DNA of 64,000 bases from Anaeromyxobacter dehalogenans 2CP-1. GTDB taxonomy: Bacteria > Myxococcota > Myxococcia > Myxococcales > Anaeromyxobacteraceae. The stretch covers positions 4,074,501-4,138,500 of the forward strand of contig NC_011891.1 in the NCBI RefSeq assembly GCF_000022145.1, read 5' to 3'. Position 1 is the first letter of the stretch, and each line of letters starts with the position of its first letter. Below are positions 1-64,000 of the stretch, piece after piece. The position numbers and the translations under genes are program-made. Under the pieces are notes generated by a model that had not been told where the DNA came from, searched no databases, and saw only the letters and a list, made by a program, of their open reading frames with translations.

Positions 1-337
1 CAGACCGGCCGGTCTCGGCGCAGCGCGGCCGAGTTCGCGAGCGCGCCCTGGTGTATCGGACGCGATCCGCGCGCGTCCTACGACCGAAGTCCCGCGCCGA
101 GCATTCCTTCTCCACGTCGCGGGAGCGGGCGAGGGCGGGAGCGCACACGAGGACCCGCACCCACTGCCACCCGGCTTCGAGTCACGCGGTCCGGCGAGCA
201 TCCCCGCCCGCCCTTCGACAGGCTCAGGGCGAGCGGACTCCAGAACGCCACCCGTCGACACGCTCACGTCGACAAGCTCACGGTGAGCGGCCTTCAGCGC
301 CCCCCGCCTCCACGCCCTCACGACCCCCGGCTTCGAA
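1..337. other. Non-coding flank with REP-like repeats
   Basis: No convincing gene lies here; the open frames are low-complexity Arg/Ser/Pro translations typical of GC-rich shadow frames. The stretch holds imperfect copies of an extragenic element with the core TTCGACAGGCTCAGGGCGAG, at about 211-236 and 268-290, with a shorter related piece at about 253-265. It lies downstream of the minus-strand sigma factor gene. Confidence 0.5.
211..290. repeat. Two imperfect REP-like elements
   Basis: Copy 1 (211-236) reads CCTTCGACAGGCTCAGGGCG followed by AGCGG. Copy 2 (268-290) differs at a few positions (GACAAGCTCACGGTGAGCGG). Elements with this core are common between genes in many environmental bacteria. 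Their role here, such as transcript end or mobile MITE/REP, is not shown by the sequence. Confidence 0.55.
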
Positions 338-1618
338 TCACGCGCCCTTCGCGGCGCGCCCACAGGCCGCCGCCCGCTCGAGGAGGAGCGCGCGCTCGCG
401 GGCGTTGCGGGTCATGCCGGCGGCGCGCTCCAGCTCGGCGCGGGCCTCCTCGAGGCGACCGAGGCGGGAGAGCAGCTCGCCGCGGACGCTCGGCAGGAGG
501 TGGTACCGGCGCAGCGACGGCTCGTCGGCGATCGCGTCCACCAGCTCGAGCCCCGCCGCCGGGCCGAACGCCATCGCCACGGCCACCGCCCGGTTCAGCT
601 CGATGACCGGCGACGGCGTCAGCTCGGCCAGCGCGTCGTAGAGCGCGGCGATGCGCGGCCAGTCGGTCAGGGCGGCGGTGCGGGCGCGGGCGTGGCACGC
701 CGCGATGGCCGCCTGCAGCGCGTACGGGCCGAGCCCGCCGCCCAGCCCCTCGGCGCGCTCCAGCGCCGCCAGCCCGCGCTGGATGAGCAGGCGATCCCAC
801 CGGCTCCGGTCCTGGTCCAGCAGCAGCACCGGCTCGCCCGACGGCCCGACCCGCGCCGCCGCCCGCGAGGCCTGCAGCTCCATGAGCGCGGCCAGCCCGT
901 GGACCTCCGCCGCGTCGGGCACGAGCGCCTGCAGCATGCGGCCGAGCCGGAGCGCGTCCTCGCACAGCGCCGGGCGCATCCAGTCGTCGCCGGCGGTGGC
1001 GGTGTAGCCCTCGTTGAACACGAGGTAGACGACCTCGAGCACCGACTCCAGGCGCGCCTGGAGGTCCGCACCGCGCGGCACCTCGAACGGCACCCGCGCC
1101 TCCGCGAGCGTGCGCTTCGCCCGCACGATCCGCTGCGCCACCGTGGGCTCGGGCAGGAGGAACGCGCGGGCGATCTCCTCGGTGGTGAGGCCGCCCAGCA
1201 GGCGCAGCGTGAGCGCGGTGCGCGCCTCGCGCGAGAGCACCGGGTGGCAGGCGATGAACAGGAGCCGCAGGAGATCGTCGCGCACCGGCTCGTCCACCGC
1301 CGCGTCGGGCGCCGGCGGGGCCGTGGGGCCGAGCGCCTCCGGGTCCGGGCCGAGCGCCTCGTGCTTGCGGTCCACCATGCGCCTCCGGCGCAGCTCGTCC
1401 ACCGCGCGGCGCTTCGCGGTGGCCATGAGCCAGGCGCCCGGGCTCTCCGGTACGCCCGACTCCGGCCACCGCTCCAGCGCCGCGACCAGCGCGTCCTGCG
1501 CCAGCTCCTCCGCCAGCCCCACGTCGCGCACCATCCGCGCCAGCCCGGCGATGAGCCGGGGCGCCTCGATGCGGAACACCGCGTGCACCGCGCGGTGCGC
1601 GTCCGCGCGGGCGGTCAC
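338..1618 (-). CDS. ECF42-type RNA polymerase sigma factor
   Basis: Extracytoplasmic-function sigma factor of 426 residues. The sigma-2 region covers about residues 10-80 (EELAQDALVAALERWP helix, then RRAVDELRRRRM). Sigma-4 follows at about 120-180 with the DNA-reading helix TTEEIARAFLLPEPTVAQRI. A long helical C-terminal extension (about 185-420, DUF6596/TPR-like) separates it from short ECF factors and matches the ECF42 group. That group is encoded beside DGPF/YCII-domain genes and has no classical anti-sigma factor. Such a gene lies 28 bp upstream on the same strand (1647-2090), so the two probably form an operon. The extension probably regulates activity; the signal is unknown. Confidence 0.9.
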   Translation of the reverse strand: MTARADAHRAVHAVFRIEAPRLIAGLARMVRDVGLAEELAQDALVAALERWPESGVPESPGAWLMATAKRRAVDELRRRRMVDRKHEALGPDPEALGPTAPPAPDAAVDEPVRDDLLRLLFIACHPVLSREARTALTLRLLGGLTTEEIARAFLLPEPTVAQRIVRAKRTLAEARVPFEVPRGADLQARLESVLEVVYLVFNEGYTATAGDDWMRPALCEDALRLGRMLQALVPDAAEVHGLAALMELQASRAAARVGPSGEPVLLLDQDRSRWDRLLIQRGLAALERAEGLGGGLGPYALQAAIAACHARARTAALTDWPRIAALYDALAELTPSPVIELNRAVAVAMAFGPAAGLELVDAIADEPSLRRYHLLPSVRGELLSRLGRLEEARAELERAAGMTRNARERALLLERAAACGRAAKGA

Positions 1619-1646
1619 CCGGCGCGCCTCCGCGCCGCCGGTCCCG

Positions 1647-2090
1647 TCACCGGCTCGCCGCGTTGCGCTTGGCGCGCTCGAAGATCTCCGCCTCCTTGGC
1701 GGCGTCCTCCGACGAGAGCACCTCCGGCGGGAAGTCCGCGGCCTCGGCCACCTGCCGCAGCTCCAGCTCGCCCTCGGCGCCCTCTCCCATCGGGTTCGGG
1801 CAGCGCCGGGCCCAGGCGACGGCCTCCTCCTTCGACTTCACCTGGATCATCCAGAAGCCGGCCACCAGCTCCTTCGCCTCGGCGAACGGCCCGTCCACCA
1901 CCTCGACCTTGCCCTTCGAGAACCTCACCCGGGCGCCCTTCGAGGACGGGAGCAGCCCGTCGCCCGCGAGCAGCACGCCCGCGTTCACCAGCTCCTCGTT
2001 GTACCGGGTCATCGCCTGGATCAGCTCGCGGCTCGGCGGCGCTCCTGCCTCGCTGTCCGGGCTGGCCTTCACGATCATCATGAACCGCAT
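1647..2090 (-). CDS. YCII-related DGPF-domain protein
   Basis: A 147-residue YCII-related (DGPF) protein. The diagnostic DGPF appears as VEVVDGPFAEAKE, followed by the family's FWMIQVKSKEEAVAWARRCP stretch. The start at 2090 is chosen because the family begins MRFMMIVKA here and GGAGAGACACC sits directly in front; an upstream in-frame extension looks like shadow sequence. The gene precedes the ECF42 sigma factor in the same direction, the standard arrangement for this group. DGPF proteins are ferredoxin-like small-molecule-binding folds with no proven reaction; the partnership suggests input or output of the sigma factor. Confidence 0.9.
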   Translation of the reverse strand: MRFMMIVKASPDSEAGAPPSRELIQAMTRYNEELVNAGVLLAGDGLLPSSKGARVRFSKGKVEVVDGPFAEAKELVAGFWMIQVKSKEEAVAWARRCPNPMGEGAEGELELRQVAEAADFPPEVLSSEDAAKEAEIFERAKRNAASR

Positions 2091-2319
2091 GGTGTCTCTC
2101 CGTGGTCCGGGTTGTGGCGCGGGCCGGACGGCCGGGCCGCCGCGCTCCGTGCCTCTATCGCGTCGACGTTCCGAGAGCCGCCGGATCGACGGGTGCGACC
2201 GTCCCAGAGGGGGCCGGTGCGCGCCCCGCGAGGTGCAGGGTTCACGGATCGGCGTTCCCGCGCGGGCCCGCAGGGCCGGCCGCGTTGCGCGCCGCCGCTG
2301 CGGCGCCCAGTAAACGTCC

Positions 2320-3327
2320 GTGCACACCCCCGCCCCCCGGAGCGCGCCGCGGCCGCCGCTCCACCGTCTCCGCTCCCGTCCGACGCTGCTCGCCGCGCTC
2401 CTCCCGCTCGCCCTCGCCTGCGCGCAGACCCGCGACACCAGCCATGACGCCTGCCCGCCCCAGGCCCCGGCGCTCGCGACCGGCGGCGCGCCGCACGCGC
2501 TCAGGACCGTGTTCGTGATCGTGATGGAGAACCAGGACTGGTCCGACGTCGCCGGCAACCCGTCTGCACCCTACGTGAACGGCACGCTGCTGCCCGCGTT
2601 CGCGCACGCGGTGGACTACCGGACCGGCGGGCTGCACCCCAGCCTCGGCAACTACGTGTGGCTCGAGGCCGGCGACCCGCTGGGCATCCACTTCGACGCG
2701 CCGCCCGCGGACGTGCCGCTGCCGGTGACCTGCCACCTCGCGACCTACCTCGAGGACGTCGGGCTCACGTGGAAGGCGTACGCGGAGGGCATCGCCGGCG
2801 ACACCTGCCCGCTCGTGAACGAGGGGAAGTACGCGGTGCGCCACGACCCGTTCGTCTACTTCGAGGACGTCTCCGGGCACCCGTTCGACCCGCACAGCGC
2901 CCGCTGCATCGCGCACGTGCGGCCCTTCGAGGAGCTGGCCGCGGACCTCGCCGCCGGCACCGTGCCCCGGTACTCTTTCATCATCCCGGACGTCTGCGAC
3001 GACGGGCACGACGCCTGCCCGCCGCTGAACGATCCCGTCGCGCAGCAGGACGCGTTCCTGGCGCGCGAGGTGCCGGCCATCATGGACAGCGCCGCCTACC
3101 GCGACGGCGGCGTCATCCTGGTGGTCTGGGACGAGGGCCACCGGGGCGACCACCCCATCGGCCTCATCGCGGTGTCGCCGCTCGCGAAGCCCGGCTACGC
3201 CGCGCCCGGCGCGTACACGCACGGCTCCACCGTGCGCACCGTGCAGGAGATCCTGGGCGTCACGCCGCTGCTGCGGTCCGCCGCCACCTCGGCGAGCCTG
3301 TCCGACCTGTTCACGGCCTACCCGTAG
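2320..3327 (+). CDS. Exported phosphoesterase-family protein
   Basis: A 335-residue protein of the phosphoesterase family (PF04185: acid phosphatases and phospholipase C-like enzymes of the alkaline-phosphatase superfamily). The N-terminal hydrophobic segment (about 20-36, ending ALACAQ) is a signal peptide and possibly a weak lipobox. The metal/active-site-type motif VFVIVMENQDW follows at about 65-75, and VVWDEGHRGDHPI lies near 270. It starts with GTG. The last 17 bases overlap the convergent hydrolase gene 3311-4234. The substrate cannot be read from sequence; a periplasmic phosphomonoesterase or phosphodiesterase is likely. Confidence 0.8.
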   Translation: MHTPAPRSAPRPPLHRLRSRPTLLAALLPLALACAQTRDTSHDACPPQAPALATGGAPHALRTVFVIVMENQDWSDVAGNPSAPYVNGTLLPAFAHAVDYRTGGLHPSLGNYVWLEAGDPLGIHFDAPPADVPLPVTCHLATYLEDVGLTWKAYAEGIAGDTCPLVNEGKYAVRHDPFVYFEDVSGHPFDPHSARCIAHVRPFEELAADLAAGTVPRYSFIIPDVCDDGHDACPPLNDPVAQQDAFLAREVPAIMDSAAYRDGGVILVVWDEGHRGDHPIGLIAVSPLAKPGYAAPGAYTHGSTVRTVQEILGVTPLLRSAATSASLSDLFTAYP

Positions 3328-4234
3328 CGGCCGCGATCGGCGCCTCGGCGATCGGCGCACGCGCCGTCTGCACCCGCAGCCGGCGGTCCAGGAAGCCGCC
3401 CACGCGCCGCTCGTACTCGGTCCGGGCGAACGCGTGGAGGTCCACGTGGCCGGCGCCGGGCACCTCCCAGAGCGCCTTCGGCGCGCGGGCGCTCCGGTAC
3501 AGCGCCCGCGACTCGGCGAGCGGCGTGTACGGATCCGCCGCGCCGGCGAGCACGAGGAGCGGCGCCGTCTGGGCGCCGATGCGGTCCACCGGGCGGAGGT
3601 CGGCCGCGCGGACGCCCTGGCGCGGGAGCATCAGCCGCTCGACGAGCGGCGCGAGCAGCCCGCCGAGCGGGCCGAGCCAGGCCCGCGCCCGGTTGCGGAT
3701 GGCGGCGTCGATGGTCGGGTAGACCGACTCGAGCACCAGCGCGTCCACCTTCAGCGGGACCGGGCCGAGCAGCGCCGCCGCGCCGCCCATCGAGATGCCG
3801 ATCACGCCGATCCGCTCGCCCGGCAGCGCCGCGCGCAGCCACTCCACCGCGGCGCGCGCGTCGCGGCTCTCCAGCGCGCCGTAGGTCGTCTGGGCCGAGC
3901 CGCTCGCGCCGTGCCCGCGGAAGTCGATGGCGAGCACCGAGTACCCCACCGCGGCGAGGAAGCGGGCGCGCCCGGCCATCTCGGCGGCGCTCGCGCCGAT
4001 GCCGTGCAGCAGCAGGACGGCGCCCGCGCCCGGGTGCCCGCGCGCGAGCCAGCCGCGGATCGTGCTCCCGGAGCCGCTCCGCAGCTCGACCGGCCGCGCG
4101 TCGAGCTCCGCGGGCGCCGGCGGCGCGCGCCCGGCGCGGGCCGGCGCGCTCATGCCGACCGCGGTCGCGATGGAGAGCAGGACGCCGAGGCGGCGAAGGC
4201 GGGTGGGCCGGGAGGTGGAGCGCGTCGGGGTCAA
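3311..4234 (-). CDS. Exported alpha/beta hydrolase
   Basis: A 307-residue serine hydrolase of the alpha/beta fold. The signal peptide (about 14-34, ending APARAG) predicts export. The oxyanion strand is VLLLHGIGAS, the nucleophile elbow is GISMGG, and late Asp (GAADPYTP) and His (GAGHVDLH) complete a plausible triad. FRGHGASG is typical of the lysophospholipase/BAAT-like group. It ends inside the convergent phosphoesterase gene (17-bp overlap). Substrate unknown; an ester or acyl-lipid hydrolase is most likely. Confidence 0.8.
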   Translation of the reverse strand: MTPTRSTSRPTRLRRLGVLLSIATAVGMSAPARAGRAPPAPAELDARPVELRSGSGSTIRGWLARGHPGAGAVLLLHGIGASAAEMAGRARFLAAVGYSVLAIDFRGHGASGSAQTTYGALESRDARAAVEWLRAALPGERIGVIGISMGGAAALLGPVPLKVDALVLESVYPTIDAAIRNRARAWLGPLGGLLAPLVERLMLPRQGVRAADLRPVDRIGAQTAPLLVLAGAADPYTPLAESRALYRSARAPKALWEVPGAGHVDLHAFARTEYERRVGGFLDRRLRVQTARAPIAEAPIAAATGRP

Positions 4235-4288
4235 GGAGGCGTGGGGTGCGTCCGGAGCAGCCGGCTCCAGGCGGCGCCGTCCGCGCCG

Positions 4289-5515
4289 CTACAGCTCATC
4301 TCTAGCCAGCGGGATCGTCCCGCGCACGGCGGCCCGGCGTCGCGAACGGAGCCCGAACACCACCCGGAGCGGCTCCCAGGCGGCGACCCACCAGCACAGG
4401 CCGAGGCTGATGGCGAGCGAGGCGGCGGCGAGCCCGAGGAACGCGACCGGCAGGCCGGCGGAGTCGGCGCCCCGCTGCACCATCGCGGCGGCGAGGCCGA
4501 CGATCACGCCGTGGTGGAGCACGTAGAACGGGTAGACGAGCGCGCTGGCGCGCTGGAGCGCCTCGCCGTCGTCGCGCGCGAGACACCGGCGCGCGCCGCC
4601 GAGCAGCGCCACCAGCCAGCACCACGACGCGCCGCCGTACCCGCCCCACAGCAGCACGCCGCCGGCCGAGCGGGCGGCCGGCAGGCGCGCGAGCACGTCC
4701 CCCGGCCACGCCCACGCGCAGAGCCCCACCGACACGGCGGCCGCGACGACCAGCGCCAGCCGCCAGTGGCGATCGAGCGCGGCGGCGAAGCCGGGCTCCG
4801 CCGCCACCGCGAAGCCCCACAGGAACGCGGGGAGCAGCAGCCCGCGGTTCGACCAGTCGTAGGCGAGCGGCGCGAAGCGCGGCGCCGCGGTCGCGGTGGC
4901 GATCCGGATTGCGACCGCCGGCAGCACCAGCCAGGCGAGGCCGGCGGGCCCCTGGCACGGCGCGGCCAGGCGCGCGAGCAGCCGGCGGCCTGCGGGGCGG
5001 CGCAGCGCGGCGAGGAGCGGCGCGGTCGCGAGCGAGAACGCGAGCAGGAACACCAGGAACCAGAGGTTGTGCCAGGCGAAGTTCCCCTCCGGATAGATGC
5101 CCTCGAAGAAGTGCGGGTAGAACGCGAGCAGCGATCCGTCGAACCGGCCCTGGAGGCGCCGCTCCACCCAGACCTGCGGCGGCACGAGCACGAGGATCCC
5201 GAGCGCGAGCGGCAGCCCGAGGCGGAGCAGGCGCTCGCGCGCGTAGCGGGCGGGCGAGCGGTGACGCAGCGCGAGCCAGGCCGCCTCGCCGGCGAGCGCC
5301 ATGAAGAGCGGCATGATCCACGGCGCAGGGAAGAACACGAGCTCGCCCAGCCACTTGCTGCGCAGCGCGCTCTGCACGTGCCAGGTGTCCCAGGGGTTGA
5401 ACGGCTCGGCGGCGTGCACCAGGAACACCGCCAGCATCCCGAGCACGCGCAGCCAGTCGAGATCCGCGCGCCGCGGCTCGCTCCGGTACCCCGTCGGCGT
5501 GACCGCGCTGCGCAT
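4289..5515 (-). CDS. Acyltransferase 3 family membrane protein
   Basis: A 408-residue polytopic membrane protein of the acyltransferase 3 family (PF01757, the OafA/MdoC type). The family signature is at the start: DLDWLRVLGMLAVFLVHAAE, with the invariant His in the first membrane segment, then about ten hydrophobic helices. These proteins use acyl-CoA to O-acylate sugars of cell-surface polymers. It lies 15 bp downstream of the GT4 gene 5531-6634, so surface glycan modification is a reasonable inference, but the substrate is unknown. Confidence 0.85.
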   Translation of the reverse strand: MRSAVTPTGYRSEPRRADLDWLRVLGMLAVFLVHAAEPFNPWDTWHVQSALRSKWLGELVFFPAPWIMPLFMALAGEAAWLALRHRSPARYARERLLRLGLPLALGILVLVPPQVWVERRLQGRFDGSLLAFYPHFFEGIYPEGNFAWHNLWFLVFLLAFSLATAPLLAALRRPAGRRLLARLAAPCQGPAGLAWLVLPAVAIRIATATAAPRFAPLAYDWSNRGLLLPAFLWGFAVAAEPGFAAALDRHWRLALVVAAAVSVGLCAWAWPGDVLARLPAARSAGGVLLWGGYGGASWCWLVALLGGARRCLARDDGEALQRASALVYPFYVLHHGVIVGLAAAMVQRGADSAGLPVAFLGLAAASLAISLGLCWWVAAWEPLRVVFGLRSRRRAAVRGTIPLARDEL

Positions 5516-5530
5516 CGCCGGGACCGCTCC

Positions 5531-6634
5531 TCAGACCACCTGCTGATACAGGTCGAGCACGCGCCGCGCCACGATGGGCCACGCGTAGCGGGCCGCGGTG
5601 GCGCGCCCCCGCGCGCCGAGCGCGGCGGCGCGCGCCGGGTCGTGCGCCAGCGCCTCGAGCGCGTCGGCCCACGCGTCGGGATCGTCCGGAGGGAGCAGGC
5701 GGCCCTCCTCGCCGTCGTGCAGCACCTCCCGGAACCCGTCGATGTCGGACGCGAGCACCGGGCGCCCGGCCGCCATGGCCTCGAGCAGCGTCACGCCGAA
5801 GGAGGCCACGCTGGTCGGGGCGCAGTAGACGTGCGCGGCCGCGTACCAGTCCGCCCGCCCCTCGATCACCGCCCCGGCGAACACCACGTCCTCGACGAGA
5901 TCCCGCGGGACCATCCGCTCGTACCGGCGGCGGAGTGGACCGTCGCCCAGGACCAGCAGCCGCGACGGGACGCGGGCCCGCAGCCGGGCGAACGCGCGCA
6001 GCATGCGGTCGAGCCCGTTCCGCGGCTCGAGCCGCCCGACCCAGAGCACGTTGAAGCGGCCGTCGTCGAAGCGCGCCGGCCGGCGGCCCTGACCGAAGCC
6101 CTCCGCGTCCACGCCGTTCGGGACGATCTGCACGTCGTCGCGGATCCCGGCGGCGAGCGACGCGGCCGCGTGCGAGACGGCCAGCACCAGGTCGAGCCGG
6201 CCGAGGTAGCGCCGCTCCAGGCCGCCCGCCAGGCGCGAGCCGAGGCCGGGAGTGTAGTGGGTGTGGAGGGTGCCGGCGACGGGGCCGCGGGCGTGCTGCA
6301 GCGCCAGCCAGGGCAGCACCGGGGTGATGGGGCAGTGGACGTGCAGGACGTCGAAGCGCTCGCGGTCGAGCGCGTCGCGCATGGCCCGCGAGAGGCCGAG
6401 GCCGACCGAGACGCGGCCGAACCCGCCGTTCAGGAAGAACGGGCGGCTGCGCGCGAGCCGGAGCACGTCGGGACCGCTCGCCTCCGGCGACGGCGGCGGC
6501 AGGTCCGGCATCTCGCTGGTGAGGATCTTCACCGCGTGACCGAGGCGCCGCGCCTCCCGAGCGAAGTGGTGGACGTGCTCCTGAACCCCGCCGATGCTCG
6601 GGTAGTAGTACTCGGTGACGATCCCGATCTTCAC
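5531..6634 (-). CDS. Family 4 glycosyltransferase
   Basis: A 367-residue GT-B glycosyltransferase of family GT4. The acceptor-domain glycine loop is YYPSIGGVQEHV (about 10-21). The nucleotide-sugar part has VLWVGRLEPRNGLDRMLRAF, GDGPLRRR, and the retaining-GT EX7E-type segment beginning EAMAAGRPVLASD. It is similar in layout to PimA-like mannosyltransferases. It is followed within 15 bp by an acyltransferase 3 gene, suggesting a small glycolipid or exopolysaccharide module. Sugar and acceptor are not identifiable. Confidence 0.9.
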   Translation of the reverse strand: MKIGIVTEYYYPSIGGVQEHVHHFAREARRLGHAVKILTSEMPDLPPPSPEASGPDVLRLARSRPFFLNGGFGRVSVGLGLSRAMRDALDRERFDVLHVHCPITPVLPWLALQHARGPVAGTLHTHYTPGLGSRLAGGLERRYLGRLDLVLAVSHAAASLAAGIRDDVQIVPNGVDAEGFGQGRRPARFDDGRFNVLWVGRLEPRNGLDRMLRAFARLRARVPSRLLVLGDGPLRRRYERMVPRDLVEDVVFAGAVIEGRADWYAAAHVYCAPTSVASFGVTLLEAMAAGRPVLASDIDGFREVLHDGEEGRLLPPDDPDAWADALEALAHDPARAAALGARGRATAARYAWPIVARRVLDLYQQVV

Positions 6635-6656
6635 GCGCGCTCCCCCCGCCCGGCGG

Positions 6657-6842
6657 TCATGACGAGGTGGCGCGCCGGCCCGCCTCGGCGTCGGGCAGCG
6701 GGGCGCCGGCGCCCTCCTCGCGCGGCTTGCGCCCGCGCGCGCCGGTGGGCCGCCGGAGCAGGATCGGGAGCATGGCGAGCGCCGCCCCCGGGAGCGCGCG
6801 CAGGTTCAGCCAGGCGACTTGGACCAGCGACCGCGCCTTCAT
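6657..6842 (-). CDS. Small hypothetical protein
   Basis: A 61-residue frame directly upstream of the GT4 gene (23-bp gap), same strand. It has one hydrophobic stretch (residues about 8-29, VAWLNLRALPGAALAMLPIL) and a charged, low-complexity tail. A G-rich stretch precedes the ATG but is not a clear Shine-Dalgarno sequence. It may be a single-pass membrane microprotein of the glycosyltransferase operon or only a chance frame; no family is recognised. Confidence 0.35.
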   Translation of the reverse strand: MKARSLVQVAWLNLRALPGAALAMLPILLRRPTGARGRKPREEGAGAPLPDAEAGRRATSS

Positions 6843-6946
6843 GGGACCCCCCGCGCGCGCTGCCCCGCCAGTGTTTCATCGAAGGCGGCGCGAGGCAGCG
6901 GCCCCGAAGGAGCCGCGCCCATTCGCGCACGCGCAGGCGGACGCCG

Positions 6947-7981
6947 TCAGACGGATGGAGGGGAGAGTCGCGCGAAGCCCTCCTGGCGCCGGTAGGGCCA
7001 GTACGGATAGGGGGCCGGCACCGCGCTCGCGGCGTCGAGCGCCGCGACCTGCGCCGGCGTGAGCGCCCACCCCACGGCGCCGAGGTTGTCCCGCAGCTGC
7101 TCCTCGGTGCGCGCGCCGATCACCACGGTCGACACCGTCGGGCGGCGGAGCAGCCAGTTGAGCGCGACCTGCGGGACGGTCCGGCCGGTCTCCGCGGCCA
7201 CCGCCTCGAGCGCGTCGACGACGCGGTACAGCAGCGGCTCGTCCACCGGCGGGCCGTAGTCGGCGGTCTGGTGGAGCCGGCTCACGGCGGGGAGCGGCTG
7301 GCCGCGGCGGATCTTCCCCGTGAGCCGCCCCCAGCCGAGCGGGCTCCAGACCATCGCGCCGACGCCCTGATCCTGCGCAAGCGGCATGAGCTCCCACTCG
7401 TAGTCCCGCCCGACGAGTGAGTAGTACACCTGGTGCACCACGTGGCGCGGCCACCCGCGGCGGTCCGCCTCCGCCAGCGACTTCATGAGCTGCCAGCCCG
7501 AGAAGTTGGAGGCCCCCACGTAGCGCACCTTCCCGGCGCGGACCAGGTCGTCGAGCGTGGAGAGCACCTCCTCCACCGGGGTGCGGGCGTCGAACGCGTG
7601 GAGCTGCAGCAGGTCGATCCGATCGGTGCGAAGGCGCCGCAGCGCCGCCTCGCACGCGCGCACGAGGCGCAGCCGCGACGTGCCCGCGTCGTTCGGCCCG
7701 TCGCCGGTGGGGAGCCCGGTCTTGGTGGAGATGAGCGCGCGATCCCGCCGCCCCTCCAGCGCGGCGCCGAGCACCTCCTCCGATGCGCCCGAGGAGTAGA
7801 CGTCCGCGGTGTCGAACAGCGTGACGCCCGCGTCCAGACACATGTCCACCATGCGCCTCGCCCCTGCGACGTCGATCGTCCCCCAGGCGCTGAACAGCGG
7901 CCCCGCCCCGCCGAACGTGCCGGCGCCGAAGCTCAGCGCCGGGACCTCCAGCCCCGATGCTCCCAGTCTCCTGTGCTCCAC
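6947..7981 (-). CDS. Aldo/keto reductase
   Basis: A TIM-barrel NADPH-dependent oxidoreductase of the aldo/keto reductase superfamily (YajO/Tas-like), 344 residues from the chosen start. The catalytic Asp-Tyr pair is in FDTADVYSSGASEE, and the cofactor-binding end has VVIGARTEEQLRDNLGA. The GTG at 7981 is preferred because GGGAG lies five bases ahead; an ATG at 8023 would add 14 residues without homology to the family start (HRRLGASGLEVP). It is divergent from a LysR-family gene (8123-9076) across about 140 bp, the usual arrangement for a regulator and its target. Substrate unknown. Confidence 0.9.
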   Translation of the reverse strand: MEHRRLGASGLEVPALSFGAGTFGGAGPLFSAWGTIDVAGARRMVDMCLDAGVTLFDTADVYSSGASEEVLGAALEGRRDRALISTKTGLPTGDGPNDAGTSRLRLVRACEAALRRLRTDRIDLLQLHAFDARTPVEEVLSTLDDLVRAGKVRYVGASNFSGWQLMKSLAEADRRGWPRHVVHQVYYSLVGRDYEWELMPLAQDQGVGAMVWSPLGWGRLTGKIRRGQPLPAVSRLHQTADYGPPVDEPLLYRVVDALEAVAAETGRTVPQVALNWLLRRPTVSTVVIGARTEEQLRDNLGAVGWALTPAQVAALDAASAVPAPYPYWPYRRQEGFARLSPPSV

Positions 7982-8122
7982 GATGACTCCCGTCCCGGTG
8001 GTTGGCGCGCCGCGCGTGGCCACGAGCCCTGGCCGGCCTGCGCGTCGCGCGGAAAGGATGCGCGGCGCCCCCCCTCCCCGCTAGCACTCTCCAGGCACAA
8101 CACCTGTGAACCGAGCTCATCG
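7982..8122. promoter_or_regulatory. Divergent promoter region, AKR/LysR
   Basis: This 141-bp gap separates the divergent aldo/keto reductase and LysR genes and must hold both promoters and, by analogy with LysR systems, the regulator's T-N11-A type site. I could not point to a single convincing operator by eye. Confidence 0.4.
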
Positions 8123-9076
8123 ATGGCCCATGGCGACGGCAACCGGCTGTACGAGATGGAGGCGTTCGCGGCCGTCGCGGAGCTGGGCGGCTTCTCCGCC
8201 GCCGGGCGCGCGCTCGGGAAGACCCCCTCCGCGCTGAACAAGCTGGTCGCGCGCCTCGAGGCGCGGCTCGGGGCGCGGCTGCTCACGCGCACCACGCGCG
8301 CGGTCCGGCTCACCGCCGAGGGCGAGGCGTTTCACCAGCGGGCGCTCCGGATCCTGGCGGAGGTGGAGGAGGCCGAGAGCGAGGCACGGGGCGGCGCGCC
8401 GCGCGGCCGGGTGCGCGTGAACGCGAACCTCCCGTTCGGCGTGCACTGCCTGCTGCCGGTGGTGCGGAGCTTCCTCGAGGCGAACCCGGGCGTCACGCTC
8501 GACCTGGTGCTCACCGACGAGGTGGTCGACCTGGTGGAGCGGCGCGCCGACGTCGCCATCCGCGTGGGCCCGCTGCGCGCCTCCGGGCTGCTCGCGCGCA
8601 AGCTGGGCGAGAGCCCGGTGGCCGTGGTCGCGTCACCCGACTACCTCGCGCGCCGCGGGACGCCGCACACGCCGGCCGACCTCGGCGCGCACGAGCGGAT
8701 CGGCTTCACGTTCGCGCGCACCCTCCAGGACTGGCCGTTCCGCCAGGGCGGCGAGGAGGTGCGGGTGCCGGTGCGCGGCGCCGTGCGCGCGGGCGACGGC
8801 GAGACTGCGCGGCGGCTGGCGCTCGCGGGCGCGGGCCTCGCGCGCCTCGCGCTCTTCCAGGTCACGGACGACCTCGAGGCAGGGCGCCTCGTGCGCGTCC
8901 TCGAGGCGTTCGAGCCCGGAGACGCCCTCGAGATCCACGCGCTGTTCCTGGGCCCCGCCGGCTCGGTGCCGGCGCGGGTCCGCGCGTTCGTGGAGTTCCT
9001 CGCATCCGCCCTGGGCAGCGGGCGCGGCGCCGGGGCGCGGGCCGGCCGCTCTCGCGAGGGGGCGTCGGGGCGGTGA
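8123..9076 (+). CDS. LysR-family transcriptional regulator
   Basis: A 317-residue LysR regulator. The winged helix-turn-helix is at about residues 10-70 (FAAVAELGGFSAAGRALGKT then LEARLGARLLTRTTRAVRLT). The periplasmic-binding-protein-like effector domain starts near residue 95 and continues to about 300. It is most like the AaeR/DmlR/PA-type subgroup with PRGRVRVNANLPFG. The ATG at 8123 is chosen over an in-frame extension through the intergenic region. The C-terminal 25 residues are Arg/Gly-rich and probably disordered. It likely controls the divergent aldo/keto reductase and itself. Confidence 0.9.
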   Translation: MAHGDGNRLYEMEAFAAVAELGGFSAAGRALGKTPSALNKLVARLEARLGARLLTRTTRAVRLTAEGEAFHQRALRILAEVEEAESEARGGAPRGRVRVNANLPFGVHCLLPVVRSFLEANPGVTLDLVLTDEVVDLVERRADVAIRVGPLRASGLLARKLGESPVAVVASPDYLARRGTPHTPADLGAHERIGFTFARTLQDWPFRQGGEEVRVPVRGAVRAGDGETARRLALAGAGLARLALFQVTDDLEAGRLVRVLEAFEPGDALEIHALFLGPAGSVPARVRAFVEFLASALGSGRGAGARAGRSREGASGR

Positions 9077-9162
9077 ACCGGCCCGGGGCGCGGCCGGCGG
9101 CGCGAGCAGGCCGCTGCACCGGGCGCGTTTGACACGGCCGGCGTCGGACGCATGTTCTGCTC

Positions 9163-9615
9163 ATGGCCTCGCCCCTCATCTACCGGTGCGCCCGCTGCGG
9201 CGCGATGAACCGCCTCGCCCCGCTCACGCCGGGGCGCGAACCCGTCTGCGGCAAGTGCAAGGCGGACCTCGACACCAGCGGGGCCCCCGGCCACGCCGAC
9301 CTCGCGGCGCTGGAGCGCGCGGTCGGGAGCAGCCCGGCGCCCGTGCTGGTGGACTTCTGGGCGCCGTGGTGCGCCCCGTGCCGCGCCTTCGCGCCGGTGC
9401 TCGAGCGGCTCGCGCGCGAGCAGGCCGGGCGGCTGGTGGTGCTGAAGGTGGACACCGAGGCGAGCCCGGCGGCCGGCGCGCGCTTCGGGATCCAGGCCAT
9501 CCCCACGCTCGTCGTGTTCCGCGACGGCAAGGAGGTGGACCGGGTCTCGGGCGCGCTGCCGTACGAGGAGCTGCGCCGGTTCACCACGGCCGCGACGCTC
9601 GGCGTGGCGGGCTGA
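9163..9615 (+). CDS. trxC: Thioredoxin 2 (zinc-finger thioredoxin)
   Basis: A 150-residue cytosolic thiol-disulfide reductant. The N terminus carries the TrxC zinc-binding cysteines (C9, C12, C29, C32). The thioredoxin fold follows with the active site W-C-A-P-C at 69-73 rather than the WCGPC of classical thioredoxins, and a cis-proline in QAIPTLVVF. It is convergent with the L,D-transpeptidase gene, with only three bases between the two stop codons. TrxC-type proteins are commonly linked to oxidative stress. Confidence 0.9.
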   Translation: MASPLIYRCARCGAMNRLAPLTPGREPVCGKCKADLDTSGAPGHADLAALERAVGSSPAPVLVDFWAPWCAPCRAFAPVLERLAREQAGRLVVLKVDTEASPAAGARFGIQAIPTLVVFRDGKEVDRVSGALPYEELRRFTTAATLGVAG

Positions 9616-9618
9616 GCC

Positions 9619-10134
9619 TCAGCGCAGCACCACGCCCGGCCGGCGTCGCTCCACGAAGGCGGCCACCGCCGCGACCTCGCGGTCGGACCCGAGCGCCACG
9701 CAGCCGGCGGTCCAGTCCGCCCAGGTGTTGAGCCGTCCCGCCCAGCGCATCGCCCGCGCCGGCCCGTGGATGCCGACGTTGCTGCCGGTGCGCCCGGCGC
9801 GCCGCTGCTCCGCCGTCGGGTAGCCGATGGGGATGAAGGTGCCGAAGCCGGCGGAGGGCCGCGGCGTACCCAGCGCGTACGCGCCGAGGGGCGTCCGGCG
9901 ATCGCCCTCGGCGCGCTTCTCCGTCCCGGCGCTGCCGAGCGCCACCGGGAAGACCGCGGCCGCGGCGCCGGCCTCGCAGAGCGCCAGGCGATGCTCGGCG
10001 GTGTCCACGAGGATCAGCGCGTCCACCGGCGGGCAGCCGGGCCGCGCGGGGCGATGCGCGCACGCGAGCAGGAACGCGAGCGGCGGGACGAGGAGGAGCG
10101 AGACCACGGCGGTGCGCAGGGCGAGCGGGGTCAT
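9619..10134 (-). CDS. L,D-transpeptidase (YkuD) lipoprotein
   Basis: A 171-residue YkuD-domain protein. The N-terminal signal ends in the lipobox LLAC (about residue 25), so it is probably a lipoprotein. The catalytic motif has HGPAR followed by TAGCVALG, supplying the essential His and Cys. YkuD enzymes form 3-3 crosslinks in peptidoglycan or attach proteins to it; some ErfK/YafK-like members instead cleave such links. The compact size and the single domain resemble the YafK group. It is convergent with trxC. Confidence 0.88.
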   Translation of the reverse strand: MTPLALRTAVVSLLLVPPLAFLLACAHRPARPGCPPVDALILVDTAEHRLALCEAGAAAAVFPVALGSAGTEKRAEGDRRTPLGAYALGTPRPSAGFGTFIPIGYPTAEQRRAGRTGSNVGIHGPARAMRWAGRLNTWADWTAGCVALGSDREVAAVAAFVERRRPGVVLR

Positions 10135-10272
10135 GGCGCCGGTGGCATCGCAAGCTCCGGGCCGCCCCCGCCCGGCGTCCAGGGCCGCGGGAACACGGGA
10201 GAACCGGCGGAGCGTGTCCCCTCGGCCACACGTTGCGTGTACCGCGGGCCGCAGCGGCGCGGCGTCGCGGCC

Positions 10273-11217
10273 CTAGGGCGCGAGCACCGCGAGCTGCCCG
10301 GGTGAAACCCGGAACTCGGCCGGCGTGGACCCGGCCAGCTCGCCGTCCGCGTCGATCTCGAGCGGCGGGTCGGTCCAGAGCGCGGCGCGCGTCGCGCGCA
10401 CGTGGAGCACGCCCGGGTGCTCGAGGTGGCGTCCGCGGAGGAGCAGGAGGGCGTAGCGCGCGAGGCCGGCGAGGTCGCGCAGGCGGTCGCGCAGCCGCGG
10501 CGCGCCCGGGGAGGAGGCCGTGGTGAGCACGTACACGTCCAGGAGGTGGTCGTCGGCGCGGGCGCGCGGCGCGATGAGCCGGCCGCCGCCGTGGTAGCGG
10601 CCGTTCCCCACCACCACCTGCAGCGCGCGCAGCTCCTCGGTTCGCCCGTCCACCTCGAGCCGCGCCCGGAACGGCGGCTGGCCCGCGGCGGCGGCGCCCG
10701 CCACCGGGTACGCGAGCGTCCCGGCGCGCCGCTTGAGGCCGTCGTCGAGCCGCCGCGTCAGCTCGGACGACGCGCCCACGCTGGCCGCGTTCAGGAACGC
10801 GCGCCCGCCGGCCCAGCCCACGTCCACCCGGCGCACGCGCCCGCGCGCGATCACCCGCGCCGCGCCCGCGAGGTCGTCCGGGATGCGCAGCGTGCGCGCG
10901 AAGTCGTTCGCGGTGCCGAGCGGGAGCACCCCGAGCGCCGCGCCGGTGCCGGCGAGCGCGGACGCCGCCGCGGCGAGCGACCCGTCCCCGCCGCCCACGA
11001 TGACGCGCGCCGCCCCCGCCGCGACCGCCGCCTCGACCGCCTCCCTCAGCGCTCCCGGCTCGATCGCGCGCGCCTCGGCGAGGACCACCCCGGCCCCCTC
11101 CAGCGCGGCGCGCGCGGCGGACAGCGCCGCGTCGCCCTTCCGCGCGGCGGCGTTCACGAGCAGCACCGCCTCGCCGCCGGCGCTCAGCCCCGGGTGCGCC
11201 GGCGCTCGGCGAGCCAC
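10273..11217 (-). CDS. Diacylglycerol kinase-family lipid kinase
   Basis: A 314-residue member of the DAGK catalytic family (DgkB/YegS type), which phosphorylates diacylglycerol or related lipids. The nucleotide loop is VIVGGGDGSL (about 72-81) and the second signature is PLGTANDFARTL. The annotated ATG overlaps the upstream gene (11184-11459) by 34 bp; an internal GTG at 11166 just before LLVNAAA, the usual family start, is a fair alternative. Coupling to the upstream small protein is likely. Confidence 0.87.
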   Translation of the reverse strand: MARRAPAHPGLSAGGEAVLLVNAAARKGDAALSAARAALEGAGVVLAEARAIEPGALREAVEAAVAAGAARVIVGGGDGSLAAAASALAGTGAALGVLPLGTANDFARTLRIPDDLAGAARVIARGRVRRVDVGWAGGRAFLNAASVGASSELTRRLDDGLKRRAGTLAYPVAGAAAAGQPPFRARLEVDGRTEELRALQVVVGNGRYHGGGRLIAPRARADDHLLDVYVLTTASSPGAPRLRDRLRDLAGLARYALLLLRGRHLEHPGVLHVRATRAALWTDPPLEIDADGELAGSTPAEFRVSPGQLAVLAP

Positions 11218-11459
11218 AGGAACAGCTCCTCCAGCTCGGTGTCGCTCGTCCCCGGCTCGGCCGCGCGCGCCACCTCGTCGAGCAGCCCGCGCTCGCGCGC
11301 CCGGTCGAGCAGCGGCCGGTCGATCTCCGCGCCCGCGGCGAACACCACCAGCCCGGTTTCGTCACGCACGTCCGCGGCGAGCCGGCGGCCGATCAGCGTC
11401 CGGGAGAGCAGCGCCTCCTCCGCCCGCGTGAATGCCCTCTCGAGCACGGAGCCGTCCAT
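11184..11459 (-). CDS. Small conserved-looking hypothetical protein
   Basis: A 91-residue protein, mostly helical, with one recognisable pattern: GRRLAADVRDETGLVVFAAG followed by AEIDRPLLDRARERGLLDE. This resembles the short set-point module (Gx2La-DV-d-x-G-v-x-G) often seen before HD-GYP or PRC-barrel domains. The start at MDGSVLERAF is chosen because sequence upstream reads as shadow. It overlaps the start of the lipid kinase gene, suggesting co-translation. Function unknown. Confidence 0.6.
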   Translation of the reverse strand: MDGSVLERAFTRAEEALLSRTLIGRRLAADVRDETGLVVFAAGAEIDRPLLDRARERGLLDEVARAAEPGTSDTELEELFLWLAERRRTRG

Positions 11460-11684
11460 CCGCGCAATCTGGGGCCGCCCGGCGCAGCGGGCAGCGAGCG
11501 GTCGCGCGTTCCAGTTCGAGACGCCCTGGAACACGCCCGGTCCCGCTGGGGGCGGAGCGCGCCGCGCGCTCGGCCACGAAACTGCTGTCGCGCAAGCACT
11601 CCGTGACGAGCGCCGCCCGGGCATGAGGGGCACGGCCCGTGCAGTCCGGGTTTCCGTCCCCGCACTTCGACAGGAGCGAACCGA

Positions 11685-12407
11685 ATGCCCCAGCAGCCCC
11701 GCGTGATCGATCTCCGAGCCCTCCCGCCGCAGGTGCGGCACGGCCTCGTCTTCCAGTGCTTCGACGCGCTGCCGACCGGCGACTCGATGGTGATCGTGAA
11801 CGATCACGATCCCATGCCGCTCCTCCAGCAGTTCCGGTTCGTCCGGCCCGGCGAAGCGCAGCACGAGTACCTCGAGCAGGGTCCCGCCGCGTGGCAGGTC
11901 CGGATCGAGCGCAAGGCGCCGGGCCGGCAGGCCGCCGCGCCCGCCGGCGGCGCGCCGGACAGCGTGACCGGCTACCTCGAGGCGGACCACCGCCGGCTCG
12001 ACGCGATCCTGCCCGAGGTGGAGCGGCTCGCCGCGGCGGGCGAGTACCGAGACGCCGCGCGGCGCTTCGCCGAGTTCACGTCCGGCCTCGATCGCCACAT
12101 CGACGCCGAGGAGCAGGTCCTGTTCCCCACGTTCGAGGACGCCACCGGCATGGCGTCCGGGCCGACCCAGGTGATGCGCATGGAGCACGTGCAGATCCGG
12201 GAGCGGATGCGCGAGGCCGCCGGGTCGCTGGATCGCGAGGACGCCGGCGGCCTGGCCGCCGCGGTGGGCGGGCTCACGCAGGTCCTGTCGGTCCACAACA
12301 TGAAGGAGGAGCACATGCTCTACCCGATGTCCGATCGCGCCGTACAGGGCGAGGCGCACCGGCAGCTCGTCCAGCGCCTGCGGGCCGTCACCGAGGCCAC
12401 GCCATGA
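11685..12407 (+). CDS. DUF2249-hemerythrin protein
   Basis: A 240-residue two-domain protein. Residues 1-75 are a DUF2249 domain (VIDLRALPPQVRHGLVFQCF and the MPLLQQF/WQVRI pattern). Residues about 95-230 are a hemerythrin/HHE four-helix bundle with the expected di-iron ligands: H in EADHRRLD, H-x4-E in DRHIDAEEQ, H in RMEHVQI, and H-x4-H in HNMKEEH. This is the architecture of bacterial nitrosative/oxidative stress proteins (Ric/YtfE-like relatives) and O2 or NO sensors. It starts at the ATG after GACAGGAGCGAACCGA, giving a reasonable ribosome site, and is coupled by an ATGA overlap to the small gene 12404-12610. Confidence 0.88.
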   Translation: MPQQPRVIDLRALPPQVRHGLVFQCFDALPTGDSMVIVNDHDPMPLLQQFRFVRPGEAQHEYLEQGPAAWQVRIERKAPGRQAAAPAGGAPDSVTGYLEADHRRLDAILPEVERLAAAGEYRDAARRFAEFTSGLDRHIDAEEQVLFPTFEDATGMASGPTQVMRMEHVQIRERMREAAGSLDREDAGGLAAAVGGLTQVLSVHNMKEEHMLYPMSDRAVQGEAHRQLVQRLRAVTEATP

Positions 12408-12610
12408 CCGGCCGCCGCTGGAACCCCGCGGACGGCCATCCGGTCGCCCCCGAGCAGCTGCCGCCGCGCCACGGCGCCGTCCACCCCGACGGCAGCGAGG
12501 AGCGGCCGCTGTGGGCGCCGAGCGAGGGGCCCTGCCGCACCGAGACCGGCGGCGCCGGCGGCGAGCCGGACGGGCGCGGGCTGCCCATCCGCAGGGTGAG
12601 CTGGGACTGA
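12404..12610 (+). CDS. Small hypothetical protein coupled to hemerythrin gene
   Basis: A 68-residue frame whose ATG overlaps the hemerythrin stop (ATGA), a strong sign of translational coupling. It is rich in Pro, Gly, Glu and Trp (WNPADGHPVAPEQLPPRHG) with a single Cys, no membrane segment and no recognised family. Its position suggests a role tied to the DUF2249-hemerythrin protein, but that is inference. Confidence 0.6.
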   Translation: MTGRRWNPADGHPVAPEQLPPRHGAVHPDGSEERPLWAPSEGPCRTETGGAGGEPDGRGLPIRRVSWD

Positions 12611-12629
12611 CGGGCGTCGGGGCCGGCGC

Positions 12630-14159
12630 TCAGCCGGCGCGCGGCCCGTCCTCGCGCACCCGGAAGAAGCCGACCACCTGCAGGAGCGCCTCGGCCTGCG
12701 AGGCCATCTCCTCGGCGGTGCCGGAGAGCTCCTCCGCCGCCGAGGCGTTGCGCTGCGTCACCTGGTCCACGATCGCCATGGCCTTCGAGACCTGCGCGAC
12801 CCCGACCGCCTGCTGCTGGGACGCGGCGGCCACCTCCTGCACCAGATCGGCGGTCCGCTGGATGGCGGGCACCAGCTCGGCGATGAGCTCGCCGCTGCGC
12901 TCCGCCACGTGCACGCTCGAGCCGGCCACCTCGCCGATCTCCTTCGCCGCGCGCTGCGCGCGCTCGGCGAGCTTGCGCACCTCGGTCGCGACCACCGCGA
13001 AGCCCCGCCCGTGCTCGCCGGCGCGCGCCGCCTCGATGGCGGCGTTCAGCGCGAGCAGGTTGGTCTGGTACGCGATCTCCTCGACGATGGAGATCTGCCC
13101 GGCGATGGAGCGCATGGCGGCGACCGACTCGGCCACCGCCTTGCCGCCCACGTCGGTGTTGCGCGCCCCCAGGCTCGCCATCTGCTCGGTCTGACGCGCG
13201 TTCTCGGCGTTCTGCGCGATCGACGCGCTCATCTCCTCCAGCGAGGAGGTGGCCTCCTCGGCGCTCGCCGCCTGCTCGCCGGTGCCCTGCGACAGCGACT
13301 GCGAGGTGCTCGCGACCTGCGCCGAGGCGGCGGTGAGCGCCTCCGCGCCGCTTCGGACGTCGCCGATCACCTCGGCCAGCTTCTCGCCCATCTCGCGCAT
13401 CGCGCGCTGGAGCGCGCCGATCTCGTCGTGGGACGTGACCTGCACCGGGTCGCGCAGGTCTCCGCCCGCGATGCGCTTCGCCGCGCCGATCGCCCCCCGG
13501 AGCGGCCCGGTGATGCTGCGGGTGATCCACACCGCCAGCACCACCGCGAGCAGCACCGCGGCCACGCCCATCGCCAGCGTCGTGGTCCGCGCCGCGTCGT
13601 GGTCCGCCTCCACGGCCGCGGCGGCGGTCCGCACGTGCACGCCCTCGTGGGCGAAGAACGCCGCCCAGGCGCGGTGGACGTCCTCGAGGAGCGGGAGGAC
13701 CTCGGCGCGGGCCAGCGCGCGCGCCTCCTCCAGGTGGCCCTGCTCGAGCAGCGCCTGCGCCCGCTCGAACGCCGCCGCGAAGGTCCGCCGCGCCGCGGCC
13801 ACCTGCTCCATCGCATCGATGCCGGGCTCGCACCGGAACGAGCGCACGCGCCGCGACAGCGCGTCCACCAGCCCGTCGGCGTCGCGGTCGGCTGCGTCCG
13901 CGGCGGCCGCCGCGCTCCGGGCGCCCTCGAGGTCGGCCGCCAGGAACACCGCCGAGACCAGGGCCGTCTCGCGGCCGATCTGCTCCAGGCCCTTCACCCC
14001 CTGCTCCGTCTCCTCCCAGCGCGGGCCCGCCACCGCGTCGATCGCGTCCTTCTGGCTCGAGAGCCGCTGCAGGCCCAGCCACGCGACGATCCCCAGGATG
14101 GCGATCAGCGCGGCGAAGACGCCCCCGAGGCGCTCGCCGATCCCGACGTTCTTCGTCAC
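12630..14159 (-). CDS. Methyl-accepting chemotaxis protein
   Basis: A 509-residue chemoreceptor. The first membrane segment is at about 10-30 ([17 protein letters not shown]). A helical four-helix-bundle-type sensor domain lies between about 35 and 190, then a second membrane segment ([12 protein letters not shown]), a HAMP domain with the [10 protein letters not shown] end, and the MCP signalling domain. The hairpin tip is [20 protein letters not shown]. The GTG at 14159 is chosen because GGAGG lies eight bases ahead; longer forms add non-homologous residues. No CheW-binding or methylesterase C-terminal pentapeptide is evident. Ligand unknown. Confidence 0.92.
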
Positions 14160-14471
14160 GTTGACGTCCTCCCTGGGCAGGCGCCGCCCCGGCGGTGGGG
14201 CGGGCGCCCGGACGCGTTGCAACCCACGGTCCGTCCCGACGTCACGGTGGGTGAAGAGCGCGCGGCGGGAATCCCCAGCGAGGCCGCGCGCCTCGCGCGC
14301 CGTGCGCCGGGGCGCGCCCTACGGTCGCACCGGTCCCGGGCGGACCCCGGGTCCGCGCGGTCCCGCACCGGACGGTGAGCTTCTCCACGCCCGCCCGCCG
14401 CGCGCGGGCCGCCGGATCCCAGCCCGCCGTGGCATCATCCGGCCCCCGCCCACCCCATCGACGGAGCTCGC
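14160..14471. other. Divergent intergenic region, MCP/carB
   Basis: Upstream sequence of the minus-strand chemoreceptor and the plus-strand carB. The ribosome site for carB (CGGAGCTCGC before the ATG) is at its right end. I see no RNA gene, riboswitch or convincing repeat. Frames through it are Arg-rich shadows. Confidence 0.4.
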
Positions 14472-17675
<3,204 letters not shown>

Positions 17676-17748
17676 GCGGCGCGCGACCGCACGGGGCCGG
17701 GCGCCGCGGGCGCCTCGCGCGGCACGCGCGGCGTGCTAGAGGGGAGGC

Positions 17749-18588
17749 ATGCGCTTCGGCCCGCTCATCCCCGCCCCGGCCCTGCTCACCTCGCTCCAGG
17801 ACGTCCGGCTGCTCGACGCCCGCCCCGGCCTCGAGGCCTACGCCGCGGGGCACCTCCAGGGCGCCCTCCACGCCGACCTGAACGTCCACCTCAGCACCGC
17901 GTCGGCCCCCGGGTTCGATCCGGCCCGCGGCGGCCGCCACCCGCTGCCCGAGCCGGCCGCCTGGGCCGCGCAGCTCGGCGCGTGGGGCATCGGGCCGGAC
18001 ACCCGCGTCGTGGTCTACGACGCGGCGGGCGGCCAGAACGCCGCCGCGCGTCTCTGGTGGATGCTGCGGGCGTTCGGCCACGCGCAGGTCGCGGTGCTGG
18101 ACGGCGGGTTCCAGGCGGCGCGGGACGTCGGCGTCCCGGTGACCACCGCAGCGCCGGCGCCGGCGCCTGCGCCGCGGGCGTATCCGGCCGCGCGCTGGTC
18201 GCTCCCCATCCTCTCGATCGACGAGGTCACGAGCCGGCTCGGGGATCCGGCGTGGAAGGTGCTCGACGTCCGCGCGCGCGAGCGCTGGCGCGGCGAGACG
18301 GAGACGCTCGATCCCGTGGCCGGCCGCATCCCCGGCACGCTGAACCTCCCCTCCGCCGAGAACCTCGGCCCCGACGGCCGGTTCCTCGCGCCCGAGGCGC
18401 TGCGCCGGAAGTACCTGGCGCTGCTCGGCGGCACCCCGCCCGAGCACCTCGTGGTGCACTGCGGATCCGGCGTGACCGCCTGTCACACGCTGCTCGCGCT
18501 GGACGCCGCCGGCCTCGGCGGCGCCGCGCTCTACGTGGGCTCGTTCAGCGAGTGGTGCCGCAGCGGACGGCCGATCGGGAAGGGGTGA
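17749..18588 (+). CDS. Thiosulfate/3-mercaptopyruvate sulfurtransferase
   Basis: A 279-residue two-domain rhodanese that moves sulfane sulfur from thiosulfate or 3-mercaptopyruvate to a thiol acceptor. The N-terminal inactive domain (1-130) contains RLLDARPGLEAYAAGHLQGA. The C-terminal domain has the catalytic loop HCGSGVTACHTLLAL with the active-site Cys. The loop CGSGVTAC matches the SseA/mercaptopyruvate group more than CRKGVT rhodanese. A hairpin lies just downstream. Confidence 0.92.
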   Translation: MRFGPLIPAPALLTSLQDVRLLDARPGLEAYAAGHLQGALHADLNVHLSTASAPGFDPARGGRHPLPEPAAWAAQLGAWGIGPDTRVVVYDAAGGQNAAARLWWMLRAFGHAQVAVLDGGFQAARDVGVPVTTAAPAPAPAPRAYPAARWSLPILSIDEVTSRLGDPAWKVLDVRARERWRGETETLDPVAGRIPGTLNLPSAENLGPDGRFLAPEALRRKYLALLGGTPPEHLVVHCGSGVTACHTLLALDAAGLGGAALYVGSFSEWCRSGRPIGKG

Positions 18589-18600
18589 TCGGACGCGCGC

Positions 18601-18631
18601 GAGGGCGCACGCACCGTCGGTACGCGCCCTC
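18601..18631 (+). terminator. Possible hairpin terminator after rhodanese
   Basis: The arms GAGGGCG and CGCCCTC (seven pairs) enclose about 17 bases, starting 12 bases after the rhodanese stop codon. There is no T-run, so it is at best a weak or factor-assisted terminator. Confidence 0.35.
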
Positions 18632-18737
18632 ACCCGCGCTCCCGGCACGCAGCGTGAATGATGTAAGCCTCGAACGCACACCGCACCCCACGACCACGCG
18701 ATACCCTCGCAGGCCCGCTGCGGGCACAGTCCTCGCC

Positions 18738-19127
18738 GTGGACACGCGTGCGGGATACCGCCCTCCCCGCCGGATCACGGTGGTCGAGGACGACGAGAAC
18801 ATCGCCGGCCTGCTGGCGTTCCTGCTGGAGCGCGAGGGGTTCGCGCCCGAGGTCGTGGGCGACGGCCGCGCCGCCCTGGAGCACGCGGCCCGCCACGAGC
18901 CGGCGAGCGCGGTGGTGCTGGATCAGCTCCTGCCCTGTCGCAACGGCCTCTCGGTCGCCACCGCGCTCCGCGCCGATCCGCGCTGGGGCGAGGTGCCCAT
19001 CCTGCTCCTCGGCGCGACGCGCTCCATCGGCGGCGGCGCCGCGCGGGTGGACGCCTGGCTCGAGAAGCCGTTCGATCCGGGCGCGCTCATCACCGAGCTG
19101 AAGCGGCTCGCGAAGGACCGGCCGTGA
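18738..19127 (+). CDS. Single-domain response regulator
   Basis: A 129-residue stand-alone receiver domain. It retains the acidic pair (VVEDDEN), the phospho-acceptor Asp (VVLDQLLP, about residue 60) and the conserved Lys (WLEKPFDPG), with the switch Thr region in LLLGATRS. There is no output domain. The GTG at 18738 is the likely start, leaving about 14 residues before the fold. Its stop overlaps the start of the YaiO-type gene by four bases (GTGA), so it is the first gene of a four-gene run ending with a GT2. It may act as a phosphorylation-controlled partner of that system. Confidence 0.85.
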   Translation: MDTRAGYRPPRRITVVEDDENIAGLLAFLLEREGFAPEVVGDGRAALEHAARHEPASAVVLDQLLPCRNGLSVATALRADPRWGEVPILLLGATRSIGGGAARVDAWLEKPFDPGALITELKRLAKDRP

Positions 19128-19885
19128 GGCGCGTGCTCGCGGCGCTCGCCCTGCTCGTCCCGGTCGCCGTCCCCGCCGTCGCCGCCGCGTCCACGGTCGA
19201 GCTGAGCCAGGGCGCCGAGGCGCTCTCCGGCGATCGTCCGGCCTGGCGCACCACCGCGCTCGACCTCGCCTGGGTCGCCGATCGCGACCGCGCGCTCGCC
19301 GCGGGCGGCAGCCTGCGCGAGGCCTCGCGCTTCCGCGAGGACGACGTGGAGGCGGCGATCTGGGCCCAGGCCCCGGTCGCCGGGTTCGTGCTCGGGGTCG
19401 AGGGCTCGGCCAGCCCGACCTGGGAGTTCCTCCCGCGGTGGTCGGCCGGCGCGCGCGCCGAGCGCGGGCTGGGCGCGGGCTGGGTCGCCTCGCTGGGCGG
19501 TCGCCTGCTCCGCTACGACGGCGAGCTGGGGGCGAGCACCGTCGCGCTGACCACGGCCGGCCTGGAGCGGTACTTCGGGCGCTGGCGCACGGCCGCCAGC
19601 GGCACCGCCGCGGGCCTGCACGGTGCGTGGAGCGGCAGCGGCCGGCTCGCGCTCGATCTCTACTACGGCGAGCGCGGGCGGGTGGGCGTGTCCGTCGCCG
19701 CCGGGCGCGAGCTGGAGTCGCTGGGCGGCGGGGCGGTGCTCCGCACCGACGTGCTCGGCGCCGCGCTCACCGGTGCCCATCCGCTCTCGGCCACGTGGGC
19801 GGTCACCTGGGACCTGACCGCGCAGCGGCAGGGGGACCTCTACACTCGGGTGGGAGGGCGCCTTGGCGTTCGCCGGAGCTTTTGA
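19124..19885 (+). CDS. YaiO-type outer-membrane beta-barrel protein
   Basis: A 253-residue exported protein. A signal peptide (about 1-22, cleaved near AVAAAS) is followed by alternating hydrophobic/aromatic beta strands and a C-terminal aromatic residue (RRSF), typical of an outer-membrane barrel. The spacing of strands resembles the YaiO family. Its stop lies 23 bp inside the next gene. In E. coli yaiO lies near yaiP, a GT2; here a GT2 follows one gene later, which supports a role in polysaccharide passage or anchoring at the outer membrane. Family assignment is by pattern only. Confidence 0.65.
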   Translation: MRRVLAALALLVPVAVPAVAAASTVELSQGAEALSGDRPAWRTTALDLAWVADRDRALAAGGSLREASRFREDDVEAAIWAQAPVAGFVLGVEGSASPTWEFLPRWSAGARAERGLGAGWVASLGGRLLRYDGELGASTVALTTAGLERYFGRWRTAASGTAAGLHGAWSGSGRLALDLYYGERGRVGVSVAAGRELESLGGGAVLRTDVLGAALTGAHPLSATWAVTWDLTAQRQGDLYTRVGGRLGVRRSF

Positions 19886-20915
19886 GCCGGTGGTCCGGGC
19901 CGCCTGGGCGACCGGGCTGCTCACCGTGCTGCTGAGCGCCGTGCTCGTCGCGCGCGTGCTCGGCATGCGCCGGCGGCTGGCGCGGGCGGAGGCAAGGCGC
20001 CAGGACGTGGTCGCGCGCTGGCGGCCGGTCCTGTTCGAGGCGATCGCCGGCGGCAGCCCGCGCCTGCCCGCCCTGCCGCCCGAGGACGAGGACGCGTTCC
20101 TGCTGCTCTGGGTCCAGCTCCTCGACGGCATCCGCGGCGAGCCCCTCGAGCGGCTGGCCCGGGTCGGCGACGCGCTCGGCGCGCGGGCGCTCGCCGGCGC
20201 CCGGCTGCGCCGCGAGGACGCGCTCGGGCACGTGCTGGCGCTGCGGACGCTCGGCTATCTCGGGCGCGCGGAGGATCGCGCCGAGGTGCTGCGCTGGCTC
20301 GACGACCCGCGCTCCTACCTGTCCCTCGCGGCGGCCCGCGCGCTGGTGCGGATCGATCCCGAGGGCGCGCCGGCCGAGCTGCTGCCGCGGCTGGCCCGGC
20401 GGGCCGACTGGCCGGTGCCGCTGTTCGCGAGCGTCCTCGGGGAGGCGAGCCCGCCGCGCGTGTCGGAGCGCTTCGCCGCGCTCTGCGCCGCCCTGCCCGG
20501 TCCCGCGCTGGTGCGCCTGCTCCCGCTCGCGTCCATCGTGGACGCGCACCGGGTGGAGCCGATCCTGGCCGCGCTGCTCGAGCGCGCCGACGAGCCCGAG
20601 GTCCTTGCCGCGGCGCTGCGCCAGGTGCGGAGCCCGGCGCTCCTCGACGCCGCCCGCCGCGCCGCGCGGCACGCGTCGTGGTCGGTCCGGGTGCAGGCGG
20701 CCGCCGCGCTCGGGCGCGTGGGCGAGCGGGCCGATCGCGAGCTGCTGGCCGGCCTCCTGCGGGACGCGGAGTGGTGGGTCCGCTACCGCGCCGCGCAGGC
20801 GCTCGCCGCCCGGCCGTACGGCACCTCGCAGGAGGTGCTCGCGCTGGCCGAGGCGTCCGGCGACCGCTACGCGCGCGACATCGTCCGGCAGGCGCTCGCG
20901 GAGGTGCGGTCGTGA
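19863..20915 (+). CDS. HEAT-repeat membrane-anchored protein
   Basis: A 350-residue protein beginning with TTG. One N-terminal membrane segment (about 12-33, AAWATGLLTVLLSAVLVARV) is followed by a cytosolic alpha-solenoid. HEAT-like repeats are visible from about residue 115 to the end, for example LAAARALVRIDPEGAPAELL and RVQAAAALGRVGERADRELL. HEAT solenoids bind proteins. It overlaps the upstream barrel gene by 23 bp and the downstream GT2 by four (GTGA), so it is probably a partner of that glycosyltransferase. Confidence 0.8.
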   Translation: MAFAGAFEPVVRAAWATGLLTVLLSAVLVARVLGMRRRLARAEARRQDVVARWRPVLFEAIAGGSPRLPALPPEDEDAFLLLWVQLLDGIRGEPLERLARVGDALGARALAGARLRREDALGHVLALRTLGYLGRAEDRAEVLRWLDDPRSYLSLAAARALVRIDPEGAPAELLPRLARRADWPVPLFASVLGEASPPRVSERFAALCAALPGPALVRLLPLASIVDAHRVEPILAALLERADEPEVLAAALRQVRSPALLDAARRAARHASWSVRVQAAAALGRVGERADRELLAGLLRDAEWWVRYRAAQALAARPYGTSQEVLALAEASGDRYARDIVRQALAEVRS

Positions 20916-22351
20916 CGCTGCTCCGGCTCATCGAGGTCGTGCAGTGGGCGTTCCTCGCCTACTTCGTCGCGCTCACCGTGTCGTACCTCGCGCTCAACCT
21001 CGTCTCGCTGCGGGTCATCGCGCGCGACGCGGACGCGCGCGCCTCGCTCCTCCTGCCCCGGTTCTTCTCCCGGCTCGAGCCGCCGGTGAGCATCATCGTC
21101 CCGGCGTTCAACGAGGAGGAGACCATCGCCGGCACCATCCGGTGCCTGCTCCAGCTCGAGTACCCCGAGCTCGAGATCGTGGTGGTGAACGACGGGTCCA
21201 CCGACCGCACGCTCGAGGTCCTCACCCGCGAGTTCGAGCTGGTGCCGTTCCCCGAGGCGTACCGCATCTCGGTGCCCTCCACGCCGGTCCGGCGGGTGTT
21301 CCGGTCGCTCCGCCACCGCAACGTGCGCGTGCTCGACAAGTCGAACGGCGGCAAGGCGGACGCCATGAACGCGGGCATCAACGCCGCCCGGTACCCGCTG
21401 TTCTGCGCGGTGGACGGCGACTCGGTGCTGCAGCGCGACAGCGTGGCGCGGGTGGTCCGGCCGTTCCTGGAGGACCCTTCCACCATCGCCTGCGGCGGCA
21501 CCATCCGCGTGCTGAACGGCTGCAGGGTGGTGGACGGGTTCGTCGAGGAGATCGGGATGCCGCGCGGCTGGGTCGCCCGGGTGCAGGTGCTCGAGTACCT
21601 GCGGGCGTTCCTGTTCGGCCGGCTGGGCTGGGCGCCGGTGAACGCGCTCCCCAACGTCTCCGGCGCGTTCGGGATGTTCCGCCGCACCGCCGTCATCGAG
21701 GCCGGCGGCTACCGGACCGACACCGTCGGCGAGGACATGGAGCTCGTGCTGCGGCTGCACCGCCTCTACCGGCTCTCCGGCCGCCCCTACCGCATCTCGT
21801 TCGTGCCCGACCCGATCTGCTGGACCGAGGTGCCGGACACGCTCGCCGCGCTCCGCAGGCAGCGCGTCCGCTGGCACCGCGGCCTGCTCGAGGCCATCGC
21901 CGGCAACCGCGGGCTCCTGTTCCACCGCCGCGGCGGCGCCGCCGGCTGGCTCACCGTGCCGAACCTGCTCTTCTTCGAGGCGTTCGGTCCCGTCGTCGAG
22001 GTGGCCGGGTACGTGGTGATCGGCGCCGCCTGGGCGCTCGGCGTCATCTCCTGGAGCTCGTTCGCGGCGTTCTTCGTCGCCGCGCTCGGGGTCGCGACGC
22101 TGCTCTCCGCGAACGCGCTGCTCCTCGAGGAGAAGTCGTTCCACGTGTACCAGCGCCCGAAGCAGCTCGCGGCGCTCATCGGCGCGGTGCTGGTCGAGAA
22201 CCTCGGCCTCCGCCAGCTCACCGCCTTCTGGCGGATCTCCGGGATGCTGAGCTGGCTGTTCCGCCGGCCCATCGCCTGGGGCTCGCCCGCGACCGCCGCC
22301 GCGGCAGACGCCGAGGCGCGCGACGACGAGGACGCCGGGCGGGCGGCGTAG
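20912..22351 (+). CDS. Membrane family 2 glycosyltransferase
   Basis: A 479-residue processive GT2 of the cellulose/PNAG synthase type. An N-terminal membrane helix (about 12-33) precedes the catalytic domain. Substrate-binding and catalytic motifs are all present: VVVNDGSTDRT, the DXD-type VDGDS, the GED of TVGEDMELVL, and the product-binding Q-x-x-R-W in RRQRVRWHRG. Two or three C-terminal helices follow (about 340-410). It starts at GTG, overlapping the HEAT gene stop. Such enzymes polymerise and extrude a glycan across the inner membrane; the outer-membrane YaiO-type barrel in the same run is a plausible exit component. The sugar is unknown. Confidence 0.9.
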   Translation: MTLLRLIEVVQWAFLAYFVALTVSYLALNLVSLRVIARDADARASLLLPRFFSRLEPPVSIIVPAFNEEETIAGTIRCLLQLEYPELEIVVVNDGSTDRTLEVLTREFELVPFPEAYRISVPSTPVRRVFRSLRHRNVRVLDKSNGGKADAMNAGINAARYPLFCAVDGDSVLQRDSVARVVRPFLEDPSTIACGGTIRVLNGCRVVDGFVEEIGMPRGWVARVQVLEYLRAFLFGRLGWAPVNALPNVSGAFGMFRRTAVIEAGGYRTDTVGEDMELVLRLHRLYRLSGRPYRISFVPDPICWTEVPDTLAALRRQRVRWHRGLLEAIAGNRGLLFHRRGGAAGWLTVPNLLFFEAFGPVVEVAGYVVIGAAWALGVISWSSFAAFFVAALGVATLLSANALLLEEKSFHVYQRPKQLAALIGAVLVENLGLRQLTAFWRISGMLSWLFRRPIAWGSPATAAAADAEARDDEDAGRAA

Positions 22352-22471
22352 CCGCGTCCGCGGGTGGGCCGGGGCGGCTCGCCCCACCGTGAACCCCGGC
22401 CGCCGCCCCGCGTCACCGGACGTGCGCCTCGCCGGCTTGCATTTTGGGTGGAACCGGGCGAAGCCAGATGG

Positions 22472-23524
22472 ATGGAATCGAGCCCTCGGGTCGTGGACGG
22501 ACCGCAGAAGCCGGGACCGGGTGACTTCTGGCGAGGGCTGTGGAGCGCGCTGGGCGGGCGGCTGCCGCTCGTGATCGCCGCGCTGGTGGCGCTCGTCGGC
22601 GTGACCACGTCCTACGTCCAGGTGGAGCCGGACGAGGTCGGGGTCATCCTCCGCCTCGGCCGCTTCATCGGGACCGTCGAGCCCGGACCGCACTTCCGCA
22701 TCCCGTTCGGCGTCGACCGCATCACCAAGGTCCCGGTGCAGCGGCAGCTCAAGGCCGAGTTCGGCTTCCGCACCGAGCACCTCGACGGGCGGACCACCTA
22801 CCAGCCGGAGAAGCCGGAGCTGGTGCGCGAGTCGCTCATGCTGACCGGCGACCTGAACGTCGCGGTGGTGGAGTGGATCGTCCAGTACAAGATCAAGGAT
22901 CCGTACCAGTACCTGTTCAAGGTGAAGAACGTCGAGGCGATGCTGCGGGACATCTCCGAGGCGTCGATGCGCGCGGTGGTCGGGGACCACTCGGTGAACG
23001 AGGTGCTCACCACCGGCCGCCAGCGGGTCGCGACCGAGGCGAAGGCGCTGCTGCAGGGGCTCGCGGATCGCTACGAGACCGGCGTGGACATCCAGCAGGT
23101 GGTGCTGCAGGACGTGAACCCGCCCGACCCGGTGAAGCCGTCCTTCAACGAGGTCAACCAGGCCTTCCAGGAGAAGGAGCGCGCCATCAACGAGGCGTAC
23201 GCCGACCTGAACCGCGAGATCCCGCGCGCGCGGGGCGAGGCGGAGGAGACGCTGCGCGCCGCCGAGGGCTACGCCATCGAGCGCGTGAACCGCGCCCGGG
23301 GCGAGGCCGACCGCTTCGTCCGCATCCACGAGGAGTACCGCAAGGCGCCCGACGTGACGCGCCGGCGCATGTACCTCGAGACGCTCGCCGAGGTGCTCCA
23401 GCGCACGCGGCAGAAGGTCGTGGTGGACGAGTCGCACAAGGGCGTCACGCCCATGCTGTGGATGAACGGCGCCGGCGCACCGCCCGCGGCGGGCGCCGCG
23501 GCGCAGGTGAAGGGGCAGCCATGA
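22472..23524 (+). CDS. hflK: HflK-type band 7/SPFH membrane protein
   Basis: A 350-residue subunit of the HflKC complex, which caps and modulates the membrane protease FtsH. A membrane helix lies at about 30-50 (PLVIAALVALVGVTTSYVQV), followed by the SPFH/band 7 domain (VEPDEVGVILRLGRFIGTVE...) and the coiled-coil segment rich in Glu/Arg (about 230-310). The ATG at 22472 is chosen at the family start. An ATGA overlap couples it to hflC. No ftsH is in the window. Confidence 0.93.
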   Translation: MESSPRVVDGPQKPGPGDFWRGLWSALGGRLPLVIAALVALVGVTTSYVQVEPDEVGVILRLGRFIGTVEPGPHFRIPFGVDRITKVPVQRQLKAEFGFRTEHLDGRTTYQPEKPELVRESLMLTGDLNVAVVEWIVQYKIKDPYQYLFKVKNVEAMLRDISEASMRAVVGDHSVNEVLTTGRQRVATEAKALLQGLADRYETGVDIQQVVLQDVNPPDPVKPSFNEVNQAFQEKERAINEAYADLNREIPRARGEAEETLRAAEGYAIERVNRARGEADRFVRIHEEYRKAPDVTRRRMYLETLAEVLQRTRQKVVVDESHKGVTPMLWMNGAGAPPAAGAAAQVKGQP

Positions 23525-24462
23525 CCCGCGCAGCCGTCGTGACGGCCGTCCTCGCCGTCGTGGCCGTCTTCGCCGTGACCGCGAGCACGTACACCCTCAC
23601 CGAGAACGAGCAGGCGGTGATCACCCGCTTCGGCGAGCCGCGGGGCGAGCCCATCACCGAGCCCGGCCTGCACTTCAAGCTCCCGTTCGCCGACACCGTG
23701 AACCGGTTCGACCGGCGCTGGCTGGACTGGCGTGGCGATCCGAACCAGATCCCCACCAAGGACAAGAAGTACATCTGGGTGGACACGTTCGGCCGGTGGC
23801 GCATCGTGGACCCGCTGCGCTTCTTCCAGCGGCTCCGGGACGAGCGCAATGCGCAGTCGCGGCTCGACGACATCATCGACGGCGAGACGCGCAACGCCAT
23901 CGCCTCGTTCGCGCTCATCGAAGCCGTGCGCACCACGAACCGCACCTTCGAGGACGACGAGTACTCCGCCGAGCTCGGCGGCGCCGAGGCGCTCGAGACC
24001 GTGCAGGCGGGGCGCGACCGGCTCACCCGGCAGATCCGCGATCGCGCCGCCGAGGTGGTGAAGGAGTTCGGCGTCGAGCTCGTGGACGTCCAGATCCGGC
24101 GGATCAACTACGTCAACGAGGTGCAGGTGAAGGTGTTCGACCGAATGATCTCCGAGCGGCGCCGCATCGCGGAGCGCTCCCGGTCGGAGGGCATGGGCCG
24201 GGCGGCGGAGATCCGCGGCCAGCGCGAGCGCGACCTGAAGGCGATCCGCTCCGAGGCGTACCGCAAGGCGCAGGAGGTGTCCGGCAAGGCCGACGCCGAG
24301 GCGACCCGGATCTACGCGGCCGCCTTCGGCCGGGACCCCGAGTTCTTCCAGTTCCTGCGGACGCTCGAGGCCTACCCGCGCACCGTGGACGCCTCCACCT
24401 CGCTGTTCCTCGGCACCGACACCGAGTTCTACCGGTACCTCCGCAGCTCGAAGAAGCAGTGA
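23521..24462 (+). CDS. hflC: HflC-type band 7/SPFH membrane protein
   Basis: A 313-residue HflC partner of HflK. The N-terminal membrane helix spans about 5-22. The SPFH domain follows with TENEQAVITRFGEPRGEPIT and the HflC signature HFKLPFADTVNRFDRRWLDW. Near residue 220 comes the SRSEGMGRAAEIRGQRERDL segment and the coiled-coil end. ATGA coupling to hflK gives the standard hflKC order and equal expression. Confidence 0.94.
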   Translation: MTRAAVVTAVLAVVAVFAVTASTYTLTENEQAVITRFGEPRGEPITEPGLHFKLPFADTVNRFDRRWLDWRGDPNQIPTKDKKYIWVDTFGRWRIVDPLRFFQRLRDERNAQSRLDDIIDGETRNAIASFALIEAVRTTNRTFEDDEYSAELGGAEALETVQAGRDRLTRQIRDRAAEVVKEFGVELVDVQIRRINYVNEVQVKVFDRMISERRRIAERSRSEGMGRAAEIRGQRERDLKAIRSEAYRKAQEVSGKADAEATRIYAAAFGRDPEFFQFLRTLEAYPRTVDASTSLFLGTDTEFYRYLRSSKKQ

Positions 24463-24533
24463 GCGGACCGCGCGGCTCGTGGACCCGCGCCCCGCCCCGG
24501 TCCCGTTCACGAGCGCTTCGGCGCGTGCGCCGC

Positions 24534-25247
24534 CTACGGCCGGAACCCGGACCAGAGCACCTGGACCCCGACCCCGGTGCCCCTCACGGCGACATAGAGG
24601 CTCTCGCCGGAGCGCACCGCGAGTCGAGCTCCGGTGATGGTGACGGGCGCCCACGCCGCCTCGACGTATCGCCCGCCGGCATCGGACTGGCCGATGGCGC
24701 CGCCGCCATCGAGACGGATCCCCCATCGAGGCGCCGCCAGCGGATCGGTTGCGCTCCTGACGGAGAGCGTGGCCGTGGGTGGGTCCGCGAACAGCGCGGG
24801 CCTGTCCGGTCGCACCAGCACATCCGTGAGGACGAAGGGGCCGTCGATCAGCCTGGCGCACGGTTCACCTCCTGTGCAGGTCGATGCAGTGGCGCCATTC
24901 CACGTCCCCGTCTCGATCCGCTCGGGATCGAGCTCCGGACGCGGCAGCGAGACCACGACCGGCGTGTCGCCCGCAGCCACGGTGACCGGTCCCTGGATCC
25001 CGGCGACCGTGACCGGGGTGGCGATGCCGGCGACGGTGATCGGGCTGGCGATGTCGGCGACCGTGATCGGCGCCGTCACCTGAGCGACGGTGACGGGGCT
25101 CGAGACGGAGGCGACCTCCACCGGCGCCGCGACCGACGAGACCTCGATGGGCGAGCTGACGACGACGGAACCGGAGACCCTCTCGGTCCCCTGGGAGCAG
25201 CCCACGGCGAGGGCCGCGACGGCTGCAAGCAGCAGAGCTCGTGGCAT
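24534..25247 (-). CDS. Repeat-bearing lipoprotein of unknown function
   Basis: A 237-residue probable lipoprotein with the lipobox AVGC (Cys17). Residues about 31-99 are a strict nine-residue repeat. Prolines fall at 33, 42, 51, 60, 69, 78, 87 and 96, each in a unit like SPITVAGIA, giving alternating small and beta-branched residues, as expected for a short beta-solenoid or stalk. The C-terminal part (about 105-237) is a globular beta-rich domain with a C-T-G-G-E-P-C pair that could form a disulfide. No family is recognised. It is isolated, with no operon partner on its strand. Confidence 0.75.
   Translation of the reverse strand: MPRALLLAAVAALAVGCSQGTERVSGSVVVSSPIEVSSVAAPVEVASVSSPVTVAQVTAPITVADIASPITVAGIATPVTVAGIQGPVTVAAGDTPVVVSLPRPELDPERIETGTWNGATASTCTGGEPCARLIDGPFVLTDVLVRPDRPALFADPPTATLSVRSATDPLAAPRWGIRLDGGGAIGQSDAGGRYVEAAWAPVTITGARLAVRSGESLYVAVRGTGVGVQVLWSGFRP
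24951..25157 (-). repeat. 27-bp coding tandem repeats
   Basis: About seven and a half in-frame units of 27 bp encode the nine-residue P-[VI]-[TE]-V-x-x-[VI]-x-x repeat of the lipoprotein. Several adjacent units are near-identical at the DNA level (for example GGCGATGTCGGCGACCGTGA against GGCGATGCCGGCGACGGTGA), which points to recent expansion by slippage or recombination. Confidence 0.85.
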
Positions 25248-25485
25248 CGAATCTCCCGAAGCGCCACGTTCTCACTTTTCGTATGGCCGGTCAACGAGTC
25301 AAGCCAGCGCGCGCGCATCTCCCGCGGACGTTGTCGAGCTTGTCGGCCGCGGAGACGAGGAGGACGTCCGCCGGCTCCCGGACGCGGGCGAGGTCCGCCG
25401 CCTTCCTCGGGTTCCCGCCGCCATCGAACCCCACGGCCGGACACGGCGCGCGTCCGCCCGCGGCAGTGCCCAACCTCTGGAGGTG

Positions 25486-26295
25486 ATGCGCCCTGCCCTC
25501 GCGCTCGCCCTCGCGCTGCTGGCGCCGTCCGCCGGGGCGGTCGAGGTGCGCTCGCCTCCGGGCGCGCTGCACGGGTTCCCGTCGATGAGCGATCGGTCGG
25601 GTGCGGTCATCGCCGACGGGGAGCTCGTGCAGGAGCGGCGCGGCGAGCGGCTGTTCGTGCGCGCGCGGTGGGTGTTCCCGGGCGGCCGGCTCGCCGAGGA
25701 GACGGCGGAGTTCGCGCTCTCCCCCGAGCTCGCCCAGGAGCGATACGCCTGGGTGGAGACGGATGGCAGCGGCGAGCTGCGCCGCTTCGAGGTGGACTTC
25801 GCGACCGGGCGCGCGCGCTCCGCGGTGCGCGGGAAGCACGGGGTCGAGCGCGAGGACGAGGGCCTCGAGGTGCCGCGAGGCCGCGCCTTCGCCGGCTACG
25901 GCGTCGCGCTCGCCGCGAGCCAGCTCGCGCTCGACGAGGGCGCGTCGGCAAAGATCACGTTCGTCGCATTCACACCGAAGCCTCGAACCGTGACGCTCGA
26001 GATCCGGAACGACGGCAACGCGCCGATCGAGGCCGCCAGCCGAAGCATCCCGTGCGTTCGCTACACGCTGCACCCGAAGCTGCCCTTCCCCGTCTCGGTC
26101 TTCGTGAGGGCGCCCGACTCGTACCTGTGGCTCACGCGCGCCGAGCCGCGGGCGCTCGTCCGGGCGGAGCAGAACCTCGCCGCCAAGGACGACCCTCGCG
26201 TCACCATCGACGTCATCCCGCGTGGCCCGGCGCGAGGCCACCCGCCGGTCCAGGCGCACACGCCGCCGCGTGACCGGCCGGGACGAGCACGTTGA
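25486..26295 (+). CDS. Exported hypothetical protein
   Basis: A 269-residue protein with a clear signal peptide (residues 1-18, ALALALALLAPSAGA). The mature part is beta-rich (GERLFVRARWVFPGGRLAEE, then ITFVAFTPKPRTVTLEIRND) and ends in a basic, Pro-rich tail (about 245-269). GGAGG is only two bases from the ATG, so initiation may use the GTG at 25483 in the same frame. I do not recognise the family; it looks like a periplasmic or surface binding domain. Confidence 0.65.
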   Translation: MRPALALALALLAPSAGAVEVRSPPGALHGFPSMSDRSGAVIADGELVQERRGERLFVRARWVFPGGRLAEETAEFALSPELAQERYAWVETDGSGELRRFEVDFATGRARSAVRGKHGVEREDEGLEVPRGRAFAGYGVALAASQLALDEGASAKITFVAFTPKPRTVTLEIRNDGNAPIEAASRSIPCVRYTLHPKLPFPVSVFVRAPDSYLWLTRAEPRALVRAEQNLAAKDDPRVTIDVIPRGPARGHPPVQAHTPPRDRPGRAR

Positions 26296-26417
26296 CCGGC
26301 TGGGCTCGCCGAGGCGGAACGGTTTGCGCGGGTGTGTCGAAGTGTTTCTCTCGTTGAACCGCCTCGCGTCCGTGCCCATGGTCTCGTCGTCCGCGGGGCG
26401 TGGACGAGGAGGATGCC

Positions 26418-26801
26418 ATGGCGCGCGTGGCGCGTTGGTTCCTGGCGGTGGAAGCGGCCGCGTTCCTGTCGGCCGCCGGCGTGCATTCGGGCGTGCTCTG
26501 GCGCGGCCACGAGCATGCCCGGGCGGCGACCGCCGAGACGGTGATCGGGCTCGAGCTGGCGGCGGCGCTGCTCGCGACGGTCGCCCGGCCGGCATCGACC
26601 CGGCGCTTCGCGGTCGGGGCGCAGGCGTTCGCGCTGCTCGGCACCGCCGTGGGGCTCTTCACGATCGCGATCGGGATCGGGCCGCGTACCGCGCCCGACC
26701 TCGCGTTCCACGCCGCCGTGATCGTGCTGCTGGTGGCTGGCCTGCTCCGGCTGTCGCGCGAGCGCCTCGCCGGGCGGCCGGTCCGGGGGAGCGCGGTGTG
26801 A
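26418..26801 (+). CDS. Small four-helix membrane protein
   Basis: A 127-residue integral membrane protein with four hydrophobic helices (about 7-24, 42-57, 65-84 and 92-110) and short loops. The start at 26418 is preferred over 26400 because GGAGG lies five bases before it. No catalytic motif is visible; the size and layout are like DoxX/DUF-type four-helix proteins, but I cannot assign one. A strong hairpin follows its stop. Confidence 0.7.
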   Translation: MARVARWFLAVEAAAFLSAAGVHSGVLWRGHEHARAATAETVIGLELAAALLATVARPASTRRFAVGAQAFALLGTAVGLFTIAIGIGPRTAPDLAFHAAVIVLLVAGLLRLSRERLAGRPVRGSAV

Positions 26802-26869
26802 GCGGGCGCCGACGGACGCCTGCGCTCGGCGGCGCTGCGGCCGTCCTTCCCGGCGCCCCGAGACCAAGC

Positions 26870-26906
26870 GGCGCCCCGCCCCTCGGGGGAGAGGGGGCGG
26901 GGCGCC
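26870..26906. terminator. Bidirectional hairpin terminator
   Basis: A perfect 13-bp stem (GGCGCCCCGCCCC against GGGGCGGGGCGCC) with an 11-base loop lies between the convergent membrane-protein gene (ends 26801) and the tetrahaem cytochrome gene (ends 26939). No long T-run is present, but stem length and position support a terminator for both directions. Confidence 0.7.
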
Positions 26907-26938
26907 GCCGCGCTGCACAGGCGTGACGCGGATCCTGC

Positions 26939-27352
26939 TCAGGGCACCTGGAACGCGAAGTTGTGGCAGGGCAGGCAGAAGTTCTCCGACTGCCGGTGCT
27001 GGTGGTGGCACGCGTTGCAGTCGAGCTCGGTGCCGTAGTGCCGGTTCTCGTGCGGGTTGCGCGGCTTCACGCCGGCCGTCTGCACCGCGAGCGCCTTGGT
27101 GGGGTGGCAGCTCACGCACCGGTCCATCTCCACGGGCGCGGCCTTCGCCGCCTTCACGTGGCACTGGGCGCACTTCACGCCCGCCGCCGCGTGGACCCTG
27201 GCGAGGGCGTCGGCCTTCGCCTGGGCGGCGGGAGCGGCCTTGGGTGTGGCGGCCGTCACCGCGTCGGCCGCCGAGGCCTGCGCCGCGACGAGGCCGCCGA
27301 GGAGCGAGGCGAGCGAGAGGGCGAAGAGCTTCCGCCGGGACATCCAGTTCAT
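26939..27352 (-). CDS. Periplasmic tetrahaem cytochrome c
   Basis: A 137-residue secreted c-type cytochrome. A signal peptide (about 6-29, RRKLFALSLASLLGGLVAAQ) is followed by four CXXCH haem sites at 61-65, 79-83, 112-116 and 126-130, with extra His residues for axial ligation. The pattern fits the small tetrahaem cytochrome c3 domain of flavocytochrome c fumarate reductases. It lies 84 bp downstream of the flavoprotein gene on the same strand, so it is probably the electron donor to that enzyme as a separate subunit rather than a fused domain. Confidence 0.92.
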   Translation of the reverse strand: MNWMSRRKLFALSLASLLGGLVAAQASAADAVTAATPKAAPAAQAKADALARVHAAAGVKCAQCHVKAAKAAPVEMDRCVSCHPTKALAVQTAGVKPRNPHENRHYGTELDCNACHHQHRQSENFCLPCHNFAFQVP

Positions 27353-27436
27353 GTCGTCTCCAGTGACGTGCGGGGCGCGAACGCGAGGCGCCCTGCGCGT
27401 CGGAATGAATTCAGTCGCGCGGGGTCCCGTCGCCGA

Positions 27437-29119
27437 TCACAGCTTCGCGACGTGACGGCCGGTCAGGTAGCCGAACGTGTAGCAGCGGCCGAGGGACAGC
27501 CCGAACACCGTGAGCGGATAGTCGGTGCCGCCGTAGAACCCGGCGCCGAGGTTGCCGACCAGGAACAGGCCCGGGATCTTCCTGCCGTCCGCGTCGAGCG
27601 CCTGGTGCTGCTCGTCGACCAGGAGGCCGGAGCAGATGGCGGAGACCCGCACCTTGCGGTGGATGCCGTAGAACGGCGGCTTCTCGACCGGGGCGAGCCT
27701 GTCGGCCGGCTTGCCGAAGTCGGCGTCCTGACCCTGGCGGCAGAGCTCGTTGTACCGCTTCACCGTCGCGACGAGCGTCGAGGGGTCGACCTCGATCTTG
27801 CGGGCGAGCGCCTCGAGCGTGTCCGCCACGTGCGTGTTGACGAGGGACTCGAACACGCCCTTCTTCGGGCCCGGGTCGTCGGGCATGTAGTTCTTCAGCC
27901 CCTCGGGCGGCACGAGCTTGCCCGGCCAGCTCGCCGCTTGCGTCATGTAGTTCGAGTCGAAGATCTGCGAGTAGTGGCCCGCGTTCTTCTCGTCGCGCAG
28001 GTAGTTGTTGATGAGCGACATCTCGACCGTCTCGTTCACGAACCGCTTGCCCTCGCGGTCCACGGCCAGGAACGGCATGTCGCACATCGACGCGGGGCCC
28101 GCGTCGAAGTCGTGCAGCATCTTGGTGTGGCCGATCGGCTCGATGACGCCGCCCGCCCAGTACGCCATCACGAAGCCGTCGCCGGTCTTGTCCAGCTGCT
28201 TCCGCCCGAGGTGCTTCAGGTCCGGGAGGAAGTAATTGCTCATCGCCTCGTTGTTCTGGTAGTCGCCGGTCGCGAGGATGACGCCCTTCCTGGCGAGGAA
28301 CCGGTGGTACCGGTGGTCCTTGCCCTTCGCGATGACGCCCTTCACCTCGCCGGTCCGGTCCTGCACGAGCTGGGCGGCGGGCGTGCCGTAGAAGAACCGG
28401 ACGCCCGCCTTCTCGGCGACGGTGGCGAGGGCGCGCATGCCGTCACCGGTCGTGTACGGCTTAGGCCCGAAGAACGAGGTGACGTAGTTCAGGGTGTAGC
28501 CGTTCACCTTCAGGATGGCGCGCTGCTGCAGGTTGCCCTGGTCGATCACCTGCGCGCCGCCGCGCTTGGCGCGGTCGATCACCCAGGAGACCGCCTCTCC
28601 GGAGTTGTACGCCCACTGCCGGATGAGCTTGGGGTTGGGACGGTGCGCGTTGTCCGCGAGGAGCTTCGCGACCAGCGCCTCGACGCCGGCCTTGTCGCTC
28701 TTCGCGAGGTCGATGCCGGTGCCCGAGTTGCCCTGGGAGATCGCGAACGGCGCCTTCTGGATCACCGCGACCGACGCGCCGTGCTCCGCCGCCGAGAGCG
28801 CCGCCGGGACGCCCGCGGCGCCCGCGCCCACCACGACCACGTCGAAGGTCTGCGTGGTGGCGATGTCCTTCTCCGCGATGGGCTTCGGCTTCGGCATGAA
28901 CGAGAGCGTCGCGCCGCCGTCGGAGCTCTTCGCGTAGGCGAGCCCCTTGTCCGCCGCGCTGGCGGGTCCCGCCGAGAGCCCGGTGGCCCCGAGGACGCCC
29001 GCGCCCGCCGCGCCGACCGCCGCGCGCCGCAGGAAGCTGCGGCGCGAGAGGCCGCGCTCGAGCACGTCCTTCGTGTAGGGGTCCAGCGCTCCTGAACCGT
29101 GCGACCTGTCCTTGCTCAT
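27437..29119 (-). CDS. Tat-exported fumarate reductase-like flavoprotein
   Basis: A 560-residue FAD enzyme of the fumarate reductase/succinate dehydrogenase flavoprotein family (flavocytochrome c type). The twin-arginine signal SRRSFLRRAAVGAAGAG (about 25-41) exports it folded to the periplasm. The FAD Rossmann motif is DVVVVGAGAAGVPAALSAAE (about 93-112), and the C-terminal FAD end is LFLVGNLGAGFYGGTDYPLT. The ATG at 29119 has GGAAGGCGG in front. With the downstream tetrahaem cytochrome it forms a two-subunit periplasmic reductase. The Mrd/Mcc methacrylate redox system of Geobacter has the same composition; fumarate, urocanate or another enoate is equally possible. Confidence 0.92.
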   Translation of the reverse strand: MSKDRSHGSGALDPYTKDVLERGLSRRSFLRRAAVGAAGAGVLGATGLSAGPASAADKGLAYAKSSDGGATLSFMPKPKPIAEKDIATTQTFDVVVVGAGAAGVPAALSAAEHGASVAVIQKAPFAISQGNSGTGIDLAKSDKAGVEALVAKLLADNAHRPNPKLIRQWAYNSGEAVSWVIDRAKRGGAQVIDQGNLQQRAILKVNGYTLNYVTSFFGPKPYTTGDGMRALATVAEKAGVRFFYGTPAAQLVQDRTGEVKGVIAKGKDHRYHRFLARKGVILATGDYQNNEAMSNYFLPDLKHLGRKQLDKTGDGFVMAYWAGGVIEPIGHTKMLHDFDAGPASMCDMPFLAVDREGKRFVNETVEMSLINNYLRDEKNAGHYSQIFDSNYMTQAASWPGKLVPPEGLKNYMPDDPGPKKGVFESLVNTHVADTLEALARKIEVDPSTLVATVKRYNELCRQGQDADFGKPADRLAPVEKPPFYGIHRKVRVSAICSGLLVDEQHQALDADGRKIPGLFLVGNLGAGFYGGTDYPLTVFGLSLGRCYTFGYLTGRHVAKL

Positions 29120-29760
29120 GCCGCCTTCCTTCTGGATGGGGGTTCGGACGTCGCCTCTGAGCAGCAGGCGTGCCATGGCGACCGGCGGCGCAACCCCGCG
29201 TGGATCCGGGCGCACGGGCCCTCCCATCCAGGGGCGCGACCCTCAGTCCGAGAATCCGGTTCTCGGATCGAGAACCCGGCGCGACAGTTCGACGTGCGAC
29301 CCGCCGCCGCGCCGCCTGCGCCGAGCGGTCGCGCGCGCTCGGGGCCCGGCCACGCTCCGGTGCATCGCCGGCGGGCGCACGGCGCACGCGCGGCCCACCA
29401 GCCGTGCGATGACACGACACGTCCACCGGCTTCCCCGCGCCGAACTCGAGGGCGTTCCCCACCAGGTTCGCCACGATCTGCTCGAGGCGCGATCCCACTC
29501 ACCCGCAGGGAAGAAGTCTCCGATGGCGACGCCTGGGATTCTGGCTCGGCGCCACCGCAGGGCACGGATGTGATCCATCACCCTCCTCCGGCGCCCCGCT
29601 CACGACGTCGGCAGCGATCCACCGAAGCTGGCGCGAGGAGCACACCTTGCCCATGTGCGCTGAGTGAAGTTCCCCGTAGGCTTCGTACGACTCTCCGTGA
29701 TAACGCTGTGGGCTCCGCGTCGGCGGCCGCCCTGGCCCGCGGCGGATCGAGGGACCACCC
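29120..29760. other. Long intergenic region with kinase remnant
   Basis: No intact gene. It contains the promoter region of the flavoprotein gene at its left end, a short minus-strand scrap of histidine-kinase ATPase coding sequence near 29.40-29.50 kb, and the upstream region of the DUF898 gene at its right end. The central part is lower in G+C than the neighbouring genes. Confidence 0.5.
29395..29498 (-). pseudogene. Histidine kinase ATPase-domain scrap
   Basis: The minus strand reads SRLEQIVANLVGNALEFGAG followed by KPVDV, which is the N-box of a HATPase_c domain (compare the usual RLxQVLxNLLxNAxKFG). No H-box, G-boxes or open frame surround it, so it is a leftover of a deleted sensor kinase gene. 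After about 30 codons the frame becomes Arg/Ala-rich noise. Confidence 0.55.
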
Positions 29761-30948
29761 ATGACCGAGTTCGCCGCGTCGATGCCCGCAGCACCGGCCG
29801 ATGCCTTCCCGACCGGGTCTGCACCGCGGCCCCAGCCGCTGCCGATCCGGTTCACCGGGTCGGGCGGAGAGTACTTCCGGATCTGGATCGTCAACCTGCT
29901 CCTCACCCTCGTGACCCTCGGGGTCTGGTCCGCGTGGGCGAAGGTCCGCAAGACGCGCTACTTCTGGAGCAACACGCAGGTCGCCGGCGCGGCGTTCCAG
30001 TACCACGGGAACCCCGGCGCGATCCTGCGCGGCCGGCTGCTCGCCGGTGCCGTCTTCCTCGCGTACTCGGTGGCCGGGCGCATCTCGGTCGCCGCGGGGC
30101 TGGTGGCCGGCGTGGTGCTCGTGCTGCTCGGCCCCTGGCTCTTCCACGCGTCCATGCGCTTCAAGCTCGCGAACACGAGCTGGCGGGGGCTGCGGTTCGG
30201 GTTCGACTCCACCGCCGGGCGGGCGTACGCGGTGTTCGCGCCGGGCATGGTTCTCGGGGTGCTCTTCATCGGCGCGCTCGCAACGATCCAGCGGATCGCG
30301 CCCGGCGAGCAGGCGAACCCCTTGCCGTTCGTCGTCGCAGAGTTCGCGCTGTTCGCTTTCTGGCCCTGGCTGCATGCGCGGCTGAAGGCGTACCAGCACG
30401 GCCGCGCGCAGTACGGGAACCTCGCGTTCGAGTTCGAGCCGTCCACCCGCGCGTTCTACGGCGTCTACGGCAAGGCCTTTCTCTTCACGCTGCCCTTCCT
30501 CCTGCTGCTGGGGATCGTCATCGGCGGCATCGGCCTCGCCGCGCGTGGCGGCAACGACCCGGGGACGATGACGCGCGCGCTCGTCCCGATCATGGTCGCC
30601 ACCTACGCCGTGCTCGGCCTCTCGTACGCCGTCGTCGGCGCGATCTTCACCGCACGCCTGCAGCGGCTCGTCTGGACCCGGACGCACGCGGGCCCGGTGC
30701 GCTTCGCGACGAGCATCACGGCGCGCGGCCTCATGCGCGTCTGGATCGTCAACGGGGTCCTGACGCTCCTCACGCTCGGCGTGTACTGGCCGTGGGCCGC
30801 GGTGGCGATCGCGCGCTACCGGCTCGAGTGCATGACGCTCGAGGCCGGGGCGCCGCTCGAGACCATCGCGGCGGGGAGACTGGCAACGGAAGGCTCCGCG
30901 ACGGGCGAGGGCGCGGTCGATCTGTTCGGGTGGGACATCGGCCTGTGA
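29761..30948 (+). CDS. DUF898 (YjgN-like) membrane protein
   Basis: A 395-residue inner-membrane protein of the DUF898/YjgN family. The family pattern FRIWIVNLLLTLVTLGVWSA WAKVR occurs near residue 40 and again at the C terminus (MRVWIVNGVLTLLTLGVYWP), with the typical TRYFW/ARYRLE segments after each. About seven hydrophobic helices lie between. The function of the family is unknown. Its stop overlaps the GTG of an M48 protease gene (GTGA); this pairing of YjgN-like proteins with M48 proteases suggests a joint envelope role. Confidence 0.88.
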   Translation: MTEFAASMPAAPADAFPTGSAPRPQPLPIRFTGSGGEYFRIWIVNLLLTLVTLGVWSAWAKVRKTRYFWSNTQVAGAAFQYHGNPGAILRGRLLAGAVFLAYSVAGRISVAAGLVAGVVLVLLGPWLFHASMRFKLANTSWRGLRFGFDSTAGRAYAVFAPGMVLGVLFIGALATIQRIAPGEQANPLPFVVAEFALFAFWPWLHARLKAYQHGRAQYGNLAFEFEPSTRAFYGVYGKAFLFTLPFLLLLGIVIGGIGLAARGGNDPGTMTRALVPIMVATYAVLGLSYAVVGAIFTARLQRLVWTRTHAGPVRFATSITARGLMRVWIVNGVLTLLTLGVYWPWAAVAIARYRLECMTLEAGAPLETIAAGRLATEGSATGEGAVDLFGWDIGL

Positions 30949-32096
30949 GCGAGACCGTCCTCGAAGGCCTCCTCTTCGACGGACGAAGCGCCGCCGCGAC
31001 GCCGGTCCGGATCGCGATCGCCGGGGGCGTCCTCACGGTCACGACGCCCGAGGGCGCGCACCTCTCCGAGCAGGGCCTCTCCCTGCTCACCGTGACCGAG
31101 GCGTTCGCCACGGCGCCTCGGCAGATCCGCCTGCCCGGCGGCGCGGTGATCGAGGTGGCGGACGGCACCGCCCTCACCGCAGCGCTCGCCGCGGCGGGCC
31201 GGCGCCCTGACCTCGTGGATCGGCTCGAGGCGCGCTGGCGCGCCGCGCTCGCCGCCGTCGTCGCGTGCGTCGGGGTCATCGTCGCGGCATACGTCTACGG
31301 CCTCCCCGCTGCCGCGGGCTGGATCGCCCGGGCGCTGCCGGCGAGCGCCGAGCGGCGGCTCGGGGACGGCGTCCTCGAGCTCCTCGACGGCCACCTGCTC
31401 CGGCCCACCGCGCTCTCGGAGGAGGAGCAGCGCGCGGCGCAAGCCCGGGTCGACGAGGCGGCGCGGCTCGGCGCGCCCGCGGTGACGTACCGTCTCGTCT
31501 TCCGGTCCGCCGGGTTCGGGCCCAGCATGAACGCCTTCGCGCTCCCCGGCGGCACCGTGGTCCTGCTCGATGGCCTGGTGCGCGGCACCGCGAGCGACGA
31601 TCGCCTCGTCGCGATCGTCGGCCACGAGCTCGGGCACGTGGCCCGACGCCACTCCGTGCAGGCGCTCCTGAAGAGCGCCGGCGTCGGCGCCGCGGCGAGC
31701 CTCCTCTGGGGCGACTTCTCCGGCCAGGCCGCGGCGATCCCGGCCACGCTCGCGATGTTCGACTACTCGCGCGACGCCGAGCGCGAGGCCGACGAGGACG
31801 CGGTCCGCTTCCTGCGCGCGGCCGGCCGCTCCGCCCTGCCGATGGTGGAAGCGCTGTGCCTGCTCCAGTGCGTCGAACGCGAGGCTTCGCTGGGCGCGAT
31901 GCCGAGGCTCCTCTCCACGCACCCGAAGGTCGCAGAGCGGATCCAGCACGTGCGCGAGCTCGGCCGCGTCGATCCCTCCTACCGCTGCCCCGGGCCGCCG
32001 CCGGCGGGTTCGCCCGGCAGTCGGGATGGCGACGACGGCGAGGACGAGCCGGGGACATGCGGAACGCCGGGAGCGCCGCGGACCAGCATCGACTGA
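30945..32096 (+). CDS. M48-family membrane metalloprotease
   Basis: A 383-residue zinc protease of family M48 (HtpX/BepA/Oma1-like). The N-terminal region (1-100) is beta-rich, with one membrane helix at about 104-125 (LAAVVACVGVIVAAYVYGLP). The zinc site is VGHELGHVARRH near residue 227, and the third ligand Glu is in SRDAEREADEDAVRF. The C-terminal tail (about 345-383) is a Pro/Gly/Asp-rich disordered stretch. It is translationally coupled to the DUF898 gene. A role in quality control of envelope proteins is likely; the target is unknown. Confidence 0.9.
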   Translation: MSETVLEGLLFDGRSAAATPVRIAIAGGVLTVTTPEGAHLSEQGLSLLTVTEAFATAPRQIRLPGGAVIEVADGTALTAALAAAGRRPDLVDRLEARWRAALAAVVACVGVIVAAYVYGLPAAAGWIARALPASAERRLGDGVLELLDGHLLRPTALSEEEQRAAQARVDEAARLGAPAVTYRLVFRSAGFGPSMNAFALPGGTVVLLDGLVRGTASDDRLVAIVGHELGHVARRHSVQALLKSAGVGAAASLLWGDFSGQAAAIPATLAMFDYSRDAEREADEDAVRFLRAAGRSALPMVEALCLLQCVEREASLGAMPRLLSTHPKVAERIQHVRELGRVDPSYRCPGPPPAGSPGSRDGDDGEDEPGTCGTPGAPRTSID

Positions 32097-32115
32097 GCGC
32101 CGCGCGCGCGCGCGC

Positions 32116-32427
32116 TCACACTCCGCGAAGACGGACCACCTTGCCGTGTACGCGCGCGACGACTTCGAGCTCGCCTCCGAGCCCCTCCACGTACCTCCGC
32201 AGCGTCGAGAGGAGATGATCCTCCCTCCGTTCCGCGCGCGACAGCTCCGACTGCTTCATCTTGACGGCGCGGGCGACCTGCTCCTGGGTCTTGCCGGCAG
32301 CCTGCCGGAGCTCGCGCAGATTCATCTCGAGGATCTCGCGCTCGGCGACCCGCTCCGCCTCGGCGATCTCCTCGCGCGTGAAGAGCTTCTTCTCGATCTG
32401 CTTCCAGCTCTTCGTCTTGGCCTTCAT
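32116..32427 (-). CDS. XRE-family antitoxin-like regulator
   Basis: A 103-residue helix-turn-helix protein. A basic N-terminal helical segment (1-35, REEIAEAERVAEREI) precedes the XRE domain (about 38-92, LRELRQAAGKTQEQVARAVK and SELSRAERREDHLLSTLRRY). Sequence and layout match HigA/RelB-type XRE antitoxins that follow a Gp49/HigB toxin. Its ATG overlaps the stop codon of a remnant frame upstream (ATGA), where the toxin should be, but that frame is broken. The protein may still be made and repress its own promoter. Confidence 0.85.
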   Translation of the reverse strand: MKAKTKSWKQIEKKLFTREEIAEAERVAEREILEMNLRELRQAAGKTQEQVARAVKMKQSELSRAERREDHLLSTLRRYVEGLGGELEVVARVHGKVVRLRGV

Positions 32428-32580
32428 CTCTCGCCGTCCTTCTCCAGGTGCTCGAGGTGCGCCTCCCAGAGTTGCTCGGCCCTCGGGATGGCCCGTTCGC
32501 CCAGGACGAAGGCATGCCTTCTCTACCGATCCCCTCGGACGTCGCCCTGCGCGCTGGATCTCGGCGAGCCAGGGCAGTAG
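32424..32580 (-). pseudogene. Degraded toxin gene beside XRE antitoxin
   Basis: The minus-strand frame ending at the antitoxin start (TGA in ATGA) reads RHAFVLGERAIPRAEQLWEA then HLEHLEKDGER. This has the shape of the C-terminal end of a HigB/Gp49-like toxin (the FVLxHxFxKKxxxxPxxEIxxA pattern). An in-frame TAG lies a few codons before RHAF and no start codon or N-terminal RNase fold precedes it. The toxin appears to have been lost. Confidence 0.45.
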
Positions 32581-32610
32581 AGACGAACGCGGCTCGTCCG
32601 CCCGCGGAGC

Positions 32611-32877
32611 CTACTCCGGCTCCCCTGAACCGACCCCCTCGTAGACCTGGAAGCTGCTTGCCATCCAGTGCTCCCGGTCGCGCTCGGCGCTGACCATCTT
32701 GGCGATCGCGGCCTCCGCCACCTCGCGCGAGGGGAAGACAGCCACCAGCGAAAGCTCTTCCCCCGGCTCGAAATCGAAGGGATCCACTGCGACGACGCCG
32801 TAGGAGCCGCGAGGGATTCGGGCGCACACCGCGTCCATCGCAGCGAGCCGGCGGAGCAGCGGACTGGGTTCGTTCAA
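32611..32877 (-). CDS. Hypothetical protein
   Basis: An 88-residue protein starting at TTG with GGAGG four bases ahead, which supports translation. The composition is ordinary, with an alpha/beta pattern (GVVAVDPFDFEPGEELSLVA, then SREVAEAAIAKMVSAERDRE) that suggests a small ferredoxin-like or DUF-type fold. It has no membrane segment or signal. It stands alone between the antitoxin remnant and the broken recombinase gene. No family recognised. Confidence 0.6.
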   Translation of the reverse strand: MNEPSPLLRRLAAMDAVCARIPRGSYGVVAVDPFDFEPGEELSLVAVFPSREVAEAAIAKMVSAERDREHWMASSFQVYEGVGSGEPE

Positions 32878-32929
32878 GACGCCTCCTACGCGGTCGACAA
32901 CCGATCGGCTTTCGACCGCTGATCGAGGG

Positions 32930-33589
32930 TCAAGCGGCCGCTGAAATCACTCCCGATTCTGAGCGTGGTTCCAGCACCGGTTCTGGAACGGGCGCCGAGG
33001 CCTCCTTCAGCGCCCGGTGGAGAGTCGCCTTTCCGACGCCCAGCTCCCGCGCGATCGCCTGAAGTCCCTTCCCTTCTGCGCGGAGGGTGAGCGCCTTTGC
33101 CACGTCGACCTCGACCCGAGTGCGCCCGACTTGGCCCCTCTGCGGCGCGCAGCCGCGATCCCGGCCTTCGTTCTCTCGACCAGGACGCCCTTCTCGAACT
33201 CCGCGAACGCGCTGACGAGGTGGAGCAGAAGCCGGCCCTGGGGAGTCGTGGTGTCGAACGGTTCCGTCACGGATACGAACCCGATCCCGAGAGCCGCCAG
33301 CTCGTCCAGGTGAACGACCATCGCCTTCAGCGAACGGAAGAGCCGATCCGCCCGGTAGACGACCACGAGGTCGAACGCGCCCCGGCGGGCGCCCGCCATC
33401 AGGCGCTCCAGCTCCGGGCGGCGGTCGCGTGAACCCGACACGCCGCGGTCGACGAACGAATCGACCAGCTCCCAGCCCCGGCGCTCGATCAGGAGGGCCG
33501 TCTCGTCCGCCTGGAGTTCTGGGTTCTGGTCCGAGGTCGAGACGCGAAGATACCGGACGGCGCGCAGGGGCTTGGCGAGAAGCGGTCAC
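32930..33589 (-). pseudogene. Frameshifted serine recombinase (resolvase)
   Basis: A small serine recombinase of the resolvase/invertase type is spread over two frames. The catalytic part (from about 33567 down to about 33135) reads VRYLRVSTSDQNPELQADE with the nucleophile Ser, then DRGVSGSRDRRPELERLM, VVVYRADRLFRS and RLLLHLVSAFAEFEKGVLVE. The C-terminal helix-turn-helix (GRTRVEVDVAKAL, then LQAIARELGVGKATLHRAL) is in another frame, ending at 32930. The catalytic frame has no ATG/GTG/TTG (a CTG stands where the family start is), so at least one frameshift and probably a lost start have inactivated it, unless the base sequence is wrong. Confidence 0.8.
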
Positions 33590-33680
33590 GGCGTTCCCTC
33601 CACGCTATTTACCGCATCTTTTATTCTGATTTGTCAAAAGGAAGACGAACCGGTAACCTGGCGCTTCTGGAGGTCCCCTG
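33590..33680. promoter_or_regulatory. AT-rich divergent promoter region
   Basis: This short stretch (TATTTACCGCATCTTTTATT and onward) is conspicuously AT-rich for the window and lies between the divergent recombinase remnant and the RHH gene. It ends with CTGGAGGTCCCCTG in front of the ATG at 33681, a good ribosome site. It probably holds promoters in one or both directions. Confidence 0.5.
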
Positions 33681-33908
33681 ATGACCGAGCGTCGTCGCCC
33701 TGGCCGGCCCCGCAAGCACGGAGCGCACAAGGTGGTCACGTGCCGGCTCCCCCTCGAACTACACCGCGCCCTTGGGCACCTCGCGGTCGATCGCGGGGTG
33801 CCGCTCAACGACATCATCGTCGAGGGGCTGCGGGACTTCTGGGCGAGGAGCCCGGACCGGAAGAAGTACGCGCACCTGCTGCCGCATCTCTCCGGCCAGG
33901 CCGAGTAG
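33681..33908 (+). CDS. Small AT-hook/ribbon-helix-helix protein
   Basis: A 75-residue DNA-binding-type protein. The first 13 residues hold an AT-hook-like motif (RRRPGRPRKHG). The rest fits a ribbon-helix-helix fold: beta strand KVVTCRLPLELHRALGHLAV, then the second helix LNDIIVEGLRDFWAR. It is preceded by a strong GGAGG. Length and make-up resemble RHH regulators or antitoxins. It lies 96 bp before the nuclease gene that the IS21 element splits, same direction, so it may have controlled that gene. Confidence 0.75.
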   Translation: MTERRRPGRPRKHGAHKVVTCRLPLELHRALGHLAVDRGVPLNDIIVEGLRDFWARSPDRKKYAHLLPHLSGQAE

Positions 33909-34351
33909 ACCTCCCCACCGTTCGTGGGCCAGACGCCTCCCGCTTTCACGTCCAGCTGATAGCGTAGGGCGCGCAGCGCCATCGCGTTCGGGAGGGCCAC
34001 CAACATGAGCAACCAGACCGTTCTCGGGGTCCATCTCGTCTGCCACGCCAACGAGAACATCGTCGAGTTGCCTAACGGCAGGTTCGAGAGCCGCCGCTGG
34101 GCTCTGAGCCGCAGCTACTTGAAGCCTGGCCAGCTATACGTGGCACTTCACGAGAGCCACTCGAATTCCTCGTACCGGCAAGGCGTGCTGGAGAGTTGGG
34201 CAGACGACGAGCAGGTGCCAGGCCGTGTCGTCCTCACGGTCCGTGCGACGCAGACCCCGCTTACCTGGACCGGCCGAGGCGAGCGCGTGTCAAACGACAG
34301 GGGGAATTGACCCCCAAACGACAGAACTTCTGACCCCCTCCGCCTCGGGGT

Positions 34352-35131
34352 TCAGTTCGCCTTCTCGGCCCTGCCGAGCAGGCCCGCCTTGCGCTTCTGC
34401 TTCAGCCTGTAGCTCTCGCCCTGGATCATCAGCGTGAAGCTGTGGTGCAGGAGCCGGTCGAGGATCGCGGCGGCGAGGATCTCGTCCCCGAACACGGTGC
34501 CCCACTGCGTGACGACCTGGTTCGTCGTGATGATCATCGCGCCCTTCTCGTACCGCCTCGCGATGAGCTGGAAGAACAGGTGCGCACTGCGCTTCTCGAA
34601 CGGCAGGTACCCCAGCTCGTCCACGACGAGCAGCTTGGGCTTCGCGTAGAACGCGAGCCGCTCCGCGAGCTGGCCCTCGGTCTCGGCCTTCGAGAGCGCG
34701 CCCAGCAACGCCGTCGCGCTCGTGAAGAGCACGGTGTAGCCGGCTTCGACTGCGGCGCGCCCGAGCCCGATGGCGAGGTGCGTCTTGCCGACGCCGGGCG
34801 GGCCGAACACGAGCACGTTCTCCGCGTTCGCGACGTACCGGCTGACGGCGAGCTCGCGGACGAGCTTCTGGTCGACGCTCGGCTGGAACTTGAAGTCGAA
34901 GTCGTCGAGGGTCTTCACCGCGGGGAAGTGCGCGATCTGGATGCCCATCGCGACGCGCTTCCGCTGCTTCGCCCCGACCTCCTCGCGCAGGATCGTGTCG
35001 AGGAAGTCGAGGTACGTCGGCTCGCCCCGTGCCGCGGTCGAAAGCAACGCGTCGAGCTGCTCGCCGATGCGCCCGAGGCGGAGCCGGCCGAGGCTCTCGA
35101 GGACGCGAGCCCGCGTGATCTCGGTGCTCAC
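34352..35131 (-). CDS. istB: IS21 transposition helper ATPase
   Basis: A 259-residue AAA+ ATPase that selects target DNA and stimulates the IstA transposase. The N-terminal helical part ends near 90. Walker A is GPPGVGKTHLAIGLG (about 112-126) and Walker B is LLVVDELGYLPFEKR, with the sensor stretch IITTNQVVTQWG (Asn/Gln region). Length is normal for IstB. Its ATG overlaps the istA stop by four bases. Confidence 0.96.
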   Translation of the reverse strand: MSTEITRARVLESLGRLRLGRIGEQLDALLSTAARGEPTYLDFLDTILREEVGAKQRKRVAMGIQIAHFPAVKTLDDFDFKFQPSVDQKLVRELAVSRYVANAENVLVFGPPGVGKTHLAIGLGRAAVEAGYTVLFTSATALLGALSKAETEGQLAERLAFYAKPKLLVVDELGYLPFEKRSAHLFFQLIARRYEKGAMIITTNQVVTQWGTVFGDEILAAAILDRLLHHSFTLMIQGESYRLKQKRKAGLLGRAEKAN

Positions 35132-36405
35132 GCGGCACCGCCGATCACGGCCGCGTAGTCGTCGAGCGTCCGTCCGAGCGCGGCGAGCGGCTGCGCGATG
35201 GGAACGAGGTTCTCAGCCGCAGGCCGGCGCCAGAGGCCGTCGAGGTGGGCCGGGTCGATCACCCGCGCGTGCGGCTCGAACGAGCGCGCGTGAACCGCTA
35301 CGACGTCGCGGCCGTGGAAGATGCGAACCTCGTCGGCGGTGACGAGCGCCTCGACGCGGTCGCGCACGAGGCGGTGCGGAACGCTGTAGCGGACCGTGTC
35401 GATGTCGATGAGCGAGTCGTTCGCGACGCGCCGCTGCAGGCGACGGCCGTGCGTCGGGAGCGGCCGCGCGGGCAGCGACCTCAGTGCCTCGCGCTCGTCG
35501 CGCTCGAAGCGTTTCGCAGGGGCCTCGTGCGTCGTCCCGTGCACGCGGCCGTCCACGAGGAGCTGCCACGCGGATAGGTGGTCCTGCAGGTGCGCGAACG
35601 AGTTAAACCGCCGACCGGCGATCGCGTTTCGCTTCACGTACTTCACGCCGGACTCGGTCTTACCCTTGGTCCTGGCGCGGTATGGCTGGCAGGCGCGCGG
35701 CTGAACATCCCAATCGCGGCAGAACGCGACATACGCCGGGTGGAAGATCACGGTCTGCGCCTCTCGGTTGCGGCCGGCGACGAGGCAGCGCGTGTTGTCG
35801 CCGAGAACCTCGAGCGGCACGCCGCCGAAGTGGCGGAACGCCGACGCGATCCCGTCGAGCCACTCGCCCTGACGCTCGTGCAGGAACGCCTTCACGAAGA
35901 TCCGCCGCGAGTAGCTCAACACCGCGGCCAGGAAGTGCACCGTCACGCGCTCGTCGGCGATCCAGACCTGGCGCTCGCCGAAGTCGATCTGCATCTGCCG
36001 GCCCGGCGCGGTCTCGAACCGGACCGTCGCAACGTCGGCGGCGCGCTGCTCGCGCCGGCGGTCCGCCACGGCACGCTGCACGGTCCTCACGCTCGCCTCA
36101 ACGCCGCGCTCACCGAGCATCTGCGCGACGACCACGGCGTTGCCCTCGGCCTCGCCCTCGAATAGCGCGACCGCTTCAGCTCGCCGGACGTCGTCGAGCC
36201 GCTGCTGTGAAGGGTGCCGTTGGAGATCGGCCACCGCGCCGCGCAGGTACCGACGCACCGTGTTGCGAGCCACGCCGAGTTCGCGCGCGATCCGCTTCGC
36301 GCCCCAGCCCTTACCCGCGAGGTCACGCATCTGCCTGACCGCCTCCGCCTCGACCATCGGCACCTCCGTCGTCGGGGGTGCCACGAATCCCATCTCGCTG
36401 CCCAT
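35128..36405 (-). CDS. istA: IS21 transposase
   Basis: A 425-residue DDE transposase. Helix-turn-helix domains at the N terminus (RDLAGKGWGAKRIARELGVA then NTVRRYLRG) bind the multiple end repeats. The catalytic core has the first Asp in MQIDFGERQVWIADE, the second in EVLGDNTRCLV, and the Glu in KTESGVKYVKRNA. A C-terminal beta-barrel follows (SLIDIDTVRYSVPHRLVRDR). The gene is intact and lies just inside the right end of the element. Confidence 0.96.
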   Translation of the reverse strand: MGSEMGFVAPPTTEVPMVEAEAVRQMRDLAGKGWGAKRIARELGVARNTVRRYLRGAVADLQRHPSQQRLDDVRRAEAVALFEGEAEGNAVVVAQMLGERGVEASVRTVQRAVADRRREQRAADVATVRFETAPGRQMQIDFGERQVWIADERVTVHFLAAVLSYSRRIFVKAFLHERQGEWLDGIASAFRHFGGVPLEVLGDNTRCLVAGRNREAQTVIFHPAYVAFCRDWDVQPRACQPYRARTKGKTESGVKYVKRNAIAGRRFNSFAHLQDHLSAWQLLVDGRVHGTTHEAPAKRFERDEREALRSLPARPLPTHGRRLQRRVANDSLIDIDTVRYSVPHRLVRDRVEALVTADEVRIFHGRDVVAVHARSFEPHARVIDPAHLDGLWRRPAAENLVPIAQPLAALGRTLDDYAAVIGGAA

Positions 36406-37657
36406 CTCCGCCTCCTTGCTGAGGGCAGAGGGGGTCAGAAGTTGTGTCGCAAGGGGGTCAGTTATCCTGTCGCTCTACAGCGCGAGAAGAGCAAGGGTGT
36501 CTCGGGAGACCCGGAGGCGCTCCGGAACTGGAGTCTCGCCTGTGGCCCGACCACGTACCTCGCTCGTATCTGCTGGAACTCCAAGGGGTGGCGCTGTGCC
36601 ACGGGCGAGGCCCGCGGGCTCGAACTCCAGCCAAGCTTCGTCTCAACGAATGGCTTTGGACACGAAGAGTGGCTGTTCAACAACCTATGGGAGATCGACG
36701 GCTGGCGGTACGGATTCCTCCAGCCGGTAAACCGCGCCTGGGACAGTCATCAGGGCGAGGTCATCGACGTTGGGCTCTACACGAAAGACCCCGCCAAGCG
36801 CCGGCTCTGGGTCGGTCGCATCCGACGCGCGGAGGTCCTGACCGAACAGCAGGCGCGCACCGCTCACGCGGAGTTCGAGAGGCGAGGGCTGCTGAGGAAG
36901 ATGCGGGACGAGGTCACCGCCATCGGAGGGGACACGTCAACTTTGGAATCGGTATCCCACAGCTTCGCCCCTTTCAACATCCGATTCCTAGCGAGTGACT
37001 TGGAGATCGCGGACCCGCCCGAAGCGCTTCCCGCGGACCATCGGGTGTGGAGCCTTCACCGATACGTGTTGACCTCTGCTGGCGAGGGGGACTTCGGCCT
37101 CGGCGGCAGCGCAGGCACGCGCAACCGCAGGCCAGAGCACTTCGATCCCAGGAGTCCTACTGGCCCGACAGAGGTCGAGGCCCGGCACAACCAGCTCCAG
37201 AATCACCTGTTCGATCTCTTGGACCAGAAGTACGGGTGCGCCGTCGTCATGGAGAGGAACCGGGTCGACATCGTTGTCGAGCACCCGGATCTTCACGCTT
37301 TCATCGAGGTCAAGTCCGATCCCGAAGCCCGGCTCGCGCTGCGCCATGCCATCGGGCAGCTCCTTGAATATGCTTGGTACGAGCGCCCCGACTCCCCGCG
37401 CCCGGAGCTGATCGTCGCTGCTCCGGCGCCGCTCACACCAGCCGCGCGGGCGTACATCGATCGCATCCGCGATAAGGAGGGACTGCGGATTCGGTACTTC
37501 CAGGTCACGCTGGAGACGAGTGACCTGGCAGGACTCACGTCCTGAACTGGCGAGGGAACCTCGGATCGCCAGCGCAGGACCGCGTGATCGCCGTCGACGC
37601 ACCGTTCATGAAGGCGACAGCGCATCGACGACGGCGCCGCGAACGACGCGGGCTCGA

Positions 37658-38128
37658 TCAACCGCGATGCGGGCGAGAAGTGCCTGGACGGAACGCGCCC
37701 GAACTGGTGACGGTGAGCCCCAACCCCTCCAAGTACGCGCGAAGCGCTGCCCAGTCTCGCTCAGTCGGCTTCCACCGGTGGAGACGGTCATGGCGGGTCA
37801 GGGCCTTCCGGTAGCCGTCGATCCTCACGACCGGTGCGCGGCGATCAAGGCGCCGGTGCTCTTCAAGCGGCGCCCAGAATTCCCGGAACTTGTAGTCCTG
37901 GTCGACCATTCCATCGGCGAGCGTCCGGTACTTCGGGAACATCACTCCGTCGACCGCGACGACCTGGCGGCCCTCGGTCCATGTCTCCAGCTCGACAAGG
38001 TGCACGAAGCGACCGCTGGCAGGCCGTAGCGGCGCCTGCTGGCGCGTGAATGCGCTGACAGCGGAAACCGCGATCGGCCGGAACATCCCTTCGCGGTCGC
38101 GCACGAGGTATCGAATCGAGGGGCGCAT
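37658..38128 (-). CDS. Hypothetical protein
   Basis: A 156-residue protein without signal or membrane segment. The sequence is normal in composition with mixed alpha/beta character (RYLVRDREGMFRPIAV, HLVELETWTEGRQVVAVDGV, then KPTERDWAALRAYLEGLGLT). A weak GAGG precedes the ATG. It runs against its neighbours in the older island, between the split nuclease gene and the RT fragment. No family recognised. Confidence 0.55.
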   Translation of the reverse strand: MRPSIRYLVRDREGMFRPIAVSAVSAFTRQQAPLRPASGRFVHLVELETWTEGRQVVAVDGVMFPKYRTLADGMVDQDYKFREFWAPLEEHRRLDRRAPVVRIDGYRKALTRHDRLHRWKPTERDWAALRAYLEGLGLTVTSSGAFRPGTSRPHRG

Positions 38129-38341
38129 CGGTCCTCACATCCTACTCGCCGGCCGCCCGAAGCCGTGCGGCTGTTGACAGCGTCGAGATTGCCTCCTAGA
38201 CCGCGAGCCGTAGCGCATCGCTGGCCCGGGCCAACGGCCTGGAGTGCCTCCCCCACAACACGAAGGACGGAAGGTCCGACTCGGATCGGAGCGGCCGTGT
38301 AGTGCCGGTTCGGAGGAGCGAGATGGCAGTCGATCGAATGG

Positions 38342-39181
38342 ATGACCTCGGCGCGACGGTGCGTGTCCTCTCGCACGAGACTCGCCGAGGGTCACGCAAC
38401 CGGGTTGCGCGACCGCTTGCGGTCCTGGGTCGTGACCACGAAGGCGCTCTTCCGCAGGGACCGACTGGCGAAGGCGGTTGAACGGACGAAGCCGCGGGTG
38501 ATCTTCCCGTGGCGGGACAGGCTGCACACCTGGGCCACCGCCGACACCGAGTTCGCGGCCGCGTTGGAGATCCCGATCTCCTCCCACGCGGTGGTCCGGA
38601 ACGGGCGCGTCGTCGCGGAGCCGCGCGTCCTGATTCCGGAGTGCATGACGACCACTGGCGAGGGCTCGAAGCGCCGGCTGCGCGCGCTACTCGAACCAAG
38701 CCTCGATGCCGCCGGAATGATCAGCGCCCGCGAGCCGGCCTCTCAGCCTGATGACGCGATCGAGACACTCGTGGATGAGGACCGGATCGCCTACCTCGAG
38801 AGCTTCCGCGTCCGGCTGCTCCAGAGCATGGTGCTACTGACGCTAGAGCCGCTGACAAACGGCATGTGGCTGCCCGGGTGCCACGCCTACGTCAGCGACC
38901 GGTCGATCTACACCGCTGTTCGGATGGCGCTCCAGAACGTGCGCGCCGGCCGGCACTGGGTGATTAAGGCGGACATCCAGAAGTTCTTCGAGAGCCCCAC
39001 GGCGGAAACAGTCGACCTCGTGATCCGTCATGAGCTGCCGCAGGTCACCGGGCGGCTTCGGGATCTGATCCTCTGGTTCTTGTACCCGAACATCATTCGC
39101 GACGTGAAGCGGGAGGCGGTGATGCTGCTCGACGCGGTGGCCCCCGAGCGCGCGGGCACCAGGCGGGCACCAGCGGCGTAG
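38342..39181 (+). pseudogene. Truncated reverse transcriptase gene
   Basis: The frame encodes the fingers/early palm of a bacterial reverse transcriptase: RVRLLQSMVLLTLEPLTNGM, then CHAYVSDRSIYTAVRMAL and the motif-A-type HWVIKADIQKFFESPTAE with its catalytic Asp. It stops before the YxDD box, so it cannot polymerise. The last codons (KREAVMLLDAVAP...) do not look like RT but like the end of a tyrosine integrase (the intact one ends KEQAIRLLDDRP...). The stop codon lies six bases before the 56-bp att repeat, nearly as for the intact integrase (four bases). A deletion joining RT to an older integrase end explains this. The 5' start is uncertain. Confidence 0.7.
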
Positions 39182-39187
39182 CCAAGA

Positions 39188-39243
39188 AAAAACCCCCGGC
39201 CGAAGCCGGGGGTTAGATGGAGCGGGAAAAGGGATTTGAACCC
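39188..39243. repeat. attL direct repeat (56 bp)
   Basis: Identical over 56 bases to 47145-47200. It holds the tRNA-Gly terminator hairpin and the last 26 bases of the tRNA (39218-39243), after which the sequences diverge (GCTGGTACGC here). It is therefore a displaced attachment-site copy and not a second functional tRNA. Confidence 0.92.
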
Positions 39244-39434
39244 GCTGGTACGCCGTGGCGCAACCGTCCGACGACGCTCGCCATTTCTCGTAACGCCTCG
39301 GTGTGCCAGCGGTTTCCCGCTTTCCTCCCGCGAACGCTAGCCGCCACCAGTTGACAGGAACCGACCAGAGCCGTGGAGGCGGGGTTGGAGGCCCGTCCGC
39401 ACCGTGCTGGTCGGCCGCGCGGCCTTGGGCTCGG
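39244..39434. other. Non-coding left end of the integrative element
   Basis: This 191-bp stretch runs from the attL repeat to the stop of the HEPN-type gene. I see no gene or RNA in it. It may contain integrase arm-binding sites, but no clear repeats are visible. Confidence 0.4.
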
Positions 39435-40361
39435 TCACGAATCGGGCCGCCCCGGCGCTTGCGCAGGGCCAGATTCGAGAGTGTCTGGCGCGGGGCCCGC
39501 GGTTGGTGCGGCCGGAGCTCCGGGGCCGCGCGCCCGCTTTCCGTCTAGCGGGATGATGCGAGTCACCGCGGCACTGTAGAGTCCCGCAGGGTCACTCAGG
39601 TCACCCATGTCCTCGCGCGAGTAGAAGAGCGCGAGCGCCTGCTCAAACCGACCACGATCCGCTTCCCACCGGCCTACGATCAACTCGTCCTTGGCCCATC
39701 GCAGCACAACACTCTCAAAGAGAAAAGAGTTGAACGCTCTGACAACGTTCTGACACGCCTTCGCGGCTGCGTGGAGCTCCGCGAGCCGTACGCGCACGTG
39801 CTGCCGACCCTTGCCGTCTAGCTTGAGCGCTCGCGCGTTCCCCGCGCTCAGCTCTCCGCGCGAGTGCGCAGCGGCGTGACGCAGCTGACACACCGATTCG
39901 AACTCAGCGATGGCCGTCGCCACGGACGAGCCGTCCGGAACGTCGACGTTGAGTACTTTCTTGGTTCTGCTCTTGATCTCGGTGCGAGAGGCGAAACTCG
40001 TACCCTCAAAGAGTCCGAGGGGAAGCTCCTCTCCTTGGTAGTAGTCGACAGCACCGAACGCGACGAGCTGGTCAGCAGCGTGCGCCCGAGACAGCGGACA
40101 AACCTGGATGGTGCGTGCGAGGACCGATCGAAAGAACTGTTCGACACCTGAAACAAGACCGAGGATCAGAACGCGACCGAGCACATCGTTGGCCTCCAGC
40201 GCGTCCTGAGTTCCGATCGTGATGACCTTGCGTGCATACGCGTAGTACTCATCGATCGGACTCTCGGTAGCTTTCGCCGCTGGCGCGCAGAACTTGCCGC
40301 AGTCAAGCGCTAGCGCCTCTTCAGAAGAGCACACCTTCGGCCATGGCTGTCGGCTAGACAC
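39435..40361 (-). CDS. HEPN-type RNase-like protein, partner of ATPase
   Basis: A 308-residue all-helical protein with a HEPN-nuclease signature. QLRHAAAHSRGEL gives R161-x4-H166, fitting the Rx4-6H catalytic motif, and helices before it (FGAVDYYQGEELPLGLFEGT, then ASRTEIKSRTKKV) match MAE_28990/RiboL-PSP-like HEPN layouts. The last 45 residues are Pro/Ala/Gly-rich and disordered. It starts at a GTG lying within the end of the upstream ATPase gene (8-bp overlap), so the two are co-translated. HEPN proteins in such pairs usually cleave RNA when a partner senses infection. Motif-level assignment only. Confidence 0.7.
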   Translation of the reverse strand: MSSRQPWPKVCSSEEALALDCGKFCAPAAKATESPIDEYYAYARKVITIGTQDALEANDVLGRVLILGLVSGVEQFFRSVLARTIQVCPLSRAHAADQLVAFGAVDYYQGEELPLGLFEGTSFASRTEIKSRTKKVLNVDVPDGSSVATAIAEFESVCQLRHAAAHSRGELSAGNARALKLDGKGRQHVRVRLAELHAAAKACQNVVRAFNSFLFESVVLRWAKDELIVGRWEADRGRFEQALALFYSREDMGDLSDPAGLYSAAVTRIIPLDGKRARGPGAPAAPTAGPAPDTLESGPAQAPGRPDS

Positions 40362-42057
40362 TCACGAACTCCAGTGCTGCGTTCCGGATACGAGCCGCCC
40401 AAACCCGCCCGATGTACGGCACGGAACGAAGCTTCTGCGTGTCCTCGTCCAACAGCACATCTTGCACGGTTCTGATGTTGGTATTCGACAGAAGCCCGTC
40501 CTTCTTCTTCTTCGTAAGTGGCAGCGCGGAGATGGGAGCGCGGAGCAGGTCTTCGTATACAGACGATTCGACCAACTCCTTGCCGCACTTCACGCAGAAG
40601 GAAGCATCCGGCGACACCCTCGATGCGCCGCAACTTGGACAAGGCGCGAGATTCAGAACGCAACGCCGCTGGTAATCCTCGCCCAGCAAGGACGCGCCCC
40701 GCGCACGCACGAACGCATGTGCCGAGCGCTGCCGCAGCGCTGTGATCGCCGCCAGGGTTGCTGGGGCGCGACCCAAGCTCAGGGCATTCTCACTAAGCAC
40801 CATTGCGTAGTGGAGAACGTACCTCTGGAACCGGCCCTTAACTCCGCGCGACACGGGCTCGATCTTGCGAACGATACCGGCGTATTCGAGCATCGCGAGA
40901 ATCGTCGACAGCTCCGAGTCGATCGGCTCCTGGAGCGCGATAACAGTCGCCTTGCGAGTGTTGGACTTGTTCTTGTTGTATTGGCGCAGAGCCTTCACGA
41001 ACGCCGTCTGAAGTTCCTCACCAACATCTAGCAAGTTCTTGTATCGAGGCAACTTTGCCTTCAGCGCCTCGAAGATGCCGCGAACAATAGCGGCGTGAGC
41101 CGCGATCGCCTTGTCAGCGCTCTGCCGCGTAGGCTTCACGGAGGCATCCTCCTCAACGCCCAGAATCTGCGAGAGCATGAGTAGGAAGCCCCTGGGCAGG
41201 CCGAAACACGCGAGAGCTAGGTAGTCGATGAGTTCGCTCTTGCCGGCTAGGCGGTTACGGAGCTCGCCAGGGACGCGCCGCTCATACATGTCCCGCATCA
41301 TTTCCAGATAGCCTGCGTCTTCGGGCTGGTACCACGCCTCTACGAGCTCGGCCTCATGACCTACCTGGAAATAAGGCGAGTAGCTTGTGATCCCGGGGTA
41401 CACGGCGGCCTTCGCCGACACTACCCGTGAGCGCATTTCGCGGAAGATCTCGAAGAAATCGCGCTGCTGCTCAGGCGAGAATGCATGTGCCGCGTCATCG
41501 AGCAGGAGCACACAGCGCCGCATTCCACATGCCGCCGTCCAGCGCTCAAGCAGCGCCAGAAGCGCTGATGGAGCGATCGGCTTAGGTAGTTCCTTCGGCG
41601 GACTTCCTGTCTCTAGCGCCTGAATGAAGCCTTTCGCCTCGCGTGCGAGCGCGGCGACATCGGGCGGCTCTTCTCGCTCGGCCTCTCGTAACGCGCTTGC
41701 GGTGCCATCGACGATCTTTAGCGCCACCCACTGCCGAAACAGCTGAGGCGCGTCGGATCGACGATGGAACAAGGGCTCAAGCGCGAGCGATCGCGAGTAG
41801 TTTACGTACACCGGTAGTGCATCATCGCCCCCGAGCAAGTCGTAGTAGGCCTTCTTCAACAGGGTCGACTTGCCGCTACCACGAGGGCCGCTGAGCAGCT
41901 TTGCTCCAGGCATCTTGAGCTTCGCGATGATGTGCCGATCGCGTGCGCCCTCGGCGGTCCAGGACATCAGCTCGTTCTTCGAGAGATTCTCTGCGCGTTC
42001 CTCGAAGACGCTTGCCAGGTTTTCCTGTTGAACAGCTTGAGTCTGAACGGATGGCAT
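40354..42057 (-). CDS. ORC/STAND-like ATPase with zinc ribbon and HhH
   Basis: A 567-residue P-loop ATPase. Walker A is SGPRGSGKST (56-65) and Walker B is RCVLLLDDAA (181-190); GLPRG near 287 resembles the sensor-2 region of ORC/Cdc6-like and STAND ATPases. A winged-helix-like region follows (about 370-420). A zinc ribbon uses C473, C476, C488 and C491 (PCPSCG...FCVKCGKEL), and the C-terminal end (about 505-565) is a helix-hairpin-helix with VPYIGRVWAARIRNA. The last two suggest nucleic-acid binding. It is coupled to a HEPN-type gene. Its base composition is clearly less GC-rich than the backbone. I know no described system with this exact architecture. Confidence 0.8.
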   Translation of the reverse strand: MPSVQTQAVQQENLASVFEERAENLSKNELMSWTAEGARDRHIIAKLKMPGAKLLSGPRGSGKSTLLKKAYYDLLGGDDALPVYVNYSRSLALEPLFHRRSDAPQLFRQWVALKIVDGTASALREAEREEPPDVAALAREAKGFIQALETGSPPKELPKPIAPSALLALLERWTAACGMRRCVLLLDDAAHAFSPEQQRDFFEIFREMRSRVVSAKAAVYPGITSYSPYFQVGHEAELVEAWYQPEDAGYLEMMRDMYERRVPGELRNRLAGKSELIDYLALACFGLPRGFLLMLSQILGVEEDASVKPTRQSADKAIAAHAAIVRGIFEALKAKLPRYKNLLDVGEELQTAFVKALRQYNKNKSNTRKATVIALQEPIDSELSTILAMLEYAGIVRKIEPVSRGVKGRFQRYVLHYAMVLSENALSLGRAPATLAAITALRQRSAHAFVRARGASLLGEDYQRRCVLNLAPCPSCGASRVSPDASFCVKCGKELVESSVYEDLLRAPISALPLTKKKKDGLLSNTNIRTVQDVLLDEDTQKLRSVPYIGRVWAARIRNAALEFVSV

Positions 42058-42245
42058 CTTCTTGCTTCCCTCGCTCGCTGCTTGGAAGTGCGGCTGCGAA
42101 GACCCCGCGCACGCCTCGTTCCGGGCCCCGGTGAGCTCACCCTGTCGGCGACGAAGGATACACCGGCGGGCTCACGGAAGCTCTTTCGGTGAACAGCATG
42201 GTCGGGGGCGCCGTGGACGCACGGCGGTCTGGTACCCTCGTCATC
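42058..42245. promoter_or_regulatory. Divergent promoter region, ATPase/EVE nuclease
   Basis: The upstream regions of the minus-strand ATPase-HEPN operon (GAGGGAAGCAAGAAG before its ATG) and of the plus-strand nuclease gene meet here. The right gene lacks a clear ribosome site, so it may be read from a near-leaderless transcript. No operator is obvious. Confidence 0.4.
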
Positions 42246-43321
42246 ATGGGTTATTGGTGGGAGACGAACGCAGCGGCTGGTGAGCGCTTCTGGTGCGAGA
42301 TCACGGACCGGCCAGACGTGGGCGCCGACCTGAAGTGCCCTCAGACCAACGAGAGTGGGAAACCGTACTGGTCGTACTCGTTCATCGGGTCCGTGGCACC
42401 GGGCGACGTGGTGTTCCACTACTCCACGAACAGCCGCAGCTTCGTTGGTGCGTCCGTGGCGGGTGGTCCTGTCGAGTCGCGGCCCATCGTCTGGGCGCCT
42501 CACGGCACTGTCGGGCGCAGCAAAGGCGAGGAGCGCCAGGCTCGGCCGGGGTGGTGGCTGCCGCTCTACGGATACCGTCCTGCGTCCGAGCCGCTGACGC
42601 TGGACGAGCTCCAGGCGCCCGAGGAACAGGCCTGGATCCGCGCGTGGCTTGCCGACACGCAAGAGCGATTCGGAGCCACGGGCGCGCCGCTGCAGCCTAT
42701 CCGAAGCTGCTGCGCGCAGCGCAGGGCTACCTGACGAAGATGCCGCGCGTCTTCGTTGAGCGCTGGCCGAAGTTGGGGAAGTTGGTCGACGCTCTGGACG
42801 GCGTGCGCGCAAACCTGGAAGCGCTCGGAGAGGTGATGCCGCCGAAGCTTCCGAACGCACCTTCGCCAGGCGTGTTCCGGCCGAAGAGCGCCGAGGACTA
42901 CCGCGCGCAGATCCAGGGAGGCTTCCAGGTCCGGTCCCGCAAGCACGAAGCTCTCGTCAGGATCGCAGGCGAGCTTTTGCTACGAAAGGCGACCGTCACG
43001 ACGCCTCACCCGGTCGACCTCCGCATGACGAGTCCCGTTCCCGTCATCTTCGAGGCAAAGACCGTCGGAAGCCGTGGGCCGGGAGCAGCGATCCGAGAGG
43101 CTGTGGGGCAGCTCTACGAGTACCGATACTTCATCGGGCCGCGGGACGCGCGTCTGTGCGTGCTGTTGGACGACGATCCCGGCGCCGTGCTCGTCCAGTA
43201 CGTCGAGGACGAGCTCGGACTGATGATCGCGTGGCTCGCGGACGGCGTACTGCGCGCAGGCCCCGTTACTTCCGATTCGCTGAGGTCGGCGGGCATCGAC
43301 CTCGCGCAGCTGGCCGCTTAG
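42246..43321 (+). pseudogene. EVE-like/PD-(D/E)XK nuclease gene, frameshifted
   Basis: Two frames make one protein. Frame one (42246-42734) begins MGYWWETNAAAGERFWCEIT and contains PYWSYSFIGSVAPGDVVFHY, the pattern of an EVE/PUA-like domain that reads modified bases. Frame two (from about 42690 to 43321) continues AYPKLLRAAQGYLTKMPRVF and holds a nuclease core: PVDLRM with the Asp, VIFEAKTVG with E-x-K, then REAVGQLYEYRYF. A -1 shift near 42690 joins them. Such fusions act as modification-dependent restriction enzymes. Alternatively two cistrons were intended: an ATG (42739) lies five bases after the first stop. Confidence 0.75.
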
Positions 43322-43415
43322 GCTGTCGCACCTCGCGAAGCGACTTGGCGTTTCGCGCATCGTGCTCTCGGCGCAAGCGGCGGCGGCAAAGGCGACGACG
43401 ACCGCCGATGGCAGC

Positions 43416-43503
43416 GGCGCCGGGCGACGGCGCCGGGCGACGGCGCCGGGCGATGGTGGCGGGCAATGGTGGCGGGCGATGGTGGCGGGCGATGGTGGCG
43501 GGC
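43416..43503 (+). repeat. 13-bp tandem repeat array
   Basis: Seven units at a near-constant 13-bp step: GGCGCCGGGCGAC at 43416, 43429 and 43442 (the last ending GAT), then GATGGTGGCGGGC at 43452, AATGGTGGCGGGC at 43465, and GATGGTGGCGGGC at 43478 and 43491. A 13-bp step is not a multiple of three, so it is not coding. Position upstream of the initiator gene would suit iterons or a replication/transfer origin. Confidence 0.8.
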
Positions 43504-43680
43504 GACGGGCGGCGGCGACGGGCGGCGGCGACGGGCGGCGGCGGCGGGCGGCGGGCGGCGGGCGACGGGCGGCGGGCGACGGGCGACGGGCGACGGGCGA
43601 CGACGGACGACGACGGACGACGGACGACGGACGACGGCGATGGACGACCGCGGCGACGGCGATGGGCGACCGCGGCGACG

Positions 43681-43789
43681 GACGACGGACGGCGCCGTCG
43701 GTCGACGGCGGCGACGGCGGACCCGCGGCAACGGACGACGGACGGCGCCGTGGCGGTCGACGGCGGCCACGGCGGACCCGCGGCGACGG
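43681..43789 (+). repeat. Imperfect 53-56 bp direct duplication
   Basis: Copy one (43681-43733) and copy two (43734-43789) share GACGACGGACGGCGCCGT, a GGTCGACGGCGGC block and the segment ending CACGGCGGACCCGCGGC or its near equivalent. Copy two has a three-base insertion. It is part of the same slippage-prone region as the 13-bp array. Confidence 0.7.
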
Positions 43790-44040
43790 CCGACGCGCGC
43801 GACGCTCGACCGAGCGGCGATGCTCGACCCGGTGGCGACGGTTGACGGGCAGCGGTGCTCGACTGGCGACGCTAGAGGCCGCCGGGTCGAGCTGCGCTCA
43901 GAGAATGCGCGCGTCGTCCCGATCGTAATTCGCTTCTGAGGACGGCGAGCTCCACCACCAAGAAGATTCTTGTAGCGCTACTGATCGATCACCCTACGCT
44001 TAGGAGTCCTCACGACTGAGCCGTTGGCTCCGGAGGACTT

Positions 44041-44316
44041 GTGGAACCGATCTCCAGCTCCATTTCGACGCTTCGACTCCTTCGCCTCACCGCAGGGTTG
44101 CCCCAGTTCGTTCTTGCGAAGAGAGCCAACATGGCCGCTTCGCGCCTGTCGGTCATCGAGCGCGGGTACGATGAGCCCACAGAAGCGGAGCAGGCACAAC
44201 TTGCACGCGCGCTGGGCGTTCCTCAGGAAGCGCTATTCCCCGATCAGCGGCCGAGCCCTATCGCAACGACGCCGGGTACCAAGGCCGCTCACGATAGCGA
44301 GCGGGCGCCGCGATGA
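44041..44316 (+). CDS. XRE-family transcriptional regulator
   Basis: A 91-residue helix-turn-helix protein starting at GTG with CCGGAGG four bases ahead. The XRE domain is at about residues 7-65: LRLLRLTAGLPQFVLAKRAN then SRLSVIERGYDEPTEAEQAQ and ALGVPQEALFP. The C-terminal 20 residues are disordered. It overlaps the initiator gene start (ATGA), so it is probably the element's own regulator of the Rep-Xis-Int operon. Confidence 0.85.
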   Translation: MEPISSSISTLRLLRLTAGLPQFVLAKRANMAASRLSVIERGYDEPTEAEQAQLARALGVPQEALFPDQRPSPIATTPGTKAAHDSERAPR

Positions 44317-45671
44317 CGACCGCGCGCCGTACTCTCCACGTTCGTTCGCCTGTGGTCGCGGTGTGTAACACGCGACCCGATACCGTCACCGCTACGGAGG
44401 CAAGCTCCCAAGAACTCAAGGCACCTGTGCGGACGGGTGACGCGAGAAGTGCCGTCGAAACCAGCCTAGACGGCGATGCGGGGGTCAGCGTCATCGCCTC
44501 CGGAATCGACACTCTGTACCTGTTCTCGCACGCCCCCGTCTTTCGCACAGAGTTCAGGCGCCTCGAGGACGCACAGCAGCTGGCCCGAGCCAACCCGAAC
44601 CGCCTGGCGAAGGGTCCCACCCTCGACATCGCGGGACACTACTTCGCGATGAACCGCCATGGCGCCCGCACTGCGCCCTATCTGCTGGACAGCGAGCACG
44701 CGACCCTGCTGGTGAATCCACACGCGGCATCGACGTTCCCGACGTTCACCGCCGAGCTGCGAGCCATCTACCTCTGGCAGAAGGGCGCACGATTCGTCGC
44801 CGAGCAGGCCGAGGAGATCGCCAGCCAACTGCTCGTTCGCATGACACCCGAGGACGCGCGACTGCACGTCGGGCGTGTGGACCTGGCCGTCGACTTCCAG
44901 GGATGGCAACCACGCGAGGGCGATGGGCCAGAGTTCGTCACCCGGGCGCACGACCGCACGTCGCATGTTCAGCGGAAGGTCTTCACCGGCTTCATGTTCG
45001 GGCACGGCGACGTCGCAGGGCGGCTGTACTGCAAGAGCATCGAAATCGAGCGAAGCCAGAAGAAATGGTTCCGGAACATCTGGGCCGCGTCCAAGGCTTA
45101 CGATCCAAAGCGTCCAGTCTGGCGACTCGAATTCCAGCTCCGCAGGCCCGCCATCGTGAGCATGGAGCTCGATGGCGAGCACGGGCCGCTCGATACCTGG
45201 GAGGACGTGCTCGAAAGTTCGGGCGCCCTCTGGCGGTATCTCACCCGCAAATGGCTGGCGCTGAAGCACCGCACGAAGCAGTCGCGGCAGAACTTCCACC
45301 CGGCGTGGGATGCTCTCGCGCGGCTCGGATTCAGCACGGGACCGTGGGAAGGCACGGAGGCGGACCTGTACCGCATCCACCGCCAGGACAGCGCGGAGCG
45401 TGCCACCGGGCAGATCGCCGGATATCTCGCGCGCGGCCTTGCCGAGCACATGTTCCATGAGTCGACGGACGAGCTCGTACAACCGAGCCTGGACGACGCG
45501 CTGCCTGCCATCGTGGAACGGGTGCGCCTGCACACCAAGCGTCGTGGCCGCTCCGTGGAGGAGCGCGCGCAGGAGCGTGTGGCGAGCTGGCTCGCGACCG
45601 CTGAGTCCATGACCATGAACGAGTCGCTCAGGATGCGTGAACCCGGCGACGACGACGGGGACGAAACATGA
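44313..45671 (+). CDS. Rep_trans-like replication initiator/relaxase
   Basis: A 452-residue protein of the replication-initiation-factor (Rep_trans, PF02486-like) type found on rolling-circle plasmids and integrative elements. Family marks: a G-I-D-T-L start of the core (SVIASGIDTLYLF), RVDLAVDFQGWQPREG with the conserved Asp pair, GRLYCKSIEIERSQKKWF and VWRLEFQLRRPAI. The N-terminal 60 residues are variable. It would nick an origin on the element and allow limited replication or mobilisation. It is coupled to the XRE gene and followed by xis and int. Confidence 0.8.
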   Translation: MTTARRTLHVRSPVVAVCNTRPDTVTATEASSQELKAPVRTGDARSAVETSLDGDAGVSVIASGIDTLYLFSHAPVFRTEFRRLEDAQQLARANPNRLAKGPTLDIAGHYFAMNRHGARTAPYLLDSEHATLLVNPHAASTFPTFTAELRAIYLWQKGARFVAEQAEEIASQLLVRMTPEDARLHVGRVDLAVDFQGWQPREGDGPEFVTRAHDRTSHVQRKVFTGFMFGHGDVAGRLYCKSIEIERSQKKWFRNIWAASKAYDPKRPVWRLEFQLRRPAIVSMELDGEHGPLDTWEDVLESSGALWRYLTRKWLALKHRTKQSRQNFHPAWDALARLGFSTGPWEGTEADLYRIHRQDSAERATGQIAGYLARGLAEHMFHESTDELVQPSLDDALPAIVERVRLHTKRRGRSVEERAQERVASWLATAESMTMNESLRMREPGDDDGDET

Positions 45672-45711
45672 CGACGCGCACGTATCGGGGCACACGTGCC
45701 GGAGACCGACT

Positions 45712-45897
45712 GTGACCGGCCCCACCCCGCCCCTGACTGAATGGCTCACGGCTGACGAAGCGACTGCGTACCTGCGCTTCCCGAGCCGCGATGCGCTGTA
45801 CCAGGCCGTGCACCGCGGACAGATCCCCGTCCGCCGCATCGGGCGGCGGCTCCGCTTCCGGCGCTCCGAGCTGGACGCCCACCTCAAGGCCGCGTGA
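45712..45897 (+). CDS. xis: Excisionase-family DNA-binding protein
   Basis: A 61-residue winged-helix protein of the excisionase/MerR-like HTH_17 group. The pattern is LTADEATAYLRFPSRDALYQ, then HRGQIPVRRIGRRLRFRRSE and LDAHLKA. The GTG at 45712 has CCGGAG seven bases ahead. It sits 64 bp before the integrase gene and would bend DNA at the att sites to favour excision. Confidence 0.88.
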   Translation: MTGPTPPLTEWLTADEATAYLRFPSRDALYQAVHRGQIPVRRIGRRLRFRRSELDAHLKAA

Positions 45898-45961
45898 CAC
45901 CGTCCTCCACCAGCACGGTAGACTCCGGGTCGGCGTGCGTCGTCGGGGGAGGTCCCTGACG

Positions 45962-47140
45962 ATGGCTGTGAAGGTCCGAGAGTACCGTCGGCGCGGCAAG
46001 CCGATGGGATGTTGGGAGGCGGACGTGCGGCTTCCGCTGCCGAGCGGCGAGTTCTATCGGGAACGGGTGCGTGTGCCCGTCTCCGGGAAGACGAGCGCGA
46101 AGCGGTGGGCGGACGCACGCGAAGCAGAAGTGATCAGCCTTGCGCGGAGTGGTCTCGATGCCGAGGCGATCCACGCGAAGCTGAACGGCAAGGGAGCGGC
46201 GAACGAGGCGCGGGTTCCGACCCTCGCCGAATTCGAGAAGCAGTTCATCGAGCACGCGAGGGCGAACCGGCAGAAGGCGAGCACGGTGTACGCGAAGGAG
46301 TCCATCCTCCGCGTCCACCTGGTCCCGGTCCTCGGGACGAAGCGGCTCGACGAGATCACCGAAGCGGACGTCCAGGCGCTCAAGGTGACACTCGCCGAGC
46401 ACCGGCCGAAAACGGTCAACAACGTGCTCGCCACGCTCTCGAAGCTCCTGCGCGTGGCGAAGCGGCTCGGGGTCATCGACGCGGTGCCGGTCGAATCCTT
46501 CGAGCTCGTCAAGGCTCCGCTCGCCGCCGTGCCGTTCTACACGTTCGAGGAGTACGCGGTCCTCGTCGCTGCCGCTCGGCGACTCGACCCGCGCATCCTC
46601 GCGGCGGTGCTCCTTGGCGGGAACGCTGGCCTCCGTGCTGGCGAGGTGGTGGCGCTGGAGCTACCGGACGTGCGCCGGGCGAACGCCCGGATCACGATCG
46701 AGCGTCAGGCGTGGCGTGGAGTCGTGGATACGCCCAAGGGTGGCAAGGGCCGGGTCGTCCCGATGACCGATGCCCTCAAGGCCGCGCTCGCGGCCGTGCG
46801 CCACCTTCGCGGTGCCCGCGTGCTCGTGCAGGACGACGGGTCCGACCTGACGGCGAAGGTCCTCCGGGGATGGATGAAGAGTGCCCAGCGGCTCGCGGGG
46901 CTCAGGCCGACGGGCAACTTCCACATCCTGCGCCACACGTTCTGCTCGCACCTCGCGATGCGGGGCGCCCCGGCGAAGGTGATCCAGGAGCTGGCGGGGC
47001 ACACGCACCTCTCCACGACGATGCGGTACATGCACCTCGCGGAGGGGCACAAGGAGCAGGCGATCAGGCTGCTCGATGACAGGCCCGTCACCGCACCGGC
47101 AGCAGGCGTGGAGGCCAGGTTGGAGGCGGTGGAGGGCTGA
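45962..47140 (+). CDS. int: Tyrosine-type integrase
   Basis: A 392-residue site-specific recombinase. The N-terminal arm-binding part (1-80) is followed by the core-binding SAM-like domain (about 85-180, PTLAEFEKQFIEHARANRQK). Catalytic residues are R225 (GLRAGEV), the beta-hairpin Lys near 262, H321/R324 (HILRHTF), H347 (GHTHLS) and nucleophile Y356 (MRYMHL). The gene ends four bases from the right att repeat in tRNA-Gly, typical for element integrases. It starts at ATG; no strong ribosome site is seen. Confidence 0.95.
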   Translation: MAVKVREYRRRGKPMGCWEADVRLPLPSGEFYRERVRVPVSGKTSAKRWADAREAEVISLARSGLDAEAIHAKLNGKGAANEARVPTLAEFEKQFIEHARANRQKASTVYAKESILRVHLVPVLGTKRLDEITEADVQALKVTLAEHRPKTVNNVLATLSKLLRVAKRLGVIDAVPVESFELVKAPLAAVPFYTFEEYAVLVAAARRLDPRILAAVLLGGNAGLRAGEVVALELPDVRRANARITIERQAWRGVVDTPKGGKGRVVPMTDALKAALAAVRHLRGARVLVQDDGSDLTAKVLRGWMKSAQRLAGLRPTGNFHILRHTFCSHLAMRGAPAKVIQELAGHTHLSTTMRYMHLAEGHKEQAIRLLDDRPVTAPAAGVEARLEAVEG

Positions 47141-47144
47141 AAAG

Positions 47145-47169
47145 AAAAACCCCCGGCCGAAGCCGGGGG
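47145..47169 (-). terminator. Rho-independent terminator of tRNA-Gly
   Basis: On the minus strand five bases after the encoded CCA: CCCCCGGC-TTCG-GCCGGGGG followed by TTTTT. The 8-bp GC stem with a UUCG tetraloop and T-run is a textbook intrinsic terminator. The same sequence lies at 39188-39212 in the displaced copy. On the plus strand it lies just after the integrase stop and may end that transcript too. Confidence 0.92.
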
Positions 47170-47200
47170 TTAGATGGAGCGGGAAAAGGGATTTGAACCC
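47145..47200. repeat. attR direct repeat (56 bp)
   Basis: The right copy of the repeat that bounds the integrative element, covering the tRNA-Gly terminator and the last 26 bases of the intact tRNA gene (47175-47200). Crossover lies somewhere within these 56 bases, most likely in the tRNA part. Confidence 0.92.
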
Positions 47201-47249
47201 TCGACCCTCGCCTTGGCAAGGCGATGCTCTACCACTGAGCTATTCCCGC
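47175..47249 (-). tRNA. tRNA-Gly (GCC)
   Basis: A 75-base tRNA with encoded CCA. The acceptor arm pairs GCGGGAA with TTCCCGC. The D-arm is GCTCAGTGGTAGAGC, the anticodon loop TTGCCAA (anticodon GCC) and the T-arm GAGGGTTCAAATCCCTT. Its 3' end is the integration site of the element to its left and is preserved after integration. Confidence 0.97.
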
Positions 47250-47357
47250 AAGAAGGCTCGCGAAGGTGGAGGTTTATAGAGGGACCGCCCGAGGGGTGTC
47301 AAGCGGGTTTCGGCACGCCTCGAACACGCCCTCGCGACGGGCCTCGGCGGGCCCACG

Positions 47358-48584
47358 GTGTATCATCCGCGCCCCGTGCCGGACCCGGTCATCGCCCCCT
47401 CGCCCTCCCCCGTCCCGCCTCCCCCGCCGGCTCCGCCGCGCGGGTTCTTCGCGCGGCTGCGCAAGCAACGCGAGGACGCGCGACGGCAGGCGCAGGTGGG
47501 CGGCGGACGGCAGCGGGGGCCGGTGGGCGACCTCTTCCGCGCGCTCGGGCGCGGGCTGGCGCTGGGGCTCGCGAACCTGGTGCTCCCCCGTCCGCGGGCG
47601 CCGGTGCCGGCGCCCGCGACGATCCGCCGGCTGCTCGTCATCCGCGTGGACGAGCGGGTGGGCAACCAGCTCCTCACCACCCCGCTCCTCCGCGCGCTGA
47701 AGCTGGGCCTGCCGCGGACCGAGCTCCACCTGCTGGCGCCGAAGCAGGGCCTCCTCGTCGCCTCGCCGCACGTGGACCGGTTCCACCTCTGGCAGAAGCG
47801 CGACGCGTTCCGCGCCCCGCTCCGGCAGCTGGGGCAGCTGCGTGCGCTCCGGCGCGAGCGGTTCGACGTGGTCCTCGAGGCGGGTCACTGGTCCGCCTGG
47901 TCGCTCACCGCCTCGATCCTCGCCCGGCTGCTGGGTGGCCGGCGCGCCATCGTGGGCCACGACCGCGGGGAAGCGGCACGCTTCCTCTCGCACCCGGTGC
48001 CGCACGATCCGGCGAGCGTCGCGGAGGTCCCGGCGAAGCTGGAGCTGCTCGCGCCGCTGGGGCTGCCGGCGCGCGGCCTGGAGCTGGAGACGGGGCTGGG
48101 GCGCGACCTCGCGGCCGCCGACGCGGCGCTGGCGGCGGCGGGCATCTCGGGCCCGTTCGCGCTGCTGAACCCGGGCGCGCGCCTGGCGGACCGGCGCTGG
48201 CCGGCGGAGTCCTACGCGGCGGTGGCGCGGGGGCTCTCCGAGCGCGGCCTCCGCGTGCTGGTGGTCTGGGGCCCGGGCGAGGAAGGGCTGGCGGCGGCCA
48301 TCGTGGAGGGCTCGGGCGCGCGGCTCGCGCCGCCGACCGACCTCGACCGGCTCGCGGGGCTGATGCGGCGGGCGCGGCTGGTGGTCTCGAACAACAGCGG
48401 CCCGATGCACCTCGCGGTCGCGGTGGGCGCGCCGACGGTGGGCGTGTTCTTCCGCGGCGACTCGGCGCGCTGGGGCCACGCGATCCCGGCGTTCGCGGCG
48501 GCGGAGGTGCGGAGCGACGCGGAGGCGCCGGCGGTGCTGGCGGCGTGCGACCGGGTGCTCTCGCTCGACGCGCGGCGCGGGTGA
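47358..48584 (+). CDS. Family 9 glycosyltransferase (heptosyltransferase-like)
   Basis: A 408-residue GT9 enzyme, the family of ADP-heptose:LPS heptosyltransferases. After a Pro-rich N-terminal stretch (about 1-30) and a basic amphipathic segment, the fold starts at RRLLVIRVDERVGNQLLTTP (about 93). The C-terminal donor site has FALLNPGARLADRRWPAESY and VSNNSGPMHLAVAVGAPTVG. The start may be GTG at 47358 or the in-frame GTG at 47376. A hairpin and a repeat block follow. A role in LPS core or other surface glycan synthesis is likely. Confidence 0.9.
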   Translation: MYHPRPVPDPVIAPSPSPVPPPPPAPPRGFFARLRKQREDARRQAQVGGGRQRGPVGDLFRALGRGLALGLANLVLPRPRAPVPAPATIRRLLVIRVDERVGNQLLTTPLLRALKLGLPRTELHLLAPKQGLLVASPHVDRFHLWQKRDAFRAPLRQLGQLRALRRERFDVVLEAGHWSAWSLTASILARLLGGRRAIVGHDRGEAARFLSHPVPHDPASVAEVPAKLELLAPLGLPARGLELETGLGRDLAAADAALAAAGISGPFALLNPGARLADRRWPAESYAAVARGLSERGLRVLVVWGPGEEGLAAAIVEGSGARLAPPTDLDRLAGLMRRARLVVSNNSGPMHLAVAVGAPTVGVFFRGDSARWGHAIPAFAAAEVRSDAEAPAVLAACDRVLSLDARRG

Positions 48585-48600
48585 CGGTCCCTCGACTCCG

Positions 48601-48622
48601 GTCACGGCCTGACGGCCGTGAC
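48601..48622 (+). terminator. Hairpin after GT9 gene
   Basis: A perfect 9-bp inverted repeat (GTCACGGCC / GGCCGTGAC) with loop TGAC, 16 bases past the GT9 stop. No T-run. It is a likely transcript end or 3' stabiliser. Confidence 0.5.
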
Positions 48623-48626
48623 CTAC

Positions 48627-48749
48627 GCTCGGGATGAGCGCCGGGTCGATGCTCGGGATGAGCGCGGGGTTGACGCTCGGGATGAGCGGGGCACCGCTCG
48701 GGATGAGCGGGGCACCGCTCGGGATGAGCGGGCCAGGCTTGGGATGAGC
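48627..48749. repeat. Six direct repeats, each a mini hairpin
   Basis: The 13-base unit GCTCGGGATGAGC occurs at 48627, 48651, 48675, 48696 and 48717, and as GCTTGGGATGAGC at 48737; spacing is 24, 24, 21, 21 and 20 bases. Each unit is itself an inverted repeat (GCTC...GAGC). The block lies between the convergent GT9 and pgsA genes, ending 10 bases from the pgsA stop. Confidence 0.85.
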
Positions 48750-48759
48750 GGGGCAGGAT

Positions 48760-49410
48760 CTACCCGCGCGACGTGCGGCGGTTCGGGCGGACGTCCTCGG
48801 AGGCCTGCGCCTCGCCCTCGCGGCGGTACACGGCGCGGATGAAGTTCGCGAAGTAGCTCACCGCGGACCAGACCGAGAAGAACAGCGAGATGTAGATGAG
48901 CCAGGTGCCGACCCGGTTCGCGTCGAGGTCGAACGAGAAGACGAGCGCGTCGATCGGGTAGGTGTAGTGCAGCAGCAGGAACGTGATGCCGGCCACCTGG
49001 AACGCGGTCTTGTGCTTCCCCTCCTGCCCGGCGGCGATGACGATCCCCTCGCTCATGGCGATGGTGCGCAGGCCGGTCACGATGAACTCGCGCGCCAGCA
49101 CCACGATGCACACCCACGCGGCCACGCGGCCGAGGTGCACGAGCATCACCAGCGCCGCCATGACGATGAGCTTGTCGGCGAGCGGGTCGAGGAACTTGCC
49201 GATGACGGTGACGAGGTTCTTGCGCCGCGCCACCCAGCCGTCGAGGAAGTCGGTGGCGCCGGTCACCGCGTACAGCACCGCGGCGATGAAGCTGTCCACC
49301 CGCGACTCGTAGTAGGTGAACCACAGGAACACGGGGATGAGCGCGATCCGCGTGAGGGTGATCGCGTTCGGGAGGTTGAGCGCCTCCCGGCGCAGCGAGC
49401 GCGCGCTCAC
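48760..49410 (-). CDS. pgsA: CDP-diacylglycerol-glycerol-3-P phosphatidyltransferase
   Basis: A 216-residue integral membrane enzyme that makes phosphatidylglycerol phosphate, the committed step to phosphatidylglycerol and cardiolipin. The CDP-alcohol phosphotransferase motif is complete: D-FL-DG-WV-AR followed by G-KFL-D-PLA-D. The N-terminal LNLPNAITLTRIALIPVFLW is typical PgsA. The GTG at 49410 overlaps the stop of the upstream TPR gene (GTGA). About five membrane helices are evident. Confidence 0.95.
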   Translation of the reverse strand: MSARSLRREALNLPNAITLTRIALIPVFLWFTYYESRVDSFIAAVLYAVTGATDFLDGWVARRKNLVTVIGKFLDPLADKLIVMAALVMLVHLGRVAAWVCIVVLAREFIVTGLRTIAMSEGIVIAAGQEGKHKTAFQVAGITFLLLHYTYPIDALVFSFDLDANRVGTWLIYISLFFSVWSAVSYFANFIRAVYRREGEAQASEDVRPNRRTSRG

Positions 49411-50687
49411 GGGGCGCTCCCGCCGACGGCGGCGTCGGGATCCGCGAGGACGCGCCCCTCGCCGGAGAGCTCCACCACCGCCGTGCCGGCGCCGTCCTCG
49501 GCGAGCCCCACCAGCCGCGGCGTGAGCGCCCCGGTCCACCCGACCAGCGCCGCGAGCGGCAGGCGCACGGCCGCCGACGTGGACGCCTCGAGCGCGAGCG
49601 GCGCGCCGGCGGTGACGAGCAGCATGCCGCCGCGGCCGCGCAGGTGGACCAGGCTCAGCTCGGCGCCGCTGGTGGACGGCACCCGGCCGTTCTCGAACGC
49701 GAGCCCGTCCTCGAACCCGAACACGGCCTCCTCGCGGAGGTAGACCGCCTCGCCGTCCAGCTCGAGCGCGGTGAACCGGCGCCCGGACGCCGCGTACAGC
49801 AGCGCCCCCTCCCCGGACGCGCGGTGCATCCGGGTGGCGCCCTCGCCGAAGGGCCGCTCGGTGGCGCGGCCGCGGAAGCGCATCAGCTCGCCGCCGAGCG
49901 TCACCTCGCCCCGGACCGCGAACAGGCCGTCGAGCCGGACCCGGACCGTCCCGCGGACGGTCACGGTCAGGAGGCCGTCACGGACCGTGAACGGGGCCGC
50001 GGGTGCGGCGGGCACGAGCCGGGCGTCTCCCCACGCGGCGAGCGTGGGCACCGCGGCGGCGGACGGCTCGGCCTCCGGCGCGGGCGGCGGCACGACGCGC
50101 AGCACCGGCACGCTGCCGGGGACGGGGGTGACGTAGGGCTCGGGCGCGGGGGGCTCGCCGGCCGCGGGCGTCGGCGCCTCGGGCGGCGCGGGCGGGGGCG
50201 GGACGGTCCAGCCGCTGGCGACGAGCTCGTCGCAGCGCGCCACCATGTGGTCGCTGCCGGCCTTGCGGAACCACTCCCGCGCGCCGGCGGGATCGCCGGA
50301 CTCGAGCAGCGCGAGGCCGAGATAGCCCATGGCCTTGCGGTGGTCGGGGTTGAGGTCGAGCGCGATCTCGAGCTGCCGCCGCGCCTCCTCGTGGTGCTTC
50401 GCCTTCAGGAACGCGAGGCCGAGGTTGACGCGCGCGGCGGGCTCCACCGGGTTCTCGTCCACCAGCCGCTGCCACGCGATGGCGGCGTCGTCGAACTGGC
50501 CCTGGCGGTAGCAGGCCTGGCCGAGCAGCGCGAGCACCTTCGCGTCCTTGGGGCCGAGATCGAGCGCGCGCTCCAGCGCGGCGCGGGCCCGGTCGGCGTC
50601 CCCCTGCGCGAGCAGCTCCGTGCCGCGCGCCAGGTGGAAGGCGAGCTCGTCGTCGACGCCGTCGCCGCCGTCCGCGCGCCGCGCCAC
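49407..50687 (-). CDS. TPR-AIM24 fusion protein
   Basis: A 426-residue protein. Residues about 10-155 form four TPR units (for example ELLAQGDADRARAALERALD and NLGLAFLKAKHHEEARRQLE). A Pro/Ala-rich linker (about 160-225) leads to a C-terminal beta-rich domain (about 230-415) with the AIM24 pattern: GALLYAASGRRFTALELDGE, AVYLREEAVFGFEDGLAFEN, then LSLVHLRGRGGMLLVTAG. AIM24 domains have a double beta-helix-like fold of unknown role. It is coupled to pgsA downstream and ends 3 bp from the transglycosylase gene upstream. Confidence 0.82.
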   Translation of the reverse strand: MARRADGGDGVDDELAFHLARGTELLAQGDADRARAALERALDLGPKDAKVLALLGQACYRQGQFDDAAIAWQRLVDENPVEPAARVNLGLAFLKAKHHEEARRQLEIALDLNPDHRKAMGYLGLALLESGDPAGAREWFRKAGSDHMVARCDELVASGWTVPPPPAPPEAPTPAAGEPPAPEPYVTPVPGSVPVLRVVPPPAPEAEPSAAAVPTLAAWGDARLVPAAPAAPFTVRDGLLTVTVRGTVRVRLDGLFAVRGEVTLGGELMRFRGRATERPFGEGATRMHRASGEGALLYAASGRRFTALELDGEAVYLREEAVFGFEDGLAFENGRVPSTSGAELSLVHLRGRGGMLLVTAGAPLALEASTSAAVRLPLAALVGWTGALTPRLVGLAEDGAGTAVVELSGEGRVLADPDAAVGGSAP

Positions 50688-50690
50688 GGC

Positions 50691-51320
50691 TCACCGCCCT
50701 GCCTTGTAGGCCTCGTACAGCGCCACCACCTTGCGCACGTACTCCCGGGTCTCCGGGATGTTCGGCACGCCGTCGCCCGCGCGCCGGACCGCCTCGGGCC
50801 CGGCGTTGTACGCGGCGAGCGTCTTCACCATGTCGCCGGCGTACTGGTTCGCGAGGATGCGCAGGTAGCGCGCGCCGCCCTCGATGTTCTCGGCGGGCTC
50901 GTACGCGTCGCCCACGTACATGTCGCGGGCGGTGCCGGGCATGAGCTGCATGAGCCCCATGGCGCCCTTCTCCGAGACGGCCCGGTGATCGAAGTTCGAC
51001 TCGACCGCCATCACCGCGAGGAGCAGCGCCTCGGGGAGGTTGTACTTCGTCGCGGCGGCCCGGATGTGCTCGCGGTACCGCGCCTGCGCCTCGGAGCGAG
51101 GGAGCGGCCGGGCGCGCGCCTGCGCCTTGCCTCCGCGGTACACCCCGCCGCCGTCCTTCAGCCGCGCGATGCGGCGGAAGCGCGGATCGCTGGGCGCGTT
51201 CGAGAAGTGCGCCACGCCGTCGGAGTCGACGTACGAATACAGATCGCTCGCCCGCGCGGCCGGAGCCGCCAGGACGGCGCCCAGCAGGGCGAACCTGGCG
51301 AGGTAGGGACGGACGGACAT
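50691..51320 (-). CDS. Lytic transglycosylase (SLT family)
   Basis: A 209-residue exported muramidase-like enzyme. Signal peptide at about 8-24 (ALLGAVLAAPAARAS). A short DUF4124-type N-terminal module follows (DLYSYVDSDGVAHFSNAPSD). The goose-lysozyme-like SLT domain runs from about 85 to 205: catalytic Glu in AVMAVESNFDHRAVSEKGAM, then GLMQLMPGTARDMYV and TLAAYNAGPEAV. It cleaves peptidoglycan to anhydromuropeptides. The ATG at 51320 fits the signal peptide; a longer form is not needed. Divergent from nadB. Confidence 0.92.
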   Translation of the reverse strand: MSVRPYLARFALLGAVLAAPAARASDLYSYVDSDGVAHFSNAPSDPRFRRIARLKDGGGVYRGGKAQARARPLPRSEAQARYREHIRAAATKYNLPEALLLAVMAVESNFDHRAVSEKGAMGLMQLMPGTARDMYVGDAYEPAENIEGGARYLRILANQYAGDMVKTLAAYNAGPEAVRRAGDGVPNIPETREYVRKVVALYEAYKAGR

Positions 51321-51392
51321 CGTCGAAAAAGTTACCAGCAGCACGCTCGGCCGGACAACTTTATTCCCGGAGCGCGTGCTACATCAAACGCC

Positions 51393-53000
51393 ATGACCAC
51401 ACTGCCTGCACGAGAGAACGTGGACTTCCTGGTCCTTGGTGGTGGTGTCGCGGGGCTGACCTTCGCGCTCGAGGCGGCCGATCACGGATCGGTGCTGGTG
51501 CTGACGAAGCGGCAGCGCTCGGAGGGCTCGACGCAGTACGCGCAGGGGGGCATCGCGGGCGTGCTGGGCGCGGACGACGCGCCGGAGCTGCACGTCCAGG
51601 ACACCCTGGTCGCCGGCGCCGGGCTGTGCAAGCGCGAGGCGGTCGAGGTCACGGTCCGCGAGGGACCGGACCGGCTGCGCTGGCTCATCGGCATCGGCGT
51701 CGAGTTCGACCGCGAGGCCCCCGACAAGCTCCACCTCACCCGCGAGGGCGGCCACTCGCGGCGTCGCATCGCGCACGCGAAGGACACCACCGGCCGCGAG
51801 GTGGAGCGGGCGCTGCTCGCCGCCTGCGACGCGAAGGGCATCCGGATCGTCGAGGACCAGGTCGCGATCGACGTCATCACGAGCGGCAAGCTCGGCCTGG
51901 GCGGCCCGAACCGCGCGCTCGGCGCCTACGTGCTCGACCGCGCCTCCGGCGACATCACCACGGTGACGGCGGGCGTGACGGTGCTCGCCACCGGCGGCGG
52001 CGGGAAGGTCTACCTCTACACCTCGAACCCGGACGTCGCGACGGGCGACGGGGTGGCGATGGCGTACCGGGCCGGCGCGACCATCGCGAACATGGAGTTC
52101 TTCCAGTTCCACCCCACCTGCCTGTTCCACCCGCAGGCGAAGAGCTTCCTCATCTCCGAGGCGTGCCGCGGCGAGGGCGGCATCCTCCGCAACGGCGCCG
52201 GCGAGGCGTTCATGTCGCGCTACGATCCGCGCAAGGAGCTGGCGCCGCGCGACATCGTGGCCCGCTCCATCGACGCCGAGATGAAGCGGCGCGGCGACGA
52301 GAGCGCGTTCCTCGACATGACGCACCTGCCGAAGAGCTTCCTCATCGAGCACTTCCCGAACATCTACGCCACCTGCAAGGAGTTCGGGATCGACATGGCG
52401 GTGCAGCCGATCCCGGTGGTGCCGGCGGCGCACTACATGTGCGGCGGCGTGGTGACCGACCTCATGGGCCGCACCTCGCTGCCGCGGCTGTTCGCGATCG
52501 GCGAGACGTCCTGCACCGGCCTGCACGGCGCGAACCGGCTCGCCTCCAACTCGCTGCTGGAGGGGCTGGTGTTCGGGCGCCGCGCCGCGCTGAGCGCCGT
52601 GGACGAGCTCGGCCACGTGGGCGGCACGCTCCCGACGATCCCGGACTGGAACCCCGGGGCCGCGCTCGCGCCCGAGGAAGGCGTGGTGGTCACGCACAAC
52701 TGGGACGAGGTCCGCCGGCTGATGTGGAACTACGTCGGCATCGTCCGCACGCAGAAGCGCCTGGAGCGCGCGCGCACCCGGCTCGCGCTGCTGCGCGCGG
52801 AGATCCGCGAGTACTACTGGGAGTACCGGCTCACCCCGGACCTGGTGGAGCTGCGGAACCTCGCCGACGTGGCGATGCTGATCGTGGAGTGCGCGCGGCA
52901 GCGCAAGGAGTCGCGCGGCCTCCACTACCTGCTCGACCACCCGAAGCCCGACGACCGCTGGCTGCGCGACACGGTGATCACGCGCGGCGATCTCGAGTGA
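51393..53000 (+). CDS. nadB: L-aspartate oxidase
   Basis: A 535-residue FAD enzyme that oxidises L-aspartate to iminoaspartate, the first step of NAD synthesis with NadA. The FAD motif is FLVLGGGVAGLTFALEAAD (about 12-30). The family signatures STQYAQGGIAGVL, FHPTCLF and GLHGANRLASNSLLEGLVFG are all present, with the helical C-terminal domain of the succinate dehydrogenase superfamily. Length matches the family (about 540). No nadA or nadC lies next to it. Confidence 0.97.
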   Translation: MTTLPARENVDFLVLGGGVAGLTFALEAADHGSVLVLTKRQRSEGSTQYAQGGIAGVLGADDAPELHVQDTLVAGAGLCKREAVEVTVREGPDRLRWLIGIGVEFDREAPDKLHLTREGGHSRRRIAHAKDTTGREVERALLAACDAKGIRIVEDQVAIDVITSGKLGLGGPNRALGAYVLDRASGDITTVTAGVTVLATGGGGKVYLYTSNPDVATGDGVAMAYRAGATIANMEFFQFHPTCLFHPQAKSFLISEACRGEGGILRNGAGEAFMSRYDPRKELAPRDIVARSIDAEMKRRGDESAFLDMTHLPKSFLIEHFPNIYATCKEFGIDMAVQPIPVVPAAHYMCGGVVTDLMGRTSLPRLFAIGETSCTGLHGANRLASNSLLEGLVFGRRAALSAVDELGHVGGTLPTIPDWNPGAALAPEEGVVVTHNWDEVRRLMWNYVGIVRTQKRLERARTRLALLRAEIREYYWEYRLTPDLVELRNLADVAMLIVECARQRKESRGLHYLLDHPKPDDRWLRDTVITRGDLE

Positions 53001-53061
53001 GCGGCCGCGCCGGTCCGCGCCCGGGCCCGCGCGCGCGGGCCCGCGGCGCGCCGCAGGCCGC

Positions 53062-53688
53062 CTACAGGTCGGGATCCGACTCGAGCCGCGACGGCTCGGG
53101 CACGACGCCGAAGTCGAGGTCCATCCGGCCGAGGGCGCTCGTGATCGCGAGCACGTAGGGCCGGCCCTCCAGCGGCGGCGACGCGCTCGGGAAGCGCACC
53201 CGGTACACCACGTCGAACGTGCCCACGTACGGGAACAGCCCGGTCAGCGTGGCGTCCACGTCCAGCACCTCGACCTTCGCCGCGAGCAGCTCGCCCTCGT
53301 CGGTCCGCACCGCGACGCGCCAGATGCTCCTCGGCGCGTCGAGGTCGTTCTGCTTGCCGTTCGCGGTGTAGAGCGCGAGCAGGAACTCCTCGCCGGCGGC
53401 GGCCTCGGCGCGCTCGGTGGCGAGCCGGGCGTCGAGCTCGGCGGCGGTCCACCCGAGCCACGCGGCCAGCCGGCGGACGCGCGCCTCGCGCTCGGGGAGG
53501 CCCAGGTGCGTGGCGGTGGCGGTGGCGCGGTGCTCGAGGCCGTCGTAAAGGGTCGCCCGCCGCGTGGCGGCGGCGCGCAGGTCGGACCACTCGCCCTCGC
53601 GCGGCCCGGGGACGGGCTGGCGCGGGTGGAACGGACAGCCGGCGAGCGCCAGCGCGAGCGCGGCGGCGGCGAGCGCGCGCAGCCTCAT
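53062..53688 (-). CDS. Lipoprotein of unknown function
   Basis: A 208-residue protein with a lipoprotein signal (lipobox LAGC, Cys18). The mature part begins helical (about 35-100, ending in ERAEAAAGEEFLLALYTANG) and continues as a beta-sandwich-like region (SIWRVAVRTDEGELLAAKVE, then FDVVYRVRFP). Its ATG overlaps the pyrE stop (ATGA), so it is co-translated downstream of pyrE. No family name recognised. Confidence 0.75.
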   Translation of the reverse strand: MRLRALAAAALALALAGCPFHPRQPVPGPREGEWSDLRAAATRRATLYDGLEHRATATATHLGLPEREARVRRLAAWLGWTAAELDARLATERAEAAAGEEFLLALYTANGKQNDLDAPRSIWRVAVRTDEGELLAAKVEVLDVDATLTGLFPYVGTFDVVYRVRFPSASPPLEGRPYVLAITSALGRMDLDFGVVPEPSRLESDPDL

Positions 53689-54257
53689 GACATGAAGTCC
53701 GCGCGGGTGAACAGCGCCTGCAGCGGCACGCCCTGGGCCTCGATGGCCTCGCGCCCGCCCTCCTGCCGGTCCACCAGCGCCAGGCACGCCACCGGGACCA
53801 GGTGCTCGGCCCGGCAGCGCTCGATCGCCTTCAGCGCCGAGCCGCCGGTGGTCACCACGTCCTCGATCACCGCCACCCGGCTGCCGTCGGGGAGGGTCTT
53901 GCGCCCCTCGATCCACTGGCCGGTGCCGTGGCCCTTCGGCTCCTTGCGCACGATGAACGCGTCCACCGGGTCACCGGCGCCGGCGCCGGGGAGGAAGCTG
54001 GTGAGCGCCACCGCGCTCGCGATCGGGTCCGCGCCGAGCGTGAGCCCGCCCACGCCGCGCACCGGCGGCGTGAGGCCGCGCACGCGCTCGAGCAGCAGCC
54101 GCCCGATGAGGACGTGCCCCTCGGCGGTGAGCGCGGTGCGCTTGCAGTCGATGTAGAAGTCGCTCTCCTTGCCGGAGGCGAGGACCACCTTGCGGCGCTC
54201 GAACGACAGGCTGCGCAGGAGCTCGAGCAGCCGCGCGCGATCCCGTTCCAGGCTCAT
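53685..54257 (-). CDS. pyrE: Orotate phosphoribosyltransferase
   Basis: A 190-residue enzyme joining orotate to PRPP to make OMP in pyrimidine synthesis. The PRPP-binding loop is SRVAVIEDVVTTGGSALKAI, with KESDFYIDCKRTAL and the flexible-loop segment IVRKEPKGHGTGQWIEG. Length is slightly below the usual 200-215. Its ATG overlaps the stop of the PadC-like gene, an unusual genomic partner, and a lipoprotein gene is coupled downstream. Confidence 0.96.
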   Translation of the reverse strand: MSLERDRARLLELLRSLSFERRKVVLASGKESDFYIDCKRTALTAEGHVLIGRLLLERVRGLTPPVRGVGGLTLGADPIASAVALTSFLPGAGAGDPVDAFIVRKEPKGHGTGQWIEGRKTLPDGSRVAVIEDVVTTGGSALKAIERCRAEHLVPVACLALVDRQEGGREAIEAQGVPLQALFTRADFMS

Positions 54258-55096
54258 GGTTCGTCCTCCCTGCGCTCGAGGTGGGGGAGCAGCTCGGCCA
54301 TCCAGCGGACCTGCTCGAGCACCGCGCGGCGGCCGTCGGCCGGCAGCTCGCGCCAGGACTCGAACGCCACCGCCAGGTCCGAGTTCACCTGGTACAGCCG
54401 CGCGGCCACGTCCGCAACGAGCTCCTCGGGGGTGACCTCCTCCGCCCCGGCCTCGGCCTCGGCGGCCGCCCCTCCCTCACCGGGCTCGGGCGAGGCCGCG
54501 GGCGCGGCGACCGCCTCGAGGTGGTGCGGCGCCGGCTCCGGCTCGAGGCCGCCGTCGTCGTCGGGGGCGGGCCCGGCCGCCTCGGCGGCGGGCCCGGCGG
54601 TGAGGAACTCGAAGAATCGCTCGCGCAGCTCGGGCTCCACCGGCGCGCGCACCAGCGCGTCGTCGAGCAGCTCCTCGGCCCAGGGCGCGACGCCGGTCTG
54701 CTCCAGCCGCTCGCGCAGCAGGCGCAGGCCGTCGCGGTCGAGCGGCTCGGTGAGGAGCGCCTGGCCGAGCGCGAGGCCCCACGCGTCGTCGTCGTCGAGC
54801 GTCGTGTGCAGCCGCGCCAGCACCCGGCCGCGCATCAGCATGCGCAGCGCGGCGATGCGCCGGAACCCGGCCACCACCTGGAACCGCGGCCCCTCGGTGC
54901 CGGCGCCGGGCAGCGGCCGCAGCTCGACGGGCACGAGCTGCCCGAGGCGGCCGATCGACGCGGCCAGGGCCGAGACGTCGGCCTCCTCGCGGACGCGGAA
55001 CGTTGCGTCCAGCGCGAGCGCCGAGAGCGGTACGAACTCGACGGCGCCCGTCGCATGGGCGGGCGCCGCGGTGCGCGGTTCGAGCTCCACGTCCAC
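54254..55096 (-). CDS. ParB-like (PadC-type) protein
   Basis: A 280-residue protein with an N-terminal ParB/Srx-like domain (about 18-125): FVPLSALALDATFRVREEAD, then SIGRLGQLVPVELRPL and FQVVAGFRRIAALRML, the last standing for the GERR box. A helix-turn-helix for parS binding is not evident, and an acidic Pro/Ala linker (about 170-220) precedes a helical end. In Myxococcus xanthus PadC, a ParB-like CTPase, is encoded beside the bacNOP bactofilins and links ParABS and SMC to the bactofilin scaffold. Two bactofilin genes lie just upstream here, which makes a PadC role likely. Confidence 0.75.
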   Translation of the reverse strand: MDVELEPRTAAPAHATGAVEFVPLSALALDATFRVREEADVSALAASIGRLGQLVPVELRPLPGAGTEGPRFQVVAGFRRIAALRMLMRGRVLARLHTTLDDDDAWGLALGQALLTEPLDRDGLRLLRERLEQTGVAPWAEELLDDALVRAPVEPELRERFFEFLTAGPAAEAAGPAPDDDGGLEPEPAPHHLEAVAAPAASPEPGEGGAAAEAEAGAEEVTPEELVADVAARLYQVNSDLAVAFESWRELPADGRRAVLEQVRWMAELLPHLERREDEP

Positions 55097-55180
55097 CTCC
55101 GCTCGATCCGCGCGGGGCCCGCGGGCCGGGCGGGGGCCGGGTCGCGACCCGGTCCCCTCCCATTCCGCGCGGGATCGGGA

Positions 55181-55720
55181 CTACTTCCGCTTGACGATCA
55201 CCTTGCGCTTCACCGCGCCCATGGCGACCGGCGCCGGCGGAGCGGGCGGCTTCGGAGCGGACGGCTCCTCCACCTTGCGGATCTCGGGCCGCGGGGCCGG
55301 CATGGCCGGGCGCGGCGCGGGGCGCAGCGCGGGACGGGCCGGGGCCGCCGCGACCGCGCGGGCGGCGCGGGCCTCGGGCTCGGCCTCGATCTCCACCTCG
55401 CCCATGTCGATGCGGCCGCGGAAGCTGGCGCCGTCCACGATGATGACGCGGGGCGCCTGGATGTCGCCGATCATCCGGCCTTCCCGGGTGATCTCGACCG
55501 ACTCGGTGGCGGTCACGTTGCCGACCACCGCGCCCGCGATCACGCAGTTGCGGACCTGGACCTCGGCCTTGACCGTGCCGGTGGGCTCCACCACCAGGGT
55601 CTTGGTGAGGGTCAGCGTCCCCTCGACGCGGCCGCGGACCGTCAGGTCCTCGTCGCCGTTGAGGGAACCGCTGATGAGGATCGACTCGCCGATGATGGTG
55701 CTGCCGTCAGTGGTCGCCAC
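55181..55720 (-). CDS. Bactofilin with long basic-ended tail
   Basis: A 179-residue bactofilin. The beta-helical DUF583 core (about 8-112) shows the repeat of small and beta-branched residues, for example STIIGESILISGSLNGDEDL and AVVGNVTATESVEITREGRM. The Pro/Ala-rich tail (about 120-165) ends in the basic stretch KRKVIVKRK, suited to binding acidic partners or membrane. Bactofilins polymerise without nucleotide. It is 3 bp from the preceding bactofilin gene and near the PadC-like gene, matching the Myxococcus bacNOP-padC locus. Confidence 0.93.
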   Translation of the reverse strand: MATTDGSTIIGESILISGSLNGDEDLTVRGRVEGTLTLTKTLVVEPTGTVKAEVQVRNCVIAGAVVGNVTATESVEITREGRMIGDIQAPRVIIVDGASFRGRIDMGEVEIEAEPEARAARAVAAAPARPALRPAPRPAMPAPRPEIRKVEEPSAPKPPAPPAPVAMGAVKRKVIVKRK

Positions 55721-55723
55721 GGC

Positions 55724-56092
55724 TCACTTCCCCTTCGTCTCACGGACTTCCATGTCCACGTTGCCCTTGAACAGGGCGCCATCGGCGATCAGGATGCGCG
55801 GCGCGCGAATGTCGCCGACCACCTTGCAATCGGCCTTCAGCTCGACCTTGTCGCTCGCGTTGATGTTGCCCGTCACCTGGCCCGACACCTCGACGTTCGC
55901 CGTCTCGATGTCCGCCTCGATGACGCCCGACGACTCGACGAAGAGGCTCTCTCGCAGGCTGATGCGGCCCTTGACGGTGCCCTGGATCACCAGGTCCTCG
56001 TCGCCCGAGATCTCGCCGTCGATGACGATCGAGCTTCCGATGACCGTGTGCGCGCCGGCGCGCGACGCCGGGACCTTCTCGATGCCAGCCAT
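55724..56092 (-). CDS. Bactofilin, short form
   Basis: A 122-residue bactofilin consisting of little more than the beta-helix core (about 15-112): HTVIGSSIVIDGEISGDEDL, VEVSGQVTGNINASDKVELK and KVVGDIRAPRILIADGALFK. The start at 56092 has GGAGGG nine bases ahead; a longer frame to 56137 has no ribosome site. It probably co-polymerises with the long-tailed bactofilin encoded 3 bp downstream. Confidence 0.93.
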   Translation of the reverse strand: MAGIEKVPASRAGAHTVIGSSIVIDGEISGDEDLVIQGTVKGRISLRESLFVESSGVIEADIETANVEVSGQVTGNINASDKVELKADCKVVGDIRAPRILIADGALFKGNVDMEVRETKGK

Positions 56093-56214
56093 GTTCCGCA
56101 GCCCTCCACGAGCCTGTGGTGATCCCCCGATGAACATCGGTTCGTAAGACCCGCGCAGGATAGAGGTCCGTTCGAGGGCCAGTCAACAGGGTGTTCCGCG
56201 CACACACGCAGCGT

Positions 56215-57087
56215 TCAACGCGGCGCGCGTGCCGAGAGCCAGGCGACCGCCTCGGCGATCGGGCGGGCGCGCTCGGCCTCGTTCAGCACCTCGTGTCGGA
56301 ACCCCGCGTACACCTCGAGCCGCTTGTCGTCGCTGCGCGCCGCGGAGACGAAGGCGCGCGTCGCGTCGAGCCCCACCACGCGGTCCGCCCCGGCCGCGAG
56401 CACGAGCAGCGGCGCCGTCCACTCGCCCGCCCGCCGCGCCACCTCGGCCTGCGCGCGCCGCGCCTCCTCGAACCAGCGCGGCGTCGTCACGCGCCCGTAG
56501 AGCGGGTCGCGGGCGGTCCAGCGCTGCAGGTCCGGATCCGAGGTGAGGTCGACGGGATCGAGGCCGGAGGAGATGGGCAGCCAGGGCACGAGCCGGCCCA
56601 GGGTGCGGGCCGCGAGGAGCTTCGCGAGCGGCGCCCGGGTGGCGAGCGCGTAGAACGGCGAGGTGAGCACGAACCCGGTCACGTGCCGCCCCCGGCTCAA
56701 CCCCCACAGCGTCGCGATCAAGGCGCCCTGGCTGTGCGCCAGCACGAACAGCCGCTCGCCGGCGACGCCGTCCTGCGCGAGCTTGGCCACGAGCGCGTCG
56801 AGGTCGGCGAGGTAGTCGGCGAACGCGTCCACGTGCCAGCGCCGGCCGTCGGACTGGCCGTGGCCGCGGAAGTCGAGCAGCGCCACCTGGAAGCCGGCGC
56901 GCACCAGCGCGGCGGTGATCCCGGCGTAGCGGCCGCAGTGATCGCCCCCGCCGTGCAGCACCGCCACCGTGGCGCGCGGCGCCGGCGGCGTGAAGCGCTG
57001 CCAGTACAGGCGCAGGTGATCGGCCGAGTTGATGAACCCTTCCTCGTGCCTCGCCTCGGCGTCGGACGGGAAGGAGGGGAGCGGCAT
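56215..57087 (-). CDS. Lysophospholipase/monoacylglycerol lipase-like hydrolase
   Basis: A 290-residue cytosolic alpha/beta hydrolase (Hydrolase_4 group). The oxyanion part is VAVLHGGGDHCGRYAGITAA, the family FRGHGQSDGRR box follows, the nucleophile elbow is LAHSQGALIATL, and acid/His come from AAGADRVVGLD and YAGFRHEVLNE. It has no signal peptide. The typical substrate class is monoacylglycerol or lysophospholipid. It stands alone between the bactofilins and a TPR lipoprotein on the same strand. Confidence 0.9.
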   Translation of the reverse strand: MPLPSFPSDAEARHEEGFINSADHLRLYWQRFTPPAPRATVAVLHGGGDHCGRYAGITAALVRAGFQVALLDFRGHGQSDGRRWHVDAFADYLADLDALVAKLAQDGVAGERLFVLAHSQGALIATLWGLSRGRHVTGFVLTSPFYALATRAPLAKLLAARTLGRLVPWLPISSGLDPVDLTSDPDLQRWTARDPLYGRVTTPRWFEEARRAQAEVARRAGEWTAPLLVLAAGADRVVGLDATRAFVSAARSDDKRLEVYAGFRHEVLNEAERARPIAEAVAWLSARAPR

Positions 57088-57119
57088 CGGCGGGACGCTA
57101 GCGGCCGGGGGCGGCGGGG

Positions 57120-57692
57120 TCAAGGCGCGCCCGCGGTCCGGGCCCAGGCCCGCACGCGCTCGGCCGCGACCTCGTCGCCCGCCTCCAGGTACGCGTCCAC
57201 CAGCCGGCGCCAGGGCTCCGGATCCGGCCGCTCGCCGGCGCGCCCGAGCGCCTCCTCGACCCGGATGGCCCTGCGCAGCTCCTCGAGCTCGCGCTCGCGC
57301 TCCCCGCGGCCGGCGGCGAGGTCGGCGAGCAGCAGGTGCGCCTGCGAGGCCGCCGGACCGCCCGCGGCGAGCGCCACCGCGCGCCGGGCCTCGCCCTCGG
57401 CCAGCTCCTCCTGCCCGGCCCGGGCGAGCGCCTCCGCCAGCGAGGCGTGCAGCTCCGGGCTGGCCTCGTCGTAGGCGACCGCGCGCCGGAGCGCCGCCAC
57501 CGCGCCGGCATCGTCGCCGGCGCCGCGCGCGCGGCGGGCCTCGAGGTAGTGCGCGATGGCGCGCGGGGAGACGAACCGCGCGGCGGGCGTCGGCGTGCCC
57601 TGGCCGGCGGCGGCCGCGGGACGCGCGCCGGCGCACCCGGCGCCGAGGGTGGCGAGGAGCGCGGCGGCGAGCGGGAAGGCGAGCGGACGCAT
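57120..57692 (-). CDS. TPR-repeat lipoprotein
   Basis: A 190-residue lipoprotein (lipobox GAGC, Cys20). The mature protein is helical with three to four TPR-like units from about residue 45: AIAHYLEARRARGAGDDAGA, LHASLAEALARAGQEELAEG and REAVRR-type pairs. The start at 57692 is chosen at the signal peptide (MRPLAFPLAAALLATL). It ends 32 bp before the hydrolase gene, possibly in one transcript. Function unknown beyond a protein-binding scaffold. Confidence 0.8.
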   Translation of the reverse strand: MRPLAFPLAAALLATLGAGCAGARPAAAAGQGTPTPAARFVSPRAIAHYLEARRARGAGDDAGAVAALRRAVAYDEASPELHASLAEALARAGQEELAEGEARRAVALAAGGPAASQAHLLLADLAAGRGERERELEELRRAIRVEEALGRAGERPDPEPWRRLVDAYLEAGDEVAAERVRAWARTAGAP

Positions 57693-57745
57693 GGCGGCCC
57701 GCGGTGCGGGCGGAGCTGGAGGATACCGGCGGGCGGGCCCCCGGT

Positions 57746-58396
57746 TCAATCCGGGTCGTCGGCGCGCCTGACGCGGGGCCGCCGGCCGCTGCGCGCCTTC
57801 AGCGGCGCCGGCCCGCCGGCGCGGAGCGCCGCGTCCACCGCGGCGGGGAGCGCGCCGTCGACGAGCGGCCGCGTCACCGCCGCGGCGCAGCCGGCCTCGC
57901 GGAGCGGCTCGCCCCAGTCGACGTGGGCGACGGCCACCACCGGTACGCCGGTCAGCTCGCGGTCCGCCTGGAACGCGCGCAGCGTCTCGCCCCCGTCCGG
58001 CCCTGTCGCATGCAGCACCACCGCGTCCGGCGCGAAGCGCGCCGCCGCGGCCCCGGCCGCGAACCCCGGGGCGGCCTGCTCCACCGCGTACCCGGCCACC
58101 GCGAGCTGGCGCGCCGTCCCCTCGCGCGCCGGGCCGGGCTCCGCCACCACCAGCACCTTGCGGCGCGCCGGCGCCGCGCCGGACAGCTCCTCGGGCACCG
58201 GCATCCCGTGCCGGAGCATGAACGCGGCCAGCTCCTCGCGCGCGATGCGCCGGTGGCCGCCGGGCGTCCGGTGCGCCTTCAGGCGCCGGGCCTCGATCCA
58301 GTTCACCACCGTGGGCAGCGAGACGCCGAGGAGCCGGGCCGCCTCGAACGTCGTGTAGAAGCCGGGCATGCGCGGCAAGTCTAGACGTCCGCTCAT
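57746..58396 (-). CDS. MerR-like HTH with pseudo-receiver domain
   Basis: A 216-residue regulator. The N-terminal winged helix (about 10-60) has YTTFEAARLLGVSLPTVVNW and HRTPGGHRRIAREEL, typical of MerR/excisionase-type DNA-binding domains of myxobacterial regulators. The second half (about 78-195) has the alternating pattern of a receiver domain (KVLVVAEPGPAREGTARQLA, DAVVLHATGP, VPVVAVAHVD, AVTRPL), but the acidic pair, the phospho-Asp and the Lys are all replaced. It would therefore act without phosphorylation. The start at 58396 is uncertain; 58369 is an alternative. Confidence 0.78.
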   Translation of the reverse strand: MSGRLDLPRMPGFYTTFEAARLLGVSLPTVVNWIEARRLKAHRTPGGHRRIAREELAAFMLRHGMPVPEELSGAAPARRKVLVVAEPGPAREGTARQLAVAGYAVEQAAPGFAAGAAAARFAPDAVVLHATGPDGGETLRAFQADRELTGVPVVAVAHVDWGEPLREAGCAAAVTRPLVDGALPAAVDAALRAGGPAPLKARSGRRPRVRRADDPD

Positions 58397-58575
58397 CGTT
58401 CGTGAACGGTCAGCGAGCGAAGCGAGCCCGCCGGGGCGGCGGCGCGGAAGCGGCGCAGCCGCTCGCGCCGGCGCAAGGGACCCGGCGAGCAGGGTGGGGC
58501 GGGGCGCAGCCCCGTCAGATCGTCCCGCGCCCCCCGGGCGTGCCAGGGCCCGCCCGGGAATGCTAAGGAGAGCCC
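58397..58575. promoter_or_regulatory. Divergent intergenic region
   Basis: This lies between the regulator gene and the nitrilase gene. It contains GGGGCGCAGCCCC at about 58500-58512, also found at about 63271-63283 near the M50 gene, and ends with AAGGAGAGCCC before the ATG at 58576, a strong ribosome site. It must hold both promoters. Confidence 0.4.
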
Positions 58576-59388
58576 ATGGCTGCTCCCACCTACCTGCTCG
58601 GCGCGGTGCAGATGACGTCCACCGCGGACCGCTCCCGGAATCTCGAGACCGCGGTCCGGCTGGTGAACGAGGCGGCGGACCTCGGCGCCCGGCTCATCGG
58701 CCTGCCCGAGAACTTCGCGTACATGGGGCCCGAGGAGGGCCGCCGGGCCGGTGCCGAGACGCTGGAGGGGCCCACGGTGAGGGCGCTCTCCGAGGTGGCG
58801 CGGCGGCGCGGCGTGTACGTGCTGGCCGGGTCGATCGCGGAGAAGGTGGACGACCCGGGCAAGACCGCCAACACGAGCGTGCTCATCGCGGACGACGGCC
58901 GGGTGGCGGCCGCGTACCGCAAGATCCACCTGTTCGACGTGTCCATCCCCGACGGCGCGCGCTACGCCGAGTCCGAGGTGGTGGTGCCGGGCGACAAGGT
59001 CGTGATCGCGCCCACGCCGCTCGGGCGCGTCGGGCTCACCGTCTGCTACGACCTGCGCTTCCCGGAGCTGTACCGGAAGCTGGCCGGGCTCGGCGCCGAG
59101 GTGATCACCATCCCCGCCGCGTTCACGCTGTTCACCGGCAAGGACCACTGGGAGGTCCTGCTCCGCGCGCGCGCCATCGAGAACCTGGCCTACGTGATGG
59201 CGCCGGCGCAGGTGGGCCGCCACTCCGCCAGCCGGCAGACGTTCGGCAACGCGATGATCGTGGACCCGTGGGGCGTGGTCCTCGCCCGCTGCCCCGACGG
59301 CGAGGGCGTGTGCGTGGCCCCGTTCCGCCGCGAGCGGCTGGAGCAGGTGCGCCAGGAGCTCCCGGCGCTGAAGCACCGGAAGCTCTAG
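58576..59388 (+). CDS. Carbon-nitrogen hydrolase (Nit1/Nit2-like amidase)
   Basis: A 270-residue amidase of the nitrilase superfamily. The catalytic triad is visible as E45 (LPENFAYMGPEE), K116 (YRKIHLFDV) and C157 (VCYDLRFPELYR). Residues around the Cys match the Nit1/Nit2 branch, which hydrolyses deaminated glutathione or omega-amides such as alpha-ketoglutaramate. It has no signal peptide. It is convergent with the barrel gene, ending 8 bp before it. Confidence 0.93.
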   Translation: MAAPTYLLGAVQMTSTADRSRNLETAVRLVNEAADLGARLIGLPENFAYMGPEEGRRAGAETLEGPTVRALSEVARRRGVYVLAGSIAEKVDDPGKTANTSVLIADDGRVAAAYRKIHLFDVSIPDGARYAESEVVVPGDKVVIAPTPLGRVGLTVCYDLRFPELYRKLAGLGAEVITIPAAFTLFTGKDHWEVLLRARAIENLAYVMAPAQVGRHSASRQTFGNAMIVDPWGVVLARCPDGEGVCVAPFRRERLEQVRQELPALKHRKL

Positions 59389-59396
59389 GCGAACGC

Positions 59397-60107
59397 CTAA
59401 AACACGAACATCAGGCCCCCGGCCATCGCCAGGTCCTTGTTCGACAGGTCCCAGCTCTTCTTCGAGCCGAAGTCGTCCACCTTCGCCTGCGTGACGTCGA
59501 AGAACAGGTAGGTGTGGTTGATGCCGGTCTCGCGGTCGAGATCGCGGGCGCTGCCCGGGTCGACGATGTCGAGCAAGAGCGCCACGCCGGCGGTCCAGGA
59601 CCAGCCGTTGGTGGCGCCGGACTCGACCGACTTGCCGCGGCCGTCGGTCACCCACCAGTTGTAGCGCTCGGCCGCGAGGCGCGCGTACGGCGCGAGCGGC
59701 ACGTGCCACTGCTCGGCCATCCAGTCGAAGCGGTAGGTGAGCGTGAGGCTGGTGGGGATGATGTTGAAGGTGGTCTTGTCGCCCGAGCGCACCGGCGTGC
59801 CGGAGACGTCCACGATGCCCTTGCCCGCGTCGCGGAAGTAGCCGCTGCGGAACCCGGCCTCGAGGACGCCGACGCCGGAGTAGAGCGCGTAGCCCATGCC
59901 GGCGCGGAACATCCAGCCCTTCCCGCCGCCGAACACCTGCTCGTAGGGGCCGGGCTTCGCGAAGCCGGAGTCCACGTCGGGCGTGTAGTTGCCGGCGCCG
60001 AGCTCGATCGAGCCGCGCTTCGGCGAGGGCTGCGCGCGCGCCGGCCCGGGGGCGGCGAGGAGCGCCGCCGCGGCGAGGGCCGCGAGCGTCAGGGTGGCGG
60101 AGCGCAT
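59397..60107 (-). CDS. Outer-membrane beta-barrel protein (MXAN_2562-like)
   Basis: A 236-residue exported protein. Signal peptide at about 1-25 (AALAAAALLAAPGPARAQ). Amphipathic strands follow to the end, which closes with the aromatic GGLMFVF typical of outer-membrane barrels. The motif RGSIELGAGNYTPDVDSGFA is at the mature N terminus. Its ATG overlaps the stop of the MYXO-CTERM gene upstream (TGATG). The arrangement resembles the Myxococcus MXAN_2561/2562 pair. Function unknown. Confidence 0.8.
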   Translation of the reverse strand: MRSATLTLAALAAAALLAAPGPARAQPSPKRGSIELGAGNYTPDVDSGFAKPGPYEQVFGGGKGWMFRAGMGYALYSGVGVLEAGFRSGYFRDAGKGIVDVSGTPVRSGDKTTFNIIPTSLTLTYRFDWMAEQWHVPLAPYARLAAERYNWWVTDGRGKSVESGATNGWSWTAGVALLLDIVDPGSARDLDRETGINHTYLFFDVTQAKVDDFGSKKSWDLSNKDLAMAGGLMFVF

Positions 60108-61030
60108 CACGGCTTCCTCCTGCGGAGCGCCGCGAGCGCGGCGGCGCCGATCATGGCGAGCGCGCCGGTGCCGCCCGCGCCGCAGCCGCCGGAGTCGGTG
60201 CCGCCCCGCGCCTTGTACTGCTCCCAGAAGTCGGAGACCGGCACGGGGGTGGCGCTCACGGTGGCGGAGGGATCGCTCGGGTTGCCCGACTCGGTGTACG
60301 CGACCACCTGGACGTCGTAGGTGACGCCGTTGGTGAGCCCGCCGAGGCGCAGGCTGGTCCCGGTGACCCGCTTCGAGGGTACGGTGTCGGTGGTGCCGGC
60401 CGGGGTGGCGCGCACCTGGTACTCCTCGGTCCGCTCGGCGCCGCCGGTTCCGTTCTCCCAGTTCACGTTGAGCGCGTTCTCGCCCGGCGTGACGCTGACG
60501 TTCACCGGGGTGGCGGGCTTCGCGGTGCTGAGCGTCACGGAGCCCTGCGCGAAGCCGCGCCGCGTGCCGCTCGAGTCGTACCAGTGCACGCAGATGTAGA
60601 TGGTCTTCACCTGGGCCGTGCAGGCCTGCAGCCCCACCGCGTTCACGATGGTGACGGGGTCGAACGCCTGGGGCGTGAGCACGGCGGCGTCGTCGGCGGG
60701 GAGGCTCGCGATCTGACCGGCCTGGATGCCGTTCGTCGTGTCGTTGCTCTCGGCGCAGTAGCCCTGGTTCGTGCCGGTGGTGTTGTACGCACCCTGCGTG
60801 GCGGCGAAGATCTGGTACCGGCCGCGGGTCTCGAACGTGCCGCTCTTCACCTGGATCTGCCAGATGAGGTTGAGCGGCGCGGTATCGGCAGCGCCGATGC
60901 ACTGCGCGGCGTTGATGTACTTGTCTTCCGGCTGCTTGCTGGGCAGCACCTGGCCCGCGGTCGGGTTGGTCTGACCGGCCGCCAGCAAGGGGGCCGCGAG
61001 GAGTGTGGCGGCGAGGATCGCGCGTCTCAT
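60107..61030 (-). CDS. MYXO-CTERM-anchored fibronectin III protein
   Basis: A 307-residue secreted protein. The signal peptide is at 1-20 (RRAILAATLLAAPLLAAGQ). A Cys-containing N-terminal domain (about 20-165) precedes a fibronectin type III domain (about 170-265, PATPVNVSVTPGENALNVNW). The C terminus is a MYXO-CTERM tripartite sorting signal: GGCGAGG, a hydrophobic stretch and RRRKP. Such tails are processed by myxosortase and leave the protein on the cell surface. It is coupled to the barrel protein downstream. Confidence 0.88.
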   Translation of the reverse strand: MRRAILAATLLAAPLLAAGQTNPTAGQVLPSKQPEDKYINAAQCIGAADTAPLNLIWQIQVKSGTFETRGRYQIFAATQGAYNTTGTNQGYCAESNDTTNGIQAGQIASLPADDAAVLTPQAFDPVTIVNAVGLQACTAQVKTIYICVHWYDSSGTRRGFAQGSVTLSTAKPATPVNVSVTPGENALNVNWENGTGGAERTEEYQVRATPAGTTDTVPSKRVTGTSLRLGGLTNGVTYDVQVVAYTESGNPSDPSATVSATPVPVSDFWEQYKARGGTDSGGCGAGGTGALAMIGAAALAALRRRKP

Positions 61031-61192
61031 GACGCGCGGATTGTGCAAGTGGAGCGCCACCCGGGCAAGCATGCGTTCGCGAGGGGCGGCGCGTGGTTGC
61101 GCCGCGCCGCCGTGTGGCAGGACGCCCCGGACCGCCAAATTGGCAAAGGCTCTGCGGCCCTGCCGGCGAGGGTGACAAAATGGCAGCGCGCG

Positions 61193-62212
61193 CTAGAGCA
61201 GCGCGGCCAGCCGCTCCAGGATCTGCACCAGGTTGGTGGCCGCGCCCTTGCGCAGCTCGTCCGACACCACCATCAGCTCGAGCCCGCGCTCCTGCGAGCG
61301 GTCGTCGCGGAGGCGCCCGACCAGCACCGCGTCGTCGTTCACCGCCAGCATGGGCATCGGGTAGACGCCCTCCGCGGGCGCGTCGAGCACCTTCACGCCG
61401 GGCGAGCGGCGGAGCAGGTCGCGGGCCGCGGCCGCGGGGAGCGCCCTCGCGGTGGACGCGGTCACCACCGCCGCCTGCCCGTAGAACACCGGCACGCGCA
61501 GCGCGGTGGCGGCGACGCGCAGCCCGGGCGCGCCGAGCACCTTGCGCAGCTCGGTGGCGAGCCCGTCCTCCGCGTCGGTGCGGCCGTCCTCGAGGAACGC
61601 GCCCACCTGCGGGACCAGGTTGAACGCCAGCCGGTGCGGGACCGCGACGCCCGCCTCGGGCTCGCGCCCGTTCATGAGATCCATCGCCTCGCGCTCGAGC
61701 TGCTGGAGGGCGCGATGGCCGGCGGAGGCCGCCGGCTCGAGCAGCGTCGCCACCACCCGGTCCAGCCCGGCGGCCGCGTGCAGCGGCGCGAGCACCACCG
61801 AGAGCGCCGCCGCGGCGCCGCCCGGGCTCGCCACCACCCCGCGCGCGCGGAAGCCGTCCACCGCGGCGCCGTTCACCTCCGGCACCACCAGCGGCACGTC
61901 CGCCTCCAGCCGGAACGCCGGCGAGGCGTCCACCACCGCGCAGCCCTCCGCCCAGGCGCGCGGCGCCCACTCCCGCGCCACCGCGGCCGGCGCGCAGAAG
62001 ATGGCGGCGTCCACGCCGCGGAACGCGCCCTCGGCCGGCGCCGCCACCGGCAGCTCGGCCCCGGCGTGCTCGAGGCGTGTGCCGGCGGAGCGCGCCGACG
62101 CGAGCAGCGTCAGGCGCGAGAGCGGCAGGCTGGACTCGCCCAGCGCGTCGAGCACCGCGCGGCCGACCAGGCCGGTGGCGCCGACGAGGGCGACGGAGAT
62201 GGGCTTCGACAT
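61193..62212 (-). CDS. Usg-type aspartate-semialdehyde dehydrogenase paralogue
   Basis: A 339-residue protein with the full aspartate-semialdehyde dehydrogenase fold: the NADP motif VALVGATGLVGRAVL (8-22), and the family stretches VPLVVPEVN and FNLVPQVGAF. The catalytic Cys of the NPNC box is missing (VVASPGGAAAALSVV) and the active-site His of the VFRGH box is Gln (VFYGQA). E. coli Usg-1 has lost the Cys in the same place. It is therefore probably not the Asd enzyme, and its role is unknown. Confidence 0.88.
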   Translation of the reverse strand: MSKPISVALVGATGLVGRAVLDALGESSLPLSRLTLLASARSAGTRLEHAGAELPVAAPAEGAFRGVDAAIFCAPAAVAREWAPRAWAEGCAVVDASPAFRLEADVPLVVPEVNGAAVDGFRARGVVASPGGAAAALSVVLAPLHAAAGLDRVVATLLEPAASAGHRALQQLEREAMDLMNGREPEAGVAVPHRLAFNLVPQVGAFLEDGRTDAEDGLATELRKVLGAPGLRVAATALRVPVFYGQAAVVTASTARALPAAAARDLLRRSPGVKVLDAPAEGVYPMPMLAVNDDAVLVGRLRDDRSQERGLELMVVSDELRKGAATNLVQILERLAALL

Positions 62213-62277
62213 GACGGCGTTCCTCCGGGAGGCAGGGGGGCGGAACCTAGCGGCCCGCCGCGGCGGCGGCAAGCGCG

Positions 62278-63174
62278 CTACCGCGCGAGCAGATCCGCGA
62301 GCGCGGCGTCCAGGTCCGGGAAGCGGAACCGGTAGCCGAGCTCGAGCGCGCGGCGCGGCACCACCCGCTGGCTCGCCAGGACCACCTCGGCCATCTCGCC
62401 CACCGCGAGCCGGATGGCGAGCTCGGGCGTGCGCAGGAGCGCAGGCCGGTGCAGGACGCGCCCGACCGCCTGCGCCAGGTCGCGGTTCCGCGCCGGCGCG
62501 GGCGCGGCGGCGTTGAGCGGGCCGGCGGCGCGCGCGTCCTCGAGCGCGAGGAGCGCGAGGCCGACCTCGTCGTCGAGGTGGATCCAGGGCTGCCAGAAGT
62601 CGCCGCGCCCGAGCGGCCCGCCCGCGAGCAGCCGGAACGGCTGCACCAGCCGCGGCAGCGCCCCGCCCTCGCGCGCGAGCACGATGCCGGTGCGCAGCCA
62701 GACGACCCGCGCGCGCGCCTCGGCCGGCCGCGCCGCCGCCTCCCAGGCCTGGCTGACCTCGGCGAGGAACCCCTCCCCCGGCCCGGCGCCCTCGTCGAGC
62801 ACCTGGTCGCCGCGCGCGCCGTAGAAGCCCACCGCGCTCCCCGACACGAGCACCCGCGGCCCGCCCGCCCGGAACACCGCGGCGATGCGCTCGGTGGAGC
62901 GCACCCGGCTGTCGCGGATGCGCCGCTTCTTCGCGGCGGTCCAGCGCCCCTCCACCGGCTCGCCGGCGAGGTGCACGCAGGCGTCGCAGCCGGCCAGCAC
63001 CTCCTCCCAGTCGCCCGGCGCCGACGGGTCGCCCTCCACCACCCGCACGGCGGGCGGCAGCCCCGCGCGCGCGGCGGAGCGGGTGAGCGCGGTGACGGCG
63101 TGGCCGCGGGCGAGCAGCGCCGCCGCGACCGGCCGCCCGATGAGCCCGGTGGCGCCGGTGAGGAAGACGTGCAT
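62278..63174 (-). CDS. TIGR01777-family NAD(P)-dependent epimerase
   Basis: A 298-residue extended short-chain dehydrogenase of the TIGR01777/YfcH family. The nucleotide motif is VFLTGATGLIGRPVAAALLA (3-22). The family segments VHLAGEPVEGRWTAAKKRRI, VLVSGSAVGFYG and WQPWIHLDDEVGLALLAL are present, and the C-terminal DUF1731-type tail ends RFPDLDAALADLLAR. The substrate of the family is not firmly known. It follows the Usg-like gene's strand with a 65-bp gap. Confidence 0.92.
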   Translation of the reverse strand: MHVFLTGATGLIGRPVAAALLARGHAVTALTRSAARAGLPPAVRVVEGDPSAPGDWEEVLAGCDACVHLAGEPVEGRWTAAKKRRIRDSRVRSTERIAAVFRAGGPRVLVSGSAVGFYGARGDQVLDEGAGPGEGFLAEVSQAWEAAARPAEARARVVWLRTGIVLAREGGALPRLVQPFRLLAGGPLGRGDFWQPWIHLDDEVGLALLALEDARAAGPLNAAAPAPARNRDLAQAVGRVLHRPALLRTPELAIRLAVGEMAEVVLASQRVVPRRALELGYRFRFPDLDAALADLLAR

Positions 63175-63269
63175 GCGGGGATTGTAGACGGCGGCGCGGG
63201 CGCGTGGCCCGCCGCCAGGCGGGGGGGCCCGCGCGGCAGGGCCGGGCGCCGCGAAGCTCCGCTTATGTG

Positions 63270-63290
63270 GCGGGGCGCAGCCCCGTCCGC
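63270..63290. terminator. Possible hairpin after M50 gene
   Basis: GGGGCGCAGCCCC is a short inverted repeat just after the stop of the minus-strand M50 gene. The same 13 bases occur at about 58500. No T-run is present, so it may be a repeated element rather than a terminator. Confidence 0.3.
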
Positions 63291-64000
63291 TCAACTCAGC
63301 AGCTGCGCCGCCACGTTCGCGCCCGGGACGTGCGCCATGAAGTGCACGAGCGCGAGGAGCCCGCCGGCGAGGGCCGCGTAGGCGATCCCCCACGCGGCGA
63401 TCTGCCGCGGCGACATGGGGGCGGCGCGTGCCGCCTTCTCGAGCCGCTCCAGGCCGCGCAGCCACATGGGCTCGGAGGGCGAGCCGAGCGGCGGCCCGAC
63501 CACCGCGCGCAGGTAGCGGAAGTGCTCCGGCCCGAAGCGCGCGCGCTCGGGGAGGAGCCGCAGCGCCCGGCCGCCGGCGCGCGACTGCGCCTCGCCCATC
63601 AGCTCCATCGCGCCGAGCAGCGCCACCAGCCACACCAGCCCGTAGCCGAGCGCGCTCCCGACCGCCACCGCGCCGCCCAGGCCGAGCACGGTGAGCGCGA
63701 GGCCGAGCGAGGACGAGAACGAGTACGCGAGCGCCTGCATGAGCCGGCCGCCATCGAGCGGCGACACCGGGATGAGGTTGAACAGGTTGATGATCGCCCA
63801 CCAGGACGCGACCGCGGCGAAGATGGGCTGGCCCGTCCACAGCCACAGCCCCGCCGGCACCAGCGCGAACACGGAGCCCCAGATCGGCCCGGAGAGCGCC
63901 ACGTAGGCCTGCTGCCAGCGCGAGGTGAACGCGTCCTCGGTGACCGCCACCGCGCCGAGGAACGGCACGAAGTACATGCCGCGCACCTGCATCCCGGTGC
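63291..64000 (-). CDS. M50 site-2 protease family protein (partial)
   Basis: The C-terminal 236 residues or so of an intramembrane zinc protease; the gene continues past the window edge. Membrane helices surround NLFNLIPVSPLDGGRLMQAL, the conserved segment carrying the third zinc ligand (Asp) of M50 enzymes. The HExxH motif should lie upstream, outside the window. Two further helices follow, then a cytosolic region (about 150-195) and a last helix near the C terminus. An ATG at 63992 is only an internal Met. Confidence 0.88.
   Translation of the reverse strand, partial: TGMQVRGMYFVPFLGAVAVTEDAFTSRWQQAYVALSGPIWGSVFALVPAGLWLWTGQPIFAAVASWWAIINLFNLIPVSPLDGGRLMQALAYSFSSSLGLALTVLGLGGAVAVGSALGYGLVWLVALLGAMELMGEAQSRAGGRALRLLPERARFGPEHFRYLRAVVGPPLGSPSEPMWLRGLERLEKAARAAPMSPRQIAAWGIAYAALAGGLLALVHFMAHVPGANVAAQLLS

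Follow-up and report, generated by a model that had tools for sequence, protein, structure and literature searches.

The locus examined here raises the question of whether two overlapping, leftwards-transcribed genes make up a defence module, and to what such a module would respond. It lies in a window of 64,000 nucleotides (the whole stretch of DNA analysed) from a host genome of 5.03 Mb in a single contig. The first gene of the pair (40354–42057, minus strand; ATG start) codes for a 567-aa ATPase with a C-terminal zinc ribbon and an HhH-like end, and the second (39435–40361, minus strand; GTG start) for a 308-aa partner that is probably a HEPN RNase. Both reading frames are intact and share 8 bp (40354–40361), exactly as in a preliminary description that presented the pair as a candidate for an undescribed ATPase–HEPN defence system. 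Comparison of the sequences suggests that an undescribed defence module is the likely reading, and that this reading should be extended to a family with two branches, one of which has its own DNA methyltransferase. The preliminary description contained neither the ORC/Cdc6-like identity of the ATPase, nor the methyltransferase found beside half of the family, nor the boundaries of the element that carries the pair.

The carrier element and the two proteins

The partner gene is accessory, being present in two of 195 genomes of the phylum and in none of eight other genomes of the genus. The pair is flanked by a 56-bp perfect direct repeat, one copy of which (39188–39243) consists of a tRNA-Gly 3′ end and terminator and forms the left end of an element, and the other (47145–47200) is at the tRNA-Gly gene and forms its right end. 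The copies are 7957 bp apart, corresponding to an element of approximately 7.96 kb at tRNA-Gly. The G+C content is 60–66% over the ATPase gene and the greater part of the partner gene, as against 72–76% to the right of the element, and from this contrast, the att repeats and the tRNA-Gly site we conclude that a small integrative element carries the pair as cargo. A putative integrase gene (46009–47079, plus strand) is next to the att site but without a match in a Pfam scan; it is overlapped in another frame by a second ORF (45791–47140), which by eye reads like a tyrosine integrase. An excisionase-like HTH_17 protein (45637–45897, plus strand; PF12728, 4.2e-12) is encoded nearby, and the att copies also enclose a gene or gene pair at 42189–43321 and an ORF at 44313–45671 that has no Pfam match and that we take for a replication protein. 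We note that there are two nuclease-like genes close to the pair, at 36214–37545 and 42189–43321.

The ATPase is an ORC/Cdc6-like AAA+ protein by both Pfam and Foldseek. It matches the ORC-CDC6-like family PF24389 above the family cut-off (39 bits vs 27; E 5.6e-10), and it has the Walker motifs and ORC/Cdc6-like fold expected of a member. The closest structural matches to its AlphaFold model (pLDDT 92.2) are ORC4, archaeal Cdc6/Orc1, TnsC, RADAR RdrA and McrB, with E-values of 2e-6 to 1e-3 for ORC4, Cdc6, TnsC and RdrA, and a sequence search of the PDB gave P-loop-level or weak matches only. Four plasmid-record rows were left out of the alignments used for structure prediction. Both Walker motifs are where the preliminary description had placed them. 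Walker A (residues 57–64, GPRGSGKS; 41866–41889, minus strand) has G57, R59, G60, G62 and K63 in 71 of 72 homologues, the remaining one being gapped, and Walker B (residues 181–188, RCVLLLDD; 41494–41517, minus strand) ends in D187 and D188, which are present in all 72. The AAA+ core is followed by a helical part (approximately residues 337–420; 40798–41049, minus strand) that is putatively winged-helix-like, to judge from the AlphaFold secondary structure and the Foldseek matches to ORC/Cdc6. The four-Cys ribbon of the earlier account (C473-x2-C476 and C488-x2-C491; 40585–40641, minus strand) is also there, with every Cys conserved in the 72 homologues, and it gives a sub-threshold match to Zn_ribbon_3 (23.5 bits vs a cut-off of 27; E 3.7e-5). 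As to the proposed C-terminal helix-hairpin-helix, residues 500–567 (40357–40560, minus strand) are helical in the model and HhH-like, and the Pfam match to HHH_5 is weak (16.4 bits, E 0.013).

The partner is predicted with good confidence to be a HEPN RNase. Its AlphaFold model (pLDDT 91.6, pTM 0.84) is almost all-helical, and the R161-x4-H166 motif noted earlier is at the end of a helix (residues 146–166), as is typical of the HEPN R-x4-6-H signature. In the form R161-H162-x3-H166 (39864–39881, minus strand) its three named residues are present in 73 of 73 partners, and a second patch, E74-x3-R78 (40128–40142, minus strand; helix 61–87), is equally conserved; together with N211 these are the residues invariant across the family (E74, R78, R161, H162, H166 and N211). 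Fourteen of the 73 members match HEPN_RiboL-PSP (best 3.5e-4; below the family cut-off in the cases shown), eight match the PADLOC RTasHEPN profile, and every other Pfam family is matched by at most one. In one member the HEPN match spans residues 53–165 of 274, a stretch bounded by the E/R helix and the R-x4-H. The window partner itself has no Pfam match, and a PDB sequence search with it found nothing. Foldseek gave no significant match to its model (best E 0.67 in the PDB and 0.03 among viral models), HepT and Csm6 being among weak matches only, and an hhalign comparison with a RiboL-PSP HEPN set from the relatives' genomes aligned the wrong part of the protein. The earlier HEPN assignment therefore stands on the motif, the weak HMM matches and context, since Foldseek and the profile–profile comparison lend it no support. 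The invariance of the R and H and of the auxiliary E, R and N residues over 73 partners argues that the protein is catalytic.

Conservation of the pair and its two clades

Relatives of the ATPase were sought in one genome per species, the contigs being searched with an alignment of six ATPase sequences. This found 126 relatives, of which 80 were retrieved, and they are from at least eight phyla (Pseudomonadota, Actinomycetota, Bacillota, Bacteroidota, Acidobacteriota, Myxococcota, Verrucomicrobiota and Omnitrophota); the single window ATPase sequence found no relative in the same genome set. For the pairing count we combined the one-per-species loci with plasmid and relative loci and left out the window's own locus. 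A co-directional partner gene directly follows the ATPase gene at 84 of these 87 loci, mostly with a spacing between overlap and 11 bp. At two of the other three loci the contig ends, and the last has a divergent ATPase in a Planktothrix operon. With the two contig ends set aside, the next gene matches the partner profile in 84 of 85 loci, which is far above chance. Among contigs of a viral collection the partner accompanies 16 of 20 ATPase matches, and the four without it score lowest against the ATPase profile; a search of known phages found no relative of either protein. We regard it as nearly certain that ATPase and partner form one functional unit, and co-occurrence of the homologues, which the preliminary description had named as a check on its two-gene module, bears it out.

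The ATPase tree has a starred split into two clades, and these differ in their association with a DNA methyltransferase. Of the 47 clade II rows, 43 have a methyltransferase gene adjoining the pair. Among the 37 rows of clade I, to which the window belongs, one does, and the gene there is an HsdM that forms part of a type I RM operon. The methyltransferase label changes five times on the tree compared with a mean of 28.6 when shuffled. The clade II gene may be upstream of the pair, divergent upstream (in a gammaproteobacterial group) or downstream (in Bacteroidota), and the three positions show that the association has not been kept as one fixed arrangement. The enzyme is an N6_Mtase (PF02384) of the N6-adenine type with a near-invariant N-P-P, and its C-terminal half diverges fastest, with approximately 36–55% identity in many comparisons where the ATPases are 70–80% identical, as might be expected of a target-recognition region. 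The viral-collection loci repeat the clade rule when sorted by identity to the window ATPase rather than by placement in the tree: eleven loci with a methyltransferase have 24–30% identity and five without one have 32–54%. A cognate methyltransferase, as an RM system would have, is thus a feature of clade II and not of the window pair; none is beside the latter, and the N6_Mtase matches in the host genome are far away. The endonuclease of an RM system was not seen either, there being no conserved DNase among the linked neighbour clusters of the pair at the coarse clustering used.

Eight clade II loci contain a second three-gene set within a few kb and on the same strand. One example is L050, where this set consists of PRTase-CE (PF24390), a full ORC-CDC6-like protein (PF24389, 1.9e-95) and a 308-aa protein. 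We considered whether this third gene is a copy of the partner and rejected it, as the 308-aa protein is non-homologous to the partner. These eight loci therefore bring together two neighbouring modules of the defence type whose ATPases are related.

The surroundings of the clade I pairs are more varied. In a Kofleriaceae locus (L014) HsdR, HsdM and HsdS are directly followed by the pair, in a Lachnospiraceae locus (L022) the pair is between PglX and PglZ of a BrxC-PglX-PglZ-BrxL operon, and in a third (L020) it follows a type III-like Mod/Res set of methyltransferase and helicase; this is a raw count of three loci. The L022 partner is interrupted by an inserted ORF. An arrangement of the PrrC type, with a HEPN nuclease inside an RM operon, is present in the Kofleriaceae locus and not in the window, and the remaining clade I loci, the window included, mostly have no RM or BREX neighbour. 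One locus (L003) has ParDE and HipA among its neighbours, and one clade I locus has a TniQ-domain neighbour. No conserved transposase was found beside the pair, and the carriers vary among loci.

A clade II trio also occurs in Escherichia coli, one copy being at NZ_CP029574.1 1997738–2001693. In strain DA33133 it adjoins an integrase at tRNA-Thr and is annotated as an HsdM family methyltransferase, an ORC-CDC6 family AAA ATPase and a hypothetical protein; all three match the family profiles strongly, and the third carries 'CELRHCCVHRFG'. The trio occurs in 148 of 5,426 complete E. coli genomes, and a 4-kb block is at least 80% covered in 145 of them with an identity of at least 99%. Since so many complete genomes share a near-identical block, the system is testable at once in E. 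coli. The methyltransferase matches PADLOC entry PDLC03285, a type II methyltransferase, at 1e-237, while the E. coli ATPase has weak PADLOC matches only and the partner has none. The DefensePredictor study reports that four validated E. coli systems have HEPN domains (PMC13092281), and the trio may be among these.

A possible function and its alternatives

We consider it highly probable that the pair has a role in defence, and the defence-like context proposed earlier is seen in type I RM, BREX and type III-like RM operons, prophages and integrative elements. As to what it does, we lean somewhat towards a mobile defence, RM-like and probably abortive, that has the pair at its core and an AAA+ DNA scanner gating a HEPN RNase. 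The ORC/Cdc6-like ATPase, to judge from its fold, would bind and survey DNA through its AAA+ core and its zinc ribbon and HhH-like parts, and would keep the RNase in check. The trigger would be that an expected marking of the DNA is absent, or that partner RM or BREX machinery is being defeated; an ATP-dependent rearrangement would then free the RNase to cut RNA, which may be host tRNA or mRNA or phage RNA, and the infection would be stopped. The clade II methyltransferase and the RM/BREX embedding point to absent marking or failed restriction as the trigger, the methyltransferase suggests that the system marks its own DNA, and the lack of a conserved DNase among the neighbours suggests that the response is RNA cleavage and so abortive.

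Confidence differs between the two clades. In clade II the marking would be the work of the dedicated N6-adenine methyltransferase encoded next door, and gating by methylation is reasonably probable there. The pairs of clade I, that of the window included, come without a dedicated methyltransferase and would either borrow the marking of a resident RM or BREX system or answer another cue; that the window copy reads the marking or the failure of a resident system is a tentative proposal. A stronger formulation is that clade II is an RM system in which a site-specific N6-adenine methyltransferase labels self DNA, the ORC/Cdc6-like AAA+ protein recognises sites lacking the label and a HEPN RNase is the only effector, so that unmarked DNA is answered by RNA cutting, and that the window branch plugs into other marking systems; we put this forward as an arguable model that falls short of an even chance. 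If it is correct, the trio would be a widespread, unnamed system of self/non-self discrimination in which DNA marking gates RNA cleavage, it would supply the missing partner of N6-methyltransferases catalogued only as type II methyltransferases, and the ORC/Cdc6 family would be added to the ATPases with a possible role in controlling HEPN RNases encoded as separate proteins.

Several other explanations were weighed. The one that survives best, and which we nonetheless think unlikely, is an abortive infection or toxin–antitoxin pair unrelated to methylation, in which the ATPase is an antitoxin, or a sensor of a phage protein or replication intermediate, the RNase is the toxin, and the methyltransferase is a fellow traveller. 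It would account for clade I working without an adjacent methyltransferase, for the many clade I loci with no RM gene nearby, for the ParDE and HipA neighbours at L003, and for carriage on integrative elements and prophage-like contigs. However, an association in 43 of 47 clade II rows and in three arrangements is hard to explain for a fellow traveller, and three clade I pairs are in or beside RM or BREX operons.

Those three loci are what would be expected if the pair were instead a guard in the manner of PrrC, inactive as long as the resident RM or BREX system works and firing once a phage anti-restriction protein has disabled it. There is a precedent in PrrC itself: a linked type I RM enzyme keeps it silent, and an anti-restriction factor of the phage switches it on (PMC2610378). 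As a general account we find this rather improbable, because clade II has a methyltransferase only and therefore no restriction complex to guard, and most clade I loci, including that of the window, have no RM operon beside the pair.

It is very improbable that the pair is a maintenance module of mobile elements, acting in target selection or replication control as TnsC or ORC do, with a helical partner that is no nuclease: the Foldseek matches of the ATPase to TnsC and ORC, the integrative elements and the single TniQ-domain neighbour are in keeping with it, but the carriers vary with no conserved transposase, pairs also occur in RM and BREX operons, and the HEPN-type R-x4-H of the partner is invariant. 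Finally, the absence of a confirmed catalytic HEPN among the Foldseek matches and the two nuclease-like genes of the window would allow the partner to be a non-catalytic, HEPN-like RNA-binding subunit with its effector elsewhere (e.g. 36214–37545 or 42189–43321), although this is scarcely credible given the residues invariant over 73 sequences and the lack of any such nuclease gene in the conserved neighbour clusters.

Relationship to known systems

Neither the ATPase nor the partner has a strong match in PADLOC 2023 or NCBIfam 2026. The preliminary description had recognised no named system, and across PADLOC, Pfam, NCBIfam and the literature passages compared we also find none that matches the pair; an earlier description is possible, including in the 2020 J. 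Bacteriol. paper that is said to be the source of the PRTase-CE family. The passages from PMC12839542 and PMC10853773 contain no zinc-ribbon/HhH ORC-CDC6 protein with a HEPN partner.

The pair was considered as MADS and rejected. The mad8 profile is matched by 49 of 72 ATPases (over residues 42–196 in that of the window) but the scores are low, the best being 1.8e-6, and the window neighbours tested have no mad matches. PD-lambda-5 is labelled by a methyltransferase-like domain and is not among the PADLOC matches listed for the trio (the best 25 for the methyltransferase). The DUF499 BREX-related (Hma) systems have an N6-methyltransferase, a STAND/ORC-Cdc6 ATPase and, in some members, HEPN, and Rakesh and Krishnan (2026) describe DUF499/Hma and auxiliary HEPN genes in BREX loci (PMC12839542). 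They differ in having a Swi2/Snf2 helicase-nuclease, a DUF499 ATPase and an N-terminally fused HEPN, as described in the same passages (PMC12839542), and the pair has none of the three; the ATPase has no DUF499 or Snf2-type Pfam match, the conserved neighbour clusters contain no such gene, and assignment of the pair to Hma was rejected.

Two further likenesses concern the ATPase. In SspBCDE and other conflict systems with an Orc/CDC6 AAA+ protein, that protein is proposed to survey DNA for a mark left by modification, although these systems use phosphorothioate marks, triple-wHTH domains and REase or HerA partners (PMC10853773). The trio of PRTase-CE and ORC-CDC6-like protein (PF24390 and PF24389) shares a Pfam family with the ATPase and is near the clade II trio in eight loci, but it is a separate three-gene set whose third protein is unlike the HEPN partner.

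PrrC and RloC also combine an RNase of the HEPN kind with ATP binding and a link to restriction, and give a suicide response when restriction fails (PMC3710099; PMC2610378). In them a single protein contains both the nuclease and an ABC ATPase, whereas the pair has a separate ORC/Cdc6-like AAA+ protein with zinc ribbon and HhH-like parts and, in clade II, its own stand-alone methyltransferase. Anantharaman et al. (2013) proposed that RM subunits keep RM-linked HEPN domains inactive until a failure of restriction sets them free (PMC3710099), and the pair is in keeping with this proposal.

Other features within the integrative element

The element that carries the ATPase and its probable HEPN partner has several other features between its att repeats. 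One is a small gene (42189-42734, plus strand) whose beginning is EVE/PUA-like by eye and which continues into a second frame, ending at 43321 on the same strand, that resembles a PD-(D/E)XK nuclease. A frame change near 42700 seems to separate the two halves, and Pfam searches returned no significant match for either. A second feature is a GC-rich stretch of imperfect tandem repeats (43400-43800) with GGCGAC and GACGAC units, which is unlikely to be coding sequence. ARAGORN also calls a tRNA-Leu (45824-45920, minus strand) within the excisionase/integrase coding region, and this is probably a false positive.

Genes to the left of the element

The lefthand att repeat starts just past the end of a reverse-transcriptase fragment (38342-39181, plus strand; PADLOC RT 5e-12, group II maturase-like 5e-7) that is probably truncated. 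Also beyond the att-bounded element is a 443-aa ORF (36214-37545, plus strand) with a PD-(D/E)XK-like end and weak PADLOC matches to LmuA and HEC-02B. An IS21-type pair, by appearance, lies at 34290-36405 (minus strand), with a 425-aa transposase-like ORF containing integrase-core-like sequence followed by an ORF of the size of a helper ATPase.

Relatives in other genomes

In a Planktothrix agardhii plasmid (L007, 1884-15701), a divergent ATPase relative is housed in an operon with DUF4007, PAPS reductase, DEAD helicase, DUF2779 and phospholipase D genes; the 239-aa protein immediately before it has an R-x6-H pattern and may be another HEPN. A Piscirickettsia salmonis plasmid (L008, 10115-11288) has the pair in fragments, an ATPase C-terminus and a split partner, adjoined by phage genes; 38 Piscirickettsia plasmid records match. 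An ORF of ~410 aa, transposase-like by sequence, has been inserted into the partner gene of the Lachnospiraceae BREX operon and splits it (L022, 9907-12099). Near the methyltransferase-ATPase-HEPN genes of clade II, eight loci (L050, L051, L052, L054, L055, L062, L063 and L075) have a trio of PRTase-CE, full ORC-CDC6-like and ~304-aa genes.
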